Below, piece by piece: positions 1 through 63,961 of a stretch of DNA of 63,961 nt (position 1 is the stretch's first letter; every line of letters starts with the position of its first letter). The translations under genes were made by a program, and so were the position numbers. Origin of the DNA: Actinobacteria bacterium HGW-Actinobacteria-7 (GTDB taxonomy: Bacteria > Actinomycetota > Coriobacteriia > Anaerosomatales > PHET01); the NCBI GenBank assembly GCA_002841275.1, contig PHET01000012.1, positions 1-63,961 on the forward strand. Reading direction: 5' to 3'. The notes below the pieces were generated by a model that made no database searches, was not told where the DNA came from, and worked only from the letters and a program-made list of their open reading frames with translations.

Positions 1-2005
1 CCACACCCGTGTACTCGCCACGTACGATCTCGATCTCGAGTTCGCGCGGGTTGTCGAGGAACTCGTGCAGGGGCGGGTCGAGAAGGCGAACCGTGACCGG
101 CAGGCCGTCCATCGCACCGAAGATCCCCAAGTAATCCTGTGTCTGAACCTTGAGCAACTGTGCGAGCGCATCGTCACGGTCGCTCTGATCGTCTGCGAGG
201 ATGAACTGCTGCAAGATGTCTTTGCGCTCACCGAGGAACATGTGCTCGGTACGGCACAGGCCGATCCCCGCGGCACCGAAATCGCGACCCAGTTGGGCGT
301 CTTCCGGCGTGTCGGCGTTGGCTCGCACCCCCGTGGTGCGGAACTCGTCAGCCCAAGCCAGAATGGTATCGAAGTCGCCTGACACCTCGGGCTCGATGAG
401 TGCGACGGCGCCCACGACCACGATGCCCGTCGTACCGTCGAGCGAGATGATGTCGCCTTCGCTGAGCACGATGTCACTGCCCACGACGGTGGCGCGCTTG
501 GCCTCCGCATCGATCTTCAGCGCGTCGGCACCGCAGACACACGGCTTGCCCATACCTCGGGCGACGACGGCCGCGTGGCTCGTCTTGCCACCGTGCGAAG
601 TGAGAATGCCCTGGGCGGCGACCATTCCGTGCAGGTCGTCCGGGGTAGTCTCCCAGCGGACGAGTATGACCTTGCGACCTTCTTCGGCGGCTTTGACCGC
701 GTCATTGGCCGAGAAGACCACTTCGCCTACTGCAGCACCGGGACTCGCGTTGAGACCCTTCACGAGTACGTCGTAGTCGACCGCCGCATCGAACTGCGGG
801 TGGAGGAGCTGGTCAAGCTGCGCAGGGTCGATTCGCAGCACGGCCTCCTCGCGCGAGATCGTGCCATCGGCGACCATGTCGACGGCGATCTTCAGCGCAG
901 CACGCGCGGTGCGCTTCCCTACCCTGGTCTGCAACATCCAGAGCTTGCCCTGCTCGATGGTGAATTCGATATCACACATGTCGCGATAGTGGCTCTCAAG
1001 AGTCTCGAACACCTGCCAGAGCTCAGCCCCGGCCTCCGGGAGCACTTTGGGCAGGTCCACGAGCGGCTCGGTGACGCGAATACCCGCGACAACGTCCTCC
1101 CCCTGTGCATTGGTCAGGAAGTCTCCGTAGTACTCCTTCGTGCCGTCGGCAGGGTTGCGCGTGAACGCGACGCCTGTCGCCGACGTATCGCCCTTGTTGC
1201 CGAATACCATCGACTGCACGTTGACTGCGGTTCCCAAGTCATCCGGGATGCGCTCCATCTTGCGGTAGATGATCGCGCGATCGTTGTTCCAGCTCTTGAA
1301 GACCGCCTCGATGGCCAGGTGCAGCTGTGCCGCTACGTCTTGGGGAAACGCGACGGTGCCGTCCGCACCAACCAGTGCCGGGAACTCCTGTGCTGATACG
1401 TGCTTGGAGACGATGGCCTTGAACTGGTCAACGAGCTCCTTCATGTCATCGGCGGAAAGATCGGTATCCGACGCAGCGTCACGATCGAAGCGCATCTGCG
1501 TGATAGCGTTCTCGAACAGGTCGCCTTCGAGATCGAGAACCACCTTCGAGAACATCTGGATGAACCTGCGGTAGCTGTCCCATGCGAACCGGTCGTTGCC
1601 GGTCTGGGCGATGAGGCCCTCAATGGACACGTCGTTGAGACCAAGGTTCAAGATAGTATCCATCATCCCCGGCATCGAGAACGGGGAACCCGATCTCACC
1701 GAGACGAGCAGTGGATCGGCGGCGTCTCCGAGCCTTTTGCCCATCTTGGCCTCAAGACCCGTCACATAGCTCGCGATCTCCTCGGCCAAGCCAGGCGGAA
1801 ACGCTGGCGGAGTCGAGTGGTAGTACTCCATGCACGCTTGGCAGGAGATGGTGAACCCTGGGGGAACCGGAAGCCCCATGTTCGCCATCTCGGCCAGGTT
1901 CGCGCCCTTGCCCCCCAGAATGAACTTCATCTCTCTGTTGCCCTCGGTGCGGTTGCTACCGTCGGCTTCTTTGCCGAAGGCATACACACGCTTTACATCC
2001 GACAA
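1..2005 (-). CDS. ppdK: Pyruvate, phosphate dikinase (3' end off the window)
   Basis: This enzyme interconverts pyruvate, ATP and phosphate with phosphoenolpyruvate, AMP and pyrophosphate. It serves glycolysis or gluconeogenesis in the cytoplasm of many anaerobes. About 668 codons are present of a family length near 880, so the C-terminal PEP/pyruvate domain is missing at the left edge. Visible marks are the N-terminal nucleotide-binding part (KFILGGKGANLAEM, SVRSGSPFSMPGMMDTILNLG) and the swivelling domain with the phosphohistidine loop GILTSHGGKTSHAAVVARGMG. I place the start at TTG 2005 (TTG TCG GAT GTA AAG), because the reading frame KRVYAFGKEADGSNRTEGNR continues back to it and GGGAGAGGG lies just upstream. 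It follows its regulator gene by 84 bases in the same direction, so co-transcription with glyQ-glyS-PDRP is likely. Confidence 0.96.
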   Translation of the reverse strand, partial: MSDVKRVYAFGKEADGSNRTEGNREMKFILGGKGANLAEMANMGLPVPPGFTISCQACMEYYHSTPPAFPPGLAEEIASYVTGLEAKMGKRLGDAADPLLVSVRSGSPFSMPGMMDTILNLGLNDVSIEGLIAQTGNDRFAWDSYRRFIQMFSKVVLDLEGDLFENAITQMRFDRDAASDTDLSADDMKELVDQFKAIVSKHVSAQEFPALVGADGTVAFPQDVAAQLHLAIEAVFKSWNNDRAIIYRKMERIPDDLGTAVNVQSMVFGNKGDTSATGVAFTRNPADGTKEYYGDFLTNAQGEDVVAGIRVTEPLVDLPKVLPEAGAELWQVFETLESHYRDMCDIEFTIEQGKLWMLQTRVGKRTARAALKIAVDMVADGTISREEAVLRIDPAQLDQLLHPQFDAAVDYDVLVKGLNASPGAAVGEVVFSANDAVKAAEEGRKVILVRWETTPDDLHGMVAAQGILTSHGGKTSHAAVVARGMGKPCVCGADALKIDAEAKRATVVGSDIVLSEGDIISLDGTTGIVVVGAVALIEPEVSGDFDTILAWADEFRTTGVRANADTPEDAQLGRDFGAAGIGLCRTEHMFLGERKDILQQFILADDQSDRDDALAQLLKVQTQDYLGIFGAMDGLPVTVRLLDPPLHEFLDNPRELEIEIVRGEYTGV

Positions 2006-2089
2006 GTCCCTCTCCCTTACCCTTCGGGAAACCAGCATTCTGCATGATACCGTACCGTGAATCGCGCGGGCGATGCCCACGGGCGACGC

Positions 2090-2908
2090 TCAGTCGTTGG
2101 TCGGAGTCATCCGATAGACATGACGCAAGATCTCCTGAGCAGCCTCTTCGACAGCCCGGTTGTCCGTTCGGACCACCAGACATCCGATGGACCGCATGAG
2201 CGCACGCGCTTCCTCAAGCTCCTTCTCCACCGCTTCGCGATCGGCATACCGTGGAACCCACGTTCCCAGCTCACGCATACGCTCAAGGCGAATATCCATT
2301 AGCACCTCGGCGCTGGTGACAAGTCCGAATACCCGTCGAGGATCGACCTCGAAGAGTTCAGAAGGCGGATCGGTACCTGGGGCGAGCGGAATGTTAGCCA
2401 CGCGCAACCCTTTGAAGGCGAGGAACATCGAGAGCGGTGTCTTGCTCGTCCGTGACACACCGATAAGCACCACATCTGCCTCTTGAAGCCCCTCGGGATT
2501 GCGCCCGTCATCGTGCTTGACGGCGAACTCCATCGCCTCGATTCGCTCGAAGTACTCCTCATCCGTGCGTCGAATGGCTCCAGCTTCGCCGGTGGGCTGG
2601 AGGCCGGTGACCGTGCGCAACAGTGAGACCGAGGGGCTCAGCAGGTCTACCCCGTTGATGCCCTCCTGGCACATCTTCTCCATCTCGGCGCACAGGGCCG
2701 CATCGACCAGCGTGTAGAAGAAGATGCAGTAGCGGCCACAGTGACCCTCGACTTCTGAGCGCAGCTGCTCAGGCGAGGTCACCTTGACCAGACGCTCGAT
2801 ACGGAATGAGTCGGCTTCGAACTGGGCAGCCGCAGCGCGAGCGACCATCTCGCCAGTCTCACCCAGCGAGTCAGAGATCACATGGATCGAGATCGGCGCT
2901 TCGTTCAT
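2090..2908 (-). CDS. PPDK regulatory protein (bifunctional Ser/Thr kinase and phosphorylase, DUF299)
   Basis: Members of this family switch pyruvate phosphate dikinase off by ADP-dependent phosphorylation of the threonine beside its catalytic histidine, and on again by Pi-dependent dephosphorylation. The 272-residue protein has the family's N-terminal ISIHVISDSLGETGEMVA and the P-loop-like GVSRTSKTPLSMFLA near residue 150. The open frame extends further upstream into glyS, but ATG 2908 is the natural start: it lies 4 bases after the glyS stop and the family N-terminus begins there. Its position directly before ppdK supports PPDK rather than PEP synthase as its target. The paralogous PEP-synthase regulator is the only realistic alternative. 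Confidence 0.93.
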   Translation of the reverse strand: MNEAPISIHVISDSLGETGEMVARAAAAQFEADSFRIERLVKVTSPEQLRSEVEGHCGRYCIFFYTLVDAALCAEMEKMCQEGINGVDLLSPSVSLLRTVTGLQPTGEAGAIRRTDEEYFERIEAMEFAVKHDDGRNPEGLQEADVVLIGVSRTSKTPLSMFLAFKGLRVANIPLAPGTDPPSELFEVDPRRVFGLVTSAEVLMDIRLERMRELGTWVPRYADREAVEKELEEARALMRSIGCLVVRTDNRAVEEAAQEILRHVYRMTPTND

Positions 2909-2912
2909 CGCG

Positions 2913-4985
2913 CTACCCTGACAGCTTGCTGAAGTCGGCGAATCCTCCGAACACGGAGACAAACCGGTTGAGTAGCCTCAGCCGATTGTCTCGGAGCTTC
3001 ACGTCAGGATCCATGACCAGCACCGCATCGAAGAACGCATCGATGGGGCCCCTTAGAGCTACCAACGATTCAAGCGCTGCAGAGTAGGCATGCTGCGCCA
3101 TCAGTTCCGTCGCCATCTTCTCGGAAGCATCGAGCGCGTCTGCGAGGGCGAGTTCCTCGGCGGCCATCACCGCACGGTCGAGCACGACCCCAAGCTCCGG
3201 TTTGGCGAGATTCTTCGCTCGGGTGTAGGCCACAGAGAGGTCTTCCATATCGTCACTCGAAGCGCGCAACAACGTGAGTGCCTCGCAGCGGGCCAGTGCA
3301 TCCGCGGGGTCGTCGGCAGACACGGCCAAGATCGCATCGACGGTGTCGTACGCATGTCCTCGGTCGCGAAGAATCGTTTGGAGCCGGGTGAGCAGAAACT
3401 CTTTGATCGCGGCTCCGGTCTCATCAACATCAAACACCACGTGAGACGCGAGCGAAGAGAGCGCCTCGCCGATGAGCGCATCGAGCTTCACGGGCGATCC
3501 GTCGAGTGCCATCTGCAGGATGCCGATGGCGTGCCGGCGTAGCGCGAAGGGGTCGGCAGAGCCTTTTGGCGCCTTGCCTGCGGCGAAGATGCCGCAGATG
3601 GTGTCGGTCTTGTCGGCGATCGAAACCAGCCGGCCCGCCTCGGAGGTCGGCAGTTGATCCCCTGCGAAGCGGGGGCGGTAATGCTCTTCGATGGCGAGCG
3701 CGACCCCGGCCTCCTCGCCACCTGCAAGCGCGTAGTAGCGGCCCATGACGCCCTGCAAGTCGGTGAACTCGACAACTGCATTCGTCACGAGATCGGCCTT
3801 ACACAGATGTGCGGCTCGCTGGCCGAAGGCGGCCTGATCCGCCGAGGTTCCCAGCATCTGGCCCAGCGAGACCACGAGCTGCTCGATCCGCGCGACCTTT
3901 TCGGCCACTGTGCCGAGCTTGGCCTGGAACACGACCGAACCGAGCTTGCCGGCCCACTCTTCGAGCGTCGTCGCAAGGTCCTCCTTGTAGAAGAACGCGG
4001 CATCGGCCAGGCGCGCACGAATGACGCGCTCGTGACCGCGGATGATCTGTTCGGTACGGTCCGCTGCGCCGTTGTGGGCCACGATGAACCGGTTGTCGAG
4101 CATGCCGTCGTCCCGCTGAAGCGGGAAATAGCGCTGGTGTCCGCCCATGGCGTACTCGAGCATCTCCCGCGGAACCTCCAGGAACTGCTCGTCAAAGGTG
4201 CCGACGCCGACCGTCGGCCATTCCACGAGGTTCACGACCTCGGCAAACGTCTTGTCGGGAACCACGGCAGTGCCGTTGTAGCTGTGGGCGGCGGCTTCGA
4301 TGCCCTCGCGGAGCATGCGGGCGCGCTCGTTGTGGTCAACGGCTACGAAGGCGCCGCGAAGCGCATCCGAATACTCGCCGGCATCGCCGATCGCGATCTC
4401 CCCCGGAGCCAGGAAGCGGTGCCCAAAGGTGACTCGGCCGGCCGTCAGGCCCGCGAACTCGACCGGTACGATGTCCGCCCCATGAAGCGCCAGCAACCAC
4501 CGCACGGGGCGAGGGAAGCGCGCTGTACCCGACCCCCACCGCTGGGACTTCGCCCAGTCGAGGTTCTCGGTCAGACGAGCGAGCAGCTCAGGCAGGACAT
4601 TTGCAGCGGGTCCACCGATGGTCTCCACCGTGGCATACACATACGATGCGCCGTTCTCTTCTCGGACTTCCAGCGATTCGACAGCCACGCCTTTGCCTCG
4701 CGCAAAACCCATGGCGGCCTGAGTGGGCTTGCCCTCGGCGTCGAACGCAGCCTTGGCGGCAGGGCCCTTTGCAACCGTCACGGCATCGGCCTGGCTGTCA
4801 GCAAGTTCGCTCACCAGCACGGCGATACGTCGAGGAGTCGCCAGCACAGCGATTTCCCCGTAGCCAAGACGGGTGTCGTCGAGCGCTTTGGGAACCGAGA
4901 CCTGCAACTGCTCGATCGCGCTGTAGACGGCAGACGACGGCAGCTCTTCGGTACCGATCTCGTAGATCAGATCGCGTCCGCTCAC
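2913..4985 (-). CDS. glyS: Glycine--tRNA ligase, beta subunit
   Basis: This is the tRNA-binding subunit of the alpha2-beta2 bacterial glycyl-tRNA synthetase. It is 690 residues, the usual length. It starts with the characteristic [16 protein letters not shown], carries an HD-like central region ([20 protein letters not shown]) and ends with the anticodon-binding DALR-like domain ([19 protein letters not shown]). The start is GTG 4985, overlapping the glyQ stop by four bases (GTGA), which implies translational coupling of the two subunits. The downstream PPDK regulator begins 4 bases after the stop. Confidence 0.97.
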
Positions 4986-5902
4986 AGAGCATCACCGCCT
5001 TCCACGCCAGCTACTTCCGCATTGGCAGGATCCTCTGGCGTGACGAGCTTCAGATACGCTTCGCAACAGCCTTTTGCGATTGCACGGACGCGCAAGATGT
5101 AGCCCTGCCGCTCCGTTACGCTGATGGCGCCGCGAGCATCGAGCAGGTTGAAGGCGTGAGAGCACTTCAGCACGTAGTCGTAGGCCGGAAGCACGTAGCC
5201 GGCGTCGAGTGTGCGTTGGCACTCCGTCTCGTAGGTGGTGAAGAGCCCCAACAGCATGTCGACGTCGGCAGTTTCGAAGTTGTAGGCCGAGTACTGCTGC
5301 TCATTGCGCAGGAACACGTCGCCATAGGTGAACGTGGTGCCGTCAGGCCCGACCGACCAGACAAGGTCATACACGCTGTCCACGCCCTGGATGTACATGG
5401 CGAGACGCTCGAGCCCGTAGGTGATCTCAGCAGGCACCGGGCGACACTCGAATCCGCCGACCTGCTGGAAGTACGTGAACTGCGTGCATTCCATGCCGTT
5501 GAGCCAGACTTCCCAGCCCAGACCCCACGCGCCCAAAGTCGGAGACTCCCAGTCGTCCTCGACCAAACGCATGTCGTGATCGGCGGGTTCGATGCCAATC
5601 GCCCGCAACGAGTCGAAGTAGAGATCGAGTACGTTGTCAGGAGACGGCTTGAGCAGCACCTGATACTGGTAGTAGTGCTGCAGCCGGTTGGGGTTCTCCC
5701 CGTAGCGCCCGTCCGACGGCCGGCGGCAGGGCTGCACATAGGCAGTGCGCCAGGTATCGGGCCCCAGTGAGCGCAGGGTGGTCGCCGGGTGGAAAGTGCC
5801 CGCTCCGACCTCTGTGTCATAGGGCTGCAAGACCACACAACCCTGATCGGCCCAGTACCGGGAAAGTGCAAGGATCATGTCCTGGAAGGTCGGAGAACTC
5901 AT
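4982..5902 (-). CDS. glyQ: Glycine--tRNA ligase, alpha subunit
   Basis: This is the catalytic subunit of the heterotetrameric glycyl-tRNA synthetase, a class II aminoacyl-tRNA synthetase. It is 306 residues. The N-terminal [20 protein letters not shown] and the block [19 protein letters not shown] are diagnostic. ATG 5902 is preceded by AGGGAG. The 89 bases upstream, back to the recO stop, contain a TAGAAT hexamer that could be a -10 box but no good -35. The leader is too short for a T-box like the one that controls glyQS in Firmicutes. Confidence 0.97.
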
Positions 5903-5991
5903 CGGGTGGCTGCTCCCTCAGTTCGCGTCGAAAACTGCCCAGAAATGGGTTCAGCTATTCTACACGATGCCCCAGCGGTTCCCTGCCCGTT

Positions 5992-6741
5992 CTACGGTGC
6001 CATTCCGGCGTAGTAGTCCAGCGCTTTGAGTCGAGCGGGTAGGTGGTATCCGACGAAGCTGCGCACCAGCGCGAAACAGTCCGCGACGGCTGCGGCAGGC
6101 ATCTCACACGCAGCCACCTCGGCCATCGTCGAGCCCAGAAGCCGAGTCAGCCACGCTCGCGCCTGCACGGGGAAGCGCAAAGTACCCGGATCGAGCGCCC
6201 CGCACTCGGCACAAACCACCCCCCCGTGAGAGAGCGAGAAGTCGGAAGACCCTGCAGCATCACACGCGCACGCGGCGCAGTTCTCGAGTTCCGGGCGGTA
6301 GCCGTGCATGGCCATCGCCTTCAAGAGAAACGCGATGACAAGTGCGGGCAGCGACTCGCTCGGTGCAGTCTCGAATACCGACAACGACGTAACGGACAGG
6401 TCAAACAGCCGAGGCTCAACCTGCCCCTGGACCGATATCTTGTCGAGCAGGTCGGCGACGACCGCCGCCGAGGCCGAGCGATCGAGATCCTCCCGGAGTC
6501 CGGCATGCGCTGTGACCGTACGCGCCTCGGTGATCAGTTCGAGCGACTTGCCCGTGTGCATGAGCAGATCGACCACCGAGAACGGCTCAAGCCTGCCTCC
6601 GAAACGCGAACTCGGCTTGCGCAGCCCTTTTGCCACCGCTCGCACCTGACTGCCGTCCTGGGCGAGCAGGGTGAGGATGATATCGGTTTCGCCCAGCTTG
6701 GTCTTGCGCAGCACGAGCGCCTTGAGCGGGTAGCTCGGCAT
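5992..6741 (-). CDS. recO: DNA repair protein RecO
   Basis: RecO loads RecA onto SSB-coated single-stranded DNA together with RecR in the RecFOR pathway. The 249-residue protein begins with the OB-fold (YPLKALVLRKTKLGETDIIL, then VRAVAKGLRKPSSRFGGRL). It has a C-terminal zinc-binding part with CAACACDAAG and a later CAEC pair. It lies between era/deoC and glyQ, the conserved position in Firmicutes and many Actinobacteria. The deoC stop precedes the start by 5 bases, so it is part of the same operon. Confidence 0.94.
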   Translation of the reverse strand: MPSYPLKALVLRKTKLGETDIILTLLAQDGSQVRAVAKGLRKPSSRFGGRLEPFSVVDLLMHTGKSLELITEARTVTAHAGLREDLDRSASAAVVADLLDKISVQGQVEPRLFDLSVTSLSVFETAPSESLPALVIAFLLKAMAMHGYRPELENCAACACDAAGSSDFSLSHGGVVCAECGALDPGTLRFPVQARAWLTRLLGSTMAEVAACEMPAAAVADCFALVRSFVGYHLPARLKALDYYAGMAP

Positions 6742-6746
6742 CGCGC

Positions 6747-7439
6747 CTAGAGCTCGCGTTCTGCCGCTTGTGCGAGGATCTGAATCCCGGCAGACGTGCC
6801 GATCCGGTTCGCACCGGCGGCTATCATCGCCAATGCGGCCTCCAGATCACGGATGCCGCCTGCAGCTTTGACGCCGATCTCGTCGCCCACGGTTGCACGC
6901 ATGATCTCGCAATCGCGAGCGGTTGCACCGCGAGGGCCGAATCCAGTCGACGTCTTCACGAAGTTCGCGCCGCCGGCAACCGCCAACTCACACGCACGAG
7001 CGATCTGTGACTCATCGAGGTAGGCAGTCTCCAGAATCACTTTGACGATTCCGGTGCCTTCACTCTCCTCAGACACCGCGATCACGACCGCTTCGATATC
7101 GTCACGGACGTAGTCGTACTCTCCGCCCAGGAACGCGGCGATGTTCATGACCATGTCGACTTCGGTGCAGCCCAGCTCAACGAGATGAACGGCCTCCTCG
7201 GCCTTGGTCTCGGTAAGGGCGTACCCAAGCGGAAACGCCGCCACCGAGCAAACCGCCGTGGAGGTACCTGCGAGGTGCTGTGCGGCGAGCGGAACGAGGA
7301 ACGGCGAGACGCACAAAGCTGCGAACCCCGCGTCACGAGAGCCCTCCATCCAGCTGGCGGCCTCTGAGAAGCCGACCGTTGGTTTGAGAAGAGTCTGATC
7401 CAGTGCCGCAGCAAGGGTGGCGATGTCCACTGAACTCAC
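6747..7439 (-). CDS. deoC: Deoxyribose-phosphate aldolase
   Basis: This class I aldolase cleaves 2-deoxyribose-5-phosphate to glyceraldehyde-3-phosphate and acetaldehyde in deoxynucleoside catabolism. It is 230 residues. The Schiff-base lysine sits in NFVKTSTGF, the second conserved lysine in GVKAAGGIRDL, and the acidic residue in TEVDMVMNIAAF. The start GTG 7439 overlaps the era stop by four bases. deoC is not part of the ancestral era-recO order. Here it sits beside cytidine deaminase two genes upstream, so the pair gives a small nucleoside salvage function to an otherwise informational operon. Confidence 0.96.
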   Translation of the reverse strand: MSSVDIATLAAALDQTLLKPTVGFSEAASWMEGSRDAGFAALCVSPFLVPLAAQHLAGTSTAVCSVAAFPLGYALTETKAEEAVHLVELGCTEVDMVMNIAAFLGGEYDYVRDDIEAVVIAVSEESEGTGIVKVILETAYLDESQIARACELAVAGGANFVKTSTGFGPRGATARDCEIMRATVGDEIGVKAAGGIRDLEAALAMIAAGANRIGTSAGIQILAQAAEREL

Positions 7440-8365
7440 AGCCCCTCCCCGTATCCGAACCGGCGAATCTGAGAAGCGTCCCGCCGCCAGTCCTTCTTGA
7501 CCTTGACGGTGAGTTCCAGGAACACCTTGGTGCCCAGAAGTCGCTCGAGATCGTAGCGCGCTTCGGTGCCCACGCGCTTGATGAGCTCCCCGCCCTTACC
7601 GATGATGATGCCCTTCTGGGAGTCGCGCTCAACATAGATGACCGCCCAGATGCGCGTAAGATCGGTCTTCTTCACGTAGTCGATCTGTTCGACCTGCACG
7701 CCCACGGCGTGCGGCACCTCGTCGTGTGTCCGACGCAGGATCTTCTCTCGGATGAACTCCGCGATCATGACCTCGACGGGTTGATCGGTGGGCATGTCCG
7801 CCGGAAACCAGCGCGGGCCCTCGGGCAGAAAGCGGAAGACCGCCTCATAGAAACCCTCGAGGTTGAACTCCTTGGTGGCCGAGAGGACCACCACGTCATC
7901 GAACTCCACGAGCTTCTTCGCCGCAGTGAGCTGCTTGTCGACCTGCTCGGCCGTGGCGATATCGGCTTTGGTGAGTACGAGAATGCGCTTGGCACCCTTC
8001 GCACGAGCAACGTGTTCGGCGACCCACTCGTCTCCGCCGCCCACGCGCGCGGTAGCGTCGATGAGCATCGCCACCACATCGGTATCTTCGAGCGCCTTGA
8101 GGGCACTGCGGTTGAGCTCCTCGCCCAGCGCATCGTGAGGCTTGTGCAGTCCCGGTGTATCGACCAGCACCATCTGGGCGTCATCGCGGTTGATCACGGC
8201 CCGCAGACGGTGTCGTGTGGTCTGTGGAGTGTTGCTGGTGATGGCGATCTTGCTGCCCATCAACGCATTGGTCAGCGTGGACTTGCCCGCATTGGGGCGA
8301 CCAACAAGAGCCACGAACCCGCTCTTGACCTGCTCGGGACCCGAGAGTGAGGAAGATTTGGCCAC
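7436..8365 (-). CDS. era: GTPase Era, 16S rRNA binding
   Basis: Era is an essential GTPase that binds 16S rRNA and helps 30S subunit maturation. It is 309 residues. G1 is GRPNAGKST (22-30), G2 lies in SNTPQTTRHR, G3 is DTPGLHKP, and the C-terminal KH domain contains GKGGELIKRVGTEARYDLE. The G4 motif reads LTKAD instead of the usual NKxD, a substitution I expect to be tolerated in this family. The start is GTG 8365, sharing one base with the cdd stop. Flanked by cdd and recO as in Bacillus. Confidence 0.96.
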   Translation of the reverse strand: MAKSSSLSGPEQVKSGFVALVGRPNAGKSTLTNALMGSKIAITSNTPQTTRHRLRAVINRDDAQMVLVDTPGLHKPHDALGEELNRSALKALEDTDVVAMLIDATARVGGGDEWVAEHVARAKGAKRILVLTKADIATAEQVDKQLTAAKKLVEFDDVVVLSATKEFNLEGFYEAVFRFLPEGPRWFPADMPTDQPVEVMIAEFIREKILRRTHDEVPHAVGVQVEQIDYVKKTDLTRIWAVIYVERDSQKGIIIGKGGELIKRVGTEARYDLERLLGTKVFLELTVKVKKDWRRDASQIRRFGYGEGL

Positions 8366-8787
8366 TAGGCGTTCTCATCCTGGTCGAGGTAACCGCGCAC
8401 GAACGCCTCAGGAAGCAGTTCGTCCAGCGTCATGACCATCACGTCGTCCCGCTGTCCTCCCATGATCACCCGCATCTCAGGGTTGAACTCCGCGAGCGCC
8501 TGCCTGCAGCAACCGCAGGGCACAGTAGGGGCCGTGGAGTCGCCAACCACTGCGACCGCAGCGATATCTGTGTAGCCGGCCGAGACCGCTGCCGCGAGCG
8601 CCGAGCGCTCGGCACAGATGGTGGCGCCGAACGCGGCGTTCTCGATGTTGACGCCGGTGAAAGTCTCCCCGTCGGCCGTATAGACTGCCGCGCCCACCCG
8701 GAACTTCGAGTACGGGGCATATGCCTTCTCCTGGGCTTCTCGCGCAAAGGCCAGAAGCACCAGATCGGGCTGAGTGAGATTACGCAC
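8365..8787 (-). CDS. cdd: Cytidine deaminase
   Basis: It deaminates cytidine and deoxycytidine to uridine and deoxyuridine in pyrimidine salvage. At 140 residues it is the usual homotetrameric length. The zinc site is complete: CAE at 58-60 (ATICAERSA) and PCGCC with cysteines 91 and 94 (VPCGCCRQALAEF). The start is GTG 8787, overlapping the stop of the CNNM/CBS gene by 8 bases. It is followed directly by era, the conserved cdd-era pairing. Confidence 0.96.
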   Translation of the reverse strand: MRNLTQPDLVLLAFAREAQEKAYAPYSKFRVGAAVYTADGETFTGVNIENAAFGATICAERSALAAAVSAGYTDIAAVAVVGDSTAPTVPCGCCRQALAEFNPEMRVIMGGQRDDVMVMTLDELLPEAFVRGYLDQDENA

Positions 8788-10072
8788 TGTCGGCTCCTTC
8801 CATAGTGGCAGCGGCCGGCTCGACTATGAGCTGCCGGATCCGCGTTCCTTCCAAGTCTGTCACGGTCAATCGCAACCCCTCGATCTCGATGGACTCTCCG
8901 ATCTTGGGGATCCGCCCCGCAAGTTCAGTGAACAGCCCACCAACCGAGTCCGCATCGATATCGATATCCGTGTCGAACGTCTCATTGAGATCGTCGACCG
9001 GCAACCGGGCGTCAACACGGTAACGCCCTTCGCCCAGATCGAGTAGCAGGATCTCTTCACGATCGTACTCGTCGGATATGTCGCCCACGATCTCTTCCAA
9101 CAGGTCTTCAAGGGTGACGAGCCCTGCAGTGCCACCGTACTCATCAGCGACGATGGCAATATGGGTACGAGCCCGCATCTCGACCAGCAGCTCTTCTACC
9201 GGCTTGGTCTCGGGAACGAAATACGCCGGACGAGCAAGATCCACCACGCTCTTCTGCGCGCCGCCGTCGGCCAAGGCACGTAGAAGGTCCTTCGCATACA
9301 GTACTGCACGAACGTCATCGACCGAATCATGATAGATGGGTATCCGAGAGAATCCAGTCTCGGATATCAAGGCCACCGCGTCAGCCGCAGTGGCGGTATC
9401 GGCAAGTGCTTCCATGTCGGTCCGCGGAACCATGATCTCGCGGACGATCTTCTCGGCGAAGTCACTTACGGCCTCGAGTATCGCCTCTTCGGCGACCTCG
9501 CGCTCTGAGTCGTCCTCAGTGTTGGCCCCACGCCACTCAGCACTCACGGCCCAAGGCGGCAGGGTGCGTTCGGCTCCCACCACATCGACCGCCCACTTCC
9601 ACGGTGCGCCCAGTAGCGCCGCGACCGGATAGACGGTGCTCATGAACGGAAGTGCCAAAGGAGCGGCATCTAGTGCCACGCGCTCCGGATTGGTCGCCGC
9701 CATCGTGCGGGGCAGCGCCTGTGCAAGCGAGTATGCCACGGCAAGCGCGCCAGCCGCACACAGGAAGCTTGCCACTTGCGACGTTCCTGTCGGCGCGCTG
9801 TCCGAGCTCACCGAGACCAGCCACGCACCCAGCTCCAGGCCCGCGACACACGTGATACCGAATGTGACGCCTGTCGTGAGCGCAGAGACGGCCCTCAACC
9901 GATGGCGGTGATCCGCCAGCCGTTCGAGCGCCGACGCGCCGCGGCGTTCTGACTCCGCAAGCCGGTGAATGCGACCGGGAGACAGCAGCATCACGCTCGT
10001 CTCGGCGGCCGCCAGGAGTGCGCTGATCACGATGAGTACCAGTGAGGCGATGTAGGTCAGAAGTTGCAACAC
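8780..10072 (-). CDS. CNNM/CBS-domain membrane protein (HlyC/CorC family)
   Basis: This is a 430-residue integral membrane protein of the family often labelled hemolysin or CorC, whose members are linked to magnesium or cobalt export. The N-terminal CNNM domain has about four hydrophobic segments, starting with [21 protein letters not shown]. Two CBS modules follow: one begins at [13 protein letters not shown], the other contains [20 protein letters not shown]. The C-terminal CorC_HlyC transporter-associated domain reads [18 protein letters not shown]. The start is GTG 10072. Its place between a DgkA-like gene and cdd is common in Gram-positive genomes. The substrate cannot be read from the sequence. 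Confidence 0.88.
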
Positions 10073-10139
10073 GGCTCCGAATACGAGTTTGAAACCACAA
10101 CACGGGCACGTACATCGATGAGCATACCCGACCCCGCCC

Positions 10140-10844
10140 TCATCGGAAGAACACCTGGAACACAGCGGTGACGATCAACAGGCCCATGAGCGCGCCCACG
10201 ATCACCTGGGGTACGGAGTGTATCTCGGCCTCAACGCGACTCTGGGCAACCAGAAACGCGATGAACAACCCCAGTACCAGAGCGCCGGCACTGCCCGTAA
10301 TGAACCCCAGGATAGCTGCCGAACCGAACGCGACTGCGGCGTGCCCACTCGGCCAGCCCCCCTGGAGCCACGTACCCTCCTGGGACACCGCCTTCATCAC
10401 CAGCACGGCCAGCAGCACGATGCACAACGAGATGATGGTCAGGTCCGATGGAGCGATCTTGATGATATCGAGCCCGTCTTGCATCAGAAGCCGGACGCGT
10501 TCGAACAGCACGAGGTACGCGACGACGACCGCGTTGATTGCGGCGACCAACACCGCTCCCGCCGCCACGTCCTTGGCGATCTTCGCCAGTGGATCGTAGT
10601 GGTCGATAGCGACGTCCACTCCGGCCTCAAGGGCTGTGTTGACGAGTTCTGTGATGAACACAAGACTGATGGCGAACACGACAGCAGCAAGTTCGATTCC
10701 GGTGACGTCCAGAAACAGACTCGCCACGGCGACCAAGACAGCCGCTCCCATGTGGAGCCGCATGTTTCGCTGGGTGCGAAGTGCATACACGATGCCATCG
10801 ATGGCGAAATTGAAGCTCCACAACAGCGAGTGCCCGCGCTTCAC
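10140..10844 (-). CDS. Fused DgkA-type lipid kinase and PAP2-type phosphatase
   Basis: This 234-residue membrane protein joins two lipid enzymes. Residues 1-115 match the small DgkA kinase: SFNFAIDGIVYALRTQRNMR, hydrophobic helices, and the catalytic ELVNTALEAGVDVAID. The rest is a PAP2 phosphatase with GWPSGHAAVAFGSAA and SRVEAEIHSVPQVIVG. In Gram-positives DgkA homologues phosphorylate undecaprenol and PAP2 proteins remove phosphate from undecaprenyl pyrophosphate, so a role in recycling the C55 carrier is likely (inference). I choose GTG 10844, 14 bases past the ybeY stop, because AAGGGAG stands 9 bases before it. The longer frame from 10877 overlaps ybeY and has no ribosome site. Confidence 0.85.
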   Translation of the reverse strand: MKRGHSLLWSFNFAIDGIVYALRTQRNMRLHMGAAVLVAVASLFLDVTGIELAAVVFAISLVFITELVNTALEAGVDVAIDHYDPLAKIAKDVAAGAVLVAAINAVVVAYLVLFERVRLLMQDGLDIIKIAPSDLTIISLCIVLLAVLVMKAVSQEGTWLQGGWPSGHAAVAFGSAAILGFITGSAGALVLGLFIAFLVAQSRVEAEIHSVPQVIVGALMGLLIVTAVFQVFFR

Positions 10845-10858
10845 GACCGGCGTCTCCC

Positions 10859-11308
10859 TTACGATGCCGCCACCCACGCTTCAAGAAGTACCCGTTCGCG
10901 TGCCTGCATGACCTGGGCGTCGACGTCTTCGATGTGGTCGTAGCCCAGAAGGTGCAGTATGCCGTGGACGAGCAGCAGGTTGAGCTCTTCTTCGACCGTG
11001 TGGCCGTACTCGGCCGCCTGGGACTCGGCGATCGCAGGGGCGATCACAACATCCCCCAAGGTGACCGACTCATCTGGGCCCACGACCGCACACGGATCAT
11101 CGCACTCGAAAGACAGGACGTCAGTGGGGCCCTCTTTGCCGCGATAGTCGAAGTTGAGCTGAGCCATTTCCTCGACCTCGACAATGGCAATTGAGAGCTC
11201 AATGGCTTCGGGGGCATCTTCACGATCGAGCACGAATGCCGCCAGTCTCTCGAACGCGGCGACTTCCAGCGGCTCAGGATCGCGATGGCTCACGATGCTG
11301 ATCTGCAT
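10859..11308 (-). CDS. ybeY: Endoribonuclease YbeY, rRNA maturation factor
   Basis: YbeY is a metal-dependent RNase for 16S rRNA 3' processing and ribosome quality control. The protein is 149 residues. The zinc-binding histidine cluster is intact in LLLVHGILHLLGYDH, and DVLSFECDD is the second conserved block. ATG 11308 has a strong AGGAAGGA five bases upstream, although it lies 35 bases inside the 3' end of the HD-domain gene. Gene order phoH - pgpH-like - ybeY - dgkA is conserved in Firmicutes. Confidence 0.95.
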   Translation of the reverse strand: MQISIVSHRDPEPLEVAAFERLAAFVLDREDAPEAIELSIAIVEVEEMAQLNFDYRGKEGPTDVLSFECDDPCAVVGPDESVTLGDVVIAPAIAESQAAEYGHTVEEELNLLLVHGILHLLGYDHIEDVDAQVMQARERVLLEAWVAAS

Positions 11309-12308
11309 ACGCTTCCTTCCTCGGTCCTGTGATGGTCTGCGGATACTCGCACCGAGCGTGCAACATGTTCACAAGCATGTGCACGAACGTCTCGGTGATG
11401 ACAGGTATGTCCCCTTCTTTCATGCCCGCCGAGTCAAGTTGCCCATCCTGAAGCTTGTCATCAATGACGAAACGCACGGCAGTGGCGACACTCCCTGCAT
11501 CGGGCTGCTTCAAAGCGCGGACGGCCGCCTCACACCCGTCCGCCAGCATGACCAGCGCCGCCTCTCGGCTGCTCGGCCTGCCACCGTGATAGCGATAGTC
11601 GCTCTCGGCAACGGTGGCATCCGCTTGCGCCGCCTTGTGAAAGAAGTATCTCACCAGCGACGTACCGTGGTGCTCGCGGATGACATCGACGATCCGATCG
11701 GGTAGTTCGTACTCCTCGGCCAAGTGCAAGCCGTCGGCGACGTGTGAGGTGATGATCAAGGCTGATAGCGACGGCTTCGCGAGGTCATGCGGATTCTCGC
11801 CGTCAGCGAGATTCTCGAAGAAGTAGCAGGGCCTGCGGAGCTTTCCAACATCGTGGTAGTACGCTCCAACACGCGCGACCAAAGGGTCAGCACCGATGGC
11901 ATCAGCACCAGCCTCTGCGAGACTCGCCACAGCCAGTGAGTGCGTGTAGGTTCCCGGTGCCTCGATCATCAGTCGCTTGATCAGCGGGTGCAGCGGGCTG
12001 GCCGCCTCAACCAGCTGAACATCGGCTCTCGCGATAAGCATGCGCCTAGCCACGGGGACCGCCGCGACGCCAAGAACCGCCGCCACAAAGGCACCCAGTC
12101 CTCCGAAGAACGCCGCGCGGGACATCGCTTCACGCGACGCGTGCGTCAGCGCATCGCCCAAATAGGCCACGCCCGCACCCAGCACGGTGGCGCCTACGAT
12201 CGCAACGAACGCAGCAACGAAGAGGATCCTGCGGCTCTCGGGACGCATCGCAAGCGCCCGGGACGTGACACGGGGCATGAGACTCGCCATGCGACGCAGC
12301 TCAGGCAT
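11274..12308 (-). CDS. HD-domain phosphohydrolase, shortened PgpH type
   Basis: The C-terminal two thirds match the catalytic domain of PgpH-type cyclic-di-AMP phosphodiesterases: PGTYTHSLAVASLAEAGADA, VARVGAYYHDVGKLRRPCYF and REHHGTSLVRYFFHKA contain the HD-site histidines and aspartates. Full PgpH proteins are near 700 residues, with an extracellular sensor domain and a seven-helix membrane domain. This protein is 344 residues and has only about two hydrophobic segments (near 28-50 and 65-87) before the HD domain. It keeps PgpH's neighbours phoH and ybeY. ATG 12308 overlaps the phoH stop by 8 bases. Activity on c-di-AMP is inferred from family and location. Confidence 0.85.
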   Translation of the reverse strand: MPELRRMASLMPRVTSRALAMRPESRRILFVAAFVAIVGATVLGAGVAYLGDALTHASREAMSRAAFFGGLGAFVAAVLGVAAVPVARRMLIARADVQLVEAASPLHPLIKRLMIEAPGTYTHSLAVASLAEAGADAIGADPLVARVGAYYHDVGKLRRPCYFFENLADGENPHDLAKPSLSALIITSHVADGLHLAEEYELPDRIVDVIREHHGTSLVRYFFHKAAQADATVAESDYRYHGGRPSSREAALVMLADGCEAAVRALKQPDAGSVATAVRFVIDDKLQDGQLDSAGMKEGDIPVITETFVHMLVNMLHARCEYPQTITGPRKEAYADQHREPSRS

Positions 12309-13287
12309 CGCTTTCAGCGCTCTTCGCTTCTTCGTACTTGGTGTAGGCAGTGACGATGTGCTGTACCAGCTTGTGTCGCACGACGTCTGTGCCGGTCAGT
12401 TCGACAAAGGAGATGTCCGGGACACCATCAAGAATGTCGCGCACCTGACGAAGTCCGCTCGTGCCTCTGGGCAGGTCGATCTGGGTGATGTCTCCCGTGA
12501 CCACGATCCGCGAGCCGAATCCCAACCGGGTCAGAAACATCTTCATCTGCTCAGCGGTGGTGTTCTGAGCCTCGTCGAGGATGACGAACGAGTCGTTCAA
12601 GGTTCTGCCGCGCATATACGCCAGCGGGGCGATCTCGATGACCCCGCGCTCGAGCAGTGACGCGGACTTCTCGGCGTCCACCATGTCGAACAGCGCGTCG
12701 TAGAGCGGGCGTAGGTACGGGTCGACCTTCTCGGTCAACGTGCCCGGGAGGAATCCCAATGATTCCCCGGCCTCAACCGCCGGACGCGTGAGTATGATGC
12801 GGCCAACCTGCTTGCTCTTGAGTGCCTGGACCGCCATGGCCATGGCGAGGTAGGTCTTGCCGGTGCCCGCAGGGCCGATGCCGAAGCTGATCGTACTCTT
12901 ACGAATCGCATCGACGTAGCGCTTCTGACCGGAGGTCTTGGGCCGGATGGCCTTGCCCTTGTAGGTCAGAATCACGTCACCATGCAGCGATGTGGGCGTG
13001 CACTCCCCCTGAGAGAGGATGTCGATCGAACGCTCGATGACGTCGGGAGTGAGGTGTTCGCCGCGTTCAATCAGCTGAATCATCTCCGAGAAGAGCGCGG
13101 AGACCGTGGCGGTATCACCAGCGTCGCCCAGAATGCTTATCTCGTTGCCCCGCACGGAAATCGTGGGGTCGAACTGTCCTTCGATCAGTCTGAGAAGCGA
13201 GTCACCTTGTCCGAGCAGACGTGTCATGTCGAGCTCAGGGGGGACTACGAGTCGAATCTGAGTGGGTTCCACGGTTGGGTCATGCAC
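12301..13287 (-). CDS. phoH: PhoH-like ATPase
   Basis: This is a cytoplasmic P-loop ATPase of the PhoH family, associated by genome context with RNA metabolism and YbeY. The 328-residue protein has an N-terminal KH-like part (to about residue 100), Walker A GPAGTGKT at 138-145 and Walker B VILDEAQN at 235-242, followed by GDITQIDLPRG. The start is GTG 13287. No clear ribosome-binding site precedes it, so the exact start is uncertain. About 100 bases separate it from the mtaB stop, enough for its own promoter; a TAGAAT hexamer there has no convincing -35. Confidence 0.94.
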   Translation of the reverse strand: MHDPTVEPTQIRLVVPPELDMTRLLGQGDSLLRLIEGQFDPTISVRGNEISILGDAGDTATVSALFSEMIQLIERGEHLTPDVIERSIDILSQGECTPTSLHGDVILTYKGKAIRPKTSGQKRYVDAIRKSTISFGIGPAGTGKTYLAMAMAVQALKSKQVGRIILTRPAVEAGESLGFLPGTLTEKVDPYLRPLYDALFDMVDAEKSASLLERGVIEIAPLAYMRGRTLNDSFVILDEAQNTTAEQMKMFLTRLGFGSRIVVTGDITQIDLPRGTSGLRQVRDILDGVPDISFVELTGTDVVRHKLVQHIVTAYTKYEEAKSAESDA

Positions 13288-13387
13288 CTCGGTTCGCTGC
13301 CGGTACGAACGATTTGTACACCCGATATCGAGTGCGCATCACGTCCGATTCTATCACTTGAGGCAAGGTTAGAGCCGTTTGAGAAGC

Positions 13388-14671
13388 TCAGATCATGGGT
13401 TCCCCGATGACTTGCCCTGCCGAGCCCCGGGCAAGGATCACTTGCACGATATCCCCAACCCCGCCAGCAGGCGTCGCGACCTGAACACGTAGGTAATCAC
13501 GACTGGTGCCCAGCCCGCCGCGCTCATCGGTCTGTTCGACCAGAACCTCGGCCTCATGCCCGATTCGCTGCTCCTCGTATCGGTACCGCAGACGATCACC
13601 CACCGAGCGCAACTCCGACGCCCGGTCGGCACGGAGCTCTGGTGCGACCTGCGCCATCTGAGCGGCAGGCGTACCAGCGCGCTCGCTGTAGCGGAACACA
13701 TGCAACTTCGCGAAGCCCACGTCCTCGACCAGTGCCACGGTAGCCTCATGGTCGATGTGGGTCTCGGCGGGAAACCCGGCGATCAGATCGGAGGTGATGG
13801 CCACACCCGGGATGGCACTTCTCACGTCGGCGATGATGCGTCTGAACCCTTCGACCGAGTACGTGCGAGCCATGGCTCGCAACACCGCATCGCTTCCGCT
13901 CTGAAGCGGTACGTGAAGGTGCTCGCACACCGCAGGCGTCTCCGCCAACACAGACAGCAGTCGCGGTGTCAGATCGGGAGGTTCGATGCTCGAGAGTCTC
14001 AGACGCGCAATCCCAGTTGCCGCTATCGCTGCGATGAGCGCCGCCAGATCGGCGTCCCCGTCGGCATATCGGCCGATATTGATACCGGTAAGGACGATCT
14101 CGTTGACGCCGGCCTCGACCAGCAACCTCGCGTCTGCAACCGCTCGCTCCAACGGCACCGCTCGGGGCACCCCGCGAGCGTAAGGCACGATGCAGTATGT
14201 GCAGAAGTTGTCGCATCCGTCTTCGACCTTCAACATCGCGCGGGTCCGAAGCCCCGCCCGAGCTCGCTTGCCAGATACAGGGGCCTGCAACGCAGGCGTG
14301 CCGCATGCGAGGTCAAGCACCTCACCGACCCGCTGTGCAACGAGCGCCTTGTCGGATTCGACCACCACTCGCCTACCGAGCGCGCGCAAGCCGTCGGCAT
14401 CGAGGGCAGCAAGACAGCCGGTGACAACCACCACCGGGTTGCCGGGAGCCCGGAGGGCCTGACGAACCGCCTTGCGGGCCTTGGTGTCCGCTTCCCCGGT
14501 GACTGTGCACGTGTTGATCACGACCACGGAGGCTCTGTCCTCGTCAGCGACAACCGCCCCTTTGCCGATGAGTTCGGCAGCGATCGCCTCGCTCTCGACA
14601 CGGTTCACCTTGCACCCCAGAGTGCGGAAAGCCACCGAGACCCTCCTGCCCGACGCAGCCTCAGCGCTCAC
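13388..14671 (-). CDS. mtaB: tRNA t6A37 methylthiotransferase MtaB
   Basis: MtaB is a radical SAM enzyme that converts t6A to ms2t6A at position 37 of ANN-decoding tRNAs. It is 427 residues. The N-terminal UPF0004 domain supplies C20, C55 and C86 for one iron-sulfur cluster (TLGCKVN, INTCTVTGEAD, VTGCLAAL). The radical SAM cysteines are C153, C157 and C160 in CDNFCTYC. A C-terminal TRAM domain closes the protein. The absence of MiaB-type features and its location after rsmE point to MtaB. The start GTG 14671 overlaps the rsmE stop by 11 bases. Confidence 0.95.
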   Translation of the reverse strand: MSAEAASGRRVSVAFRTLGCKVNRVESEAIAAELIGKGAVVADEDRASVVVINTCTVTGEADTKARKAVRQALRAPGNPVVVVTGCLAALDADGLRALGRRVVVESDKALVAQRVGEVLDLACGTPALQAPVSGKRARAGLRTRAMLKVEDGCDNFCTYCIVPYARGVPRAVPLERAVADARLLVEAGVNEIVLTGINIGRYADGDADLAALIAAIAATGIARLRLSSIEPPDLTPRLLSVLAETPAVCEHLHVPLQSGSDAVLRAMARTYSVEGFRRIIADVRSAIPGVAITSDLIAGFPAETHIDHEATVALVEDVGFAKLHVFRYSERAGTPAAQMAQVAPELRADRASELRSVGDRLRYRYEEQRIGHEAEVLVEQTDERGGLGTSRDYLRVQVATPAGGVGDIVQVILARGSAGQVIGEPMI

Positions 14672-15428
14672 AGGCGGCCTTCACACCCAGCGCTGCGGCG
14701 ATGACCAGCGCAATCGAGACCACAGCGGCTGTTTCGGTGCGCATGATAGACGGCCCAAGTGACGCCACGACCGCGCCCGTGGCGCTCAAAGCCGAAACCT
14801 CCTCGGCAGACAACCCGCCTTCAGGGCCAACGACCACCGCAACCGATGCCTCGGAATCAGCGAACGCGCTGCGCGCAGCATCACTCAACAGGTCGCCCAT
14901 GTGGTCCTCCCACAGGACCAGCACCCGGTCGTAGGTGCCCAGAAGTTCAACCGCCGCCGAGAAGCCCACGGGATCGGCGACGCCAACGACGCACTCACGC
15001 CGGGATTGCTTGGATGCGGACTCGGCGATGCGACGCCAGCGACTCCCTCGCTCGGCACGCTTGCGCTCGTCGAGCCGTACGATGCTCCTCGATGTGAACA
15101 CGGGCACGATGCCTGCGGCCCCCACCTCGACCGCCTGGCGGACGATCGAGTCCATCTTCTCGCCCTTGGCCACGCCCTGAAAGAGAGTCACTCGCGGATA
15201 CCACGACGGTTCCAGCGAAGCGACCACCCGAGCGACCACGCCTGCCTCAGAGAGCCCAACCACCTCGACGCGGAACGCCTCACCGGACGGCGCCACGACG
15301 TCGAGTTCCTCGCCCGGCTCTACGCGCAGCACGCGAGTGGCATGGTGCTCGTCTTCGGCACACAGCGGCAGACGCGCGGGTGAGATCGCGCCTAGCTCTT
15401 GCGTGAGGAAGAACCGCGCGCGGGACAT
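14661..15428 (-). CDS. rsmE: 16S rRNA (uracil1498-N3)-methyltransferase
   Basis: RsmE methylates U1498 of 16S rRNA using a SPOUT (trefoil-knot) fold. The protein is 255 residues. It carries the N-terminal PUA-like part with HHATRVLRVEPGEEL, the block LFQGVAKGEKMDSIVRQAVE, and the knot SVAVVVGPEGGLSAEEV and LGPSIMRTETAAVV. ATG 15428 lies 4 bases after the dnaJ stop. The order dnaJ - rsmE - mtaB is widely conserved and puts rRNA and tRNA modification under the CIRCE-controlled operon. Confidence 0.95.
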   Translation of the reverse strand: MSRARFFLTQELGAISPARLPLCAEDEHHATRVLRVEPGEELDVVAPSGEAFRVEVVGLSEAGVVARVVASLEPSWYPRVTLFQGVAKGEKMDSIVRQAVEVGAAGIVPVFTSRSIVRLDERKRAERGSRWRRIAESASKQSRRECVVGVADPVGFSAAVELLGTYDRVLVLWEDHMGDLLSDAARSAFADSEASVAVVVGPEGGLSAEEVSALSATGAVVASLGPSIMRTETAAVVSIALVIAAALGVKAACER

Positions 15429-15432
15429 CCGT

Positions 15433-16593
15433 CTAGCCCCTCAGCCAGTCCTTGAGCTTTTCGAGCGTCGACTTCTCGGCCGACTTCGCGTCGCCTAGCT
15501 CGTCGCCCAGCTCGCGGAGCAGCTCCTTCTGACGCTTGGAGAGCTTCTTGGGAACCTGCACGCCCACGTGCACGATCAGGTCACCTCGGGATCCGCCGCC
15601 TCCCATGCGCGGCATCCCGCGCCCTTTGAGGCGTACGGTGTCACCGTGCTGCGTCCCTGACGGAATGTGCACCTTGTTGTCCTCGAGCAGGCCACAGACA
15701 GACAGTTCTGCGCCAAGCGCCGCCTGTGAGATCGAGACGTTGGCCTTGCAGTGCAGCTCATTACCCTCGCGATGGATGAAATCATGCGGCGCTATTCGGA
15801 TGGCGACCAGCAGATCTCCGGGTGTAGCGCCTCGGATGCCTGCCTCGCCCATACCGCGCAGCCGGATCTGCTGCCCGTCGCTGATACCCGCAGGAACGTT
15901 CACATTGACGTGCTGGCGGTCCGGTACCCGGCCCGAGCCCTGGCATTCCTCACACGGCTGCTCGACGATATGCCCGGTCGAGCTGCAGCGCTCACAGGGA
16001 CCAACCGTCTGCATCTGGCCGATGAACGTACGCCGAACCTGCACCCTCTGTCCTGACCCGTTGCAGTCTGGGCAGGTGGCGACGCTGCTGCCTTCGGCGG
16101 CGCCGGTACCGTCACACACGTCACACGGCGCTAGATGATCGAGGACGATCTCCTTCTCGGCGCCGGTGGCCGCCTCTTCGAGCGTAACCGTGAGCGACAT
16201 CGCCATGTCTCGACCTTCGAGGCGCACGCCACGGCCTCCGCCACTCACTCCGCCGAAGAAGGCGCTGAAAAGGTCGCCCATGTCGAAGCCACCTGCGCCG
16301 CCGCCACCAAACAGGTCGTTGAGGTCCACGTACCCGCCGCCGTAGCCTCCACCACCACCGGGAGCACGACCACCTACCGAACCGTAGGTGTCGTACTGCT
16401 GGCGCTTGGCGGGGTCGGACAAGGCGTCGTACGCCTCGTTGATCTCCTTGAAGCGGTCTTCCGCGTCAGCGGCCTTGTTCACGTCAGGGTGAAGCTCGCG
16501 CGCCTTGCGCCTGAACGCCTTCTTGATCTCATCGGCGGTGGCTGTGCGCTCCACGCCGAGCGTCTGATAGTAGTCACTGGTACCTGCGGGCAC
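15433..16593 (-). CDS. dnaJ: Chaperone protein DnaJ
   Basis: DnaJ is the co-chaperone that delivers substrates to DnaK and stimulates its ATPase. At 386 residues it is full length. The J domain has HPD at 35-37, followed by a Gly/Phe-rich linker (GGGGGYGGGYVDLNDLFGG). The zinc-finger domain has all four CxxCxGxG-type repeats (CDVCDGTG, CPDCNGSG, CERCSSTG, CEECQGSG), and two C-terminal substrate-binding domains follow. The start is GTG 16593, 29 bases after hrcA. There is no grpE or dnaK between hrcA and dnaJ, as for the dnaJ2 copy of Streptomyces. Confidence 0.97.
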   Translation of the reverse strand: MPAGTSDYYQTLGVERTATADEIKKAFRRKARELHPDVNKAADAEDRFKEINEAYDALSDPAKRQQYDTYGSVGGRAPGGGGGYGGGYVDLNDLFGGGGAGGFDMGDLFSAFFGGVSGGGRGVRLEGRDMAMSLTVTLEEAATGAEKEIVLDHLAPCDVCDGTGAAEGSSVATCPDCNGSGQRVQVRRTFIGQMQTVGPCERCSSTGHIVEQPCEECQGSGRVPDRQHVNVNVPAGISDGQQIRLRGMGEAGIRGATPGDLLVAIRIAPHDFIHREGNELHCKANVSISQAALGAELSVCGLLEDNKVHIPSGTQHGDTVRLKGRGMPRMGGGGSRGDLIVHVGVQVPKKLSKRQKELLRELGDELGDAKSAEKSTLEKLKDWLRG

Positions 16594-16622
16594 TGATGGT
16601 CCTTTCGAGTGGTGGTCTTGCG

Positions 16623-17645
16623 CTAGCCCAGCGCGTCTTCGAGCTCGTCAGCGACGATGCGTACAGCCGATATGGCGCGGCCGTAGTCCATACGGGTAGG
16701 ACCGATCACGCCGAGAAACCCGTCGGCGGACCCGGTGCCATAGTTGGTGGCGACGATACTCAGATTACCCAGTTCGGCGCGGCGGTTCTCATGTCCGATG
16801 CGCACGGCGAGGGCACGGTTGTCCAACGCCTCAGACAGCGCACCCAGCACCGCGATGCCGTCCTCCAAAAACTCGATGAGGGGTCGCGCACGTTCGGCAT
16901 CGTGGAACTCGGGCTGCGAGAGCAATGCAGGCACACCCACGTGGAACAGGCGATCCCGGTCAGCCTCGCCCAGCGCATCAAGAATCTCATCGAGCACGCG
17001 CTTGGTCAGCTCACTCGGCCCGCGTGGGTCATGCGGATCTGATGCCGCAGTGCTCACTGCGTCACGCAGCGGGAGGATCTCTGTAGCACGCTTGCCGCTG
17101 AGCCCGGCGTTCAGCGCACGCTCGATCTCGCTGACCTCTTCTGGCGATGCCTCAGAGGTCAGTTCTATTGAGCGGTTGACCACCTGGCCCGATTCGGTGA
17201 TGAGCACGAACAGCGCACGACGCGGGCTCATCGACAGCAGATCGAGTCGCTTGACACGAGCCGTCGACACGCTCGGGGCGACCGTGATCGCGAGGCAGTT
17301 GGTAAGGCGGGTCAGCGCAGCCGACGTCTCTCGCATAAGGTCGTCAATCTCGGCAGCGCGATGCAGAGGCGCTGTGATGGCGGCGTCCGTCTCGGCATTG
17401 CGGCGTTCGAGCAGCTCGTCGACGAAGCTCCTATAGCCGGTATCGGTAGGAATCCGGCCTGCCGAGACGTGAGGCTGGGCAACGTAGCCGGTCTCCTCGA
17501 GAATCGACAGCTCGCTGCGGACCGTCGCGGGACTGCACCCCAGGTCATAGCGCGATACCAGCGTCTTGGACCCCACGGGGGTCGCGCTGACTATGTACTC
17601 TTCGACAAGCGCCTGCAGTACGCGGCGGCGGCGTTCATTGAGCAT
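16623..17645 (-). CDS. hrcA: Heat-inducible transcription repressor HrcA
   Basis: HrcA represses heat-shock operons by binding CIRCE elements; its folding depends on GroEL, so stress relieves repression. From ATG 17645 the protein has 340 residues. It starts with the winged helix (LNERRRRVLQALVEEYI, CSPATVRSELSILEETGYV, HVSAGRIPTDTGYRSFVDEL). The frame stays open 18 codons upstream, but the family N-terminus begins at this ATG and the CIRCE element lies 44-70 bases before it. It is the first gene of hrcA-dnaJ-rsmE-mtaB and should repress itself. Confidence 0.96.
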   Translation of the reverse strand: MLNERRRRVLQALVEEYIVSATPVGSKTLVSRYDLGCSPATVRSELSILEETGYVAQPHVSAGRIPTDTGYRSFVDELLERRNAETDAAITAPLHRAAEIDDLMRETSAALTRLTNCLAITVAPSVSTARVKRLDLLSMSPRRALFVLITESGQVVNRSIELTSEASPEEVSEIERALNAGLSGKRATEILPLRDAVSTAASDPHDPRGPSELTKRVLDEILDALGEADRDRLFHVGVPALLSQPEFHDAERARPLIEFLEDGIAVLGALSEALDNRALAVRIGHENRRAELGNLSIVATNYGTGSADGFLGVIGPTRMDYGRAISAVRIVADELEDALG

Positions 17646-17688
17646 GATTCCGACGCCTCCTCCGGCGCTCGATGGCACTCCACGACTG

Positions 17689-17715
17689 TTGGCACTCAAG
17701 TATAGCGAGTGCCAA
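17689..17715. promoter_or_regulatory. CIRCE operator (HrcA binding site)
   Basis: A perfect inverted repeat, TTGGCACTC - 9 bases - GAGTGCCAA, matches the CIRCE consensus TTAGCACTC-N9-GAGTGCTAA apart from one symmetrical base change. It lies 44 bases upstream of the hrcA start, and the -10 box of the hrcA promoter falls inside its spacer. A lone TGGCACTC copy in the same orientation sits at 17673-17680, without a partner arm. Confidence 0.93.
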
Positions 17716-17727
17716 GGCTTCAGTGAA
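17699..17727 (-). promoter_or_regulatory. Promoter of hrcA-dnaJ-rsmE-mtaB
   Basis: On the minus strand TTCACT (17722-17727) and TATACT (17699-17704) are separated by 17 bases. The -10 box lies in the CIRCE spacer, so bound HrcA would block RNA polymerase directly. It lies in the gap between hemW and hrcA. Confidence 0.7.
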
Positions 17728-17741
17728 CCCGCGGCCGCCCT

Positions 17742-18992
17742 CTACTCAGCGCCAAGAATCGCCGAGAAGATCTGGTTGCCAAAGAGCCACCCGTGCTCGG
17801 TAGGACGCCAGCGTCCGGCTGCGTGCATCACCAAGCCGCGATCCGCGAGCGACTCCATGACCGCGACCACGCCGGCGTCCTCGGCAAGCTCGTCGCTGAT
17901 GCCCACAGACATCCGCATTCCCAGCATCGCATCTTCGCGCAGCGCGTCCGCGGGAGAGAGTGTCTCGAGCTGCATCGGCGCGTCCTCAAGAGCGCCGGTC
18001 AAGAACCCGGTCACCGTGGTGGTCCACACCAGTCGGGCGCGCCACTCGTCATCAGCGCGGGCGGCCTGACCGGCAGCCGGGGACAGCTGGCGCAACACAC
18101 CCACCGGAAGCATGCTCGCGGCACCCGAGCCTACGCCCAGGTAGGCACCGCCGGTCCAATAGACGGTGTTGTGTCGGGACTGCTGTCCGTCGAGTGCGTA
18201 CGATGCGATCTCGTAGCGCTCGAAGCCTGCGAGCTCCAGCAGCTCAGCGGCTGATTCCATCATCTCTGCCGCGACATCCGGGTCCGGCATGGGTATGAGG
18301 CCCGCCTCCACCGCACCCGCGAGAGCTGTGCCTCGCTCGAGACTCAGCGGGTAGATGCTCAAGTGTCCCGCTCTGGTGCCCGTAGCGCGACCGACGCTCT
18401 CCACCCACGACTCCCCGCCCTGGCCGGGAACCCCGCAGATCAAATCCACCGAGAACGGCACGCGGCTCCCGCGCAAGACTCCGGCAGCGCGCTCCGCCGC
18501 GGGTGAGTCGTGACACCGGCCCAGTGTCGTGAGCACGCGGTCATCGAAGCTCTGGATACCCATCGAGAACCGGTTGACACCAGCCTCCACGAGCTGTCCG
18601 ATGAGCTCGGACCCGGTGGTCTCCGGGTTGGTCTCGACGGTGAACTCCGTCTCCGGCCCTACCCCGGGAAGGTCGCTGATCGCACGGACGAGTCGCACCA
18701 GCCGACTTCCCAGCAACGTGGGCGTTCCGCCACCGATGTAGACCGTGGGCACGTCAGCAAGTACGCCGGTCTCGGATGCCTCGGTGATGTAGCGGATCGC
18801 CGCGTCCACATAGGCGTCGCCCACATCGCGCTCAGGCACTGCGGAAGCCCGCCGCAAGTCACCGTGGACCTGAGGTGCGGCGGCGGACACGTCGACGACG
18901 GCCGAGTTGAAGTCGCAGTAGGCACACTTCGACGGGCAGAACGGCACGTGCACGTAGAGTGAGACCGGCTCGATCGCAGACTGTGAGCTCAT
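17742..18992 (-). CDS. hemW: Heme chaperone HemW (coproporphyrinogen oxidase-like radical SAM protein)
   Basis: HemW-type proteins bind haem and pass it to target proteins; they were formerly annotated as oxygen-independent coproporphyrinogen III oxidase. The protein is 416 residues. It has the radical SAM cysteines C19, C23 and C26 in CPSKCAYCDF, the TVYIGGGTPTLL and NRFSMGIQSFDDRVL blocks, and a C-terminal HemN-like domain. It lacks the additional N-terminal part of true HemN, which favours HemW. ATG 18992 overlaps the dusB stop by four bases. The lepA - hemW - hrcA order is conserved. The seven-haem cytochrome in this window shows that the cell handles haem. Confidence 0.9.
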   Translation of the reverse strand: MSSQSAIEPVSLYVHVPFCPSKCAYCDFNSAVVDVSAAAPQVHGDLRRASAVPERDVGDAYVDAAIRYITEASETGVLADVPTVYIGGGTPTLLGSRLVRLVRAISDLPGVGPETEFTVETNPETTGSELIGQLVEAGVNRFSMGIQSFDDRVLTTLGRCHDSPAAERAAGVLRGSRVPFSVDLICGVPGQGGESWVESVGRATGTRAGHLSIYPLSLERGTALAGAVEAGLIPMPDPDVAAEMMESAAELLELAGFERYEIASYALDGQQSRHNTVYWTGGAYLGVGSGAASMLPVGVLRQLSPAAGQAARADDEWRARLVWTTTVTGFLTGALEDAPMQLETLSPADALREDAMLGMRMSVGISDELAEDAGVVAVMESLADRGLVMHAAGRWRPTEHGWLFGNQIFSAILGAE

Positions 18993-19981
18993 AGTGACTC
19001 CAGATACTCGAGGTATTCGACCAGTAGGGCATCCAGCTCATCGGGGGTCGTGCAATTGTTGACCCGTCCGCGCACGTGGCTCGCGCCCGGAGCACCTGCA
19101 ACGTACCACGCAACGTGCTTGCGCATCCGCCCTACGGATCGTTCGCCCGAGAACGCAACCAGCGCCCGAGCATGCTGACGGGCCATCTCAACACGCTCCT
19201 GGACCGTTGGCGGGTCGAGGCGCACGCCCGAATCCAGTAGTGCGCGGGCTTCTCGGAAGATCCAGGGGTTGCCTTGGGCGCCCCGGGCGACCATCACGCC
19301 GTCGGCACCGGTGCGCTCGAGGATCCCCACGACGTCGTCTGCCGAGAAGACATCTCCGCTGCCGATGACCGGCACCGATACCGCCGCCTTCACTTGGGCG
19401 ATCACGGTCCAGTCGGCCTTACCGTGGTAGAACTGTTCGCGTGTGCGCCCGTGAACGGCAATCGCAGCTGCGCCCGCTGCCTCCATCGTCTGGGCGAACT
19501 CGACCGCGTTGACCTCGTCCTCGTCCCAGCCCTTGCGGAACTTCACGGTCACCGGGATTGGCACAGACAGGGCAACCTCGTGCACTATCCGCGCCGCGAG
19601 GTCCGGCGTGCGCATGAGCGCGCTGCCCTCCCCCTTGCCCACCACTTTGGTGACCGGACACCCCATGTTGATGTCGATGAGCGCGATGTCGGCCCCGTGC
19701 TTCGCCACGAGCTTGGCTGCCTGCTGGGCCATCATCTCCGGATCAGACCCGAAGATCTGCACCGCACACGGCGTCTCGTATTCTGAGAAGGTCAGAATCG
19801 CCCGCGTCCCACGCGAGTCCGGGTTGTAGTGCAGCCCCTTGGCGCTGAGCATCTCAGTGTAGGTGAGTCCCGCACCCATCTTCTTGCAGATGCCGCGGAA
19901 GGGCGCCTCGGTCACGCCAGCCATTGGCGCGAGAAGCACGTTGTTCGCGGCGAGGATGTCTGCGACTGAGAGCATGGCCAT
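18989..19981 (-). CDS. dusB: tRNA-dihydrouridine synthase
   Basis: This is an FMN enzyme that reduces uridines in tRNA D-loops. The 330-residue protein shows NVLLAPMAGVTEAPFRGICK at the start, the catalytic cysteine in INMGCPVTKVVGKGEGSALM, KFRKGWDEDEVNAVEFA, and the phosphate-binding GSGDVFSADD and GVMVARGAQGNPWIF. The length and the signature fit DusB-type proteins. The start is ATG 19981 or ATG 19975; no ribosome site precedes either. It sits between lepA and hemW in the same direction. Confidence 0.93.
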   Translation of the reverse strand: MAMLSVADILAANNVLLAPMAGVTEAPFRGICKKMGAGLTYTEMLSAKGLHYNPDSRGTRAILTFSEYETPCAVQIFGSDPEMMAQQAAKLVAKHGADIALIDINMGCPVTKVVGKGEGSALMRTPDLAARIVHEVALSVPIPVTVKFRKGWDEDEVNAVEFAQTMEAAGAAAIAVHGRTREQFYHGKADWTVIAQVKAAVSVPVIGSGDVFSADDVVGILERTGADGVMVARGAQGNPWIFREARALLDSGVRLDPPTVQERVEMARQHARALVAFSGERSVGRMRKHVAWYVAGAPGASHVRGRVNNCTTPDELDALLVEYLEYLESL

Positions 19982-19998
19982 GACGGCGCGCAGCGGCG

Positions 19999-21804
<1,806 letters not shown>

Positions 21805-21906
21805 AGCGGTATAGTCTATCAGGGGCTACGCTCGCCAGATAGCCCGATATGCAGAAGCGCTCCCGTTTGGGCCGTCCCAGACACTGTAGCGACGCCCCGA
21901 ACCGTG

Positions 21907-21915
21907 TGCTACACT
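21907..21915 (+). promoter_or_regulatory. Extended -10 promoter element for rpsT
   Basis: TGCTACACT is an extended -10 box (TG-N-TACACT) 64 bases before the rpsT start. The -35 region is poor, as is usual when the TG extension is present. It lies in the 175-base divergent gap between lepA and rpsT. Confidence 0.5.
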
Positions 21916-21979
21916 ATCGCGGTTCGTCTGAACCTCACAGCGACGGACACCGTACGGTTTACGGAAGGAAACAGCCACC

Positions 21980-22243
21980 GTGGCAAACATCAAGAGTCAG
22001 AAGAAGCGCATTCTCACCAACGAGAAGGCGCGCATGCGTAACAAGGCAGTGAAGTCTGGTCTGAAGACCTCGCTCAAGAAGGTGCACACCGCCATCGCGT
22101 CCGGTGACGCCGATGCCGCCAAGGCCGCTGCGCTCGAGGCTTCCAAGCTGCTCGACAAGGCCGCCAGCAAGGGCGTCATTCACAAGAGCCAGGCTGCCAA
22201 CCGCAAGTCAGGCATCATGAAGGCAGCCAACTCCGTCGGCTAG
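21980..22243 (+). CDS. rpsT: Small ribosomal subunit protein bS20
   Basis: bS20 is an early-binding protein of the 30S subunit. The 87-residue basic protein starts [20 protein letters not shown] and ends with the conserved [20 protein letters not shown]. The start is GTG 21980 with GGAAGGA 11 bases upstream. It is transcribed towards holA, and the two stop codons overlap by three bases. No terminator fits between the convergent genes. holA and rpsT are also convergent in Bacillus. Confidence 0.97.
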
Positions 22244-23211
22244 TCTCCACACACCTTCACGATCCAGAGTTCGAGAGCGAGCCGGGCATCCCGGCTCGTT
22301 TTCATATTCTCCTCACTGACCGCAGCCTCTTTGAGCAGCGACACCAACTCGCTGCCCGAGAAACCCCTCGCCTGCCGAGGAAGCCGCTTGACCATCCAGT
22401 CCGGCTTGCCCAGCGCTCGGCCTATCTCGACCGCTGAGCCCAGACCTCTGTCGATCATCGACCGAGCAGCGATCAGATCGCGTACGGTTCGAAGCCCCAT
22501 GGCGTGCAGCCCGTAGACGGACTCGCCAGCACCGAGCAGGTTGGCAGCGACGCGAAGAGCACGACCGCAGTCACGATCGGCTAGAGCGTCAGTGAACTCC
22601 CACACCTTGAGCTTCGCGGTGTCCGAGGAGACCTTGTCGACGTCTTCTCGGGTGATCTGGCCCCGCGCACCGATAAACGAGACGAGCTTCTGCAGCTCCG
22701 CCGAGACTGTCCTGAGATTCTCTCCAGTAGCCGCGACCAACACCTCGGCCGCCACCGGGTCAAGCTGCTTGCCTTGCTCCGCGGCCATGCTGATGACTTT
22801 GCGCTGGAACTCCAGACCTTTTGGGGTCTTGCGCTCGACGACTCCTCCCAGCTTCTCCACGACCTTGAACAGCCTGGTGTTCTTGGCGAGCTTGGTGGCA
22901 GCCAAAGCCAGAACCGTGGTGGGAGATGGGTCCTCGGCGTACTTGGTCAGGGCATCGATGCCCTCTTTCGAGAGCTTCTCGACGTTGCGTACCACCACCA
23001 GGCGGCGCTCTGACGCAAACGGCAAGGTGTTGCAGGCCGCCATGATCGCGTCCGCTGAGGCACTCTCGCCCTCGAACACCTCGTAGTTGAAGTCGATGTC
23101 CGCGACTTCCGAGACGCGAGCCTTGAGCTTGTCCAGGGCATGCTGCAGCAAGAACTCCTGCTCGCTGATGATCAGATAGATCAGCTTGAGATCTGTTGTA
23201 GAGGTACTCAT
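22240..23211 (-). CDS. holA: DNA polymerase III subunit delta
   Basis: HolA is the clamp-loader subunit that opens the beta clamp. From ATG 23211 (AGGGAG just upstream) it is 323 residues, with [40 protein letters not shown] and [21 protein letters not shown] typical of the family. The frame is open 26 codons further upstream, but that part lies inside the comEC coding frame. It shares its 3' end with the convergent rpsT. The comEC reading frame runs through the first 452 bases of this gene in another frame. Confidence 0.93.
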
Positions 23212-25585
23212 GGGCTCCCTTGGGACTGGTAGCGCGCCGATTGAAGCTCGCCTCAGCCAGTGTCGCACACGAGCCCGCGACGGTGCCACGTCCCCGCGTC
23301 TCCAATCGCCAGCGTCTTGTGCCCACCGAGATGACCAGGTCGCCAGCCCGATCCGTGCGCAGCACCCTGCTACCCGACGACTCCAACAGTGTCACTGTCG
23401 ACGCCACCGGGTGCCCGAACCGGTTGCCCGCGCCTACGCTGATCAGCGCAACTTCGGGACGCAGTACAGCCAGCGACGGAGGCGACACCGCATCCGCGCT
23501 GCCGTGATGCCCGACCTTGAGCACATCGATGTCTCCCACCGCGCCCGAAGCCGCCAACGGCTCTAGGACCTCCGACTCGGCGTCGCCCGTAAGCAGGGCT
23601 TGGAACCCCTTCGCACGCACCAGAAGCACCAACGATGAGTTGTTCTCGGAAGGGTCTGAGACGGGACCCGGGGGCGACACCACTTCGACGTCCACGTCCC
23701 CGAGCCGCAAGCGTGCTCCGGCCTGAACCTCACTCACCGGGGCATCAAGTCCGGACAGGATCTCGCGCAAAGGAGCAGCGGCACCTCGAGCGGTCAGAAC
23801 CCTGCCCACCGGAATCGCACGGACAAGCGCAGCGGTCCCGCCGGTATGGTCTTCATGGGCGTGCGTCAGCGCCAGCGCGTCCAGGCGCCTGATCCCGAAG
23901 CGTGCAAGTGCCGCCCGCAGCGACGCAGCATCCGGACCGGTGTCGACCAGCAGCGCACGAGGCCCGTCACGCACGAGAATCGCGTCACCTTGACCCACGT
24001 CCAATACCACCAGCGAGATGCCTCCCGGGGCCGGTGGACCGATCGCCACAAGGATCGAAAACGCGCAGGCGACAACTGCCGCACCGCGGGCGCCTCGCTT
24101 CCGCGGTGCGGGCCACCACGCCCACACGGCTACTACGGCCCCCGCAATCGCCACCACAGCGACTGAGGACAACGCTCCCAGTGGAATCGATGCGTATGGC
24201 ACTGCGGCCAGCCTTGAGGCGACGGTGGCCGTCAGGGCCCCCAGAGAGCCCGACAGGTGTAGAACCAACTCGCCTGCGGGTGCGGCGACCCGTGATAGGG
24301 CCACGCCCACCAGCCCTAGGGTCAGCACACCTGAGACCAAGGGGCCTGCGAGCAGGTTGGCAACTGGTGAGATCATCGACCACGCACCAAACGTCGATAC
24401 TGTCAGTGGCATGGTCACCGCCTGCGCGGTCAGCGTGAGCGCGATAGGCGGCGCCAACGGGGCGAACGCACGCGGAATCGCAGCTGCAGTCCATGCGGCT
24501 GCGAGACGCGAGAAGGTCACCAACCCCGCGACCGCCAGCACTGACAGCTGGAATCCCAAATCGAACGCAACCGGCGGCCACGCTGCCACTGCCGCAACAA
24601 TGGCGACGCATACCGCGCCGAGGCCATCAGCCCGCCGTCCCGACAGCGACGCCCCTGTCGCAACACCGGCCATCGCCCACGCGCGTACGGCGGACGCCTG
24701 GACCCCCGTGGTGATGACGTAGAGCCCCACTATGGTGATCACCAACAGCCGAGAAGGCACACGCGGAACCCGTGCAACGCCCAAGAACCATGTGAGCAGC
24801 GCGGCCACCACAACCAGATGACTTCCGCTGACCGCGACCAGATGTGTCAGGCCTGTCGTTCGGAAGTCCGACTCAGCCTGTGTTCCCGCCAGCCTGCGAC
24901 GATCGCCCAACACCACGCCGTCGAGCAATGCTCCACCCGGACCCGGTACACGTCCGGTGACCTCTCGGGCACGAGTCCGGACAGGGCCCACAAGGCCTCT
25001 CAAGCCCCGGTGCCATCCGTAGTCACGAACCGCACGAGCGCTCACGCTCGCACAGACGCCGGACTGATGGCTGCGCCGACCGAACTCGTCTACACCGGCC
25101 ATCTTCATCACACCGAAGAAGCGGACCTGTCGCCCCGCCTCGGGCGGAGGGCCATCAGGCCAGGACACGCTGACCCGCGCCGACCCGTGGGGCATCTTCA
25201 CCAGGACTTCAGAGCGCTCCGAGAACCTCCCCTGCCGAGGATCGCTCACGACCTCAGCATCCCAGCCGCGTGAGTCCGCGGCATCGAGCACGCGCGCGTC
25301 GTGCGCCCATCGCGCCCAGTACAGCTGTCCCGCCATGAGGCCTGCGATCAGGCCTGCCGCGAGTAGCACTAGCCCCAGCCACCGTCGCGTGACACCCACC
25401 ACCACAGACACAGCGACCACGACCACAACTGGCAGAAGCCCGCGCAGCTCGATGCCGGACGCCAGACACCACGAATACCAACTGATCGACTCCGACCACG
25501 CACTACCCACCCACAAGCCCAGTGCCATCCACGCCAATGGGGGCACCGACGGACGTGGAGGTGGTGACGTCGTATCACCTGACAC
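22760..25585 (-). CDS. comEC: DNA internalisation competence protein ComEC/Rec2
   Basis: ComEC forms the channel that passes single-stranded DNA across the membrane during transformation. An N-terminal hydrophobic DUF4131 part is followed by the Competence domain (THLVAVSGSHLVVVAALL at 247-264, many helices to about 490) and a C-terminal metallo-beta-lactamase domain (THAHEDHTGG at 574-583, VLKVGHHGSADAVSPPSL near 688). Recognisable sequence ends near residue 762 (base 23300). The frame then stays open for 179 more codons, 150 of them overlapping holA, so the true end is uncertain: either a lost stop, a frameshift near 23260-23300, or a real long overlap. The start is GTG 25585, overlapping comEA by 11 bases. 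Confidence 0.9.
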   Translation of the reverse strand: MSGDTTSPPPRPSVPPLAWMALGLWVGSAWSESISWYSWCLASGIELRGLLPVVVVVAVSVVVGVTRRWLGLVLLAAGLIAGLMAGQLYWARWAHDARVLDAADSRGWDAEVVSDPRQGRFSERSEVLVKMPHGSARVSVSWPDGPPPEAGRQVRFFGVMKMAGVDEFGRRSHQSGVCASVSARAVRDYGWHRGLRGLVGPVRTRAREVTGRVPGPGGALLDGVVLGDRRRLAGTQAESDFRTTGLTHLVAVSGSHLVVVAALLTWFLGVARVPRVPSRLLVITIVGLYVITTGVQASAVRAWAMAGVATGASLSGRRADGLGAVCVAIVAAVAAWPPVAFDLGFQLSVLAVAGLVTFSRLAAAWTAAAIPRAFAPLAPPIALTLTAQAVTMPLTVSTFGAWSMISPVANLLAGPLVSGVLTLGLVGVALSRVAAPAGELVLHLSGSLGALTATVASRLAAVPYASIPLGALSSVAVVAIAGAVVAVWAWWPAPRKRGARGAAVVACAFSILVAIGPPAPGGISLVVLDVGQGDAILVRDGPRALLVDTGPDAASLRAALARFGIRRLDALALTHAHEDHTGGTAALVRAIPVGRVLTARGAAAPLREILSGLDAPVSEVQAGARLRLGDVDVEVVSPPGPVSDPSENNSSLVLLVRAKGFQALLTGDAESEVLEPLAASGAVGDIDVLKVGHHGSADAVSPPSLAVLRPEVALISVGAGNRFGHPVASTVTLLESSGSRVLRTDRAGDLVISVGTRRWRLETRGRGTVAGSCATLAEASFNRRATSPKGAHEYLYNRSQADLSDHQRAGVLAAACPGQAQGSRLGSRGHRLQLRGVRGRECLSGRDHGGLQHLAVCVRAPPGGGTQRREALERGHRCPDQVRRGPISHHGSGFGCHQARQEHQAVQGRGEAGRSRRAQDPKRSGVPAQSHQHGRGARQAA

Positions 25586-26255
25586 AGGCGAGGCCTTTGA
25601 GCTGCTCGAGCTTCTTAGGACCTATCCCTGAGACACGAGTCAGATCGTCCACACTCGCATACGGGCCGTTGGCATCGCGATCCGCGACAATCTTTGCGGC
25701 TGTGGATGGCCCGACTCCCGGAAGGCTCTCCAACGCCGCGGCATCGGCAGTGTTGATGTTCACCTGTGCTTGCGGCGCTGATGCTCCCCCGGACGACGCG
25801 CCACCCGGTGGGGAGTTCGACGACGTCAGCGCTCGATCGTCCTCGTCGGGCACCACAATCTGCTCGCCGTCGGTGACGATGCGGGCTAGGTTGACTGCCG
25901 AGAGCACCGCGTCAGGAAGACTCCCGCCTGCCGCATCCACCGCATCAACCACACGCGATCCCGCATCCAGCTCATAGACCCCGGGGTGTCTGACACATCC
26001 GACCACGTGGACCACGACGCAGGCGGTCGTCGCTGCACTAGGTTGCACAGCTGCGACGGTCTCGGTCGCCACCGAGACCGGCCCCTCCTCGAACTCGACA
26101 GCACCCTGCGTTGGCGTTGGCCACCAGTTCCAGACGGCCCAGAACACCACTACGGCGGCCACGGCAACAGCCGCCACGACAACGGACGCCGGAACCTCCC
26201 GCACCCCCGCACGCTTCGCAAGTTGTTGAATCCGCTGGACCAAAGGTTCGAACAT
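25575..26255 (-). CDS. comEA: Competence DNA receptor ComEA (SLBB and helix-hairpin-helix)
   Basis: ComEA is the membrane-anchored receptor that binds double-stranded DNA for uptake. From ATG 26255 it has 226 residues: a transmembrane anchor at about 22-42 (ASVVVAAVAVAAVVVFWAVW), an SLBB domain (VVHVVGCVRHPGVYELDAGS), a Ser/Gly/Pro linker and a C-terminal helix-hairpin-helix pair (VNINTADAAALESLPGVGPS, LTRVSGIGPKKLEQLKG). The open frame starts further upstream but would then run through the hairpin at 26261-26294, whose 3' arm contains the purine-rich ribosome site. It is followed by comEC. Confidence 0.93.
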   Translation of the reverse strand: MFEPLVQRIQQLAKRAGVREVPASVVVAAVAVAAVVVFWAVWNWWPTPTQGAVEFEEGPVSVATETVAAVQPSAATTACVVVHVVGCVRHPGVYELDAGSRVVDAVDAAGGSLPDAVLSAVNLARIVTDGEQIVVPDEDDRALTSSNSPPGGASSGGASAPQAQVNINTADAAALESLPGVGPSTAAKIVADRDANGPYASVDDLTRVSGIGPKKLEQLKGLACVR

Positions 26256-26260
26256 GGCAA

Positions 26261-26294
26261 GACGCCCCCTCTGTCGTGCAACAGAGGGGGCGTC
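26261..26294 (-). terminator. Perfect 14-bp hairpin between leuS and comEA
   Basis: GACGCCCCCTCTGT (26261-26274), a six-base loop and ACAGAGGGGGCGTC (26281-26294) form an uninterrupted 14-bp stem. It lies downstream of the leuS stop, but on the minus strand only TT follows, so it is a weak intrinsic terminator by sequence. Its 3' arm holds the GAGGGGG that would serve as the comEA ribosome-binding site. It could therefore be a leuS terminator, a translational lock on comEA, or both. Confidence 0.6.
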
Positions 26295-26389
26295 GCAACG
26301 TATCGTGCGGATCGCCTTCACTCGACCCGCGCACACATCATGTCAGGTCGCGCTTACTCGATAACTACCGTGGGCTTACCGGCCGCATC

Positions 26390-28927
26390 TCAGCCGGCAA
26401 CAACAACGCTCACCAGCTTGCCCGGCACCACAACGACCTTCTTGATCTCTTTGCCTTCAATGTGACCGGCAACCTCAGCCAAAGCGAGCGCCACGATCGC
26501 GTCCTGGTCCATATCCGCGGGCACAGTGACCTTCCCACGGACCTTGCCGTTCACCTGAATGGCCAGCTCCACCTCGTCGGCGGCAGCTGCTGCGGCATCG
26601 AACACCGGCCACTGCGCGGTGTGGACCGAGCCCGGCTCCATAAGTATCACGCCCCACAGCTCTTCCGAGAGGTGCGGGGTGAACGGAGCCAGCAGCAGCG
26701 TCATGCGCTGAGCGACGTCTTTCAGAAGCGCCAAGTCGCGCGACCCAGCGGGCACGGACTTGCGATAGTCGTACGCGGCGTTGGTGAGCTCCATCATCGC
26801 TGCAATCGCCGTGTTGAACTGGAAACGCTCGATATCGAACGTGACTTTGCCCGTCACACGGTGCATCTCGCGGTGCAGCTTCTTAGCTTCCGTATCACCG
26901 CTTGCAGCGACACCACAACCAGAGGCCGTCTCCTCGGCGATGTCGGTCACCAGGCGCCACACACGACCGACCCAGCGGTGCATGCCCTCGACACCCTCGT
27001 AACTCCACTCAAGGTCCTTGTCGGGCGGCGCCATGAACAGAATGTAGGCGCGCAGCGTGTCGGCCCCGTACTTTCCAATCATCTCTTCGGGTGCCACCAC
27101 ATTGCCACGAGACTTGCTCATCGTCTCGCCGTCCTTCTTCACCATGCCCTGTGTCAGCAGGTTGGTGAACGGCTCATCGAAGCCGATCAGCCCCACATCA
27201 CGAAGCACCTTGGTGGTGAACCGCGAGTACAGCAGGTGCAAGATGGCATGTTCGATACCACCGATGTACTGGTCGACAGGCATCCAGTAGTCGGCCTTGT
27301 CCCGCTCGAACGGCGCCGAATCGTTGCGGGCGTCACAGTAGCGCAGGTAGTACCAGCTCGAGCACGTGAACGTGTCCATCGTGTCGGTCTCGCGGCGAGC
27401 CGCACCTCCGCACGTGGGGCACGTCGTCTCGTAGAACTCAGGGTGGTCCGCGAGCGTCTCGCCCTTGGTGACGTCGATGTCCATAGGTAGCACCACGGGC
27501 AACTGCGCCTCAGGCACCGGCACAAGCCCGCAGGTCGGGCAATGCACTGCAGGGATGGGGTTTCCCCAGTAGCGCTGCCGACTGATGAGCCAGTCACGCA
27601 ACCGGAAGTTGATCGAGAAGCGGCCGCGGCCCTGCTCGGCAAGTGACTCCGTGACAGCCCGCATGCCCTCCGAGGCCTTTCCCCCGCGCATGCCGGTGAA
27701 CGCACCCGACTGCACCATCACGCCCGCACCGTCGAACGCCGTCTCCCACGGAACGTCCGAGCGAACCCGTTCGCTCACACCTGCAAGCTCGCCGAGCAGC
27801 GCGTCATCGTCAGCGACCACAACGGGCGGAATGGGCAGGTCGTACTTGTGGGCGAACTCGAAGTCCCGCTGATCGCCGCTGGGTACCGCCATCACCGCGC
27901 CAGTACCGTAGTCCATGAGAACGTAGTCGCTGACCCACACGGGCACCTTCTCCCCGTTGACCGGGTTGATCACGAAGCGACCGGTGAACGCGCCGTTCTT
28001 CTCGCGCTCCCCCATCTGCCGCTCCACAGCGGTCTCGCGCGCGGCCCGGTCCACGACCGTCATCACCGCGGTCTCATACTCGGTGCCTACCACGAACTCC
28101 CTCACGCGCGGGTGCTCCGGAGCAAGCAGGAAGAACGAACAGCCGAACAACGTGTCCGGTCGGGTGGTGAAGACCGTGATGCGCTCGCCGCAGGGCTCTC
28201 CGCCGGCGTCACACAGTTCGAAATCGACTTCTGCGCCTTCGCTACGCCCGATCCAGTTCGCCTGCATCGTCTTGACGCGCTCCGGCCATCCCGGGAGCTT
28301 GTCCAGATCATCAAGCAGCTCCTGGGCGTAGTCGGTGATCTTCAGGTACCACTGCTCGAGATCCCGCTTCACAACCACGCTCTTGCAGCGCCAGCAGACC
28401 CCGTCGCCGATCACCTGTTCATTGGCCAGAACCGTCTGGCAGCTAGGGCACCAGTTGACCGGAGACTTCTTGCGCTCGACAAGCCCACGTTCCCACATCT
28501 TGAGGAAGATCCACTGGCCCCAGCGGTAGTACTCGACGTCGCACGACCGGACCGAGCGGCCCCAGTCGTAGCTGAAACCCATCCGCTTGAAACTCGCGGC
28601 CTGTGTTTCGATGTTGGCGTAGGTCCACTTGGCAGGGTGGCTGTTGCTCTTGATGGCAGCGTTCTCGGCCGGCAGCCCAAACGCGTCCCAGCCAATGGGG
28701 TGCAGTACCGAGAATCCCTTCATCACAGCCTGACGGGCAACGACGTCGCCGATGGTGTAGTTGCGTACATGACCCATGTGGATATCGCCCGAAGGGTACG
28801 GAAACATCTCCAGCACGTACTTCTTGGGTTTCGAGGAATCTTCCACGGCATGGTAGATGCCGTCGCGCTCCCACGCAGCTTGCCACTTGGTCTCGATCAG
28901 TTCAGGTTCGTATCGCAGATCGCTCAC
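26390..28927 (-). CDS. leuS: Leucine--tRNA ligase
   Basis: This class I synthetase charges tRNA-Leu. The protein is 845 residues. HIGH appears as HMGH at 50-53 (MFPYPSGDIHMGHVRNYTIG), the KMSKS loop as MSKS at 603-606 (KKDGETMSKSRGNVVAPEEM), and a CP1 editing domain lies between (FTTRPDTLFGCSFF). The C-terminal domain ends with the family's IQVNGKVRGKVTVPAD. The start is GTG 28927, chosen over an upstream frame extension because GAGGAGG stands eight bases before it and DLRYEPELIETKW is the family N-terminus. The ~110-base leader is too short for a T-box. Confidence 0.97.
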   Translation of the reverse strand: MSDLRYEPELIETKWQAAWERDGIYHAVEDSSKPKKYVLEMFPYPSGDIHMGHVRNYTIGDVVARQAVMKGFSVLHPIGWDAFGLPAENAAIKSNSHPAKWTYANIETQAASFKRMGFSYDWGRSVRSCDVEYYRWGQWIFLKMWERGLVERKKSPVNWCPSCQTVLANEQVIGDGVCWRCKSVVVKRDLEQWYLKITDYAQELLDDLDKLPGWPERVKTMQANWIGRSEGAEVDFELCDAGGEPCGERITVFTTRPDTLFGCSFFLLAPEHPRVREFVVGTEYETAVMTVVDRAARETAVERQMGEREKNGAFTGRFVINPVNGEKVPVWVSDYVLMDYGTGAVMAVPSGDQRDFEFAHKYDLPIPPVVVADDDALLGELAGVSERVRSDVPWETAFDGAGVMVQSGAFTGMRGGKASEGMRAVTESLAEQGRGRFSINFRLRDWLISRQRYWGNPIPAVHCPTCGLVPVPEAQLPVVLPMDIDVTKGETLADHPEFYETTCPTCGGAARRETDTMDTFTCSSWYYLRYCDARNDSAPFERDKADYWMPVDQYIGGIEHAILHLLYSRFTTKVLRDVGLIGFDEPFTNLLTQGMVKKDGETMSKSRGNVVAPEEMIGKYGADTLRAYILFMAPPDKDLEWSYEGVEGMHRWVGRVWRLVTDIAEETASGCGVAASGDTEAKKLHREMHRVTGKVTFDIERFQFNTAIAAMMELTNAAYDYRKSVPAGSRDLALLKDVAQRMTLLLAPFTPHLSEELWGVILMEPGSVHTAQWPVFDAAAAAADEVELAIQVNGKVRGKVTVPADMDQDAIVALALAEVAGHIEGKEIKKVVVVPGKLVSVVVAG

Positions 28928-29039
28928 GAATCGCGGCCTCCTCGGACGCTTGTCCGCTCTTGATTTCGGTAGGTGAGATTCTAGCGGAAACCGCGTCCGA
29001 ACATGTGACGACGAACAAGGCGGCAATCACCGCCGAGCG

Positions 29040-29246
29040 CTAGAGTGCAAGCGAGATCGTCGCTCCGACCAGTATCGCCACGCAACCCCAAGCCCGATAG
29101 AAGTTCACCAGGCGCGCACTGTGGTCGGGATTGCGTACACGAAGCCGCGGATCGGCGGCTCTCACGAAGAATGGCGCAACAATCCACCACACGACCGACG
29201 ACATCACGAGAATAGCCGCAAGCAGATACGGCGGACACTCAGCCAT
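29040..29246 (-). CDS. Small two-helix membrane protein of unknown function
   Basis: I do not recognise this protein. From ATG 29246, preceded by GGGGGGA, it has 68 residues with two hydrophobic segments (YLLAAILVMSSVVWWIVAPF and AWGCVAILVGATISLAL) around a short charged loop (RAADPRLRVRNPDHSARLV). The open frame begins further upstream, but the first 52 codons contain no sensible start context. It lies downstream of the multihaem cytochrome on the same strand, beyond a probable terminator, and upstream of leuS. Membrane location is the only prediction I can support. Confidence 0.5.
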   Translation of the reverse strand: MAECPPYLLAAILVMSSVVWWIVAPFFVRAADPRLRVRNPDHSARLVNFYRAWGCVAILVGATISLAL

Positions 29247-29360
29247 TCGATTCCCCCCAGTCGGCGTCAGAGAACCCCCGTGCCCTGACGTATCCAAGTC
29301 TATCAACCTTGCCGGTCCCATGCGAGCGCCACACAGACATTTGGTCCTCCTGTGAACATA

Positions 29361-29394
29361 GAAGGGGCCCGTACCCGGAGGTACGAGCCCCTTC
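29361..29394 (-). terminator. Probable terminator of the multihaem cytochrome gene
   Basis: GAAGGGGC (29361-29368) pairs with GCCCCTTC (29387-29394), and CGTAC with GTACG inside it after one mismatch, around a six-base loop. It begins 34 bases after the cytochrome stop on the minus strand. The following TATGTT is only moderately T-rich. Confidence 0.65.
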
Positions 29395-29427
29395 AAGTTC
29401 ACACAACCACTGCGTAGAGCCTAAGCC

Positions 29428-31662
29428 TTAAGGCAGACCCTTGAGCAGCAGGTTCCACCCAGCAACATCCCAAGACTGGGAAGTCATGAGCGGGTTCGTG
29501 CTGGTGAAGGTGACCTCGTCGGAGGCGTCACCAGCCCAGTAGGTTGCGTCGCCGTGGCAGTCGATACACACGGAGTCGAGATTCTCTGCGATCGCGTTGG
29601 TGCCGACAATGGTGTCAGCGTCGAAGCTCGCGCCACCAGAGTAGAAGTCCGTGAGATCAGCGGCAGCGGCGGTCAGAAGAGCACCGTTGTAGCTACGCGG
29701 ATCGCCGGCTGCAACCTCGGTGCCGTCAAAGTCGACACCCCAGATGGAGTCCTTCAGCATGTTCGCGCCCAAGGTGCGGTGCGGGTAGCTGAAGCCGCCG
29801 TCGAGGCACTTGCCACTGATGCTGGCAACGGCCTGCGTGCGGACGGAGGCCGGAGCCTCAAACGTGGTTACACCCTCGCGAGCGGAAAGAACGGGATCCG
29901 TCGTGTAGGCAACCTCGCCGAACGTCTCCCAGTTATCACCCTCAGCCGAGTGACAAGTCTGACAACCGGATCCACCAGAGTGGCAGTTCGCACAGTGGGG
30001 ACCGAAGTTGTTGTCGTCATCGGTGTTGATGTACTGAGCGCGTGCACAACCGCGGCTGTTCTCATCGTGGCTGTAGGCCGTGATGTAGGTACCGTCGAGT
30101 GCGTCAGTCGGGTTCGGCATCCAAACCGTCGCCGCCTGAGTCGACATACCAGCAGAACCGTCGTGGCACGACGTGCACATCTCGTTCTCCATGGCTACGC
30201 CGGTAGGCGCCCACGGGAACTGGATCGGGAAACGCTCATTGCTGTCCGTGGAGAAGAACGGACCCCATGAAGCGGCAGGACCAATCGGGAACTTCCAGTT
30301 GATGGCGACCTTCTTGCCCACAGGCGCGGACTGAGAGCCGTCCATCTGCTGGACATAGTCGAGACCACCCTGGTCGTCTGCGCTGTCCGGGTTCTGGAGG
30401 AGCAGATAGCGGCCCTTGAAGAAGAGCGGCTTGTGCCATACCTCAAGCTCCGGCATTGCGATCGGCGCGTAGACGCCGCCGCCCTGGGCCTGATAGTCGC
30501 CCATGTTGAGAAATGCCGTGGCAACGTTGCCAGCCTTGACATCCTCGCCGTAGTAGACGTTCCACTTCATCATCAGGTCAGCCAGCGTGCCGGGGAACAT
30601 GCCCATCATCATGCCCATGGAGGGCGCATCGATGAAGAGAGTGCCGTCGGCCTGCGGAACGCCAACCGCTGTGAAGAACGCCCCGATGCCTGACATATCA
30701 GGCATGCCAGGAGCGCCGTCGGCCTGCCATGCACCCATCGCTGCCATGGCCACGCCGAGCTCGCTGCCCGAGTCGCTCAGGGGGCCCATGTTCTGGACGC
30801 CAGCGAGGTCGGGACGGGTGTCAACTGCGGGGTCGTTGATGATTGCGCCAATCTCACGAGGAGCGCCACCAGTCTTCAGGAACGGGCTGATGCCCGCCTG
30901 CGTGGGACCGAAGACGTCGCCAAGATCGATCGTCCGGAAGTCGTACGGAATCGCATAGCCAGCGCCGGTCGGGCTCGCCATACCGGGCGAGAACAGGGCG
31001 CCGCCGTCGAAGCGGACGTTGTACATCTCCTGCATCTGATAGAACTGCGCGAAGATGAACGGCACGCCATAGAGCATACTTACTTCGCCGTCGCCAGCAG
31101 GACGCGCAGGCGAACCGAAGGACTGCAGCACGCGTGCTGAGTTGCCGTGAGGCGTGTGGCAGCTGAAACAAGCAAGGCCGTTCTCAGCATCCTGGAACGC
31201 CGGCTCGATGTCTGCAGGTGCCTTGCCCGTGTAGCCCAACGTGTGACCGGTGCCGTACCCACCAGCGGGTGTGTTCACCGTGTCTACAACGCCGCTGAAG
31301 TCAGTCGAGGCGTCGAAGTCGGTCTTGTAGGCATTGTCCATCATGATGTTGGTATCGGAACCGCCACCACCGCCGTGACAGAAGTCACAGGCCGCTTCCG
31401 CGCTGTCTGCACGCAGCAACTTGTAGCTACCAAAAGCATAGTGCGTCGAGTGACAGTCCTGGCACTTGTTAGTGGTAGTCGTGTAGCCGCCGTGCGGACC
31501 CGAGAAAGACTCGATCTGACCAGCACCAGCATCGCGGACATAAATGCCCTCGACGCCCGCGCCAGCACCATCTGCATCATTGTATCCCTCTGCGAAGGCG
31601 GTGCCTGCACAGAGAGCGACGAGCGCGGCAACCGCGGCAATCGTCAGCAACGTACGCTTCAT
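29428..31662 (-). CDS. Secreted seven-haem c-type cytochrome
   Basis: From ATG 31662, with AAGGAGGAT five bases upstream, the protein has 744 residues. A signal peptide (about 1-24, MKRTLLTIAAVAALVALCAG then TAFA) directs export. Seven CxxCH haem sites are visible: CQDCH 67-71, CDFCH 92-96, CFSCH 165-169, CTSCH 496-500, CANCH 557-561, CQTCH 567-571 and CIDCH 699-703. Between the third and fourth haem lies a stretch of over 300 residues without haem sites, rich in Gly, Ala, Pro and Met (MGMMMGMF). No C-terminal membrane anchor or lipobox is seen. Such proteins usually carry electrons outside the membrane, to metals, partners or other acceptors; which one cannot be told. No maturation or partner reductase genes are adjacent. 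Confidence 0.9.
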   Translation of the reverse strand: MKRTLLTIAAVAALVALCAGTAFAEGYNDADGAGAGVEGIYVRDAGAGQIESFSGPHGGYTTTTNKCQDCHSTHYAFGSYKLLRADSAEAACDFCHGGGGGSDTNIMMDNAYKTDFDASTDFSGVVDTVNTPAGGYGTGHTLGYTGKAPADIEPAFQDAENGLACFSCHTPHGNSARVLQSFGSPARPAGDGEVSMLYGVPFIFAQFYQMQEMYNVRFDGGALFSPGMASPTGAGYAIPYDFRTIDLGDVFGPTQAGISPFLKTGGAPREIGAIINDPAVDTRPDLAGVQNMGPLSDSGSELGVAMAAMGAWQADGAPGMPDMSGIGAFFTAVGVPQADGTLFIDAPSMGMMMGMFPGTLADLMMKWNVYYGEDVKAGNVATAFLNMGDYQAQGGGVYAPIAMPELEVWHKPLFFKGRYLLLQNPDSADDQGGLDYVQQMDGSQSAPVGKKVAINWKFPIGPAASWGPFFSTDSNERFPIQFPWAPTGVAMENEMCTSCHDGSAGMSTQAATVWMPNPTDALDGTYITAYSHDENSRGCARAQYINTDDDNNFGPHCANCHSGGSGCQTCHSAEGDNWETFGEVAYTTDPVLSAREGVTTFEAPASVRTQAVASISGKCLDGGFSYPHRTLGANMLKDSIWGVDFDGTEVAAGDPRSYNGALLTAAAADLTDFYSGGASFDADTIVGTNAIAENLDSVCIDCHGDATYWAGDASDEVTFTSTNPLMTSQSWDVAGWNLLLKGLP

Positions 31663-31734
31663 TACATCCTCCTTGTTGGTTTTCGATTTAACGTGATGTC
31701 TCAATTTCTTTCACCTCCCGTCTTCTGACATCGG

Positions 31735-31773
31735 GCTAACGGAAATCCCCCTAATCGATTAACTTCCGTTAGC
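31735..31773. promoter_or_regulatory. Nested palindrome upstream of the cytochrome gene
   Basis: GCTAACGGAA (31735-31744) and TTCCGTTAGC (31764-31773) form a perfect 10-base inverted repeat with a 19-base spacer. Inside the spacer is a second perfect palindrome, TAATCGATTA (31752-31761). It lies 73-111 bases before the cytochrome start and could be an operator or a leader RNA hairpin. No regulator gene is next to it. Confidence 0.55.
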
Positions 31774-31809
31774 GTACGTTTCAGTCAACATCAGATTCAC
31801 ACAAAACGC

Positions 31810-31840
31810 AATATACCCTAGGGGTATGAACACGATTCAA
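31810..31840 (-). promoter_or_regulatory. Candidate cytochrome promoter with palindrome in a 19-base spacer
   Basis: On the minus strand TTGAAT (31835-31840) and TATATT (31810-31815) are 19 bases apart. ATACCC (31813-31818) and GGGTAT (31822-31827) form a palindrome with a three-base centre that overlaps the -10 box. Spacers of 19 bases are typical of MerR-type promoters, and C4/G4 palindromes resemble CsoR-type operators; both readings are speculative. Confidence 0.4.
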
Positions 31841-31875
31841 TCGGTGAACGGCAATCCGCAGCTCAGGGATATCAA

Positions 31876-31908
31876 AAACACCCGTCAGAGTCATTCTGAC
31901 GGGTGTTT
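31876..31908 (-). terminator. Rho-independent terminator after tRNA-Ala
   Basis: AAACACCCGTCAGA and TCTGACGGGTGTTT form a perfect 14-bp stem with a five-base loop (GTCAT). On the minus strand the stem is followed by a T-run (GTTTTTGAT). It begins just downstream of the tRNA-Ala 3' end. Confidence 0.88.
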
Positions 31909-31917
31909 CGTTACCTT

Positions 31918-31993
31918 TGGTGGAGCCTAGGGGGATCGAACCCCTGACCTCCTGGCTGCCAGCCAGGCGCTCTCCCAGCTGAGCTAAGGCCCC
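31918..31993 (-). tRNA. tRNA-Ala (anticodon GGC)
   Basis: The minus strand reads GGGGCCTTAGCTCAGCTGGG at the 5' end. The anticodon arm CCTGG-CTGGCAG-CCAGG puts GGC at positions 34-36. The T arm contains GGTTCGATCCC. The acceptor stem GGGGCCT/AGGCTCC pairs with one G-U, and CCA is encoded. The gene is 76 bases including CCA and reads GCC and GCU alanine codons. Confidence 0.96.
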
Positions 31994-32023
31994 GGTTCTG
32001 GGTGCCGAAAAGCGGCAAGCGGT

Positions 32024-32052
32024 AATCTACCAAGCACGAACAGGCAGGTCAA
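32024..32052 (-). promoter_or_regulatory. Promoter of tRNA-Ala
   Basis: TTGACC (32047-32052) and TAGATT (32024-32029) are separated by exactly 17 bases on the minus strand. The -10 box lies about 30 bases before the tRNA 5' end. Confidence 0.8.
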
Positions 32053-32101
32053 GAGCGATTGTGCCGTCCTATGGCTTCAGAACGTGAGACCGCGCAGACG
32101 C

Positions 32102-33085
32102 CTACGCGTCATGGTCCCCGGAGAACATCCTCGCGGGCTCACGACCATCCTCGACAAGCGGTACCGGCATGCCCTGCATCGCTGCCTCGAACTCCACGCG
32201 CTCTTCTGAGGGCACCGACGCGGCCACCACCTCACTGGTGATCATGCCACCCAGCATCAACGAGGCTCCGATGACTTCACGAATCGGCCACGCACCGGCG
32301 ACCGTCCACCCGAAGAGCCCGCCAAACGCGGGCTCGGTCACCAGAATGAGCGCCACGCGGGCCGGTGGGATCCTGCGCTGTGCCCACGTCTGCACCACGA
32401 ACGCCGCCGCAGAGGCGAGCACCCCGCAAAAGATGATCGCTCCCCACACGAAACCATCGGGCGGAAGTTGGGGCTTCTCGGTCAGAAGAGAGATTGCGGA
32501 ACACACGGCGGCCGCCGTGAGCAACTGAACGAACGTCAGGGCGGCGGTGTCATGCCGCTCGTCGGTCGAACCCAACACGATCATATGAAGCGAATAGGCG
32601 GCAGCGCATATGGCCACAAGCGTGTCCCCCGTGCTCCACCGTCCCACCTGCCCGGCTCCGGACAGCAGGGCAAGTCCGGCCAGCGCCAGAACCGCGCCGG
32701 CGACCGTCGCCTTACGAGGCATCCTGCGCAGCCACAGCGCCTGAAGGAGCGGCACGATAATCACGTAGAGGCCGGTGATGAACGCTGCACGAGCCGGCGT
32801 GGTCCCGATATCCGGCGCAAGCCCCCACGTCTGGAAGATGTAGCCCGCCGTGAGAAACGTCCCCGCCAGAAGGCCTTTGGTGAGATTGGGCGCGTCGAGC
32901 CGTCGCAGCACGCGCGGGAAGAACACGACGAAAGCGACCGCTGCCACGGCGAACCGCCAACCCAAGAACCCGTACATCGGGTAGCGTGCGATGGTGTCGG
33001 CGACCAGTACAAAGGTGCCACCCCAGATGACCGCGACCCCCACGAGGGCAGCAGGAACCCCGAACCGCTCTAGGAGCTGCCTCAC
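32102..33085 (-). CDS. EamA/DMT-family permease
   Basis: This is a 327-residue polytopic membrane protein of the drug/metabolite transporter superfamily with two EamA repeats. The first begins ALVGVAVIWGGTFVLVADTI, the second SLHMIVLGSTDERHDTAALT, and the second repeat contains VALILVTEPAFGGLFGWTVA. About ten hydrophobic helices are visible. The last 40 residues form a charged cytoplasmic tail. Substrates range from amino acids to nucleotide sugars in this family and cannot be assigned. The start is GTG 33085, directly after rsfS on the same strand. Confidence 0.9.
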   Translation of the reverse strand: MRQLLERFGVPAALVGVAVIWGGTFVLVADTIARYPMYGFLGWRFAVAAVAFVVFFPRVLRRLDAPNLTKGLLAGTFLTAGYIFQTWGLAPDIGTTPARAAFITGLYVIIVPLLQALWLRRMPRKATVAGAVLALAGLALLSGAGQVGRWSTGDTLVAICAAAYSLHMIVLGSTDERHDTAALTFVQLLTAAAVCSAISLLTEKPQLPPDGFVWGAIIFCGVLASAAAFVVQTWAQRRIPPARVALILVTEPAFGGLFGWTVAGAWPIREVIGASLMLGGMITSEVVAASVPSEERVEFEAAMQGMPVPLVEDGREPARMFSGDHDA

Positions 33086-33087
33086 GC

Positions 33088-33480
33088 CTACTCCGCGACC
33101 TCAGCCGCTGGCGCGCGCTCGCCACGGGCTTCGGCAGGCAGATCGATCTTGGCGGCATCGCCCCACAGGTTCTCGAGACGATAGAAGTCGCGCTCGGCTG
33201 GCTGGAAGATGTGCGCTACCAAATCGCCGAAGTCGAGAAGGACCCACTTGCCCTCCGACTCCCCTTCTCGGCCGATCGGCTTGATGCCCACCTCTACGCG
33301 GAGTCTGTCTTCGATCTCATCGGCGATGGCGCGTACCTGAATGGCCGACGCGCCCGAGCAGATCACGAAGTAGTCGGTCACGACGAGCAAGGGAGCGACG
33401 TCGAGCACGACGACGTCGACTGCCTTCTTGTCGGCGGCGGCACGTGCAGCGGTGATAGCCCAGTCCTTGATGGAGGTCAC
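33088..33480 (-). CDS. rsfS: Ribosomal silencing factor RsfS
   Basis: RsfS binds protein uL14 and blocks 30S/50S joining when nutrients are scarce. The 130-residue protein has the conserved VVVLDVAPLLVVTDYFVICS, KWVLLDFGDLVAHIF and RDFYRLENLWGDAAKIDL. The short C-terminal tail after LPAE is Ala/Glu-rich. The start GTG 33480 overlaps the upstream gene's stop by four bases. The nadD - yqeK - lytR-like - rsfS order is typical for Gram-positive bacteria. Confidence 0.95.
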   Translation of the reverse strand: MTSIKDWAITAARAAADKKAVDVVVLDVAPLLVVTDYFVICSGASAIQVRAIADEIEDRLRVEVGIKPIGREGESEGKWVLLDFGDLVAHIFQPAERDFYRLENLWGDAAKIDLPAEARGERAPAAEVAE

Positions 33481-34598
33481 TGAGTTCCTTTCGAATCTGT
33501 TACTGGCGGTCTGTAGTCCTTGCCGATGATCACGATCACATCGGTGACATCGGATGATGATGGCTCAACGGTGATCACGCCCACGCCCAATGCCTTCTTC
33601 ACGCTGTCACCGCGCGCGAGGTCACCCCTGCGAACGACCACGCGAGTCTTGGTGTATTTGAAGTTGTCGGCGTTCTTGGTGTCCACAACGCGGAACCCCG
33701 CGCGAATCAGAACCTGAGACGCCTCCCCGGCGAGTCCCGGCTTACCTGCCCCGTTGTAGACGATGACGCGAACGGCGCGCAACTCATCAGCAGCACTGAC
33801 CCCCCACCACGACTTGAGCAGGTCGGCCACCTCCGAGCGCTGCGGCTCGAAGTAGGTCTGGTCTCCCAGCTTGATGGGCTTCACCGGTAGCGGCACGAGC
33901 GCGACGTTCTTCTGGTCGATGCCCGCGAGGTCCTTTGTCAGCGTGAGAATCTCCTTCTGAGTGAGATTCGACTCCAGCACCGCCTTGGGCAGGCCGGCCA
34001 CCGACTGACGCGCGATTGCATCGCTGTAGGCGGCCTCGCTCACCGCAAGGTAGTTGGTGAAGGGAACGGTGAGGTAGTTCGATATCGCTGCCAGCGCGAT
34101 CTGTGCTCCGGGGGCGTAGGCCTCCCCCACCCGTTCGAATCCCTGACCCGGGATGTCGATGAACGCCCCCTCCGGAATGGCCACACCGAACACTTGTGAT
34201 CCGGCACGGTCCACACGCATCGCGAGATACCCGACCGCCTTGCCGCCTTCGACGCCGATGATCAGAATATTCTCGCGCGCGCGACGTTCCTGCTCCTTGG
34301 GCGAGCTCACGTCCTGCTTCCCATGCACCGCGTTCCACCGAGCGTAGGTGTTGATGCCCGTCGCAACCAGCAGAAGCCCAAGCACGATCAGACCCACGGC
34401 GCCCAAGCCCCTCGTCGTCACGATGAGCAGGTTCCTGAAGCCGCGCACGGCCTTGTCGGCTGACACCACAAGAGCATGCTGTTTCTCGGCGCGCTTCGCG
34501 CTCTTCGCAGACTTCGAACCTCGGCGCGTCTGACGGTATCCTGAAACCGGCTCAGGTGCCTTGGGCGTCTTGCTTCTGCGCGCGCGGTCCTCAGTCAT
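33477..34598 (-). CDS. LytR/CpsA/Psr-like membrane protein with degenerate LCP domain and LytR_C domain
   Basis: From ATG 34598 (GGAGG five bases upstream) the protein has 373 residues. A basic cytoplasmic head (1-55) is followed by one transmembrane helix (about 62-82, GLGAVGLIVLGLLLVATGIN) and an extracellular LCP-like region. Authentic LCP ligases carry an IPRDT motif with catalytic Arg and Asp. Here the same place reads IPEGAF (141-146), although DIPGQGFERV and YAPG still follow, and the upstream R-D-T motif is also absent. The C-terminal LytR_C domain (VRVIVYNGAGKPGLAGEASQ) is intact. The protein may bind wall polymers or partners without ligase activity. It overlaps yqeK by eight bases and rsfS by four. 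Confidence 0.82.
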   Translation of the reverse strand: MTEDRARRSKTPKAPEPVSGYRQTRRGSKSAKSAKRAEKQHALVVSADKAVRGFRNLLIVTTRGLGAVGLIVLGLLLVATGINTYARWNAVHGKQDVSSPKEQERRARENILIIGVEGGKAVGYLAMRVDRAGSQVFGVAIPEGAFIDIPGQGFERVGEAYAPGAQIALAAISNYLTVPFTNYLAVSEAAYSDAIARQSVAGLPKAVLESNLTQKEILTLTKDLAGIDQKNVALVPLPVKPIKLGDQTYFEPQRSEVADLLKSWWGVSAADELRAVRVIVYNGAGKPGLAGEASQVLIRAGFRVVDTKNADNFKYTKTRVVVRRGDLARGDSVKKALGVGVITVEPSSSDVTDVIVIIGKDYRPPVTDSKGTQ

Positions 34599-35175
34599 CG
34601 CGGCCTCCGGACACAAGCGCGTTCCAGGCGTCCACCGTGCGCGGGTGCAGGGGCCGCCTGCGCTCTATGAGGTGCAGAAGGCTCCGCTGGTAGCAGGACG
34701 CATACAGCTCGTCGAGCGTGATGACACCGACCGCTTCCCTCAACTCGTCAAGTCCCGGGAAGTCGCGCCCCGGCTCGATCATATCCGCGATGTAGACCAC
34801 CCGGTCCAGAGCGCTCATCTGCCCGGCACCCACCGTATGAGAGGCAATGGCGTGCAGCACGTCTGCACCGAGGTCGGGAAAGGTCTCGGCCACGCGAAGC
34901 GCTCCCGTACGCGCGTGTAGTAGATAGGGAACCGCTTCATCCGTGGCCGTCAGCTCGATACCCGCTTCGCAGGCAACCGAGCGCAGCTGCTCGTGGCCGG
35001 TCTCTCGATCCCAGTCGTGCAACAGGCCCGCCAGGCGCGCTGACTCCACCGGTGCCCCATAGGTCTGCGCCAGCTCTGCCGCCGTCTGCGACACGCGCTG
35101 GCAGTGCTCGACAGCACCTGTGCTCAACCGAGCCTGCAGAGCCTCGAAGGCCGCCTGATAGCGCGGGGCGCCCAC
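34591..35175 (-). CDS. yqeK: HD-domain diadenosine tetraphosphatase YqeK
   Basis: YqeK proteins hydrolyse Ap4A symmetrically to two ADP. The 194-residue protein contains the HD-site residues in EHCQRVSQTAAELAQ, LAGLLHDWDRE, LLHARTGALRVAE, HAIASHTVG and VVYIADMIEPGRDFPGLDEL, the last being a YqeK hallmark. GTG 35175 follows the nadD stop with no gap. Together with nadD and rsfS it forms the standard cluster. Confidence 0.93.
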   Translation of the reverse strand: MGAPRYQAAFEALQARLSTGAVEHCQRVSQTAAELAQTYGAPVESARLAGLLHDWDRETGHEQLRSVACEAGIELTATDEAVPYLLHARTGALRVAETFPDLGADVLHAIASHTVGAGQMSALDRVVYIADMIEPGRDFPGLDELREAVGVITLDELYASCYQRSLLHLIERRRPLHPRTVDAWNALVSGGRDD

Positions 35176-35793
35176 TCAGATGCTCTCTCGGTATAGCCGA
35201 TGCTTCTCGATATAGGACACAACCGGCTCCGGCGTGAGGTATCTGATCGGCCGTCGCTCCGCAACTCGCGCTCTGAGGTCGGTCGAAGAGATGGCCAGCG
35301 CGGGGACCTCGATGAATTCGATCGCGAAGCGTGTCGTGGCGGATTCGTTGGCTGCGCGCGCGGCATCCAGGTCGTAGCCGGGCCGCGTCGCCGCGATGAA
35401 GGTCGCGAGGTCCGCGACCTTGTCGGCATCCTTCCAGCTGACGATCTCCCAGACTGCATCCGTACCAGTGATGAAGAAGAGCTCAGCAGCGGGACCGTGC
35501 GCATCGCGCAACGCCTCGAGCGTATCGACCGTGTAGGTGACTCCCGGACGGTCGACCTCCATGCGGCTCACGTCGAAGTCGGGGTTGGCGGCCGTGGCTA
35601 TCACCGTCATCAGATACCTGTGTTCAGCCGAGGTGACCGCCGCGTGCGCCTTGGCAGCAGGCATCCCGGTGGGCATGAAGATGACCCGGTCCAGATTGAA
35701 CTGGACCAAAGCCTCCTCGGCAGCCACCAGGTGCCCGAAGTGGATGGGATCGAACGTCCCACCCATGATGCCCAGTCGCGCAGCTCGAATCAC
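35176..35793 (-). CDS. nadD: Nicotinate-nucleotide adenylyltransferase
   Basis: NadD makes deamido-NAD from nicotinate mononucleotide and ATP in NAD synthesis. The 205-residue protein has the nucleotidyltransferase motif GIMGGTFDPIHFGHLVAAEE (8-27), FFITGTDAVWEIVSWKD and the C-terminal ISSTDLRARVAERRPIRYLT. The start GTG 35793 overlaps the proA stop by four bases. Confidence 0.96.
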   Translation of the reverse strand: MIRAARLGIMGGTFDPIHFGHLVAAEEALVQFNLDRVIFMPTGMPAAKAHAAVTSAEHRYLMTVIATAANPDFDVSRMEVDRPGVTYTVDTLEALRDAHGPAAELFFITGTDAVWEIVSWKDADKVADLATFIAATRPGYDLDAARAANESATTRFAIEFIEVPALAISSTDLRARVAERRPIRYLTPEPVVSYIEKHRLYRESI

Positions 35794-37043
35794 TCTCGTA
35801 TCTGCCCGTCTCCCATGAGTATGAACTTCGTCGACGTGAGCGCCGAGAGGCCCATAGGACCGCGCGCGTGCAGCTTCTGGGTGGAGATGCCGATCTCCGC
35901 GCCCAGCCCGAACTCGCCGCCGTCGGTGAAACGTGTGGACGCGTTGACGTAGACCGCCGCCGCATCCACCTCGTGCAGGAAACGACGCGCCGCCGGATAG
36001 TCGGCGGTCACGATGGACTCTGAGTGCTTGGTGCCGTAGGTGTTGATGTGCCTGATGGCCTCGTCGAGTCCCGAGACGACCTTCACGCTCATCTTCAGCT
36101 CGTGGTACTCGGTGCCCCAGTCCTCCTCAGTAGCCGCCTCGATCCTCATGATGGCGCCAAGACCGCGGGTCTTCTCGTCGGCATAGATCGTGACGCCATT
36201 CTCTTCGAGCTCCTTGAGAATTGGCGGCAGCACTGTCTCGTACACCGATTCATCGACTAGCAGTGATTCAGCGGCGTTACACACGCTGGGGCGCTGGCAC
36301 TTCGCGTTGACCACGATGCGCCTAGCCATCTCAGCATCGGCCATCGCGTGCACATATACGTGGCAGTTGCCGATGCCGGTCTCTATGACCGGGACCTTCG
36401 AGTTCTCGACGACGCTCTTGATCAGCCCGGCACCGCCGCGCGGAATAAGCACATCGACGTACCCGTGGAGCCCCATGAGTTCCTCGGCAGCCGAATGATC
36501 GGTCGTTTCAATGGCCTGCACGCACGTGCGCGGCAGGCCGGTGCTTTCGGCGGCTGTCGCAAGGACGCGCGCGAGCGCGAGGTTACTGTTATGTGCGAGC
36601 GAGCCGCCACGCAGGATGACCGCATTCCCGGTCTTCACGCACAGCCCGGCCGCGTCAGCGGTGACATTCGGCCGCGCCTCGTAGATGATCCCGACCACAC
36701 CCAGCGGCACCCGGATCTGCCTGAGCTCGATCCCGTTGGCAAGGGTGTAGCCCTCAACCACTTCCCCGATCGGATCGGGCAGCAACGACAGCGCGCGCAG
36801 AGCCTCGGCCATCGACTTGAGACGAGCGGGGTTGAGCTCGAGGCGGTCGATCAGACCCTCGGGTGTGCCTTTGGCCCGCGCAGCCTCAAGATCTGCCCCA
36901 TTTGCCGAGAGGATCTCGTCTTGCTTGGCCAGCAACGCGTGCGACATGACGAGCAACGCACGGTTCCGCTGGTCGGTGGATGTTATCGACAGGAACCGCG
37001 CGGCCTCCCGCGCCTGTTCCGCAAGGTGCAGAACCTCTGACAT
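35790..37043 (-). CDS. proA: Gamma-glutamyl phosphate reductase
   Basis: ProA reduces gamma-glutamyl phosphate to glutamate semialdehyde with NADPH in proline synthesis. The protein is 417 residues. The aldehyde-dehydrogenase fold shows VPLGVVGIIYEARPNVTADA, GNAVILRGGSLAHNSN, and the catalytic cysteine in AKCQRPSVCNAAESLLVDES. ATG 37043 lies 37 bases downstream of the proB stop, so the two proline genes are co-transcribed. Confidence 0.96.
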   Translation of the reverse strand: MSEVLHLAEQAREAARFLSITSTDQRNRALLVMSHALLAKQDEILSANGADLEAARAKGTPEGLIDRLELNPARLKSMAEALRALSLLPDPIGEVVEGYTLANGIELRQIRVPLGVVGIIYEARPNVTADAAGLCVKTGNAVILRGGSLAHNSNLALARVLATAAESTGLPRTCVQAIETTDHSAAEELMGLHGYVDVLIPRGGAGLIKSVVENSKVPVIETGIGNCHVYVHAMADAEMARRIVVNAKCQRPSVCNAAESLLVDESVYETVLPPILKELEENGVTIYADEKTRGLGAIMRIEAATEEDWGTEYHELKMSVKVVSGLDEAIRHINTYGTKHSESIVTADYPAARRFLHEVDAAAVYVNASTRFTDGGEFGLGAEIGISTQKLHARGPMGLSALTSTKFILMGDGQIRE

Positions 37044-37080
37044 CGTCTAGCTCCTCTCCCCCGGCACGAGCACCCGGACC

Positions 37081-38184
37081 TTACAGGATGACCAACCGGT
37101 CCCGATGGACGACCTCTTTGCCCGCTAGCAGCGGGAACTCAGCCGAAATGGCTGACGTCTTCATGCCTTTGACACGATCGAGTTCCACGGACGACACCTC
37201 ACTGAGACCGCGGCCCACAAGCGCTCCGGTAACGTCGGTCAATACTACCGCATCACCCGCTTCGAACGTGCCGGTCAGGCCTATGACGCCCGCTGGCAGC
37301 AGCGACGTGCCGCGCTGGGTCAACGCCGTCTTGGCGCCATCGTCGACGATGATCGAGCCGGCAGGGCTGCGCCCCAGCGCGATCCACAGCTTCCGCGCCC
37401 CGATCGTGCCTTCACCGGGTGCGAACATGGTTCCACATGGCAGACCGGATGCTGCGTCGATGACGACATTGGGGCGGTGACCATCGCAGACGACAAGCGG
37501 TATGCCCGCCTTCATGAGGACGCGGGCTGCTTCGATCTTCGTGACCATGCCGCCGCTTCCGCCGTCAGTGCCGGCCCCACCTGCGGCTGCAACGAGGTCT
37601 TCAGTGAGCACATCGACCTGTGCGAGCAGTTGCGCTTCGGCGACCACGCGTGGATCCGCATCGTAGAGGCCCTCTATGTCTGAGAGCAACACGACGAGCC
37701 CAGCCCCGACCATGGTGGCGACAAGAGCCGCGAGCGTGTCATTGTCACCGAACTTGATCTCATCGACCGCGACCGTGTCGTTCTCGTTGACGATCGGTAC
37801 GATGCCCAGATCAAGAAGCCGGTCGAAGGTGTCTCGTGCGTGCAGGTAGGCCTCTCTGTGACCTGTGTCGTGGCGTGTGAGAAGGACCTGCCCCACCGAG
37901 ACCCCCCTGCGCGCGAACACGTCGGCGTAGGTCTCAATCAACGCGACCTGCCCCACTGAGGCAGCCGCCTGCAGCGAGGGCATGTCGGTGGGCCGCTTCT
38001 CGATCCCCAGACGTTCCAGCCCTGCGGCGATCGCCCCACTACTGACGATCAGGGGCATGTCACCGTTTGCCCGGAGTTCGCACACTTGGTCAGCAAGGGA
38101 CTCAACGAACGCACGATCAACGGCTCCGCCTCCGGGCGCAAGCGTCGATGTGCCCACCTTGATGACGATCCGTCTGGCCCCCAA
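37081..38184 (-). CDS. proB: Glutamate 5-kinase with PUA domain
   Basis: ProB phosphorylates glutamate in the first step of proline synthesis and is normally inhibited by proline. The 367-residue protein has the amino-acid kinase domain (RIVIKVGTSTLAPGG, LIVSSGAIAAGLERLGIEKR, IVNENDTVAVDEIKFGDNDT) and a C-terminal PUA domain (GVIGLTGTFEAGDAVVLTDV). The start is TTG 38184, supported by GAGGAGG within the last codons of obgE. No closer alternative start fits the family N-terminus. Confidence 0.96.
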   Translation of the reverse strand: MGARRIVIKVGTSTLAPGGGAVDRAFVESLADQVCELRANGDMPLIVSSGAIAAGLERLGIEKRPTDMPSLQAAASVGQVALIETYADVFARRGVSVGQVLLTRHDTGHREAYLHARDTFDRLLDLGIVPIVNENDTVAVDEIKFGDNDTLAALVATMVGAGLVVLLSDIEGLYDADPRVVAEAQLLAQVDVLTEDLVAAAGGAGTDGGSGGMVTKIEAARVLMKAGIPLVVCDGHRPNVVIDAASGLPCGTMFAPGEGTIGARKLWIALGRSPAGSIIVDDGAKTALTQRGTSLLPAGVIGLTGTFEAGDAVVLTDVTGALVGRGLSEVSSVELDRVKGMKTSAISAEFPLLAGKEVVHRDRLVIL

Positions 38185-38187
38185 CGC

Positions 38188-39543
<1,356 letters not shown>

Positions 39544-39580
39544 TCAGGGGCTCACGTACCGCCCTGACATGCGAACGAAC

Positions 39581-39606
39581 CCCCCGCCGGGTATGGTGGC
39601 GGAGGG
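39581..39606 (-). other. GC-rich hairpin between rpmA and obgE
   Basis: CCGCC (39584-39588) and GGCGG (39598-39602) pair across a nine-base loop, with further C-G pairs outside one mismatch. No proper T-run follows on the minus strand (TTCGTTCG). It may attenuate read-through from the ribosomal protein genes into obgE or be an RNA processing site. Confidence 0.3.
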
Positions 39607-39639
39607 CTCGACTGTCGCGCAGATGATCGACGAGGCCTA

Positions 39640-39894
39640 TTAGACCTCGAGCGGTCGGACGTGCACACGGCGCTTGAGACCGCGGGTGAACTCGACGATG
39701 CCATCGCGCAGAGCGAACAGCGTGTCGTCTCCACCGCGACCGACGCCCTCGCCGGGATGGAAATGCGTCCCGCGCTGGCGAACGATGATCGTTCCGGTGC
39801 CGACGGTCTCTCCCGCGAACCGCTTGACGCCCAGACGCTTAGCGCGGGAGTCGCGACCGTTCTTGGTTGAGCCAAGACCCTTCTTATGTGCCAT
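39640..39894 (-). CDS. rpmA: Large ribosomal subunit protein bL27
   Basis: bL27 lies at the 50S peptidyl-transferase centre. The 84-residue basic protein begins [20 protein letters not shown] and contains [20 protein letters not shown]. There is no N-terminal extension of the Firmicutes kind that needs cleavage by Prp. It sits 14 bases after rplU. Confidence 0.98.
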
Positions 39895-39908
39895 TCAGGA
39901 TCCCTACC

Positions 39909-40316
39909 TTACTCAGAGTCAGCGGCCGCGGCGGTCTCGACGACCGGCTCCTCGACCTTCTCGGCGGCCTTCTTCTTAGGCGCAGCCTTCTTCTTGGGAG
40001 GTGCAACACCGGCAACCACGTCTGTGATGCGGACGCGGGTGAGCTCCTGACGGTGGCCCTTGAGCCGCTTGTAGCCCTTACGCTTCTTGAACTTGAAGAC
40101 GATCGCCTTCTCGCCCTTGAAGTGCTCAAGGACCTCAGCGGTTACGCTGGCGCTCGCAAGCGTCTTCGAATCGACGGTGAACTCGTCCTCGTTTGCGAGG
40201 AAGAGCACGTCGAAGTTGACGGTCTCACCGGGAGCGGCGTTGAGCTTCTCAACAGCCAACTCATCTCCGGTTGCGACCTTGAACTGCTTACCACCTGTTG
40301 CGACGACTGCGTACAT
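39909..40316 (-). CDS. rplU: Large ribosomal subunit protein bL21
   Basis: bL21 binds 23S rRNA. The first ~103 residues are the standard protein (MYAVVATGGKQFKVATGDEL, KKRKGYKRLKGHRQELTRVR). A 30-residue tail follows: KKKAAPKKKAAEKVEEP, then acidic and Ala-rich. Such low-complexity tails occur on ribosomal proteins of high-G+C bacteria. It is the first gene of rplU-rpmA-obgE and has its own promoter at 40356-40384. Confidence 0.97.
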   Translation of the reverse strand: MYAVVATGGKQFKVATGDELAVEKLNAAPGETVNFDVLFLANEDEFTVDSKTLASASVTAEVLEHFKGEKAIVFKFKKRKGYKRLKGHRQELTRVRITDVVAGVAPPKKKAAPKKKAAEKVEEPVVETAAAADSE

Positions 40317-40355
40317 CGGAAACCTTTCAATCGCTTGATAAACGCGCGAGGAGAT

Positions 40356-40384
40356 ATGCTAACAGGGCAGGCATGGTGCGTCAA
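40356..40384 (-). promoter_or_regulatory. Promoter of rplU-rpmA-obgE
   Basis: TTGACG (40379-40384) and TAGCAT (40356-40361) are separated by 17 bases on the minus strand, 40 bases before the rplU start. It is one of the clearest housekeeping promoters in the window. Confidence 0.85.
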
Positions 40385-40432
40385 CGCCATTCGGCTCACC
40401 AACGGTGCCGGGCGTAGCCTTCCGCTTTGTGC

Positions 40433-41923
40433 CTATCGGCTCGCGAACGACCTCCTCGAGAAGATACCCGTCCTTCCCTCGATAAGCACGCGTACCTCGG
40501 TAGGCGCCACGTCGTTGTCAGGCACGATCGTGACCTGCCGTCCAAGCTCTGCGCGAAGTGAGGCCGCAACGTTGAGCCCTGGCTCGGTGACTAGCTGAAA
40601 CGTCTCCGGATTCAACCCGAACAGGTACGCATCACTCTTGCCGTTGCGAAGAATCGATCGCATCCGACGCTCGGCAGCGATGCGCCTGGTCTGCCGAGAC
40701 ACCACGCGCCCTTCCCCACCGCAGTGGGGGCAAACCTCTGTAAGAACGTTGTACAGACCGTCCGTGACGTTCTTGCGAGTGATCTCCACCAGCCCAAGGC
40801 GCGAAACGTCACTCATCCTGGTCTTAGTGCGGTCCCGATCCAGCGCGGCGCCAAGTCGCTGCAGCAAGAGTGCCTTGTTCCCGGCTTCCTCCATGTCGAT
40901 GAAATCGACGACGATGATGCCGCCCAAGTCCCGAAGCCTCAGCTGTCGCACGACCTCGTCGGCGGCTTCGAGATTGGTGCGAAGGATGGTGTCCTCTAGA
41001 TTGCGTTTGCCGACGAACTTGCCGGTATTGACGTCCACAGCGATCAACGCCTCTGTGCGGTCAATGGTGAGGTGCCCGCCGTTGGGCAGAGGCACGGTCC
41101 TCTTGAGCGCACCGTCTATCGCATCTTGTAGCCGGTACTGCTCGAACAGCGGTACACGCTCTTTGTGCAGCAACACGCGCTTCACGAGCTGCGGTGACGT
41201 CTTCTTGAGAAACGAGACCACCTTGTCGAACGTGGGCTTGTCGTCGATGATCAGCCGCCTGAACTCGTCCGAGAACACGTCGCGAACGAACCGCAGCGCC
41301 AGATCCATCTCGGTATAGATGACTTCTGGCGCGAGTGCGTCCTCTGACTGGTGATTCACGCGCTTCCACAAGCGAAGCAAGAACTCCAGATCGCCGATCA
41401 GATCACGGCTGGTCGCCCCTTGCGCGACCGTTCGGACAATGACGCCGGTGCCTTCAGGGATATGTTGGTCGATAATGCCGTGAAGGCGCTCACGCTCTTC
41501 GTCCGGCAGCTTCTTTGAGACCCCCACGAACGTGGAAAACGGCATCAGAACGAGGAACCGTCCTGGCAGGGAGATCTCGGTCGTGACGCGGGCGCCTTTC
41601 GTGCCCATTGCGTCCTTGATCACCTGGACCATGACCTGTTGGCCGACCTTCAGCAACTGCTGGATGTCGCGCTTGGGAACGTTCTCCACGCCCTCAGGCG
41701 CCACGACCTCATCGACATAGAGAAAGGCGTTCTTCTCCAACCCGATGTCGACGAAGGCGGCCTGCATTCCCGGCAGGACATCACTCACCTTGCCCAGATA
41801 CACGTTGCCCACGACACTGCGCTTCGGGCGTTCTATATAGAGTTCTACAAGCTCCTGGTCTTCGAGCAATGCGACCTGGGTCTCATTGTTGTCGTGCGAG
41901 ATGAGCATCTCGCGGGCCACCAT
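40433..41923 (-). CDS. rng: Ribonuclease E/G family endoribonuclease
   Basis: This endoribonuclease cuts single-stranded A/U-rich RNA and matures rRNA and mRNA. From ATG 41923 it has 496 residues, the length of RNase G without the long RNase E scaffold tail. The S1 domain (NVYLGKVSDVLPGMQAAFVD) is followed by the catalytic DNase I-like domain with the metal aspartates in IAVDVNTGKF and IIVVDFIDMEE, and the zinc-link CPHCGGEGRVVSRQT. The frame extends 19 codons upstream into the DUF2344 gene, but AGAGG upstream of this ATG and the family N-terminus favour it. The rng - rplU - rpmA cluster is conserved. Confidence 0.94.
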   Translation of the reverse strand: MVAREMLISHDNNETQVALLEDQELVELYIERPKRSVVGNVYLGKVSDVLPGMQAAFVDIGLEKNAFLYVDEVVAPEGVENVPKRDIQQLLKVGQQVMVQVIKDAMGTKGARVTTEISLPGRFLVLMPFSTFVGVSKKLPDEERERLHGIIDQHIPEGTGVIVRTVAQGATSRDLIGDLEFLLRLWKRVNHQSEDALAPEVIYTEMDLALRFVRDVFSDEFRRLIIDDKPTFDKVVSFLKKTSPQLVKRVLLHKERVPLFEQYRLQDAIDGALKRTVPLPNGGHLTIDRTEALIAVDVNTGKFVGKRNLEDTILRTNLEAADEVVRQLRLRDLGGIIVVDFIDMEEAGNKALLLQRLGAALDRDRTKTRMSDVSRLGLVEITRKNVTDGLYNVLTEVCPHCGGEGRVVSRQTRRIAAERRMRSILRNGKSDAYLFGLNPETFQLVTEPGLNVAASLRAELGRQVTIVPDNDVAPTEVRVLIEGRTGIFSRRSFASR

Positions 41924-41942
41924 GGCCACTGGTCCTCTCCCG

Positions 41943-42635
41943 TCACACGGGACGCGACCAAACCCCCTCGTCACCTTCAACGAGCGTTTCGAGTCGCGTC
42001 GTGCGCACGGCGGACGCTGTAATGCTCGCTGCCTCGAGCGAGTGTCTTATCAGTGCTTCAGGGCGTAAAGAGCCTTGCGGGCCCATGCGGACGGTGAGTT
42101 CCACCACAACTCCTCCGTCTCGATCCGTGACACGCGCATCTTTCGGGACGCTGCGCGCCAGGTCGAAAAACTTGGTCTTGCCCTTGTGCACTATCGAGAA
42201 CTCCCCCGTGGTCAGCACTGCCTTCAGTGCCGCCTGCACGCTACTGGCATCAAGCCCCTTTCCGTCGATTTCGACCTCGTAGCTACCTATGGTCAGCGCA
42301 GCAGTGAGCGAGGGAACACTGTCCGCGACATATCGCGCCTCGAACGGCACGAGATGAGCGGGCGCACTCGCAACCAACACGCGCAGAACTTCCGTTGCTG
42401 CAGTGTACTTTGTCAGCCACACATCAAAGTACTCCCTTTCGCCAGCGGTTCCTACTGGTAGCGCAGGACCAAACGCGGCTTTGAGATGTGGGCTGAATCC
42501 CTGGGTGATCGCGAACGGCAACCTGGCCCGTCTCACCATACGCTCGAGTGCGTGGACGACCTCGAGGTGCGAGAGATGTCGCAGCCGGCCGGTCTTGCGA
42601 TATGCGACGCGAAGTCGGAACTCTCCCGGCGTCAT
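41943..42635 (-). CDS. DUF2344 (TIGR03936) protein, radical SAM partner
   Basis: This 230-residue protein belongs to the DUF2344 family, which is always found next to or fused with the TIGR03960 radical SAM protein. It begins with the typical RLRVAYRKTGRLRHLSHLEV and contains ITQGFSPHLKAAFGPALPVG and YFDVWLT. The biochemical role is not established; association with rng and ribosomal protein genes hints at RNA modification. ATG 42635 overlaps the stop of the radical SAM gene by four bases, so the pair is translated together. Confidence 0.9.
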   Translation of the reverse strand: MTPGEFRLRVAYRKTGRLRHLSHLEVVHALERMVRRARLPFAITQGFSPHLKAAFGPALPVGTAGEREYFDVWLTKYTAATEVLRVLVASAPAHLVPFEARYVADSVPSLTAALTIGSYEVEIDGKGLDASSVQAALKAVLTTGEFSIVHKGKTKFFDLARSVPKDARVTDRDGGVVVELTVRMGPQGSLRPEALIRHSLEAASITASAVRTTRLETLVEGDEGVWSRPV

Positions 42636-44497
42636 CGGCGCTCACCGCCGGTCAGTACGATATCGACGTCCAGGTCCCCGCAGACATCACACCCCGTGCA
42701 ACCGCTGAAACTGCAGTCTGGTGTCGTGCTTTCGGAAAACGCCCGCTCGCGCTCTCGCTGCAGATACCGTCTCGAAACACCGGCCGAAAGATGGTCCCAG
42801 GGCAATGGCTCCTCGATATCGCGGTCTCTGTTAGCTATGAGCGTGGGATCGACGCCACAGGACTCGAATGCTGCGAGCCATGTTGAGAGCCTGAACTGTT
42901 CGGTCCAGGCCTCGAACCGCGCGCCTCCGCGCCATGCCGTCTCCACGACGTCTGCGACCTCTCGGCCGCCACGCGCCATCACGCCCTCGAGAAACGAGAC
43001 ATCCGCATCGTGCCAGTGCAGGTCCACGCCCTTGCGCGGCATCGACTCGCGAAGAACCGATTGCCTGCGCCGAACCTCCTCGAGAGTGATCTGCGGTTCC
43101 CACTGAAAGGGCGTCTGGACCTTCGGGACGAACGTGGACACCGACACGCCGACACGAATCGCACCGCGTTGCGCAGGCGGAGTGACCTCGCGTGCGGCCA
43201 CCAGCACCCGCTCGACCACCTGGCCGATCGCGCGAATGTCCTCGTCTGTCTCGGTGGGCAACCCGATCATGAAATAGAGCTTCAATCGGCGCCACCCGGC
43301 CTCGAAGGCAAACCTCACCGTATCGATGAGGTCCTTCTCGGTGACGTTCTTGTTGATGACATCGCGAAGACGCTGTGTTCCCGCCTCTGGCGCGAAAGTC
43401 AGCCCACTCTTCTTGCCCGCCGAGACAAGACGTGCGAGCTCGACGCTGAACGCATCGACTCGCAAGCTGGGAAGCGAGACTGAGATCCCGGTCCCGGCAA
43501 GCCTGCGGGTGAGACGACGCAGGATCTCTTCAATCTGCGAGTGGTCTGCAGTCGACAACGACGTCAGCGATGCCTCGTCGTAGCCCGTGCACGCCAGGCC
43601 ATCGAGCACATCACCGACGATCTCATCGGCAGAACGTTCGCGTACCGGGCGGTAGACCATCCCTGCCTGGCAGAAGCGGCATCCTCTGGTACAACCGCGC
43701 AGCACCTCCACTGCATACCGGTCGTGGACAACGTCCATGAATGGGACGACCGGGCACGTCGGCGCGGCATACGCGCTCAGGGAGGCGACCACTCGCTTGG
43801 TCACCACTGCCGGGGTCGAGCCAATCGGCGTCAGAACCGACGTGAGGCCATCGCCGTTGACACTCTCGTGATACAGCGACGGAACGTAGACACCCGGAAT
43901 CTGCGAGAGCCGCTCAAGGACGCTCGCCCGGTCCAGCGACTCGTCTTTGGCCTGACGATGCGCAGCGATGATATCGCCCAAGGCCTCTTCGCCCTCGCCG
44001 ATAAGGATCGCGTCGAAGAACGCGGCAAATGGTTCGGGGTTGTAGACGCAGGGGCCGCCGCCAACGACCAGCGGGTCCTCCTCGCTGCGATTCACCGCAC
44101 GCAGGGGAATCCCGGCAAGATCGAGGGCCTCGAGAATGCTGGTGTAGCTCAGCTCATACGGAACCGTGATGCCAAACAGATCGAACTGCGAGACCGGCAG
44201 GCATGACTCGAGCGAAAACAGCGGGACATCCTCTTCCCGCATCAGCGCGATGAGGTCTATCCACGGAAGATACGCACGTTCAGCGGCTACGCCGTCGATG
44301 GCATTGGCCTGCTGGTACAGGATCCCGAGTGCTTGGTTGGCCTGGCCGATCTCGTAGGTGTCCGGGTACAGAAAGACCGCACGGTACTCGGCCTCCTGGG
44401 TGTGGACCGATCCCCATTCACTGTTCAGGTAACGGGCGGGGCGCTCGATGCGGGAAAGCAGCGGTTCGACGCGGGCCCAGAGCGAGGCACCCGTCAC
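42632..44497 (-). CDS. B12-binding-like radical SAM protein, TIGR03960 family
   Basis: This is a 621-residue radical SAM protein. The N-terminal cobalamin-binding-like domain (RAVFLYPDTYEIGQANQALG, DPLVVGGGPCVYNPEPFAAF) is followed by the SAM domain with cysteines in EVLRGCTRGCRFCQAGMVY, TFAPEAGTQRLRDVINKNV and LYFMIGLPTETDEDI. A C-terminal cysteine cluster, CSFSGCTGCDVCGD, could hold an additional iron-sulfur cluster. In some Actinobacteria it is fused to DUF2344; here the two are separate with a four-base overlap. The substrate is unknown. GTG 44497 overlaps the DUF697 gene stop. Confidence 0.91.
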   Translation of the reverse strand: MTGASLWARVEPLLSRIERPARYLNSEWGSVHTQEAEYRAVFLYPDTYEIGQANQALGILYQQANAIDGVAAERAYLPWIDLIALMREEDVPLFSLESCLPVSQFDLFGITVPYELSYTSILEALDLAGIPLRAVNRSEEDPLVVGGGPCVYNPEPFAAFFDAILIGEGEEALGDIIAAHRQAKDESLDRASVLERLSQIPGVYVPSLYHESVNGDGLTSVLTPIGSTPAVVTKRVVASLSAYAAPTCPVVPFMDVVHDRYAVEVLRGCTRGCRFCQAGMVYRPVRERSADEIVGDVLDGLACTGYDEASLTSLSTADHSQIEEILRRLTRRLAGTGISVSLPSLRVDAFSVELARLVSAGKKSGLTFAPEAGTQRLRDVINKNVTEKDLIDTVRFAFEAGWRRLKLYFMIGLPTETDEDIRAIGQVVERVLVAAREVTPPAQRGAIRVGVSVSTFVPKVQTPFQWEPQITLEEVRRRQSVLRESMPRKGVDLHWHDADVSFLEGVMARGGREVADVVETAWRGGARFEAWTEQFRLSTWLAAFESCGVDPTLIANRDRDIEEPLPWDHLSAGVSRRYLQRERERAFSESTTPDCSFSGCTGCDVCGDLDVDIVLTGGERR

Positions 44498-45492
44498 TGG
44501 GCAGCCGATTCGCCCGAAGGTCCGCTCGCTGGAGGAAGGCCGGGATTGACCGTCGTCACGGGATTCTCCTCAGCCAGCGTGCGAGTCGCTCCTGACGCGT
44601 CGATCGACCCCCGCCTGCGCTTGGCTAGCTCAAGTGCCCTGTCGCGAGCGTCACGAACCTTGTCTGCCAGGCCGCGGACGTCGCCGCCGCTCTCGAAGTA
44701 CTCGAGGGCCGCGTAGCCCATCGCCAGAGTTCCGCTGTAGCCCACTCCGGCTTTGATCGCCCATCCGAACCCCGGTATCAACGTCAGTGCCTGTCGGGCC
44801 ACGGTTCGTAGTGCGAAGCCGCTTCCAACAACTGCCACCAGTTCCTTGATACGCTCTACTCCAAGCGGTTCGCCGTACGCCGCCGCGATCTGCATGAGCA
44901 TCTTTGCCTGATTGGCTGTCATGAGCGGCATGTCGGCACCCGGAATGATCATCACCCCGCCAATAAGCCCATTCTGGAGTGCGGTATTCTTCACGGCCTC
45001 CACGGAGACGGCGCGCCGGACGAAGGCGAAGTTCGCCGCGAGGGCGAGCCTCTTGCCCGAGACCCGGTCAGCGAGCCATGTCCCCAAGTGCGCCACCAGC
45101 TCATCGGGTTCATCGGCAACAGCCGTGTCCAGCAAAGGGTGGCCCAGCCTGTCTGAAACGTCATCACGGGTCTCACCCAAAGCCAACGCGAGCGTTGGGA
45201 TGAGCCGGTCCCGGGCACGGGCAAGCGACGGGGCTATCGCGGCCCCCGGCCCCGTCAGCGCGATCACAGCGTCAGCACTGTCGTCCACCACCAGCACGTC
45301 ACCGACAACGATGGGCTCTACATGAAGCCGAGCGGTGCTCATCTGTGGGCGCAGAGCCTGACGAAGAGCTTCGACCGCAGATTCGGGCGCTTCTGCATCG
45401 ATGTAGACCGCAAGGCGGACGAGCTTCTCACGCTCCTTGCGGAGCTTGGCGCCGGAACTCACAAGATCACGGATATCGAGGGGCAGAGCCAT
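44494..45492 (-). CDS. DUF697-family membrane-associated protein
   Basis: The 332-residue protein has an N-terminal part with a GTPase-like helper fold (RLAVYIDAEAPESAVEAL) lacking Walker motifs. The DUF697 region follows, containing VSVEAVKNTALQNGLIGGVM, MTANQAKMLMQIAAAYGEPL and TLIPGFGWAIKAGVGYSGTL, which includes amphipathic helices. The tail is Ser/Pro/Gly-rich. ATG 45492 has AAGGAG six bases upstream. It is placed between rodA and the radical SAM gene. Members of this family have no settled function, and I cannot add one. Confidence 0.8.
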   Translation of the reverse strand: MALPLDIRDLVSSGAKLRKEREKLVRLAVYIDAEAPESAVEALRQALRPQMSTARLHVEPIVVGDVLVVDDSADAVIALTGPGAAIAPSLARARDRLIPTLALALGETRDDVSDRLGHPLLDTAVADEPDELVAHLGTWLADRVSGKRLALAANFAFVRRAVSVEAVKNTALQNGLIGGVMIIPGADMPLMTANQAKMLMQIAAAYGEPLGVERIKELVAVVGSGFALRTVARQALTLIPGFGWAIKAGVGYSGTLAMGYAALEYFESGGDVRGLADKVRDARDRALELAKRRRGSIDASGATRTLAEENPVTTVNPGLPPASGPSGESAAQ

Positions 45493-45501
45493 GCAGTCTC
45501 C

Positions 45502-46647
45502 TTATGAGTATCGGCGGGTCCACACGGATAGGAGCATACCCGTCGCCGCCATGTTGGTGACCATGAACGAAGAACCGAAGCTCATGAACGGCAACGGAAT
45601 TCCCGTGATGGGCATCAGACCAATGGTCATGCCCACGTTCTCGAGTATCTGAAACGTCCACATACTGATTACACCTGCGACTATCAGGGCACCATAGAGG
45701 TCACGCGACGATGTGGCGATTCCCAAGGCTGTGATGAGCAGACCCAGATAGAGCGCCAAGAGAATAAGGCCACCAACGAACCCGAGCTCTTCGCCAAGCA
45801 CGCTGAAGATGAAGTCTGTATGCCGCTCTGGCAGGAAGTTCAAGTTGCCCTGCGTGCCCGATCCCAGCCCCTTTCCCGAGAGCTCACCGGAGCCGATGGC
45901 GATCTTGGACTGTTCCAGGTTGTACCCCGCCCCGGCTGGATCACGAGTGGGATCGACGAACACCAGAAGCCGGTTCATCTGATAGTCCTTGAGGAAGACG
46001 TCATGACCTGCCGCTTTGTCCAGGCCAGCGTCGAGCCGCAATCCACCGCCAATCAACAGGGCACCAGCGAGAGCGAATATCAAGAACCATCGGCCGCTCA
46101 TGCCTCCGATGAGAAGCATCCCGGCCGTGATGGCCACGAAGACCAGTCCGGTGCCAAGGTCAGGCTGGAGCAGAATCAAACCGAGCGGTATGGCCAGCAC
46201 GCCAAGAACCTTGAAGATGTCTCTGGGGCGCTCGATGGAGCCGCGGTACTGCGCAATGATCGCTGCCATGACAACGATCGTCACGAGCTTCGCCGGCTCT
46301 GACGGCTGAAAGAGTCTCAGACCGCCGATCTGCAGCCACGACTGGGCGCCCTTCGCCGTGGCGCCCAGCCCGGGAATCCGGGGCGCAAGAATCAAGAACG
46401 CGTCCAAAATCAGGAGTGGGCCGACCCAGCCCTGAAGCTTCCGATAGTCGATGAGCCACGCGACTCCTAGAGGGACCAGCCCGATGGCGATTCCCATGAG
46501 GTGCCTGCGAAACATCGTGTCGCCGCCGTCCATTCCCTGCACTGCAGAATGCACCATGACGCTGCCGAACACCGACAGCAGGAGCACAACGCCCAACAGC
46601 GCCGGGTTCACCGCACGAAAGACCGAACGCTCCTTGACCGCCATCAT
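45502..46647 (-). CDS. rodA: Rod-shape-determining peptidoglycan glycosyltransferase RodA
   Basis: RodA is the SEDS-family polymerase that builds lateral-wall glycan strands with a class B PBP. The 381-residue protein has about ten hydrophobic helices and the SEDS blocks GAQSWLQIGGLRLFQPSEPA, LILLQPDLGTGLVFVAIT, LPERHTDFIFSVLGEELGFV and GLMPITGIPLPFMSFG. ATG 46647 overlaps the mrdA stop by four bases. Together with mreBCD it indicates a rod-shaped cell with side-wall elongation. Confidence 0.96.
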   Translation of the reverse strand: MMAVKERSVFRAVNPALLGVVLLLSVFGSVMVHSAVQGMDGGDTMFRRHLMGIAIGLVPLGVAWLIDYRKLQGWVGPLLILDAFLILAPRIPGLGATAKGAQSWLQIGGLRLFQPSEPAKLVTIVVMAAIIAQYRGSIERPRDIFKVLGVLAIPLGLILLQPDLGTGLVFVAITAGMLLIGGMSGRWFLIFALAGALLIGGGLRLDAGLDKAAGHDVFLKDYQMNRLLVFVDPTRDPAGAGYNLEQSKIAIGSGELSGKGLGSGTQGNLNFLPERHTDFIFSVLGEELGFVGGLILLALYLGLLITALGIATSSRDLYGALIVAGVISMWTFQILENVGMTIGLMPITGIPLPFMSFGSSFMVTNMAATGMLLSVWTRRYS

Positions 46648-48500
46648 CGCGAGTTGTCCTTGGCCTTGACGTGCTCGACTCGTTGGCCAAGCAGCTCAGC
46701 AAGAATCTGGCGGCCCGCGGGCGCGGCGATCGATCCACCGTGCCCTCCCTGCTCAAGTACCACAACCACTGCGTACTTGGGCTGTTGGACCGGGGCATAT
46801 CCCACGAACCAGGCGTAGTCGTCCTTGCCGGTGACCTCGGCGGTGCCTGTCTTGCCTGCGACTTGAATGCCGAAGCCCCTGAACGCGCCTTTGGCAGTGC
46901 CGATAGTCGTCACATTGTGAAGAGCACTCCCTACGATCGAGAGGTTCTTCTTGGACACCTTGGGGGCGAACGCGACTTCCTTGGTAGGGCCAAGCACGGT
47001 CTTGCCGTCGCTGCCCAGGACCTTGCGCAGCACATGGGGCTTCATGACCTTGCCGTTGTTGGCGATGCCTGCATACGATGCGACCACTTGGAGTGGGGTC
47101 ACGAGAAGGTCACCCTGCCCGATGGCCATGTTCACGGTATCTCCGGGAAGCCAACCCTGGTACTCGGGGTAGTTCTGGTTGTAGGCCTTCTTCCAGGCAG
47201 CGTCCGGTACCCGACCTGTCGCTTCGCCGCCGAGATCGATACCTGTGAGCTGCCCGTAGCCGAAACTCCGAGCGAACTTCTGCAACTTCTCGCCTTTGTC
47301 TTTGTAGAACGCGTAACCGATCTCGTAGAAGACGGTGTCACAGGAGTCCGCGAAACCGTCCATGAACGTCTCGACCCCGTGACCTGATCGGTTCCAGCAG
47401 TACTTTCCCCACTGCTTTCCCATGCCGGTCCACAGCCCGCGGCAGGTGTAGGTCGCCCATTGCCTGGTCAGCCCGTAGTTCAGGCCCGCCAGTCCGGTCA
47501 TCGCCTTGAATGTGGAGGCGGCCGGGTACTGGGCCTGGATCGCTCTGTTGGACAGGGGGAACTCCGAGCTGGTTGTCGTGAGCGAGCGCCACTCCTTGTT
47601 CGACACTCCGCCAAGAAACACCGCGGGGTCATAGGTCGGCGCGCTGGCCATTGCGAGGATCTCGCCGGTACGGGTGTCGATGGCGATCGCCGCGCCTGCT
47701 TTGGCCTTGTAGTAGCCGTCGGCGTGCGCGTCCTTGATGGCCTGCGCAAGCGCTTCCTCGGTGACCTTCTGGACGTCCGCATCAATCGTGAGCACGACAT
47801 CTCGCCCAGCTTCGGGTTCGGTCTCGCTGATGATCCTCTTCGGCCGGCCGGCCGCATCCACCTCGAGACGTCGCAGCCCACGATCGCCCTGTAGAACCGA
47901 CTCGAAGGAGCTTTCCGCACCGGACTTGCCCACTACATCGGTGGGGTCGTAGCCCTGGAAGTCCGCGCCAGCAAGTTGATCCTCTGAGATCTCACCGGTG
48001 TACCCCAGTACGTGCGCAGCCAGGTCCCCGTAGGGGTAACGCCGCACGGAGCGCGTGGCGACCTCGACCCCGGGAAACTGCGACTCATGCTCGGCAAGGT
48101 ATGCGACCGTCGTCATGGGAACATCGATTGCAACCACCCGTGGCGCGAGCGCCGCCTCCTTCACGCTGGTGATTCGGTCCTTGAGCTCGGCCACCGGCAT
48201 GTCAAGCAACGACGACAACTTGTTCATTACCTCGGCGTTCTCGGCAACTGATCGCGCGGCCAGCACGGCCATCGTAGGACGATTGGTGACGAGCTCGCGG
48301 CCCTTCCGATCCAAGATGCGACCACGAGGCGCCACGGTCGTGACTTCGCGAATACGGTTGTCGTCTGCACGAGCGGCGAAAGCGGGGCCTGCAAGAATCT
48401 GCATTGTCCAGAGTCTGAACAGCAAAATCCCAAGCACCGCCACAACGACGACGCCAAGGATTGCGAAACGAGGTTTGAGTCTTTCACGAAACGTCGGCAT
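46644..48500 (-). CDS. mrdA: Penicillin-binding protein 2 (transpeptidase of the elongasome)
   Basis: This class B PBP cross-links peptidoglycan alongside RodA. The 618-residue protein has an N-terminal membrane anchor (FAILGVVVVAVLGILLFRLW), a dimerisation domain (GRILDRKGRELVTNRPTMAV) and the transpeptidase domain with active-site STFK at 329-332, an SCD motif (DSCDTVFYEIGY) and KTGT at 550-553. SCD rather than SxN is usual for PBP2. It sits between mreD and rodA. Confidence 0.96.
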   Translation of the reverse strand: MPTFRERLKPRFAILGVVVVAVLGILLFRLWTMQILAGPAFAARADDNRIREVTTVAPRGRILDRKGRELVTNRPTMAVLAARSVAENAEVMNKLSSLLDMPVAELKDRITSVKEAALAPRVVAIDVPMTTVAYLAEHESQFPGVEVATRSVRRYPYGDLAAHVLGYTGEISEDQLAGADFQGYDPTDVVGKSGAESSFESVLQGDRGLRRLEVDAAGRPKRIISETEPEAGRDVVLTIDADVQKVTEEALAQAIKDAHADGYYKAKAGAAIAIDTRTGEILAMASAPTYDPAVFLGGVSNKEWRSLTTTSSEFPLSNRAIQAQYPAASTFKAMTGLAGLNYGLTRQWATYTCRGLWTGMGKQWGKYCWNRSGHGVETFMDGFADSCDTVFYEIGYAFYKDKGEKLQKFARSFGYGQLTGIDLGGEATGRVPDAAWKKAYNQNYPEYQGWLPGDTVNMAIGQGDLLVTPLQVVASYAGIANNGKVMKPHVLRKVLGSDGKTVLGPTKEVAFAPKVSKKNLSIVGSALHNVTTIGTAKGAFRGFGIQVAGKTGTAEVTGKDDYAWFVGYAPVQQPKYAVVVVLEQGGHGGSIAAPAGRQILAELLGQRVEHVKAKDNSR

Positions 48501-48559
48501 AGGGGTCCGTATCGTCGCCGCTCACCGGTATCAGTGGCAGGGAACGGAGCGGCGTGGCG

Positions 48560-49072
48560 TCAAGCCAGGCGCTTGAAGGTCTTCATGGGACGGTCTGTGC
48601 GCAAGAAGCGAGCCAACCACGGATAGACGAGCAGTGCCAAGGACGTATTGTACACCGCCGCAGGAAGCATCTTGCTCACGAGCGCCGACCAGAACGAGCC
48701 TCCCTCGCCGAGAACGGCGAGAATCAGGCCATACGCGAGTTCTGCCGACAGTGCGGCGATTGCCAGAACGGTGAGCGGGAGGAGCCACCCCTCAGCAAAC
48801 ATCTGCTCGTGCAGCAGACCTGCCGCATAGCCGACGACAGTCAAAACCATGCACATTGGCCCAACGGGCCCGGTACCCAGCAGATCGAACAACAAACCGG
48901 CGGCGAAACCAGCGGCCGCGCCCTCGGTGGGACCCGTAGCCAGTGCAAGCGTGACCACGACCAGCAGCGGGAAACTGGGCACAACCCCGCCGATCGCGAT
49001 GTACGGCGCCACCCCTGCCTGGAGAATCAAGGCCGCGATGATCGCCGCGAACGCGGGCAGCAGTTTGCCCAT
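48560..49072 (-). CDS. mreD: Rod shape-determining protein MreD
   Basis: MreD is the integral-membrane member of the MreBCD complex. The 170-residue protein consists of about five to six hydrophobic helices (FAAIIAALILQAGVAPYIAI, FPLLVVVTLALATGPTEGAA, LFDLLGTGPVGPMCMVLTVV). Sequence similarity in this family is low, so the assignment rests equally on topology and on its place between mreC and mrdA. ATG 49072 shares one base with the mreC stop. Confidence 0.9.
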   Translation of the reverse strand: MGKLLPAFAAIIAALILQAGVAPYIAIGGVVPSFPLLVVVTLALATGPTEGAAAGFAAGLLFDLLGTGPVGPMCMVLTVVGYAAGLLHEQMFAEGWLLPLTVLAIAALSAELAYGLILAVLGEGGSFWSALVSKMLPAAVYNTSLALLVYPWLARFLRTDRPMKTFKRLA

Positions 49073-49929
49073 TATTCCCCCCCTGATTGCAGCACTGCCG
49101 GCGGCGCGCCGGTCAGGACGAGCACCTCTTCAAGCCCCGCCAGACCGCCAGCGGGCTCGAGGGTGATGGTTTGAAACAGCGCATTGGGCTCTCGCTTCAC
49201 ATCGATGGCCTCGCCCACGATCAGCCCCTTGGGATACACGCCGCCGATTCCAGAAGTGATGACCACATCTCCGGCACGAACAGTGGTTTCGGTGCTCACG
49301 AACTCCAGCGACAGATGCCCGTCAATCGAGCCCTTCACGATCCCGGCAGCCCGAGTTCGTTGCACAAGGGCCGCCACCCCGCTGCGCTGATCCGTCAGAA
49401 GACGAACGCGTGAAGAGCGAGCAGACACACTGACCGTCTGGCCGAGGAGACCCCGAGGACCTACGACCGGCATACCGACCTTGATCCCGTCGGCTGTGCC
49501 GCGATCGATTGTGATGGCATTCTCCCACTGGTTGCTTGGCCTGCCGATCACGCTGGCAGCCACTGCCTCGCGGTTTCCCGCCTGGGTAATCTTCACGAGT
49601 TTACGCAATCTTATGTTCTCGATACGTGCTTCCTCGAGTTCAGACACCCTGGACCGCAATCTCTGGTTCTGGGCGCGCAGCTGCTCCAACTGGCTGCGAG
49701 ACACACCCAGATCGGTCACCCACGAGATGAACCCACGCGCAGGTCGAGTGGCCCACTCACCTGCGGCCGAAACGGGCGCGGTCGAAGCCTGCACGACTGA
49801 ACGGGTCTTGTGCAGCAACCCTGTGTCCGCTTCGCGGTACCAGGCCGTTGTGATCACTATCGCCAAGGCAACGAACAGGATGAGCCATCCCGGCCGCGAT
49901 CGAGGTGTTTCGTTTCCCGGTAGTCTCAT
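49072..49929 (-). CDS. mreC: Rod shape-determining protein MreC
   Basis: MreC links the MreB filaments to the PBPs outside the membrane. From ATG 49929 the protein has 285 residues: a transmembrane helix at about 15-32 (WLILFVALAIVITTAW), a coiled coil near 75-115 (SQLEQLRAQNQRLRSRVSEL) and the beta-barrel MreC domain (AITIDRGTADGIKVGMPVVG, AGDVVITSGIGGVYPKGLIV). The frame is open further upstream into the mreB stop region, but this ATG, 16 bases after mreB, is the sensible start. Confidence 0.94.
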   Translation of the reverse strand: MRLPGNETPRSRPGWLILFVALAIVITTAWYREADTGLLHKTRSVVQASTAPVSAAGEWATRPARGFISWVTDLGVSRSQLEQLRAQNQRLRSRVSELEEARIENIRLRKLVKITQAGNREAVAASVIGRPSNQWENAITIDRGTADGIKVGMPVVGPRGLLGQTVSVSARSSRVRLLTDQRSGVAALVQRTRAAGIVKGSIDGHLSLEFVSTETTVRAGDVVITSGIGGVYPKGLIVGEAIDVKREPNALFQTITLEPAGGLAGLEEVLVLTGAPPAVLQSGGE

Positions 49930-49945
49930 CTGACGCCAGGTGGGG

Positions 49946-50986
49946 CTAGCGCCCCCCCTGCAGCACCTTCTTGAGTGCGTCGATCTCCTCAAGAGCCTGC
50001 GCGGAGCCGTCGACGACGTTGGTCAGGGCGCTTTCCGAGACGTGAACCGGGATACCGGTCTCGTGCCTCAGTCGCTCATCGAGCCCCTTGAGTAGCGCGC
50101 CACCACCGGTGATCACGATTCCGTATTCCATGAGGTCACTGGCGAGCTCCGGCGGCGTCTGTTCGAGTGTGCCTTTGACAGCGGCGACAATGGCCTGAAT
50201 CGGATCCTCGATCGCCTCGCGAATCTCTTCCGACTCCATGGTGATGGTACGGGGCAGCCCCGTAAGCAGATCGCGTCCGCGAACCTCGACGTCGACTTCC
50301 TCCAGCAGCGGCCACGCGCTTCCGATCTCGAACTTGATCTCCTCAGCGGTGCGCTCACCAATCAGTACGTTGTAGACCCGCTTGACGTGCGCGATGATCG
50401 CGTCATCGAATTCGTCGCCCGCAATGCGGATTGACTGCGCGACAACGATGCCGCCCAGCGAGATGACGGCGACCTCAGTCGTGCCTCCTCCGATATCCAC
50501 GACCATGGAACCCGTGGGCTCCTGGATAGGCAGCCCCGAACCGATCGCAGCAGCCATCGGTTCCTCGATAAGAAACGCTTGGCGGGCACCCGCCTGCATC
50601 GTGGCTTCGAACACAGCTCGCTTCTCGACTTCAGTTACGCCGGAGGGCACGCAGACCACGACTCGTGGCTTGGGTTGCCACGGGAACCGCTTGACACGGG
50701 TCTTGTTGATGAAATACCGCAGCATCGCCTCGGTGACTTCAAAGTCGGCGATGACACCGTCTTTGAGTGGTCGAATGGCCACGATGCTACCGGGAGTACG
50801 ACCCAGCATGCGCTTGGCCTCAATACCGACGGCAAGTACCCGCTTGGTGTCACGCTCCACGGCAACGACAGACGGCTCGATGAGCACGATGCCTCGTCCA
50901 CGGACCGACACGAGCGTGTTGGCTGTACCAAGGTCGACGGCCATGTCGCCGCCCCATGAATTGAAGAACAAATCGATAAGCGACAC
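49946..50986 (-). CDS. mreB: Rod shape-determining protein MreB
   Basis: MreB is the actin-like ATPase that organises side-wall synthesis. From GTG 50986, with AAGGGAGAA nine bases upstream, it has 346 residues. The nucleotide-binding motifs are [33 protein letters not shown] and [19 protein letters not shown]. The longer open frame back to 51241 has no homology in its first 85 codons. It is the first gene of mreBCD-mrdA-rodA. Confidence 0.97.
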
Positions 50987-51105
50987 GGTCGCGCTTCTCC
51001 CTTCGGTGCACATCCGAGAGGGTTCCCGGTCTGCACGCTGCACAGCCGAACACGAAAACCGACCCTGGGTAGTGACACCTGGGCCGGCCGTGCTCGGTCT
51101 CTGGA

Positions 51106-51114
51106 AGTCTATCA
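51106..51114 (-). promoter_or_regulatory. Possible extended -10 element for mreB
   Basis: On the minus strand TGATAGACT (TG-N-TAGACT) lies in the 169-base gap between radC and mreB. No convincing -35 precedes it. It would give a leader of roughly 110 bases. Confidence 0.3.
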
Positions 51115-51155
51115 CAGCAACGGCTCCAGCCGATGACAGCACGGTGACATCGACC

Positions 51156-51818
51156 TTACATGAGGCCCATGTCCCGCATACTGGCATGCGCTCCCCCGTC
51201 GCCGATGACCACATGGTCCAACACGTCGACACCCAACACATCTCCCGCTTTGACCAGACGACGAGTCAGTTGGATGTCGGCGCCGCTGGGAGTCGGGTCA
51301 CCGCTTGGATGGTTGTGGACGACAACGACGGCGGCGGCCGAGACACGCACCGCATCTTTGAACAACTCGCGTGGGTGGACGATTGAAGCATTCAACGAAC
51401 CGACTGAGACCTCGATGATCCTCATCAGCCGATTCTTGGTATTGAGTGCCAGTGTCCAGAAGTGCTCTCGATCCAGACCTCGCAGGCGACTTCCGCACAC
51501 CGCAACGACGTCCTCCGGCGTCGAGATCGTGGGACGCACTTCCGTTGACGGGCCCGACGCACGCCTGCTCATCTCCAGACATGCGAGCAACCGAGCTGCT
51601 CCGGCTGGTCCGATACCGTCCAGTTCCACCAGGTCGTCGGGGTTCATGCGCCACAGCGCTGCGGCCACCGGCTGCTCACTGACCAGTCGGCCGACCCCTA
51701 GCGCACCGGTCTCGCCCACGAGTACCGAGAGTAGCGCGGCATCCGTGAGCATGTCGGGGTGCCCCGACAAGAGAAGTTCTCGTGGCTCGTTCATCAAACA
51801 GGCCGCCCTCAGGGTCAT
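51156..51818 (-). CDS. radC: RadC-family JAB-domain protein
   Basis: Despite its name the RadC family has no proven repair role. The 220-residue protein has an N-terminal helix-hairpin-helix part ([20 protein letters not shown]) and a C-terminal JAB/MPN metalloprotease-like domain with [14 protein letters not shown] carrying the metal-binding His-x-His-Pro and Asp. I prefer ATG 51818 because GAGGAGAG stands seven bases upstream; the frame extends six codons to GTG 51836. radC next to mreB is a common Gram-positive arrangement. Confidence 0.94.
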
Positions 51819-51902
51819 CTGTAACTCTCCTCTCACCGTGTGACAGAACCATCATGCCGGTCCCCGCTTGCCATACGCTTACCGGGATCTAGCCCAAGAA
51901 AA

Positions 51903-51940
51903 GACCCGGCCCGAGCACTATATGTGCTCGGGCCGGGTTC
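51903..51940 (-). terminator. Rho-independent terminator of ndk
   Basis: A 15-bp GC-rich stem (51904-51918 with 51924-51938) and five-base loop is followed on the minus strand by TCTTTTCTT. It lies 30 bases after the ndk stop and separates ndk from radC. Confidence 0.9.
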
Positions 51941-51969
51941 GCGTTTCTGGTTCTAGCGCACGAGAGGTA

Positions 51970-52371
51970 CTAGCCGAAGAACACGCCGATCTCGCGTTCG
52001 GCCGACTCGGGGGAATCCGATCCATGAATCACATTGGCGTCCATGACAAGTCCGAAATCGCCACGAATAGTGCCCGGTGCCGCATCGGCGGGGTTGGTTG
52101 CGCCCATGAGCTTGCGACAGACGGCTACCGCACCGGGACCGCGAAGGACCATCTTCACGACAGGACCCGAAGTGATGTAGTCAACAAGTCCGTCGTAGAA
52201 CGGCTTACCTTGATGCTCGACATAGTTGGCTGCAGCCTGCTCCCGGGTCACGACACCGTACTCAAGCTTCTCGAACGTCAATCCGGCATCCTCAAAACGC
52301 TGAAGGATACGGCCCACGAAGCCACGGGCCACCGCATCCGGTTTGATCATGATGTACGTACGCTGATCCAC
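51970..52371 (-). CDS. ndk: Nucleoside diphosphate kinase
   Basis: Ndk balances nucleoside triphosphate pools through a phosphohistidine. The 133-residue protein has RTYIMIKPDAVARGFVGRIL and the active-site histidine in ANVIHGSDSPESAEREI. The start is GTG 52371 with AAAGGA upstream. A strong terminator follows. Confidence 0.97.
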   Translation of the reverse strand: MDQRTYIMIKPDAVARGFVGRILQRFEDAGLTFEKLEYGVVTREQAAANYVEHQGKPFYDGLVDYITSGPVVKMVLRGPGAVAVCRKLMGATNPADAAPGTIRGDFGLVMDANVIHGSDSPESAEREIGVFFG

Positions 52372-52410
52372 TCGTCATTCCTTTCGTAGTGAGACAGAAT
52401 CGGGCAACAC

Positions 52411-53784
52411 TCAGCCGCCCGAGGAACGCCAATCGTTTTCGATGCCGGTGACCTTCCAACCGACGCCCTCGCGAGAGAGCGAGATGATGTAGTGAAGCGG
52501 CGCACCCTTCTCGGGAGTCACCGTGACCTTGACCGAGGACGAGGCCGATGTCGAAACGACTTCATCGACTGCGAATTCCTTGACGGGCGGGATCTTCGCC
52601 ATCTCTCGGGCGATGTCCTTGTCCGGAACCGCGACCCAGTAGGTCTCTATGGGCTGGCCCAGTTTGTAGCCCGATACCAGCCCCGTGACAGTTGTCTTCT
52701 GCGTGGGCCAGCCGAACCCGAACCAGTAGGCAGCTCCAACGGCGCAGGCCAGTAACACCACACTTGCGACCAAGACGAGCGCGCGTCGCATCCTCACAGG
52801 ACCCGATCGACGAGCTAGCCGCTCCGCACGTCGCGCAGCGAGGTCTTTGGTCTTCATCTCTTCCTCGGTCATGCTGAAGAACGTGGTGACGTCGTTCTCG
52901 TCACCCATACCAAGGGCGGCAGCAGCGCGGGCAGCTTCGTCAGATGACACAGCAGGCCTCGCACCCGGGACAGTGGGCAGATCACGGGACAAAGCATCGA
53001 GTGCTCCGGTATCCCATCCCCCGGTCTGCATTGTCTGAGGAATCGGTGACATCTCCCCAGTCTCCCAGCCATCCACCACCTCGTGAGCCGGAGTGGCTGC
53101 AAGCACGGCCCGGTCGTAGGCCTGCTGCGCGGCGGCGGATAACCTCTGACCGTGAAGCTGAGTGGCCTTCTCGAACGCCCGCATCGCCTCGTTGTACTCT
53201 CCGAGGGCGACGTAGGCTTGGCCCAGGTTCGCCAGTGCTTTGCCTCGACCCTTGTACTCGTCGAAGCCCAATGCTGCCTTGTAGGCTTCTACCGCATCCT
53301 GCGGCCGGCCCAGACCCATGAAGCACAGGCCGAGGTTGACCAGCGCCTTGGCAGGTTCGGGGTTGGCCGGATCGACGGCAGCCTTGTGATACGCCGCGGC
53401 GGCTTCGTCGATGCGCCCCCGCTCAACCAGTGCAGATGCCATCCCCTGACATGCGCGAAACGGCGTGGCATAGTCCGGCTCGGCAAGGGCCGCTTCGTAC
53501 GCCTTGATAGCCAGCGCGTATTCGCCTATCGCGAGATACGCCGTGCCAAGGTTCGCCTGTACTGCCCCACGCTTGTCGTAGGTCTCGTCTCGCAGAGCAT
53601 GGCCATACACGGTAACGGCGTCCTGATGACGACGAAGACGCATCAGAGAGTTGCCGGCCATATGGTATGCAGAACCGTTGCCTGCCGCACCCTTGCCCGC
53701 CGAGGCCAGAAACACCTTCGCGGCAGTGCGGTAGTCACCGGCTTCGTACGCTACCTGTGCCTCTTGGAACTTCGACTGATCCAC
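52411..53784 (-). CDS. TPR-repeat protein with a single transmembrane helix
   Basis: The 457-residue protein begins with at least five tetratricopeptide repeats (about 1-230; for example YRTAAKVFLASAGKGAAGNG, AVEAYKAALGFDEYKGRGKA, LGQAYVALGEYNEAMRAFEK). A low-complexity linker (230-340), a basic stretch and one transmembrane helix (about 338-360, LVLVASVVLLACAVGAAYWF) follow, then a ~100-residue C-terminal domain. The TPRs should face the cytoplasm and the C-terminal domain the outside. Assembly of a membrane complex is a reasonable guess; the partner is unknown. It sits between the cyclophilin lipoprotein gene and ndk on the same strand. Confidence 0.85.
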   Translation of the reverse strand: MDQSKFQEAQVAYEAGDYRTAAKVFLASAGKGAAGNGSAYHMAGNSLMRLRRHQDAVTVYGHALRDETYDKRGAVQANLGTAYLAIGEYALAIKAYEAALAEPDYATPFRACQGMASALVERGRIDEAAAAYHKAAVDPANPEPAKALVNLGLCFMGLGRPQDAVEAYKAALGFDEYKGRGKALANLGQAYVALGEYNEAMRAFEKATQLHGQRLSAAAQQAYDRAVLAATPAHEVVDGWETGEMSPIPQTMQTGGWDTGALDALSRDLPTVPGARPAVSSDEAARAAAALGMGDENDVTTFFSMTEEEMKTKDLAARRAERLARRSGPVRMRRALVLVASVVLLACAVGAAYWFGFGWPTQKTTVTGLVSGYKLGQPIETYWVAVPDKDIAREMAKIPPVKEFAVDEVVSTSASSSVKVTVTPEKGAPLHYIISLSREGVGWKVTGIENDWRSSGG

Positions 53785-53806
53785 GTGTTCTGCCGCCCGA
53801 GGGAGA

Positions 53807-54502
53807 CTAGTTCGCGCCAGAGATGGTGATGGATTCGATGCTGTCGCCTACGCGAAGCTTGTCGATGATATCGATGCCTTTGACCGCCTGACCGAACACT
53901 GTGTACTGACCATCCAGAAACGAAGTGGGCGCTAGTGTGAAGTAGAACTGCGATCCACCCGAGTCAGGGCTCTGCGAGCGGGCCATGGCCATGGCGCCCT
54001 TCTGGTGCTTGTTGGGGTTGTCGAGCAAATCGAACTCGCCCTTGATGTTGTATCCCGGACCGCCCGTACCAAAGAGAGAAGCCGGGTCATCCACGGCCTT
54101 CTCTACCTCATCAGCCGATGCGTCCTTTGTAAGGGGGTCTCCGCCCTGAACCACGAACCCCGGCTCATAGCGATGGAACTTCGTACCGGTGTAGAAGCCC
54201 TTGCGAGCCAGCTCGATGAAGCTGCCCACGGTGATAGGGGCCTCTTCGCCGAAGAGCTCGACAACGATATCACCCTTGCTCGTCTTGATCGTCGCGGTCT
54301 CTTTGCCATTGGGGATGTACTTGGGGATGTACAAGGTCTCTCCTCCCGCGCCGACGGTCGGCTCTTCAGACTGAACCGGAGCCGTGACGGTAGTTTCGGT
54401 CGGTGTGGCGCTCTTGTTGCCCGAGCAACCCGTAGCGAACACCACGGTCCCGAAGAACGCGGCAAGCACGAGAACCCAGACTAAACGAGTGTAGGACTTC
54501 AC
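53807..54502 (-). CDS. Cyclophilin-type peptidyl-prolyl isomerase, lipoprotein
   Basis: This 231-residue protein catalyses cis/trans isomerisation of proline bonds outside the membrane. The N-terminus is a lipoprotein signal ending at FATGC with cysteine 26. A Ser/Thr linker follows, then a complete cyclophilin domain (ATIKTSKGDIVVELFGEEAP, GFYTGTKFHRYEPGFVVQGG, SGGSQFYFTLAPTSFLDGQY, VFGQAVKGIDIIDKL). The start is GTG 54502. It has its own promoter divergent from the EF-G gene. Confidence 0.94.
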   Translation of the reverse strand: MKSYTRLVWVLVLAAFFGTVVFATGCSGNKSATPTETTVTAPVQSEEPTVGAGGETLYIPKYIPNGKETATIKTSKGDIVVELFGEEAPITVGSFIELARKGFYTGTKFHRYEPGFVVQGGDPLTKDASADEVEKAVDDPASLFGTGGPGYNIKGEFDLLDNPNKHQKGAMAMARSQSPDSGGSQFYFTLAPTSFLDGQYTVFGQAVKGIDIIDKLRVGDSIESITISGAN

Positions 54503-54564
54503 TGACCGGATACCTCCCTGTAGACGAGCGCGCGCCTTTCGGCCCGCGACGGAACGCTCGAAGC

Positions 54565-54593
54565 ATTCTACCAGCCCCGCCCGATGCTGATAA
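54565..54593 (-). promoter_or_regulatory. Promoter of the cyclophilin lipoprotein gene
   Basis: On the minus strand TTATCA (54588-54593) and TAGAAT (54565-54570) are separated by 17 bases, and TGG before TAGAAT makes it an extended -10. It is 63 bases before the GTG start. Confidence 0.65.
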
Positions 54594-54643
54594 GGAGTGG
54601 AATCCCCACCCCCTGTTAGGGGTAGACTGCTCAGTAAGGCACC

Positions 54644-54668
54644 CGCGGGGGAGTGGGTCTCCCCCGCG
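54644..54668 (+). other. Leader hairpin upstream of the EF-G paralogue
   Basis: CGCGGGGGAG (54644-54653) and CTCCCCCGCG (54659-54668) form a perfect 10-bp stem with a five-base loop, followed by TCCTATTTGG. It lies between a candidate -10 box (TAGACT, 54623-54628) and the start at 54721. It could be an attenuator or an mRNA-stabilising structure. Confidence 0.45.
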
Positions 54669-54720
54669 TCCTATTTGGCGCGTGCCGCGGCTGCGTGGCG
54701 CGCTTCTTCTGTAGGAGGCG

Positions 54721-56790
54721 ATGTACTTGGGAGCACCAAGCACTGACAGAATCCGCAACGTCGTCCTTGTCGGACACGGCGGTGCGGGAAAGACCTCGCT
54801 CGCAGAGGCGATGCTCCACCTGTCCGGCGCAACCAAGAGACTCGGTACCGTCGACGACGGTCACTCGAATCTGGACTACGACCCCGAAGAGATCAAGCGC
54901 CAGTTCAGCATCAATCTCGCAATGGCGCCGGTGGTCCACGACGGAGTCAAGATCAACGTCATCGACACCCCTGGCTATGCGGACTTCATAGGCGATGCTA
55001 TCGCCGGCATGGAGGCGGCCGAGATGGCATTGTTCGTGGTCGACGCGGTGGCAGGTCCACAGGTACAGACCGAGCGTCTGTGGAAGATCGCCGGCGACAT
55101 GGGAATTGCGCGAGCTGTGTTCGTGAACCGAATGGACAAAGAGCACGCCGACTTCGACGCGTGCATGTCAAGGCTCACCGCGACATTCGGTGATCGAGTA
55201 GTGGCAGTCCAGCTCCCTATCGGCTCGGAAGCGACATTCTCGGGAGTCATCGACATCATCAGGATGAAGGCCTATCACCACGAGTCCGACGGCGAACACA
55301 TGGATGATCTGCCATCGGACATGGAGAAGGCTGCTCACTCCGCACGCGAGCTGCTTGCCGACAAGACCGCCGAGGCAGACGACGAACTGCTCATGAAGTA
55401 TCTCGAGGGAGAACCGCTTACTCAGGAGGATCTCGAGAAACTCTTGGGCCTTGCGATCGCGCAGGGCAAGGTCATACCTGTCTTCGTGGGCTCGGCGGCC
55501 AAGCTGCAGGGCATCGAGGACCTCATGGACGAGATCGTCACATTCTTCCCTGAACCGACCGCCCACGGGCCCATGCATACAGTGGACGGGACCGAGATTC
55601 CGTTTGCGACAAGCGGAGAGTTCGCCGGACACGTGTTCAAGACGCTGTCCGATCCGTACGTTGGTCGCATCTCTTTCGTGAAAGTCGTCTCCGGCACGTT
55701 GACTCCTGGAACTGAACTGGTGAACTCGCGCACCGGCAAGAAGGAGCGCGTGGCTCACGTCTTGAAGATGACCGGCAAAGAGACTGTTGATGTCGAGGGC
55801 TCCCCTGCCGGCGATATCGCGGTACTCGCCAAACTGTCAGACACCCTCACCAATGACACGCTCAGCGCACGCGGTTCCGTGAGCTTCGCGAACCTGCCCT
55901 TGCCCGAGCCGCTGTATCCGGTCTCAGTAGTCGCCAAGACCAAAGCAGACGAAGACAAGCTTGGTAGCGCACTCAAGAGCATCGTCGACGAAGATCCAGT
56001 GCTGTTGCTCCGGAGGGACGAGGAGACGCACCAGAGCGTGCTCTCTGGCATAGGCGATACGGCGATCGACGTCGTGCTCTCCCGCCTCCACGAGCGGTTT
56101 CATGTCGAAGCCGAGCTCGAAGAGCTGCGCATCCCCTACCGGGAGACGGTCAGGCGGGTGTCAAGCGCTCAGGGGCGCCACAAGAAGCAAACCGGAGGCT
56201 CGGGCCAGTTCGGAGACTGCTGGCTGCGTGTAGAGCCCAATCCCGGCGGAGGCTACGAGTTCCTTGATGAGATCGTCGGGGGCAGGATTCCCCGGCAGTT
56301 CATTCCCCATGTCGACAGAGGTGTGCAGGACACGATGACGCATGGAGTGATCGCAGGCTATCCCGTGGTCGACGTCAAGGTCGCCGTGTACGACGGTTCG
56401 TATCACGCGGTGGACTCTTCGGAGATCGCCTTCAAGACCGCCGCCCGTCTTGGCTTTCGTGCGGCTGCCGAGGGTGCGGATCCGGTGCTCCTTGAGCCCA
56501 TGGCGACGCTCACCATCGAGGTGCCCGACGCCTACGCTGGCGCGGTGATGGGTGATGTGAGTTCGATTCGTGGGCGTGTCTTGGGAATGGACGCTCCGGC
56601 GGCGGGCGTGCAGGTCATCAAAGCCCAGGCCCCCTACGCCGAGGTGGTGCACTACTCTCCGCACCTCAGGGCGATCACGAGCGGCACCGGCTCCTACTCT
56701 CTGACGATTGACTCCTATGAGCAGGTGCCCGGCGACATCCAGAAGAAGCTGGTCGACGAATACCAGAAGCTTCGCGCCGAGGGTCACTAG
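54721..56790 (+). CDS. Elongation factor G-like translational GTPase (EF-G2 type)
   Basis: The 689-residue protein has the EF-G domain order: GTPase (G1 GHGGAGKT 18-25, G3 DTPGYADF 82-89, G4 NRMD 136-139), EF-Tu-like domain 2 (GHVFKTLSDPYVGRISFVKV), and EF-G domains III-V (QTGGSGQFGDCWLRVEPN, MATLTIEVPDAYAGAVMGDV, RGRVLGMDAP). It matches the EF-G-like group rather than the fusA of the str operon, which carries a different N-terminus (AHIDAGKTT). Such paralogues can act in translocation or ribosome recycling. AGGAGG ends only two bases before ATG 54721; TTG 54727, eight bases away, is an alternative start. Confidence 0.9.
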   Translation: MYLGAPSTDRIRNVVLVGHGGAGKTSLAEAMLHLSGATKRLGTVDDGHSNLDYDPEEIKRQFSINLAMAPVVHDGVKINVIDTPGYADFIGDAIAGMEAAEMALFVVDAVAGPQVQTERLWKIAGDMGIARAVFVNRMDKEHADFDACMSRLTATFGDRVVAVQLPIGSEATFSGVIDIIRMKAYHHESDGEHMDDLPSDMEKAAHSARELLADKTAEADDELLMKYLEGEPLTQEDLEKLLGLAIAQGKVIPVFVGSAAKLQGIEDLMDEIVTFFPEPTAHGPMHTVDGTEIPFATSGEFAGHVFKTLSDPYVGRISFVKVVSGTLTPGTELVNSRTGKKERVAHVLKMTGKETVDVEGSPAGDIAVLAKLSDTLTNDTLSARGSVSFANLPLPEPLYPVSVVAKTKADEDKLGSALKSIVDEDPVLLLRRDEETHQSVLSGIGDTAIDVVLSRLHERFHVEAELEELRIPYRETVRRVSSAQGRHKKQTGGSGQFGDCWLRVEPNPGGGYEFLDEIVGGRIPRQFIPHVDRGVQDTMTHGVIAGYPVVDVKVAVYDGSYHAVDSSEIAFKTAARLGFRAAAEGADPVLLEPMATLTIEVPDAYAGAVMGDVSSIRGRVLGMDAPAAGVQVIKAQAPYAEVVHYSPHLRAITSGTGSYSLTIDSYEQVPGDIQKKLVDEYQKLRAEGH

Positions 56791-56816
56791 CTCCACTCCG
56801 ACGGCGGACGAGACAA

Positions 56817-56847
56817 ACGAGGCCGGTCCCGATGGGACCGGCCTCGT
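56817..56847. terminator. Convergent terminator between the EF-G paralogue and tRNA-Arg
   Basis: A 14-bp stem (56817-56830 with 56834-56847) around a GAT loop. On the minus strand it is followed by TTTGTCT, a better T-run than on the plus strand (CACGTTG). It should terminate tRNA-Arg transcription efficiently and may serve the EF-G gene as well. Confidence 0.8.
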
Positions 56848-56859
56848 CACGTTGTGGAG

Positions 56860-56935
56860 TGGTGCCCCCTGCAGGACTCGAACCTGCGGCCTTCTGCTCC
56901 GGAGGCAGACGCTCTATCCGCTGAGCTAAGGAGGC
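56860..56935 (-). tRNA. tRNA-Arg (anticodon CCG)
   Basis: The minus strand begins GCCTCCTTAGCTCAGCGGAT. The anticodon arm TCTGC-CTCCGGA-GCAGA puts CCG at 34-36, reading CGG. The T arm contains GGTTCGAGTCC, the acceptor stem GCCTCCT/AGGGGGC pairs with one wobble, and CCA is encoded. A TATGAT hexamer at 56953-56958 is a plausible -10 box. Confidence 0.95.
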
Positions 56936-57032
56936 GTGCGCCAGCGCACTCTATCATACCCGCTCGGTGGCACCAACACCCCGCGCTCTGCGCTATGCTG
57001 TGCACGCCCGCACAGGTTCGAGGAGGTCGATT

Positions 57033-57938
57033 GTGGCTGATAGAGGAATGGCGCTGGTTATAGCCAACCCTGAGGCGCGCCACGGTGAAACTGCGAAACT
57101 GATTCCCGTCATCGGTCAACTCCTCACGAACCTTCCCCATGACCTGATTGTGACCAACGGCCGCGGTCATGCGACAGAACTCGCAGCGGCAGCGGCCGAC
57201 TACGACATCGTCATCGCGGTAGGTGGAGACGGGACCGTGCACGAGGTCCTCAACGGGCTGATGTCCATCGAAGCTCCCAACCGACCCGCGCTGGGACTGC
57301 TACCCACCGGCTCGGGCAATGACACTCGCCGCACTCTGGGAATACCGGAGGACCTGGCGCAGGCCGCGCTCACTCTGGCAACCGGACAGCTGAAGCGATT
57401 CGATGTGGGTGTGTGCAACGGCGTCTACTTCAACAACAGTTTCGCCGCAGGCCTCGATGCGAAGGTGACGGCCAAAGCAGTCGAATACAAGGTCACCAAG
57501 AAGCGCGACGGGCTGTGGCTGTATCTGACGGCCTTGTTGCATGTGCTCTTCCATGAGCTCGACAGCTTCACCCTCCGCATCTCGATCGATGAACAGCCTG
57601 CCGTGTCTCATGACACGTTGATCGTGGCGGTCACAAACGGACCGACGTATGGCGGTGGGTTCTTCATCACGCCCGACGCACTGGCCGACGATGGTCTGTT
57701 CGATGTCTGCATGATCGATCCGCTGTCGCTGCCGCAGGCTCTCATGCGGCTGCCCTTCGTCATCGCAGGGAAGCACACACGCATGAAGCCTGTTCACATG
57801 TCACGTCACCGCTCCCTCGTGATCGAATGTGACGGCGCCCTACCTGCGCAGATCGACGGTGAGGTGCTCTTGGAAAGCCGGTACGACATCTCGATCATGC
57901 CCGGTGCCATCCAGTGCCTTGTTCCTCGGAGTCTGTAG
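57033..57938 (+). CDS. Diacylglycerol kinase-family lipid kinase
   Basis: This is a soluble DgkB/YegS-type lipid kinase of 301 residues. The catalytic motif IAVGGDGTVHEVLNGL and the LGLLPTGSGNDTRRTLG block are clear, with GPTYGGGFFITPDALADDGL in the C-terminal half. GTG 57033 has AGGAGG six bases upstream; the frame extends upstream to 56967 without a ribosome site. It overlaps none of plsY, which starts on the very next base after its stop. The pair links phosphatidic acid recycling and phospholipid synthesis. Diacylglycerol or another membrane lipid is the likely substrate. Confidence 0.92.
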   Translation: MADRGMALVIANPEARHGETAKLIPVIGQLLTNLPHDLIVTNGRGHATELAAAAADYDIVIAVGGDGTVHEVLNGLMSIEAPNRPALGLLPTGSGNDTRRTLGIPEDLAQAALTLATGQLKRFDVGVCNGVYFNNSFAAGLDAKVTAKAVEYKVTKKRDGLWLYLTALLHVLFHELDSFTLRISIDEQPAVSHDTLIVAVTNGPTYGGGFFITPDALADDGLFDVCMIDPLSLPQALMRLPFVIAGKHTRMKPVHMSRHRSLVIECDGALPAQIDGEVLLESRYDISIMPGAIQCLVPRSL

Positions 57939-58649
57939 ATGGGGTTTGACGTGCGTCTCGCCGCACTCATGACCATCACCTTCGCTCTCGCCTACCTGGT
58001 GGGCGCCATCCCTTCCGCATACCTCATCGTTCGGTTCGCCACTGGGAGCGACATCACCGAGCACGGGAGCGGCAATGTAGGCGCGATGAACGTGCGCAGA
58101 TCGACCGGCTCTTGGGCCTGGTTCGTTGCCGCGATGTTCGCGGATGCGCTGAAGGGTGCGCTGCCCGTGGCCGTGGCGAAGTCGCTTGCCACAGGATCTG
58201 TGCTTCTGTTCGCGACGCCCACTTCATCACTTCTGTTAGTGCAGGGAATGAGGAGCGCAGTGCTCGTGACGATGTCCGCTCTGGCTGGCGCCGTTGTCGG
58301 TCACAACTACTCGGTCTGGATGGCGCTTATCAAGCACCAGTTCAAACGTACCGGAAAAGGATTGGCGACCGGCGGCGGCGCGTTGCTCTCGTACGACTGG
58401 CGCTATTTCGTCGCGGTCGTGCTGGTGGGTATTGTGGTCATCGCTTTGAGCCGCTACATGATGGCGGGGCAGGTCGCCGCGGCGCTCACACTTCCAATCA
58501 GCGCACTGCTGCTTCGCTCGCCCGACTGGCCATTCGCACTTGTCATGGGGCTATTCGTATATGCGGCCCACCACCGCCGTTTCGTCGGTCTCCTCAAGGG
58601 TGAAGAACCCCGGCTCTACGTCGATGATCGAATGGGGCCACGCGGCTGA
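57939..58649 (+). CDS. plsY: Glycerol-3-phosphate acyltransferase PlsY
   Basis: PlsY transfers acyl groups from acyl-phosphate to glycerol-3-phosphate, the first step of phospholipid synthesis in most bacteria. The 236-residue protein has about six hydrophobic helices and the three family motifs: AYLVGAIPSAYLI with GSGNVGAMNVRR, VVGHNYSVW, and GKGLATGGGALL. ATG 57939 directly follows the TAG of the lipid kinase gene. It is somewhat longer than typical (about 200), with a hydrophilic C-terminal tail. Confidence 0.92.
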   Translation: MGFDVRLAALMTITFALAYLVGAIPSAYLIVRFATGSDITEHGSGNVGAMNVRRSTGSWAWFVAAMFADALKGALPVAVAKSLATGSVLLFATPTSSLLLVQGMRSAVLVTMSALAGAVVGHNYSVWMALIKHQFKRTGKGLATGGGALLSYDWRYFVAVVLVGIVVIALSRYMMAGQVAAALTLPISALLLRSPDWPFALVMGLFVYAAHHRRFVGLLKGEEPRLYVDDRMGPRG

Positions 58650-58670
58650 CCTCGTCGTGCCCGTAAACGA

Positions 58671-58703
58671 AGCGAGGACCCGAGTTGAACCCGGATCCTC
58701 GCT
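58671..58703. terminator. Convergent terminator between plsY and the ferredoxin gene
   Basis: AGCGAGGA (58671-58678) pairs with TCCTCGCT (58696-58703), with an inner imperfect stem. On the minus strand it is followed by TCGTTT. A second small hairpin, CCGTTC-TGTT-GAACGG (58708-58723), abuts the ferredoxin stop codon. Confidence 0.75.
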
Positions 58704-58724
58704 CCAACCGTTCTGTTGAACGGA

Positions 58725-58901
58725 TTAGTCCATCGAGATTGCGCTGCTGGGGCACGCGTCAACGCAGATGCCGCACTCGGTGCAGTCATCGGGTCGATTG
58801 AGCTTTGCTACCTCTTCGAGGTCATAGCAGCTCTGGGGGCACTCATCGACACATATGCCGCATGCCGTGCAGAGGTTCGGATCGACAACAGGAACTGACA
58901 T
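58725..58901 (-). CDS. Two [4Fe-4S] ferredoxin, 58 residues
   Basis: A short electron carrier of the clostridial type. The reading frame ATG 58901 to TAA 58725 encodes 58 residues beginning MSVPVVDPNLCTACGICVDE. Two CxxCxxCxxxCP motifs are complete: C11-C14-C17-C21 (CTACGICVDECP) and a second in the C-terminal half (CTECGICVDACP), each binding one [4Fe-4S] cluster. AAAGGA lies eight bases before the ATG. It is downstream of the BshC-like gene on the same strand, 147 bases away, and ends in a convergent terminator. Such ferredoxins supply low-potential electrons in anaerobes. Confidence 0.93.
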   Translation of the reverse strand: MSVPVVDPNLCTACGICVDECPQSCYDLEEVAKLNRPDDCTECGICVDACPSSAISMD

Positions 58902-59048
58902 GAGAACGTCCTTTCACGCGGAAGCGCCGTGGCGCCGTACGGTCGAACGATGATAGCGCTCCGACTCGCTCCTGCGCAATTCCGACTGTTGGCATCTGGA
59001 TGGGGCGAGCTTGCAACCGTGGCGGACCTCCGGTCCAACTCCATCGCC

Positions 59049-60626
59049 CTAGGGGAGCTTGTCGGCGACCTCGCCCGGGTCCCAGAAGCAGAACGGATAT
59101 GTTCGGTCTGTCAGGATGTCCGAGACCTTCAACTGCCCCTGCAGGTGATCGAGATCCGCCTGATACTCGGCACGAAGCGGTGCCAGAATGGAGCTGAGGG
59201 CGCCGTTGACTTCGCGGATCCGCAAGCCGAGCTGCTTCTTGTCGGCATCAGGTAGCGCGATCGAGGCCACCAGTGCGCGCTTCTCGGTGGCAAGGGCAAC
59301 TGCCTGATCGTGCTCATCGGTGGTATCGAAATCGATCTCGCTGAGCAGGGCGTCGGGATTGTGCTCCAGACGGTTCAGGCGTTCTTTGGCAGCAGCGACC
59401 TCGTCCTCTCCCACCACATGTGCGCCCAAAGGCAGATACATCGTGAGGGAAGCGACGACGAACGACGGAGGCTCCACGCCGAAGTAGCGTCGTATCACTC
59501 CGTCGGTCACCCGGTCATATCGGCCCCCGCCTATTCCATGGATGAACAGATCGCACACGAACATGCGAACGAACATGGTCAACGCAAGGGCCTTCGGCGC
59601 AATCAGAACCTCCTGCTGTGCCAGGCCCTCCACGATTCCAGATGGGTCCGCAGGAAGCTCGATCACGACCCCCGAATCCGACAGCAGCTTCAACCGACCA
59701 TCAGCCACCGCTCTGACCCACAGCGTGGATCGAATGCCATCGGCGATAAGCCAGAAGGGCAGCTCGGTGTCGCCGTCCCGCGACTTCAGATCCGGTACCG
59801 GCTGAGCTGCTGAGCGCGTCTTGGTAAACGCACGGTACTCGTGTAGTTCAGAGTTGTACGCCTGAGCAAAAGCACTCGCATCGAGAGCAAGTTGCGCCAC
59901 AAACCGCCGGAATGCGCTCGTCTGAGCGAGACCGGTCATGGGCGCCTCAAGATAGCCCGTGCCCGCGCTGGATTCGTAGCGTCTGCGGGCGATCGTCACC
60001 AGTTCCGCGATGTTGTTGGCATCAGCCATGGCGCGCTTGAGGTGGCCGCAGAACACCGAGAAGTGCCGGCGCACTGCAGGCGCGGGCAGAGTCGCCAGCA
60101 TCTCATCGGCAGACCGACAGAAGTCATCGACGTCTCGAACCGAAGGAACGGGAGTCGAGGCGAAACAGGAACCGGGAGCGCCCACCGCCAGATACTGCCT
60201 ACAGCGATCCATGCCGGATGTCATGCAGGGCGACGTGACGGCGACCGTATCGAATCCATCGGTATCCACAACGACATCAAGTGCGGTCGCGCCGGACTGC
60301 GACGCAATCCGATCGAGCAGGAAGTCCTTGACCCACACGCCGGGATGGTAGATCTCAGGCTGATGTCCTGTTGCGACTATCGGTTCATCCGAAGGTCCCG
60401 CCGCCCGCAGGTCGACCCCAAGCTTCGCCGAGAAGCCCTCGGCAACGTGTATCGCTTCAGCGCGTGCGACTCTGCGAACAGCGCCAACGGGCATGCCCCC
60501 CACCATGAATGTCCATGACGACATCATCGCCCGATTGGAGGTCAGGAGAGCCTCCCATTCCGCCAGATCGGGCCTGACGGTGAGTTCTCCGTGGCCTGAC
60601 GGTAGCATGGGGCGAGAGTGGACCAC
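59049..60626 (-). CDS. BshC-like protein (putative cysteine-adding enzyme family)
   Basis: I recognise this 525-residue protein only distantly. ATGHQPEIYHPGVWVKDFLL (around residue 85) resembles the TGQQxGLxxGPxYTxYKA start of the BshC core, DTDGFDTV the later EDHDFEE-like block, and FIHGIGGGRYDRVTDGVIRR with FGVEPP the GGPxEIAY region. A helical, probably coiled-coil part near 430-505 also fits BshC. BshC adds cysteine to glucosaminyl-malate to make bacillithiol. The start is GTG 60626 with TAGGAGG five bases upstream. It follows a BshB-like deacetylase by 8 bases. The closing RTYPFCFWDPGEV contains a cysteine of unknown importance. A different amide or thiol product is equally possible. Confidence 0.5.
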   Translation of the reverse strand: MVHSRPMLPSGHGELTVRPDLAEWEALLTSNRAMMSSWTFMVGGMPVGAVRRVARAEAIHVAEGFSAKLGVDLRAAGPSDEPIVATGHQPEIYHPGVWVKDFLLDRIASQSGATALDVVVDTDGFDTVAVTSPCMTSGMDRCRQYLAVGAPGSCFASTPVPSVRDVDDFCRSADEMLATLPAPAVRRHFSVFCGHLKRAMADANNIAELVTIARRRYESSAGTGYLEAPMTGLAQTSAFRRFVAQLALDASAFAQAYNSELHEYRAFTKTRSAAQPVPDLKSRDGDTELPFWLIADGIRSTLWVRAVADGRLKLLSDSGVVIELPADPSGIVEGLAQQEVLIAPKALALTMFVRMFVCDLFIHGIGGGRYDRVTDGVIRRYFGVEPPSFVVASLTMYLPLGAHVVGEDEVAAAKERLNRLEHNPDALLSEIDFDTTDEHDQAVALATEKRALVASIALPDADKKQLGLRIREVNGALSSILAPLRAEYQADLDHLQGQLKVSDILTDRTYPFCFWDPGEVADKLP

Positions 60627-60634
60627 AGGGCCTC

Positions 60635-61330
60635 CTAGAGGATATCTGAGGGGCTGGAAAGCGCGACTGGCTCAAGTGCGAAGAACGGCTCGCCGGCCTC
60701 CACATTGGCAAGCGAGCCCCACATGTGAGCAGTCGCCTCCATCATCGGGATGATTCCCGCATTCTTCTCATTGCTGAGGAACTGCGACTCGTATGCCGCA
60801 AGCGCAGTGAGCTTGGTCTGCAAGTCCAGCGAGACGTCAACAACAAACGAGGGTTCCGCCACGATCCGCTGGTGCACGGCCATATACCTGAAGACGCGCG
60901 GTACGTAGAACGGTTGATGAGCCATCTCGGTCTTCGTCAGCTTGCCGTAGAAGCGTGCAGCCAAAGCGATCTGGGCCGCTGCCACGTGATCAGGATGCGC
61001 ATCCGACGGATACGGCATGAACAGCATTCGTGGCCTGAACTCTCGAAGTACCTCGGCCAGCTCGAATCGGGCCTCGACTGTGTCGAACAGGAATCTGTTC
61101 GGCTGAGTCAGAGTCGTGCGACTCGCGCCCAGGATCCCCGCCGCAGACGCAGACTCCTTCGCACGCGTTTCCGGTGAGCCGTACGGTGTCGGCTCACCGT
61201 TGGTGAGATCGACGATCGCGACCTTCTTGCCGGCGCGCGTCATGCCGGCGATCGTTGCGCCCATTCCAATCTCAACGTCATCAGGATGCGCACCTACACA
61301 GACCGCATCGTAGAATGTCGCCTCACTCAT
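60635..61330 (-). CDS. PIG-L/LmbE-family deacetylase, BshB-like
   Basis: This zinc-dependent N-deacetylase family removes acetyl from GlcNAc conjugates in bacillithiol, mycothiol and GPI pathways. From ATG 61330 it has 231 residues. The zinc motif AHPDDVEIG is at 14-22, followed by DLTNGEPTPYGSPETRAKES, and PYPSDAHPDHVAAAQIAL supplies the second metal histidine and catalytic residues. ATG overlaps the stop of the glycosyltransferase gene by four bases. BshB1-type proteins have the same N-terminal layout. Neighbouring BshC-like and OsmC genes suggest a thiol or amino-sugar conjugate as product. Confidence 0.85.
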   Translation of the reverse strand: MSEATFYDAVCVGAHPDDVEIGMGATIAGMTRAGKKVAIVDLTNGEPTPYGSPETRAKESASAAGILGASRTTLTQPNRFLFDTVEARFELAEVLREFRPRMLFMPYPSDAHPDHVAAAQIALAARFYGKLTKTEMAHQPFYVPRVFRYMAVHQRIVAEPSFVVDVSLDLQTKLTALAAYESQFLSNEKNAGIIPMMEATAHMWGSLANVEAGEPFFALEPVALSSPSDIL

Positions 61331-62022
61331 CTGCTCTCCAATGCCTTGCGCCAGACTTCCATGTAGTAGGCATAGCGCTTCTCCGGATCGTCCAGGGCAA
61401 CTCCAAACGACCGGTCGCGGTCGCAGTAGATGCGTTCGACCGCGATCTCCTCCACCTTCAGTCCGTGGTGCCACGCGCGGGCCCACAACTCCAACGGCAT
61501 CGCGTAGCCGGATTCAGTGAGGCTGAGGCCCGCTAGGGCTTGAAGCCGATATGCCTTAAAACCGCAGAACGCGTCGGTGAGCGACCAGCCGGTCACACGG
61601 TTGATCTCCTCGGTGATCCGCGCATTGATCTCCTGACGATCGGCGGGCGCGGTTCCAACCGTGCCGCTCGCAGGAAGGTACCGACTGCCCGACACGATGT
61701 CCGTGCCCCCTTGTACTCCGGCCAGAAACTCCGGAATATGCGCAGGCTCGTGCTGGCCGTCGCAGTCCATGGTCACAACGTGGCTGACACCCAGCTCGCG
61801 AGCGACATCGAACCCGATACGAAGCGCACACCCGTAGCCGCAGTTGTGGTCCAAGTGCACCACGGCAACGTCGTTGCGCTGCGCAAGCACCATCGGTGTC
61901 TTGTCAGTAGAACCGTCGTCGATGACGACGATCTCGCCCGAGAAGTGCTCACGTACGGCGTCGAGTACGCAGCCGACTGTGTCCGCCTCGTTGTAGACGG
62001 GCATCAAGACGCATGAGGACAC
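61327..62022 (-). CDS. Family 2 glycosyltransferase, DPM1-like
   Basis: This is a soluble 231-residue GT-A glycosyltransferase. It begins with VLMPVYNEADTVGCVLDAV and contains EIVVIDDGSTDKTP, VVTMDCDGQHEPAHIPEFLA (metal-binding acidic cluster) and TDIVSGSRYLP. There are no C-terminal membrane helices, as in the simplest dolichol- or polyprenyl-phosphate sugar transferases. Its start, GTG 62022, lies 3 bases after the osmC stop and its end overlaps the deacetylase gene by four bases. In bacillithiol producers the first step uses a GT4 enzyme (BshA), so this GT2 implies a different acceptor or an unrelated role. Confidence 0.86.
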   Translation of the reverse strand: MSSCVLMPVYNEADTVGCVLDAVREHFSGEIVVIDDGSTDKTPMVLAQRNDVAVVHLDHNCGYGCALRIGFDVARELGVSHVVTMDCDGQHEPAHIPEFLAGVQGGTDIVSGSRYLPASGTVGTAPADRQEINARITEEINRVTGWSLTDAFCGFKAYRLQALAGLSLTESGYAMPLELWARAWHHGLKVEEIAVERIYCDRDRSFGVALDDPEKRYAYYMEVWRKALESR

Positions 62023-62025
62023 GTG

Positions 62026-62487
62026 CTACTCGCTCTCCCCGGACTGGACTGAGCTACCGGGAGCAGGCGCTTCAACCACGCTGAAGGTCGTCTCGACCTC
62101 CACTTGGGGGCCGAACATTCCCTTCACCGAGCAGTACTTCTCCTCAGAGAGTTCAATCGCGCGCTTCACCGCATCGGGCTTGACACCGTAGCCGGTGACA
62201 ATGAACTCCACCGTGATCCGGTCATATATCTTGGGATACTCCTCCGTGCGTTGCCTGCCGTGAACGACGATCTCCAACCCGCGGATGTCCTGGCGCTTCT
62301 TCTCAAGGATGGAAATGACATCCATCCCCGTGCATCCAGCCAGCCCGTGCAACACGAGTTCGACCGGGCGGATACCCGAACCGTCTCCCTTGTACTCAGC
62401 TTTTGCGTCCATCATCACACTGTGACCGGCTTCATCCGTGCCCAGAAACCCGCGCTTGCCGGTCCATTTGATACGAGCGACGTCCAT
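62026..62487 (-). CDS. OsmC/Ohr-family thiol peroxidase-like protein
   Basis: OsmC-family proteins reduce organic hydroperoxides through two cysteines. From ATG 62487 (AAGGAGGGG six bases upstream) it has 153 residues. The two active-site cysteines are in GLAGCTGMDVISIL and EEKYCSVKGMFG. The basic residue that activates the peroxidatic cysteine could be supplied by the N-terminal region. The frame extends upstream for 45 codons into the pilT 3' end without similarity. It heads the set osmC - GT2 - deacetylase - BshC-like. Confidence 0.9.
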   Translation of the reverse strand: MDVARIKWTGKRGFLGTDEAGHSVMMDAKAEYKGDGSGIRPVELVLHGLAGCTGMDVISILEKKRQDIRGLEIVVHGRQRTEEYPKIYDRITVEFIVTGYGVKPDAVKRAIELSEEKYCSVKGMFGPQVEVETTFSVVEAPAPGSSVQSGESE

Positions 62488-62554
62488 GAGACCCCTCCTT
62501 GAGGCGGTATCGACCAATGACAGGGTGAACGGCTCGGCCTCGCGGCCCGAGGAA

Positions 62555-63724
62555 CTAGAGCTTGCGCCCGAGCATCGCCGCCAGCTCGCGGGGGTTCTTC
62601 GCCTTGCCGATGGCTTCTTCAAACGTGACCTTGCCTCCGGAGAGCAAGGTCTTCAAGTGTTGATCCAGCGTCTGCATACCTAGCGTAGCACCGCCCTGGA
62701 TGATGGTTTCCATCTGGTGGGTCTTGCCCTCACGGATCAGGTTGGAAATCGCGGGAATGCCCAGCATTATCTCCATGGCCATCACGCGGCTCCTGCCGTC
62801 GGTGGAGCGCAACAGCACCTGGGACAGGACGCCTTCGAGGGTGTTCGATAACTGCATTCGGACCTGCTGTTGCTGGTGCGGTGGAAACACGTCCACGACT
62901 CGGTCGATGGTCTCCGGACCGCCGGTGGTGTGCAGGGTGGCCAGAACCAGGTGACCGGTCTCTGCAGCTGTGATCGCTGCCGATATGGTCTCCAGGTCTC
63001 TCATCTCACCGACCAGAATGACGTCAGGGTCCTGTCGCAACACCCGCTTGAGGGCCGAGGCGAACGAATGGGTGTCCTCACCGATCTCGCGCTGGTTCAC
63101 GAACGACTTCTTGTTGCGATGCATGAACTCGATCGGGTCCTCAAGCGTGATGATGTGAACCGGCCGAGACTCATTGATGTGATCGATCATAGCGGCAAGA
63201 GTGGTCGACTTACCGGATCCCGTGGGGCCAGTGACGAGCACAAGGCCTCGAGGTCGGTCCGCGAGCCAGCGGCAGACTTTCGGAAGCGCAAGATCGTCCA
63301 TAGTCGGGATATTGATGGGAATGACTCGGAAGACCGCACCCATCGAGTTCCTCTGCTGGAACACGTTCGCACGGAATCGCGATACGCCCGGGATACTGTA
63401 GGCGAAGTCGAGTTCCAGCTCGGTTTCGAAGCGCCTGCGCTGTTCCTCGGAAAGTAGCCCCAGAATCATCTCCATGGTGTCGCGAGGAGTCAGTGGCTTC
63501 ATGTTCTCGACGAGAACGATCTCACCACGCTGGCGAATTCCGGGGGGGCTCCCGACGGTGATGTGGAGATCGGATCCTCCCCGCTGCAACATGATGCGCA
63601 ACAGATCGTCGATGTGCGGAATCTCGGTGGATCCCGGACCGGAGTGCGCAGCAGAAGCGCCAGACGAGGGAGCCGCACTCACAGGCTGTGGTGCACCGTA
63701 GCCCGCAGGCGTCACCGGCATCAT
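62555..63724 (-). CDS. pilT: Type IV pilus retraction ATPase PilT
   Basis: PilT is the hexameric ATPase that disassembles type IV pili for twitching or DNA uptake. From ATG 63724 it has 389 residues. A Pro/Ala/Ser-rich head (1-33) is followed by IDDLLRIMLQRGGSDLHITV, Walker A GPTGSGKS at 166-173, the Asp box THSFASALKRVLRQDPD, Walker B VILVGEMRD and the His box GHLVLATLHTT. AGGAAGG lies upstream of ATG 63724, but the adjoining sequence looks foreign, so the true N-terminus may be different. The frame continues to GTG 63742. PilT fits with comEA/comEC in this genome. Confidence 0.92.
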   Translation of the reverse strand: MMPVTPAGYGAPQPVSAAPSSGASAAHSGPGSTEIPHIDDLLRIMLQRGGSDLHITVGSPPGIRQRGEIVLVENMKPLTPRDTMEMILGLLSEEQRRRFETELELDFAYSIPGVSRFRANVFQQRNSMGAVFRVIPINIPTMDDLALPKVCRWLADRPRGLVLVTGPTGSGKSTTLAAMIDHINESRPVHIITLEDPIEFMHRNKKSFVNQREIGEDTHSFASALKRVLRQDPDVILVGEMRDLETISAAITAAETGHLVLATLHTTGGPETIDRVVDVFPPHQQQQVRMQLSNTLEGVLSQVLLRSTDGRSRVMAMEIMLGIPAISNLIREGKTHQMETIIQGGATLGMQTLDQHLKTLLSGGKVTFEEAIGKAKNPRELAAMLGRKL

Positions 63725-63961
63725 CGCGGCCTTCCTGCTCACCCTGCCGGCCCCGGCCGCCGCGCTGAAAGCGGCGCTGCCGCGCGCGCACTCGCTGGTC
63801 TATAACAAATTCTACGTGGACGAGATCTACGGCTTCCTGCTGCTCACCCTTCGGCTGCTGCCCAGCGGGCCCCGGTGGTGGCCGATCGTCCTCATCGCCC
63901 TTGGTGCGGGCTCTGCCCTCTACGGCATCCTGCAGGCGTCGGCGCGTAGCAGCAGCGTGTC
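63702..63961 (+). pseudogene. NuoL-like C-terminal fragment at the window edge
   Basis: On the plus strand the frame from 63702 to the window end is open and reads LVYNKFYVDEIYGFLLLTL in the middle, with hydrophobic segments before and after it (GIIAAFLLTLPAPAAAL, WWPIVLIALGAGSALYGIL). The KxYVDExY motif is characteristic of the C-terminal end of NADH-quinone oxidoreductase subunit L. A TAG at 63699-63701 blocks the frame upstream, and no start codon or ribosome site is seen. It meets the pilT start region head to head. It looks like a fragment joined to pilT, most likely by assembly. Confidence 0.55.

Follow-up and report, generated by a model that had tools for sequence, protein, structure and literature searches.

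Three neighbouring genes in the window, a 63,961-nucleotide stretch from Actinobacteria bacterium HGW-Actinobacteria-7 (contig PHET01000012.1), look as though they form a bacillithiol-like assembly line not described before, one that pairs a remote structural counterpart of the ligase BshC with a different sugar-adding enzyme. The reading that we favor, with moderate confidence, is that the products of this trio build an amino-acyl glucosamine conjugate in three steps, the conjugate most likely being a bacillithiol-type cysteinyl-glucosamine low-molecular-weight thiol. We hold it similarly probable that a glycosyltransferase of unrelated fold has taken the place of BshA here, and that BshC has given way to a homologue whose divergence hides it from sequence libraries.

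The trio comprises genes for a GT2 glycosyltransferase, a PIG-L deacetylase and a 525-residue protein, preceded by an OsmC-like gene (Table 1). An earlier note on this DNA had described these four genes as tightly packed, and the coordinates agree: all lie on one strand, with 3 bp between the OsmC-like and GT2 genes, a 4-bp overlap between the GT2 and PIG-L genes, and 8 bp between the PIG-L gene and that of the 525-residue protein. The same four-gene order was present in all 40 loci examined across the surrounding Anaerosomatales-type order (hereafter the order), save where a contig end interrupts it. A short ferredoxin gene lies downstream on the same strand, and also adjoins the loci of several relatives.

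Table 1. Genes of the cassette and the adjoining ferredoxin gene, in positions of the window.
Gene	Coordinates	Strand	Family or feature
OsmC-like	62487-62026	minus	PF02566
GT2 glycosyltransferase	62022-61327	minus	PF00535
PIG-L / BshB1-type zinc deacetylase	61330-60635	minus	PF02585 + TIGR04001
BshC-fold 525-aa protein	60626-59049	minus	GTG start; predicted fold; no Pfam/NCBIfam family
4Fe-4S dicluster ferredoxin, 58 aa	58901-58725	minus	PF00037 + PF13237

The 525-residue protein yielded no sequence match in Pfam, NCBIfam or the PDB by phmmer or profile search, beyond coiled-coil noise, and neither it nor any of 33 relatives scanned matched the BshC family PF10079 above the gathering score. 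Its AlphaFold2 model (pLDDT 93), by contrast, retrieved Bacillus subtilis BshC (4wbd) as the top PDB match in Foldseek (E 4e-13), and VIA aligned 455 of 540 residues to the same structure with a Z score of 26.9 and an rmsd of 5.8, the next match scoring 19.8. The model has the overall BshC fold, with a Rossmann core, connecting-peptide insertions and a C-terminal helical domain, and the predicted correspondence spans the entire chain, C-terminal helices included. An HMM-HMM comparison supports homology between the two families: hhalign scored them at 61.4 (P 1.2e-6), whereas none of the controls (20 column-shuffled, 2 reversed) exceeded 27.5 and none of seven unrelated families exceeded 21.1. 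The description of this protein as distantly BshC-like thus proved right in fold, with BshC the best structural match by a wide margin, even though all sequence libraries miss the likeness.

The family, for which genome contigs yielded no fewer than 559 relatives, carries altered versions of the BshC motifs at corresponding places, with TGHQPxLxHPGVWxK, VDxD and HGxGGxxYD in the positions of TGQQxGLxTGPLY, EDHD and GxGExxY. An MshC-type identity was considered and rejected, as the model matches MshC with a Z score of only 10.5. From the modeled fold, we regard the protein as a candidate amino acid ligase whose amino acid is probably cysteine; no invariant cysteine and no other cysteine-specific feature was found in the family. 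For BshC itself, neither in vitro activity nor a mechanism of cysteine ligation had been recorded by 2015 (PMC4360819). A distant ligase homologue may aid in solving that mechanism.

The 231-residue PIG-L protein matches PF02585 (86 bits) and passes the BshB1 equivalog model TIGR04001 at the borderline, with 182.7 bits against a cut-off of 182.5. Its PDB matches are 1uan, 6p2t (GlcNAc-malate deacetylase 1) and 2ixd, and the zinc-site motifs are retained across orthologues in the order (AHPDD in 39/40, HPDH in 40/40), upholding the earlier assignment as a BshB-like deacetylase. On the MshB model it scores only 47 bits against a cut-off of 224.

The glycosyltransferase at this locus is, as had been claimed, a GT2 enzyme standing in the place of the GT4 enzyme BshA. 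This 231-residue protein matches PF00535 (86 bits), has DCD as its DxD motif, and is soluble, with no transmembrane segment found. Its AlphaFold2 model (pLDDT 95.6) is nearest among solved structures to DPMS (Z 25.6), followed by ArnC (23.1) and GpgS (21.4). The cassette group has a conserved C-terminal motif of its own, IYxxxxRxFxxxLDDPxxRxxYY, and the PDB sequence match to DPMS stops at residue 183, ahead of this motif.

In the pathway that we propose, the GT2 enzyme would transfer GlcNAc from UDP-GlcNAc onto a hydroxyl group of a small acceptor, probably an organic acid; the PIG-L enzyme would strip the acetyl group and bare the sugar amine, a step well supported by its family; and the BshC-fold protein may form an amide from this amine and an amino acid carboxyl, with cysteine the probable amino acid. 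A small acceptor is supported by the lack of a transmembrane segment and by a fold shared with GpgS, MpgS and MgS. These are soluble GT-A enzymes with a small hydroxy acid as acceptor; they match the GT2 model with Z scores of 18-21, although sequence similarity is weak (26 bits on the GpgS model). Counted against this explanation were the structural proximity of the GT2 enzyme to polyprenyl-phosphate sugar synthases, the rarity of bacilliredoxin, one genome with a weak PIG-L match, the want of an invariant cysteine in the ligase and of recorded in vitro activity for BshC itself, and the kinship of the genomes counted within each group. More tentatively, the trio may make a low-molecular-weight thiol that is chemically neither bacillithiol nor mycothiol and that predominates among the thiols of Anaerosomatales, Planctomycetes (including the anammox bacterium Scalindua), Nitrospinota and several Terrabacteria lineages, a possibility to which we give less than even weight.

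Since polyprenyl-phosphate sugar synthases are the closest structural neighbours of the GT2 enzyme, its acceptor could be a lipid, and the product need not be a thiol: the GT2 enzyme could make a polyprenyl-phosphate-GlcNAc or glycolipid, the PIG-L enzyme could remove the acetyl group much as happens in GPI synthesis, and a different amino acid could be added by the BshC-fold enzyme. PIG-L enzymes do work on many GlcNAc conjugates, and the search for cysteine-specific features in the ligase family came back empty. We nonetheless consider this alternative unlikely. Synthases of the DPMS/ArnC/GtrB type bind polyprenyl phosphate with their tail and are often membrane-anchored, whereas the cassette enzyme shares the DPMS core fold but lacks a transmembrane segment and carries its group-specific C-terminal motif, beyond the reach of the DPMS match; the deacetylase, moreover, scores as BshB1 and not as a generic PIG-L protein.

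A special case of the favored explanation is that the product is bacillithiol itself, in which case the GT2 enzyme would make GlcNAc-malate as a non-orthologous stand-in for BshA and the 525-residue protein would be a very divergent BshC. In most genomes the deacetylase reaches or exceeds the BshB1 equivalog cut-off, suggesting that its substrate resembles GlcNAc-malate, and the ligase has the BshC fold. However, the GT2 family is inverting and BshA is retaining, so that a different anomer is predicted unless this enzyme retains in the manner of GpgS (GT81), and the ligase fails PF10079 and is without the classical TGQQxGLxTGPLY and EDHD signatures. Bacilliredoxin (PF06491) is also nearly absent, with a match in just 1 of 30 genomes that have the BshC-like gene, but we rejected it as an uninformative marker because only 3 of 8 classical-BshC genomes sampled have it. 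Bacillithiol itself seems to us a rather improbable product.

Across genomes, the GT2, BshB1-like and BshC-like genes form a unit that crosses phyla. The trio is contiguous throughout the order and in Bacillota, Armatimonadota, Nitrospinota and ANGP1, and is partly dispersed in Planctomycetota; among 41 loci outside the order it is contiguous in 19, and the GT2 and BshC-like genes are linked in 11 more. Where the genes are unlinked, one GT2 orthologue and a BshB1 are still present. Orthologues from the GT2 group, which is itself defined through co-occurrence, were detected (E ≤ 1e-30) in all 19 genomes that have the BshC-like gene, unlinked in 10 of these, and in none of 40 genomes that lack it, and within the class BshB1 (E ≤ 1e-20) was found in 64/65 genomes with that gene and 0/34 without, counts that are not independent events since genomes within a group are akin. 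Among distant genomes, 28/32 had a BshB1 above the TIGR04001 cut-off, as did 52/99 relatives; one genome outside the order (L112/G099) has the GT2 and BshC-like genes but only a weak PIG-L match (63.7 bits).

BshA and classical BshC are all but missing alongside the cassette. BshA exceeded the TIGR03999 cut-off (273.7 bits) in 0/99 relatives and 1/32 distant genomes, with a best score of 122 bits in the organism's own genome. Classical BshC (PF10079) had no match in that genome and none above the cut-off in 39 distant genomes. In a sample of 149 Bacillota genomes, it occurred in 0/4 with the BshC-like gene and 39/145 without, which is the direction expected if the two exclude each other but not significant (Fisher p 0.57).

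Because the gene order recurs in 40 loci and the trio reappears in other phyla that share no further synteny around it, the association is not due to chance. It is also highly improbable that the genes are adjacent merely through frozen gene order from PilT to EF-G, with no pathway at all: the flanking PilT, PlsY, DagK and EF-G genes keep their synteny just as well within the order, but the trio occurs elsewhere without these flanks, and its genes co-occur even when unlinked and are missing together, on which grounds we rejected frozen synteny.

Neither of the two outcomes that the earlier note had named as refuting its reading, a lack of structural likeness to BshC or genes that do not travel together, came about, and that reading is supported in part: the trio travels together, whereas the OsmC-like gene is restricted to the order. 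Its 153-residue product matches PF02566 (61 bits), has E. coli YhfA (1ml8) as its best PDB match, and retains GCT(G/A)MD and KYCSV motifs in most orthologues, in keeping with the two catalytic cysteines of the OsmC/Ohr superfamily. We know of no investigation into the role of the YhfA class. None of the stretches fetched around the 41 loci outside the order contains the gene, and locus L099 has none between PilT and the GT2 gene. Ohr/OsmC enzymes are reportedly re-reduced via lipoylated proteins and not by GSH or Trx systems (PMC8945050). For these reasons, the proposal that an OsmC peroxidase belongs to the thiol pathway is unsupported, and we rejected it; the YhfA-type protein is probably an order-specific operon passenger.

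A 2018 survey found no low-molecular-weight thiol documented or predicted in Planctomycetes and other lineages (PMC6282198), and the trio occurs in Planctomycetes and across several bacterial phyla without a recognized protective thiol. A BshB1 and a BshC relative visible by fold and invisible to family profiles provide named genes and cultured organisms for a thiol search, and suggest that bacillithiol-type chemistry has a second route, a compact one that uses an unrelated glycosyltransferase. The cassette resembles the BshA-BshB-BshC pathway of B. subtilis and S. aureus in its three steps by a glycosyltransferase, a BshB1-type deacetylase at equivalog level and a BshC-fold ligase; it differs in its GT-A glycosyltransferase, in a ligase with ~10% identity to BshC, and in often forming one compact operon. 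Mycothiol synthesis by MshA-B-C-D likewise runs from GlcNAc transfer through deacetylation to cysteine ligation, the last step by an enzyme of class-I-aaRS fold, whereas the cassette has a GT2 glycosyltransferase, a deacetylase far below the MshB cut-off and a ligase far closer to BshC than to MshC. At some Planctomycete loci there is also a GNAT gene, possibly analogous to MshD in mycothiol synthesis.

The GT2 glycosyltransferase, PIG-L deacetylase and 525-residue BshC-like genes of the window form a real and conserved biosynthetic unit of three genes, apparently undescribed so far, which probably works along the lines of the bacillithiol (BSH) pathway, in which BshA, BshB and BshC act. An earlier note had described these genes, together with an OsmC-like gene, as a tightly packed operon, and the gene models agree with it in coordinates and spacing: from the OsmC-like to the 525-residue gene, successive neighbours are separated by 3 bp, overlap by 4 bp and are separated by 8 bp. 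Elsewhere in the window, a minus-strand tRNA-Arg (CCG) at 56860-56935 separates the EF-G-like gene from the diacylglycerol kinase-like gene. At the contig end (63700-63961, plus strand), a frame resembling the NuoL C-terminus (LVYNKFYVDEIYGFLL) abuts a low-complexity pilT start; this 84-aa piece has no Pfam match, and the end is possibly chimeric.

Coordinates of the window genes and of acetyltransferase-like genes at related loci
Feature	Coordinates	Strand	Remark
OsmC-like gene	62487-62026	minus	
GT2	62022-61327	minus	
PIG-L deacetylase	61330-60635	minus	
525-residue protein	60626-59049	minus	
Ferredoxin, 58 aa	58901-58725		after 525-aa gene
GNAT acetyltransferase-like gene	L157:9590-10960		Planctomycete locus, directly after BshC-like
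GNAT acetyltransferase-like gene	L150:9647-11056		Planctomycete locus, directly after BshC-like
GNAT acetyltransferase-like gene	L151:9728-11008		Planctomycete locus, directly after BshC-like
GNAT acetyltransferase-like gene	L153:9639-11081		Planctomycete locus, directly after BshC-like

Pfam, NCBIfam and PDB sequence searches returned zero matches for the 525-aa protein or the relatives tested, and the BshC profile PF10079 found nothing in the window's own genome. An AlphaFold2 model built from 33 members of the order (the Anaerosomatales-type order of Coriobacteriia, to which the window belongs) was confident (mean pLDDT 93.1, pTM 0.87), and its top Foldseek match was Bacillus subtilis BshC (4wbd, E 4e-13). 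With the VIA aligner BshC scored Z 26.9 over 455 residues, whereas class I LysRS reached 19.8 and the mycothiol enzyme MshC 10.5. Comparing a profile of ~70 family members with one of 25 true BshC proteins encoded in Bacillota genomes, hhalign returned P 1.2e-6 and a score of 61.4, against at most 27.5 for 22 shuffled or reversed controls and at most 21.1 for seven unrelated families. The BshC motifs TGQQxGLxTGPLY, EDHD and GxGExxY have altered counterparts in TGHQPxLxHPGVWxK, VDxD and HGxGGxxYD. Fold, profile score and motifs together identify the protein as a remote BshC homologue, yet one outside the BshC family as its profile defines it, and the HMM-HMM and structural comparisons that the earlier note had suggested bear out its distant BshC-likeness.

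The 525-aa gene is present in 65 of 69 order genomes and in 0 of 30 other members of the class. Forty order loci share the arrangement PilT-OsmC-GT2-PIGL-BshC-like followed by opposite-strand PlsY-DagK-EF-G, broken only at contig ends, a pattern that frozen synteny could explain by itself. Scanning GTDB species genomes turned up at least 559 relatives, and among the best 41 loci outside the order none retains the PilT/EF-G context. The trio is nevertheless contiguous in 19 of these (Bacillota, Armatimonadota, Nitrospinota, Nitrospirae, ANGP1), GT2 adjoins the BshC-like gene in 11, mostly Planctomycetes such as Blastopirellula marina, and the BshC-like gene stands on its own in 11 (Scalindua, some Nitrospinota). 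In such unlinked cases, exactly one strong GT2 orthologue was found in 10/10 genomes searched; the best GT2 match in 40 genomes lacking the BshC-like gene reached only E 1.9e-23. BshB1-type PIG-L occurs in 64/65 class genomes with the BshC-like gene and 0/34 without (Fisher values for co-occurrence are indicative only, the genomes being phylogenetically non-independent), and 28 of 32 distant genomes exceed the BshB1 equivalog cut-off, often with the gene elsewhere on the chromosome. Recurrence in separate phyla and retention when dispersed speak for the three genes being a single functional unit.

The OsmC-like gene, which the earlier note had included as a thiol-using member, falls away: it is near the BshC-like gene in 0/41 of the best non-order loci. 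Its product is closest to E. coli YhfA (1ml8) and scores below the cut-off of NF008009/PRK10738; the function of the YhfA class is uninvestigated, and lipoyl-dependent reductants serve Ohr/OsmC enzymes (PMC8945050). Confined to the order, the gene is no evidence for a thiol.

A genome deposited as Slackia heliotrinireducens carries GT2 and BshC-like (L112:1081-3459), but its only BshB1 match is weak; it may be mislabelled as to taxon, or another enzyme may have taken the place of the deacetylase. By eye, a methylthioadenosine phosphorylase-like gene lies downstream of BshC-like in three Bacillota loci (L116:5787-6698, L134, L143).

BshA (TIGR03999) was below cut-off in all 99 relatives and above it in just 1 of 32 distant genomes; PF10079 was above cut-off in 0/39 distant genomes. 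A 149-genome Bacillota sample held PF10079 in 39 and the new family in 4, with no overlap, too few for significance. Given these BshA and BshC profile results, we make no claim of bacillithiol pathway membership. The ANGP1 genome G100, source of locus L114, carries a bacilliredoxin (PF06491, C2:10361-10768) besides the cassette; classical BshC was not found there. We found no description of a BshC-like family of this kind in the literature searched. In a 2025 survey, BSH and N-methyl-BSH producers were sought by BLAST with the classical BshA, BshB and BshC, all three being required (PMC12719100), so the three-gene set would have gone uncounted.

The 231-aa GT2 is soluble by hydropathy, and its confident model (pLDDT 95.6) is closest to DPMS (Z 25.6) and ArnC (23.1), then GpgS (21.4) and MpgS/MgS (18-20). 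The conserved tail IYxxxxRxFxxxLDDPxxRxxYY is common to the whole orthologue group. GpgS and MgS transfer sugar onto 3-phosphoglycerate or glycerate, a precedent for a soluble GT-A enzyme with a small hydroxy acid as its acceptor. BshA likewise uses malate (PMC4360819); the acceptor of the window GT2 may be malate, another acid or a lipid.

We observe the family or fold of each enzyme, the linkage of the genes and their co-occurrence; family chemistry suggests a route that would proceed by GlcNAc transfer, deacetylation and amide ligation. By analogy, cysteine is the favoured amino acid for the BshC-like enzyme, because its best two analogues, BshC and MshC, use cysteine and the genomes do without BshA and BshC of the classical kind; the 525-aa family showed no cysteine-specific residue. 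Cultured members of the order exist (PMC9686372), and the predicted thiol can therefore be sought directly. Five Planctomycete loci have a GNAT-like gene after BshC-like. Of four that were scanned, three exceed the PF13527 cut-off and the other scores weakly, while one of the four also exceeds that of SCP2. This gene recalls mycothiol MshD, by analogy only, and an N-acetylation step is possible.
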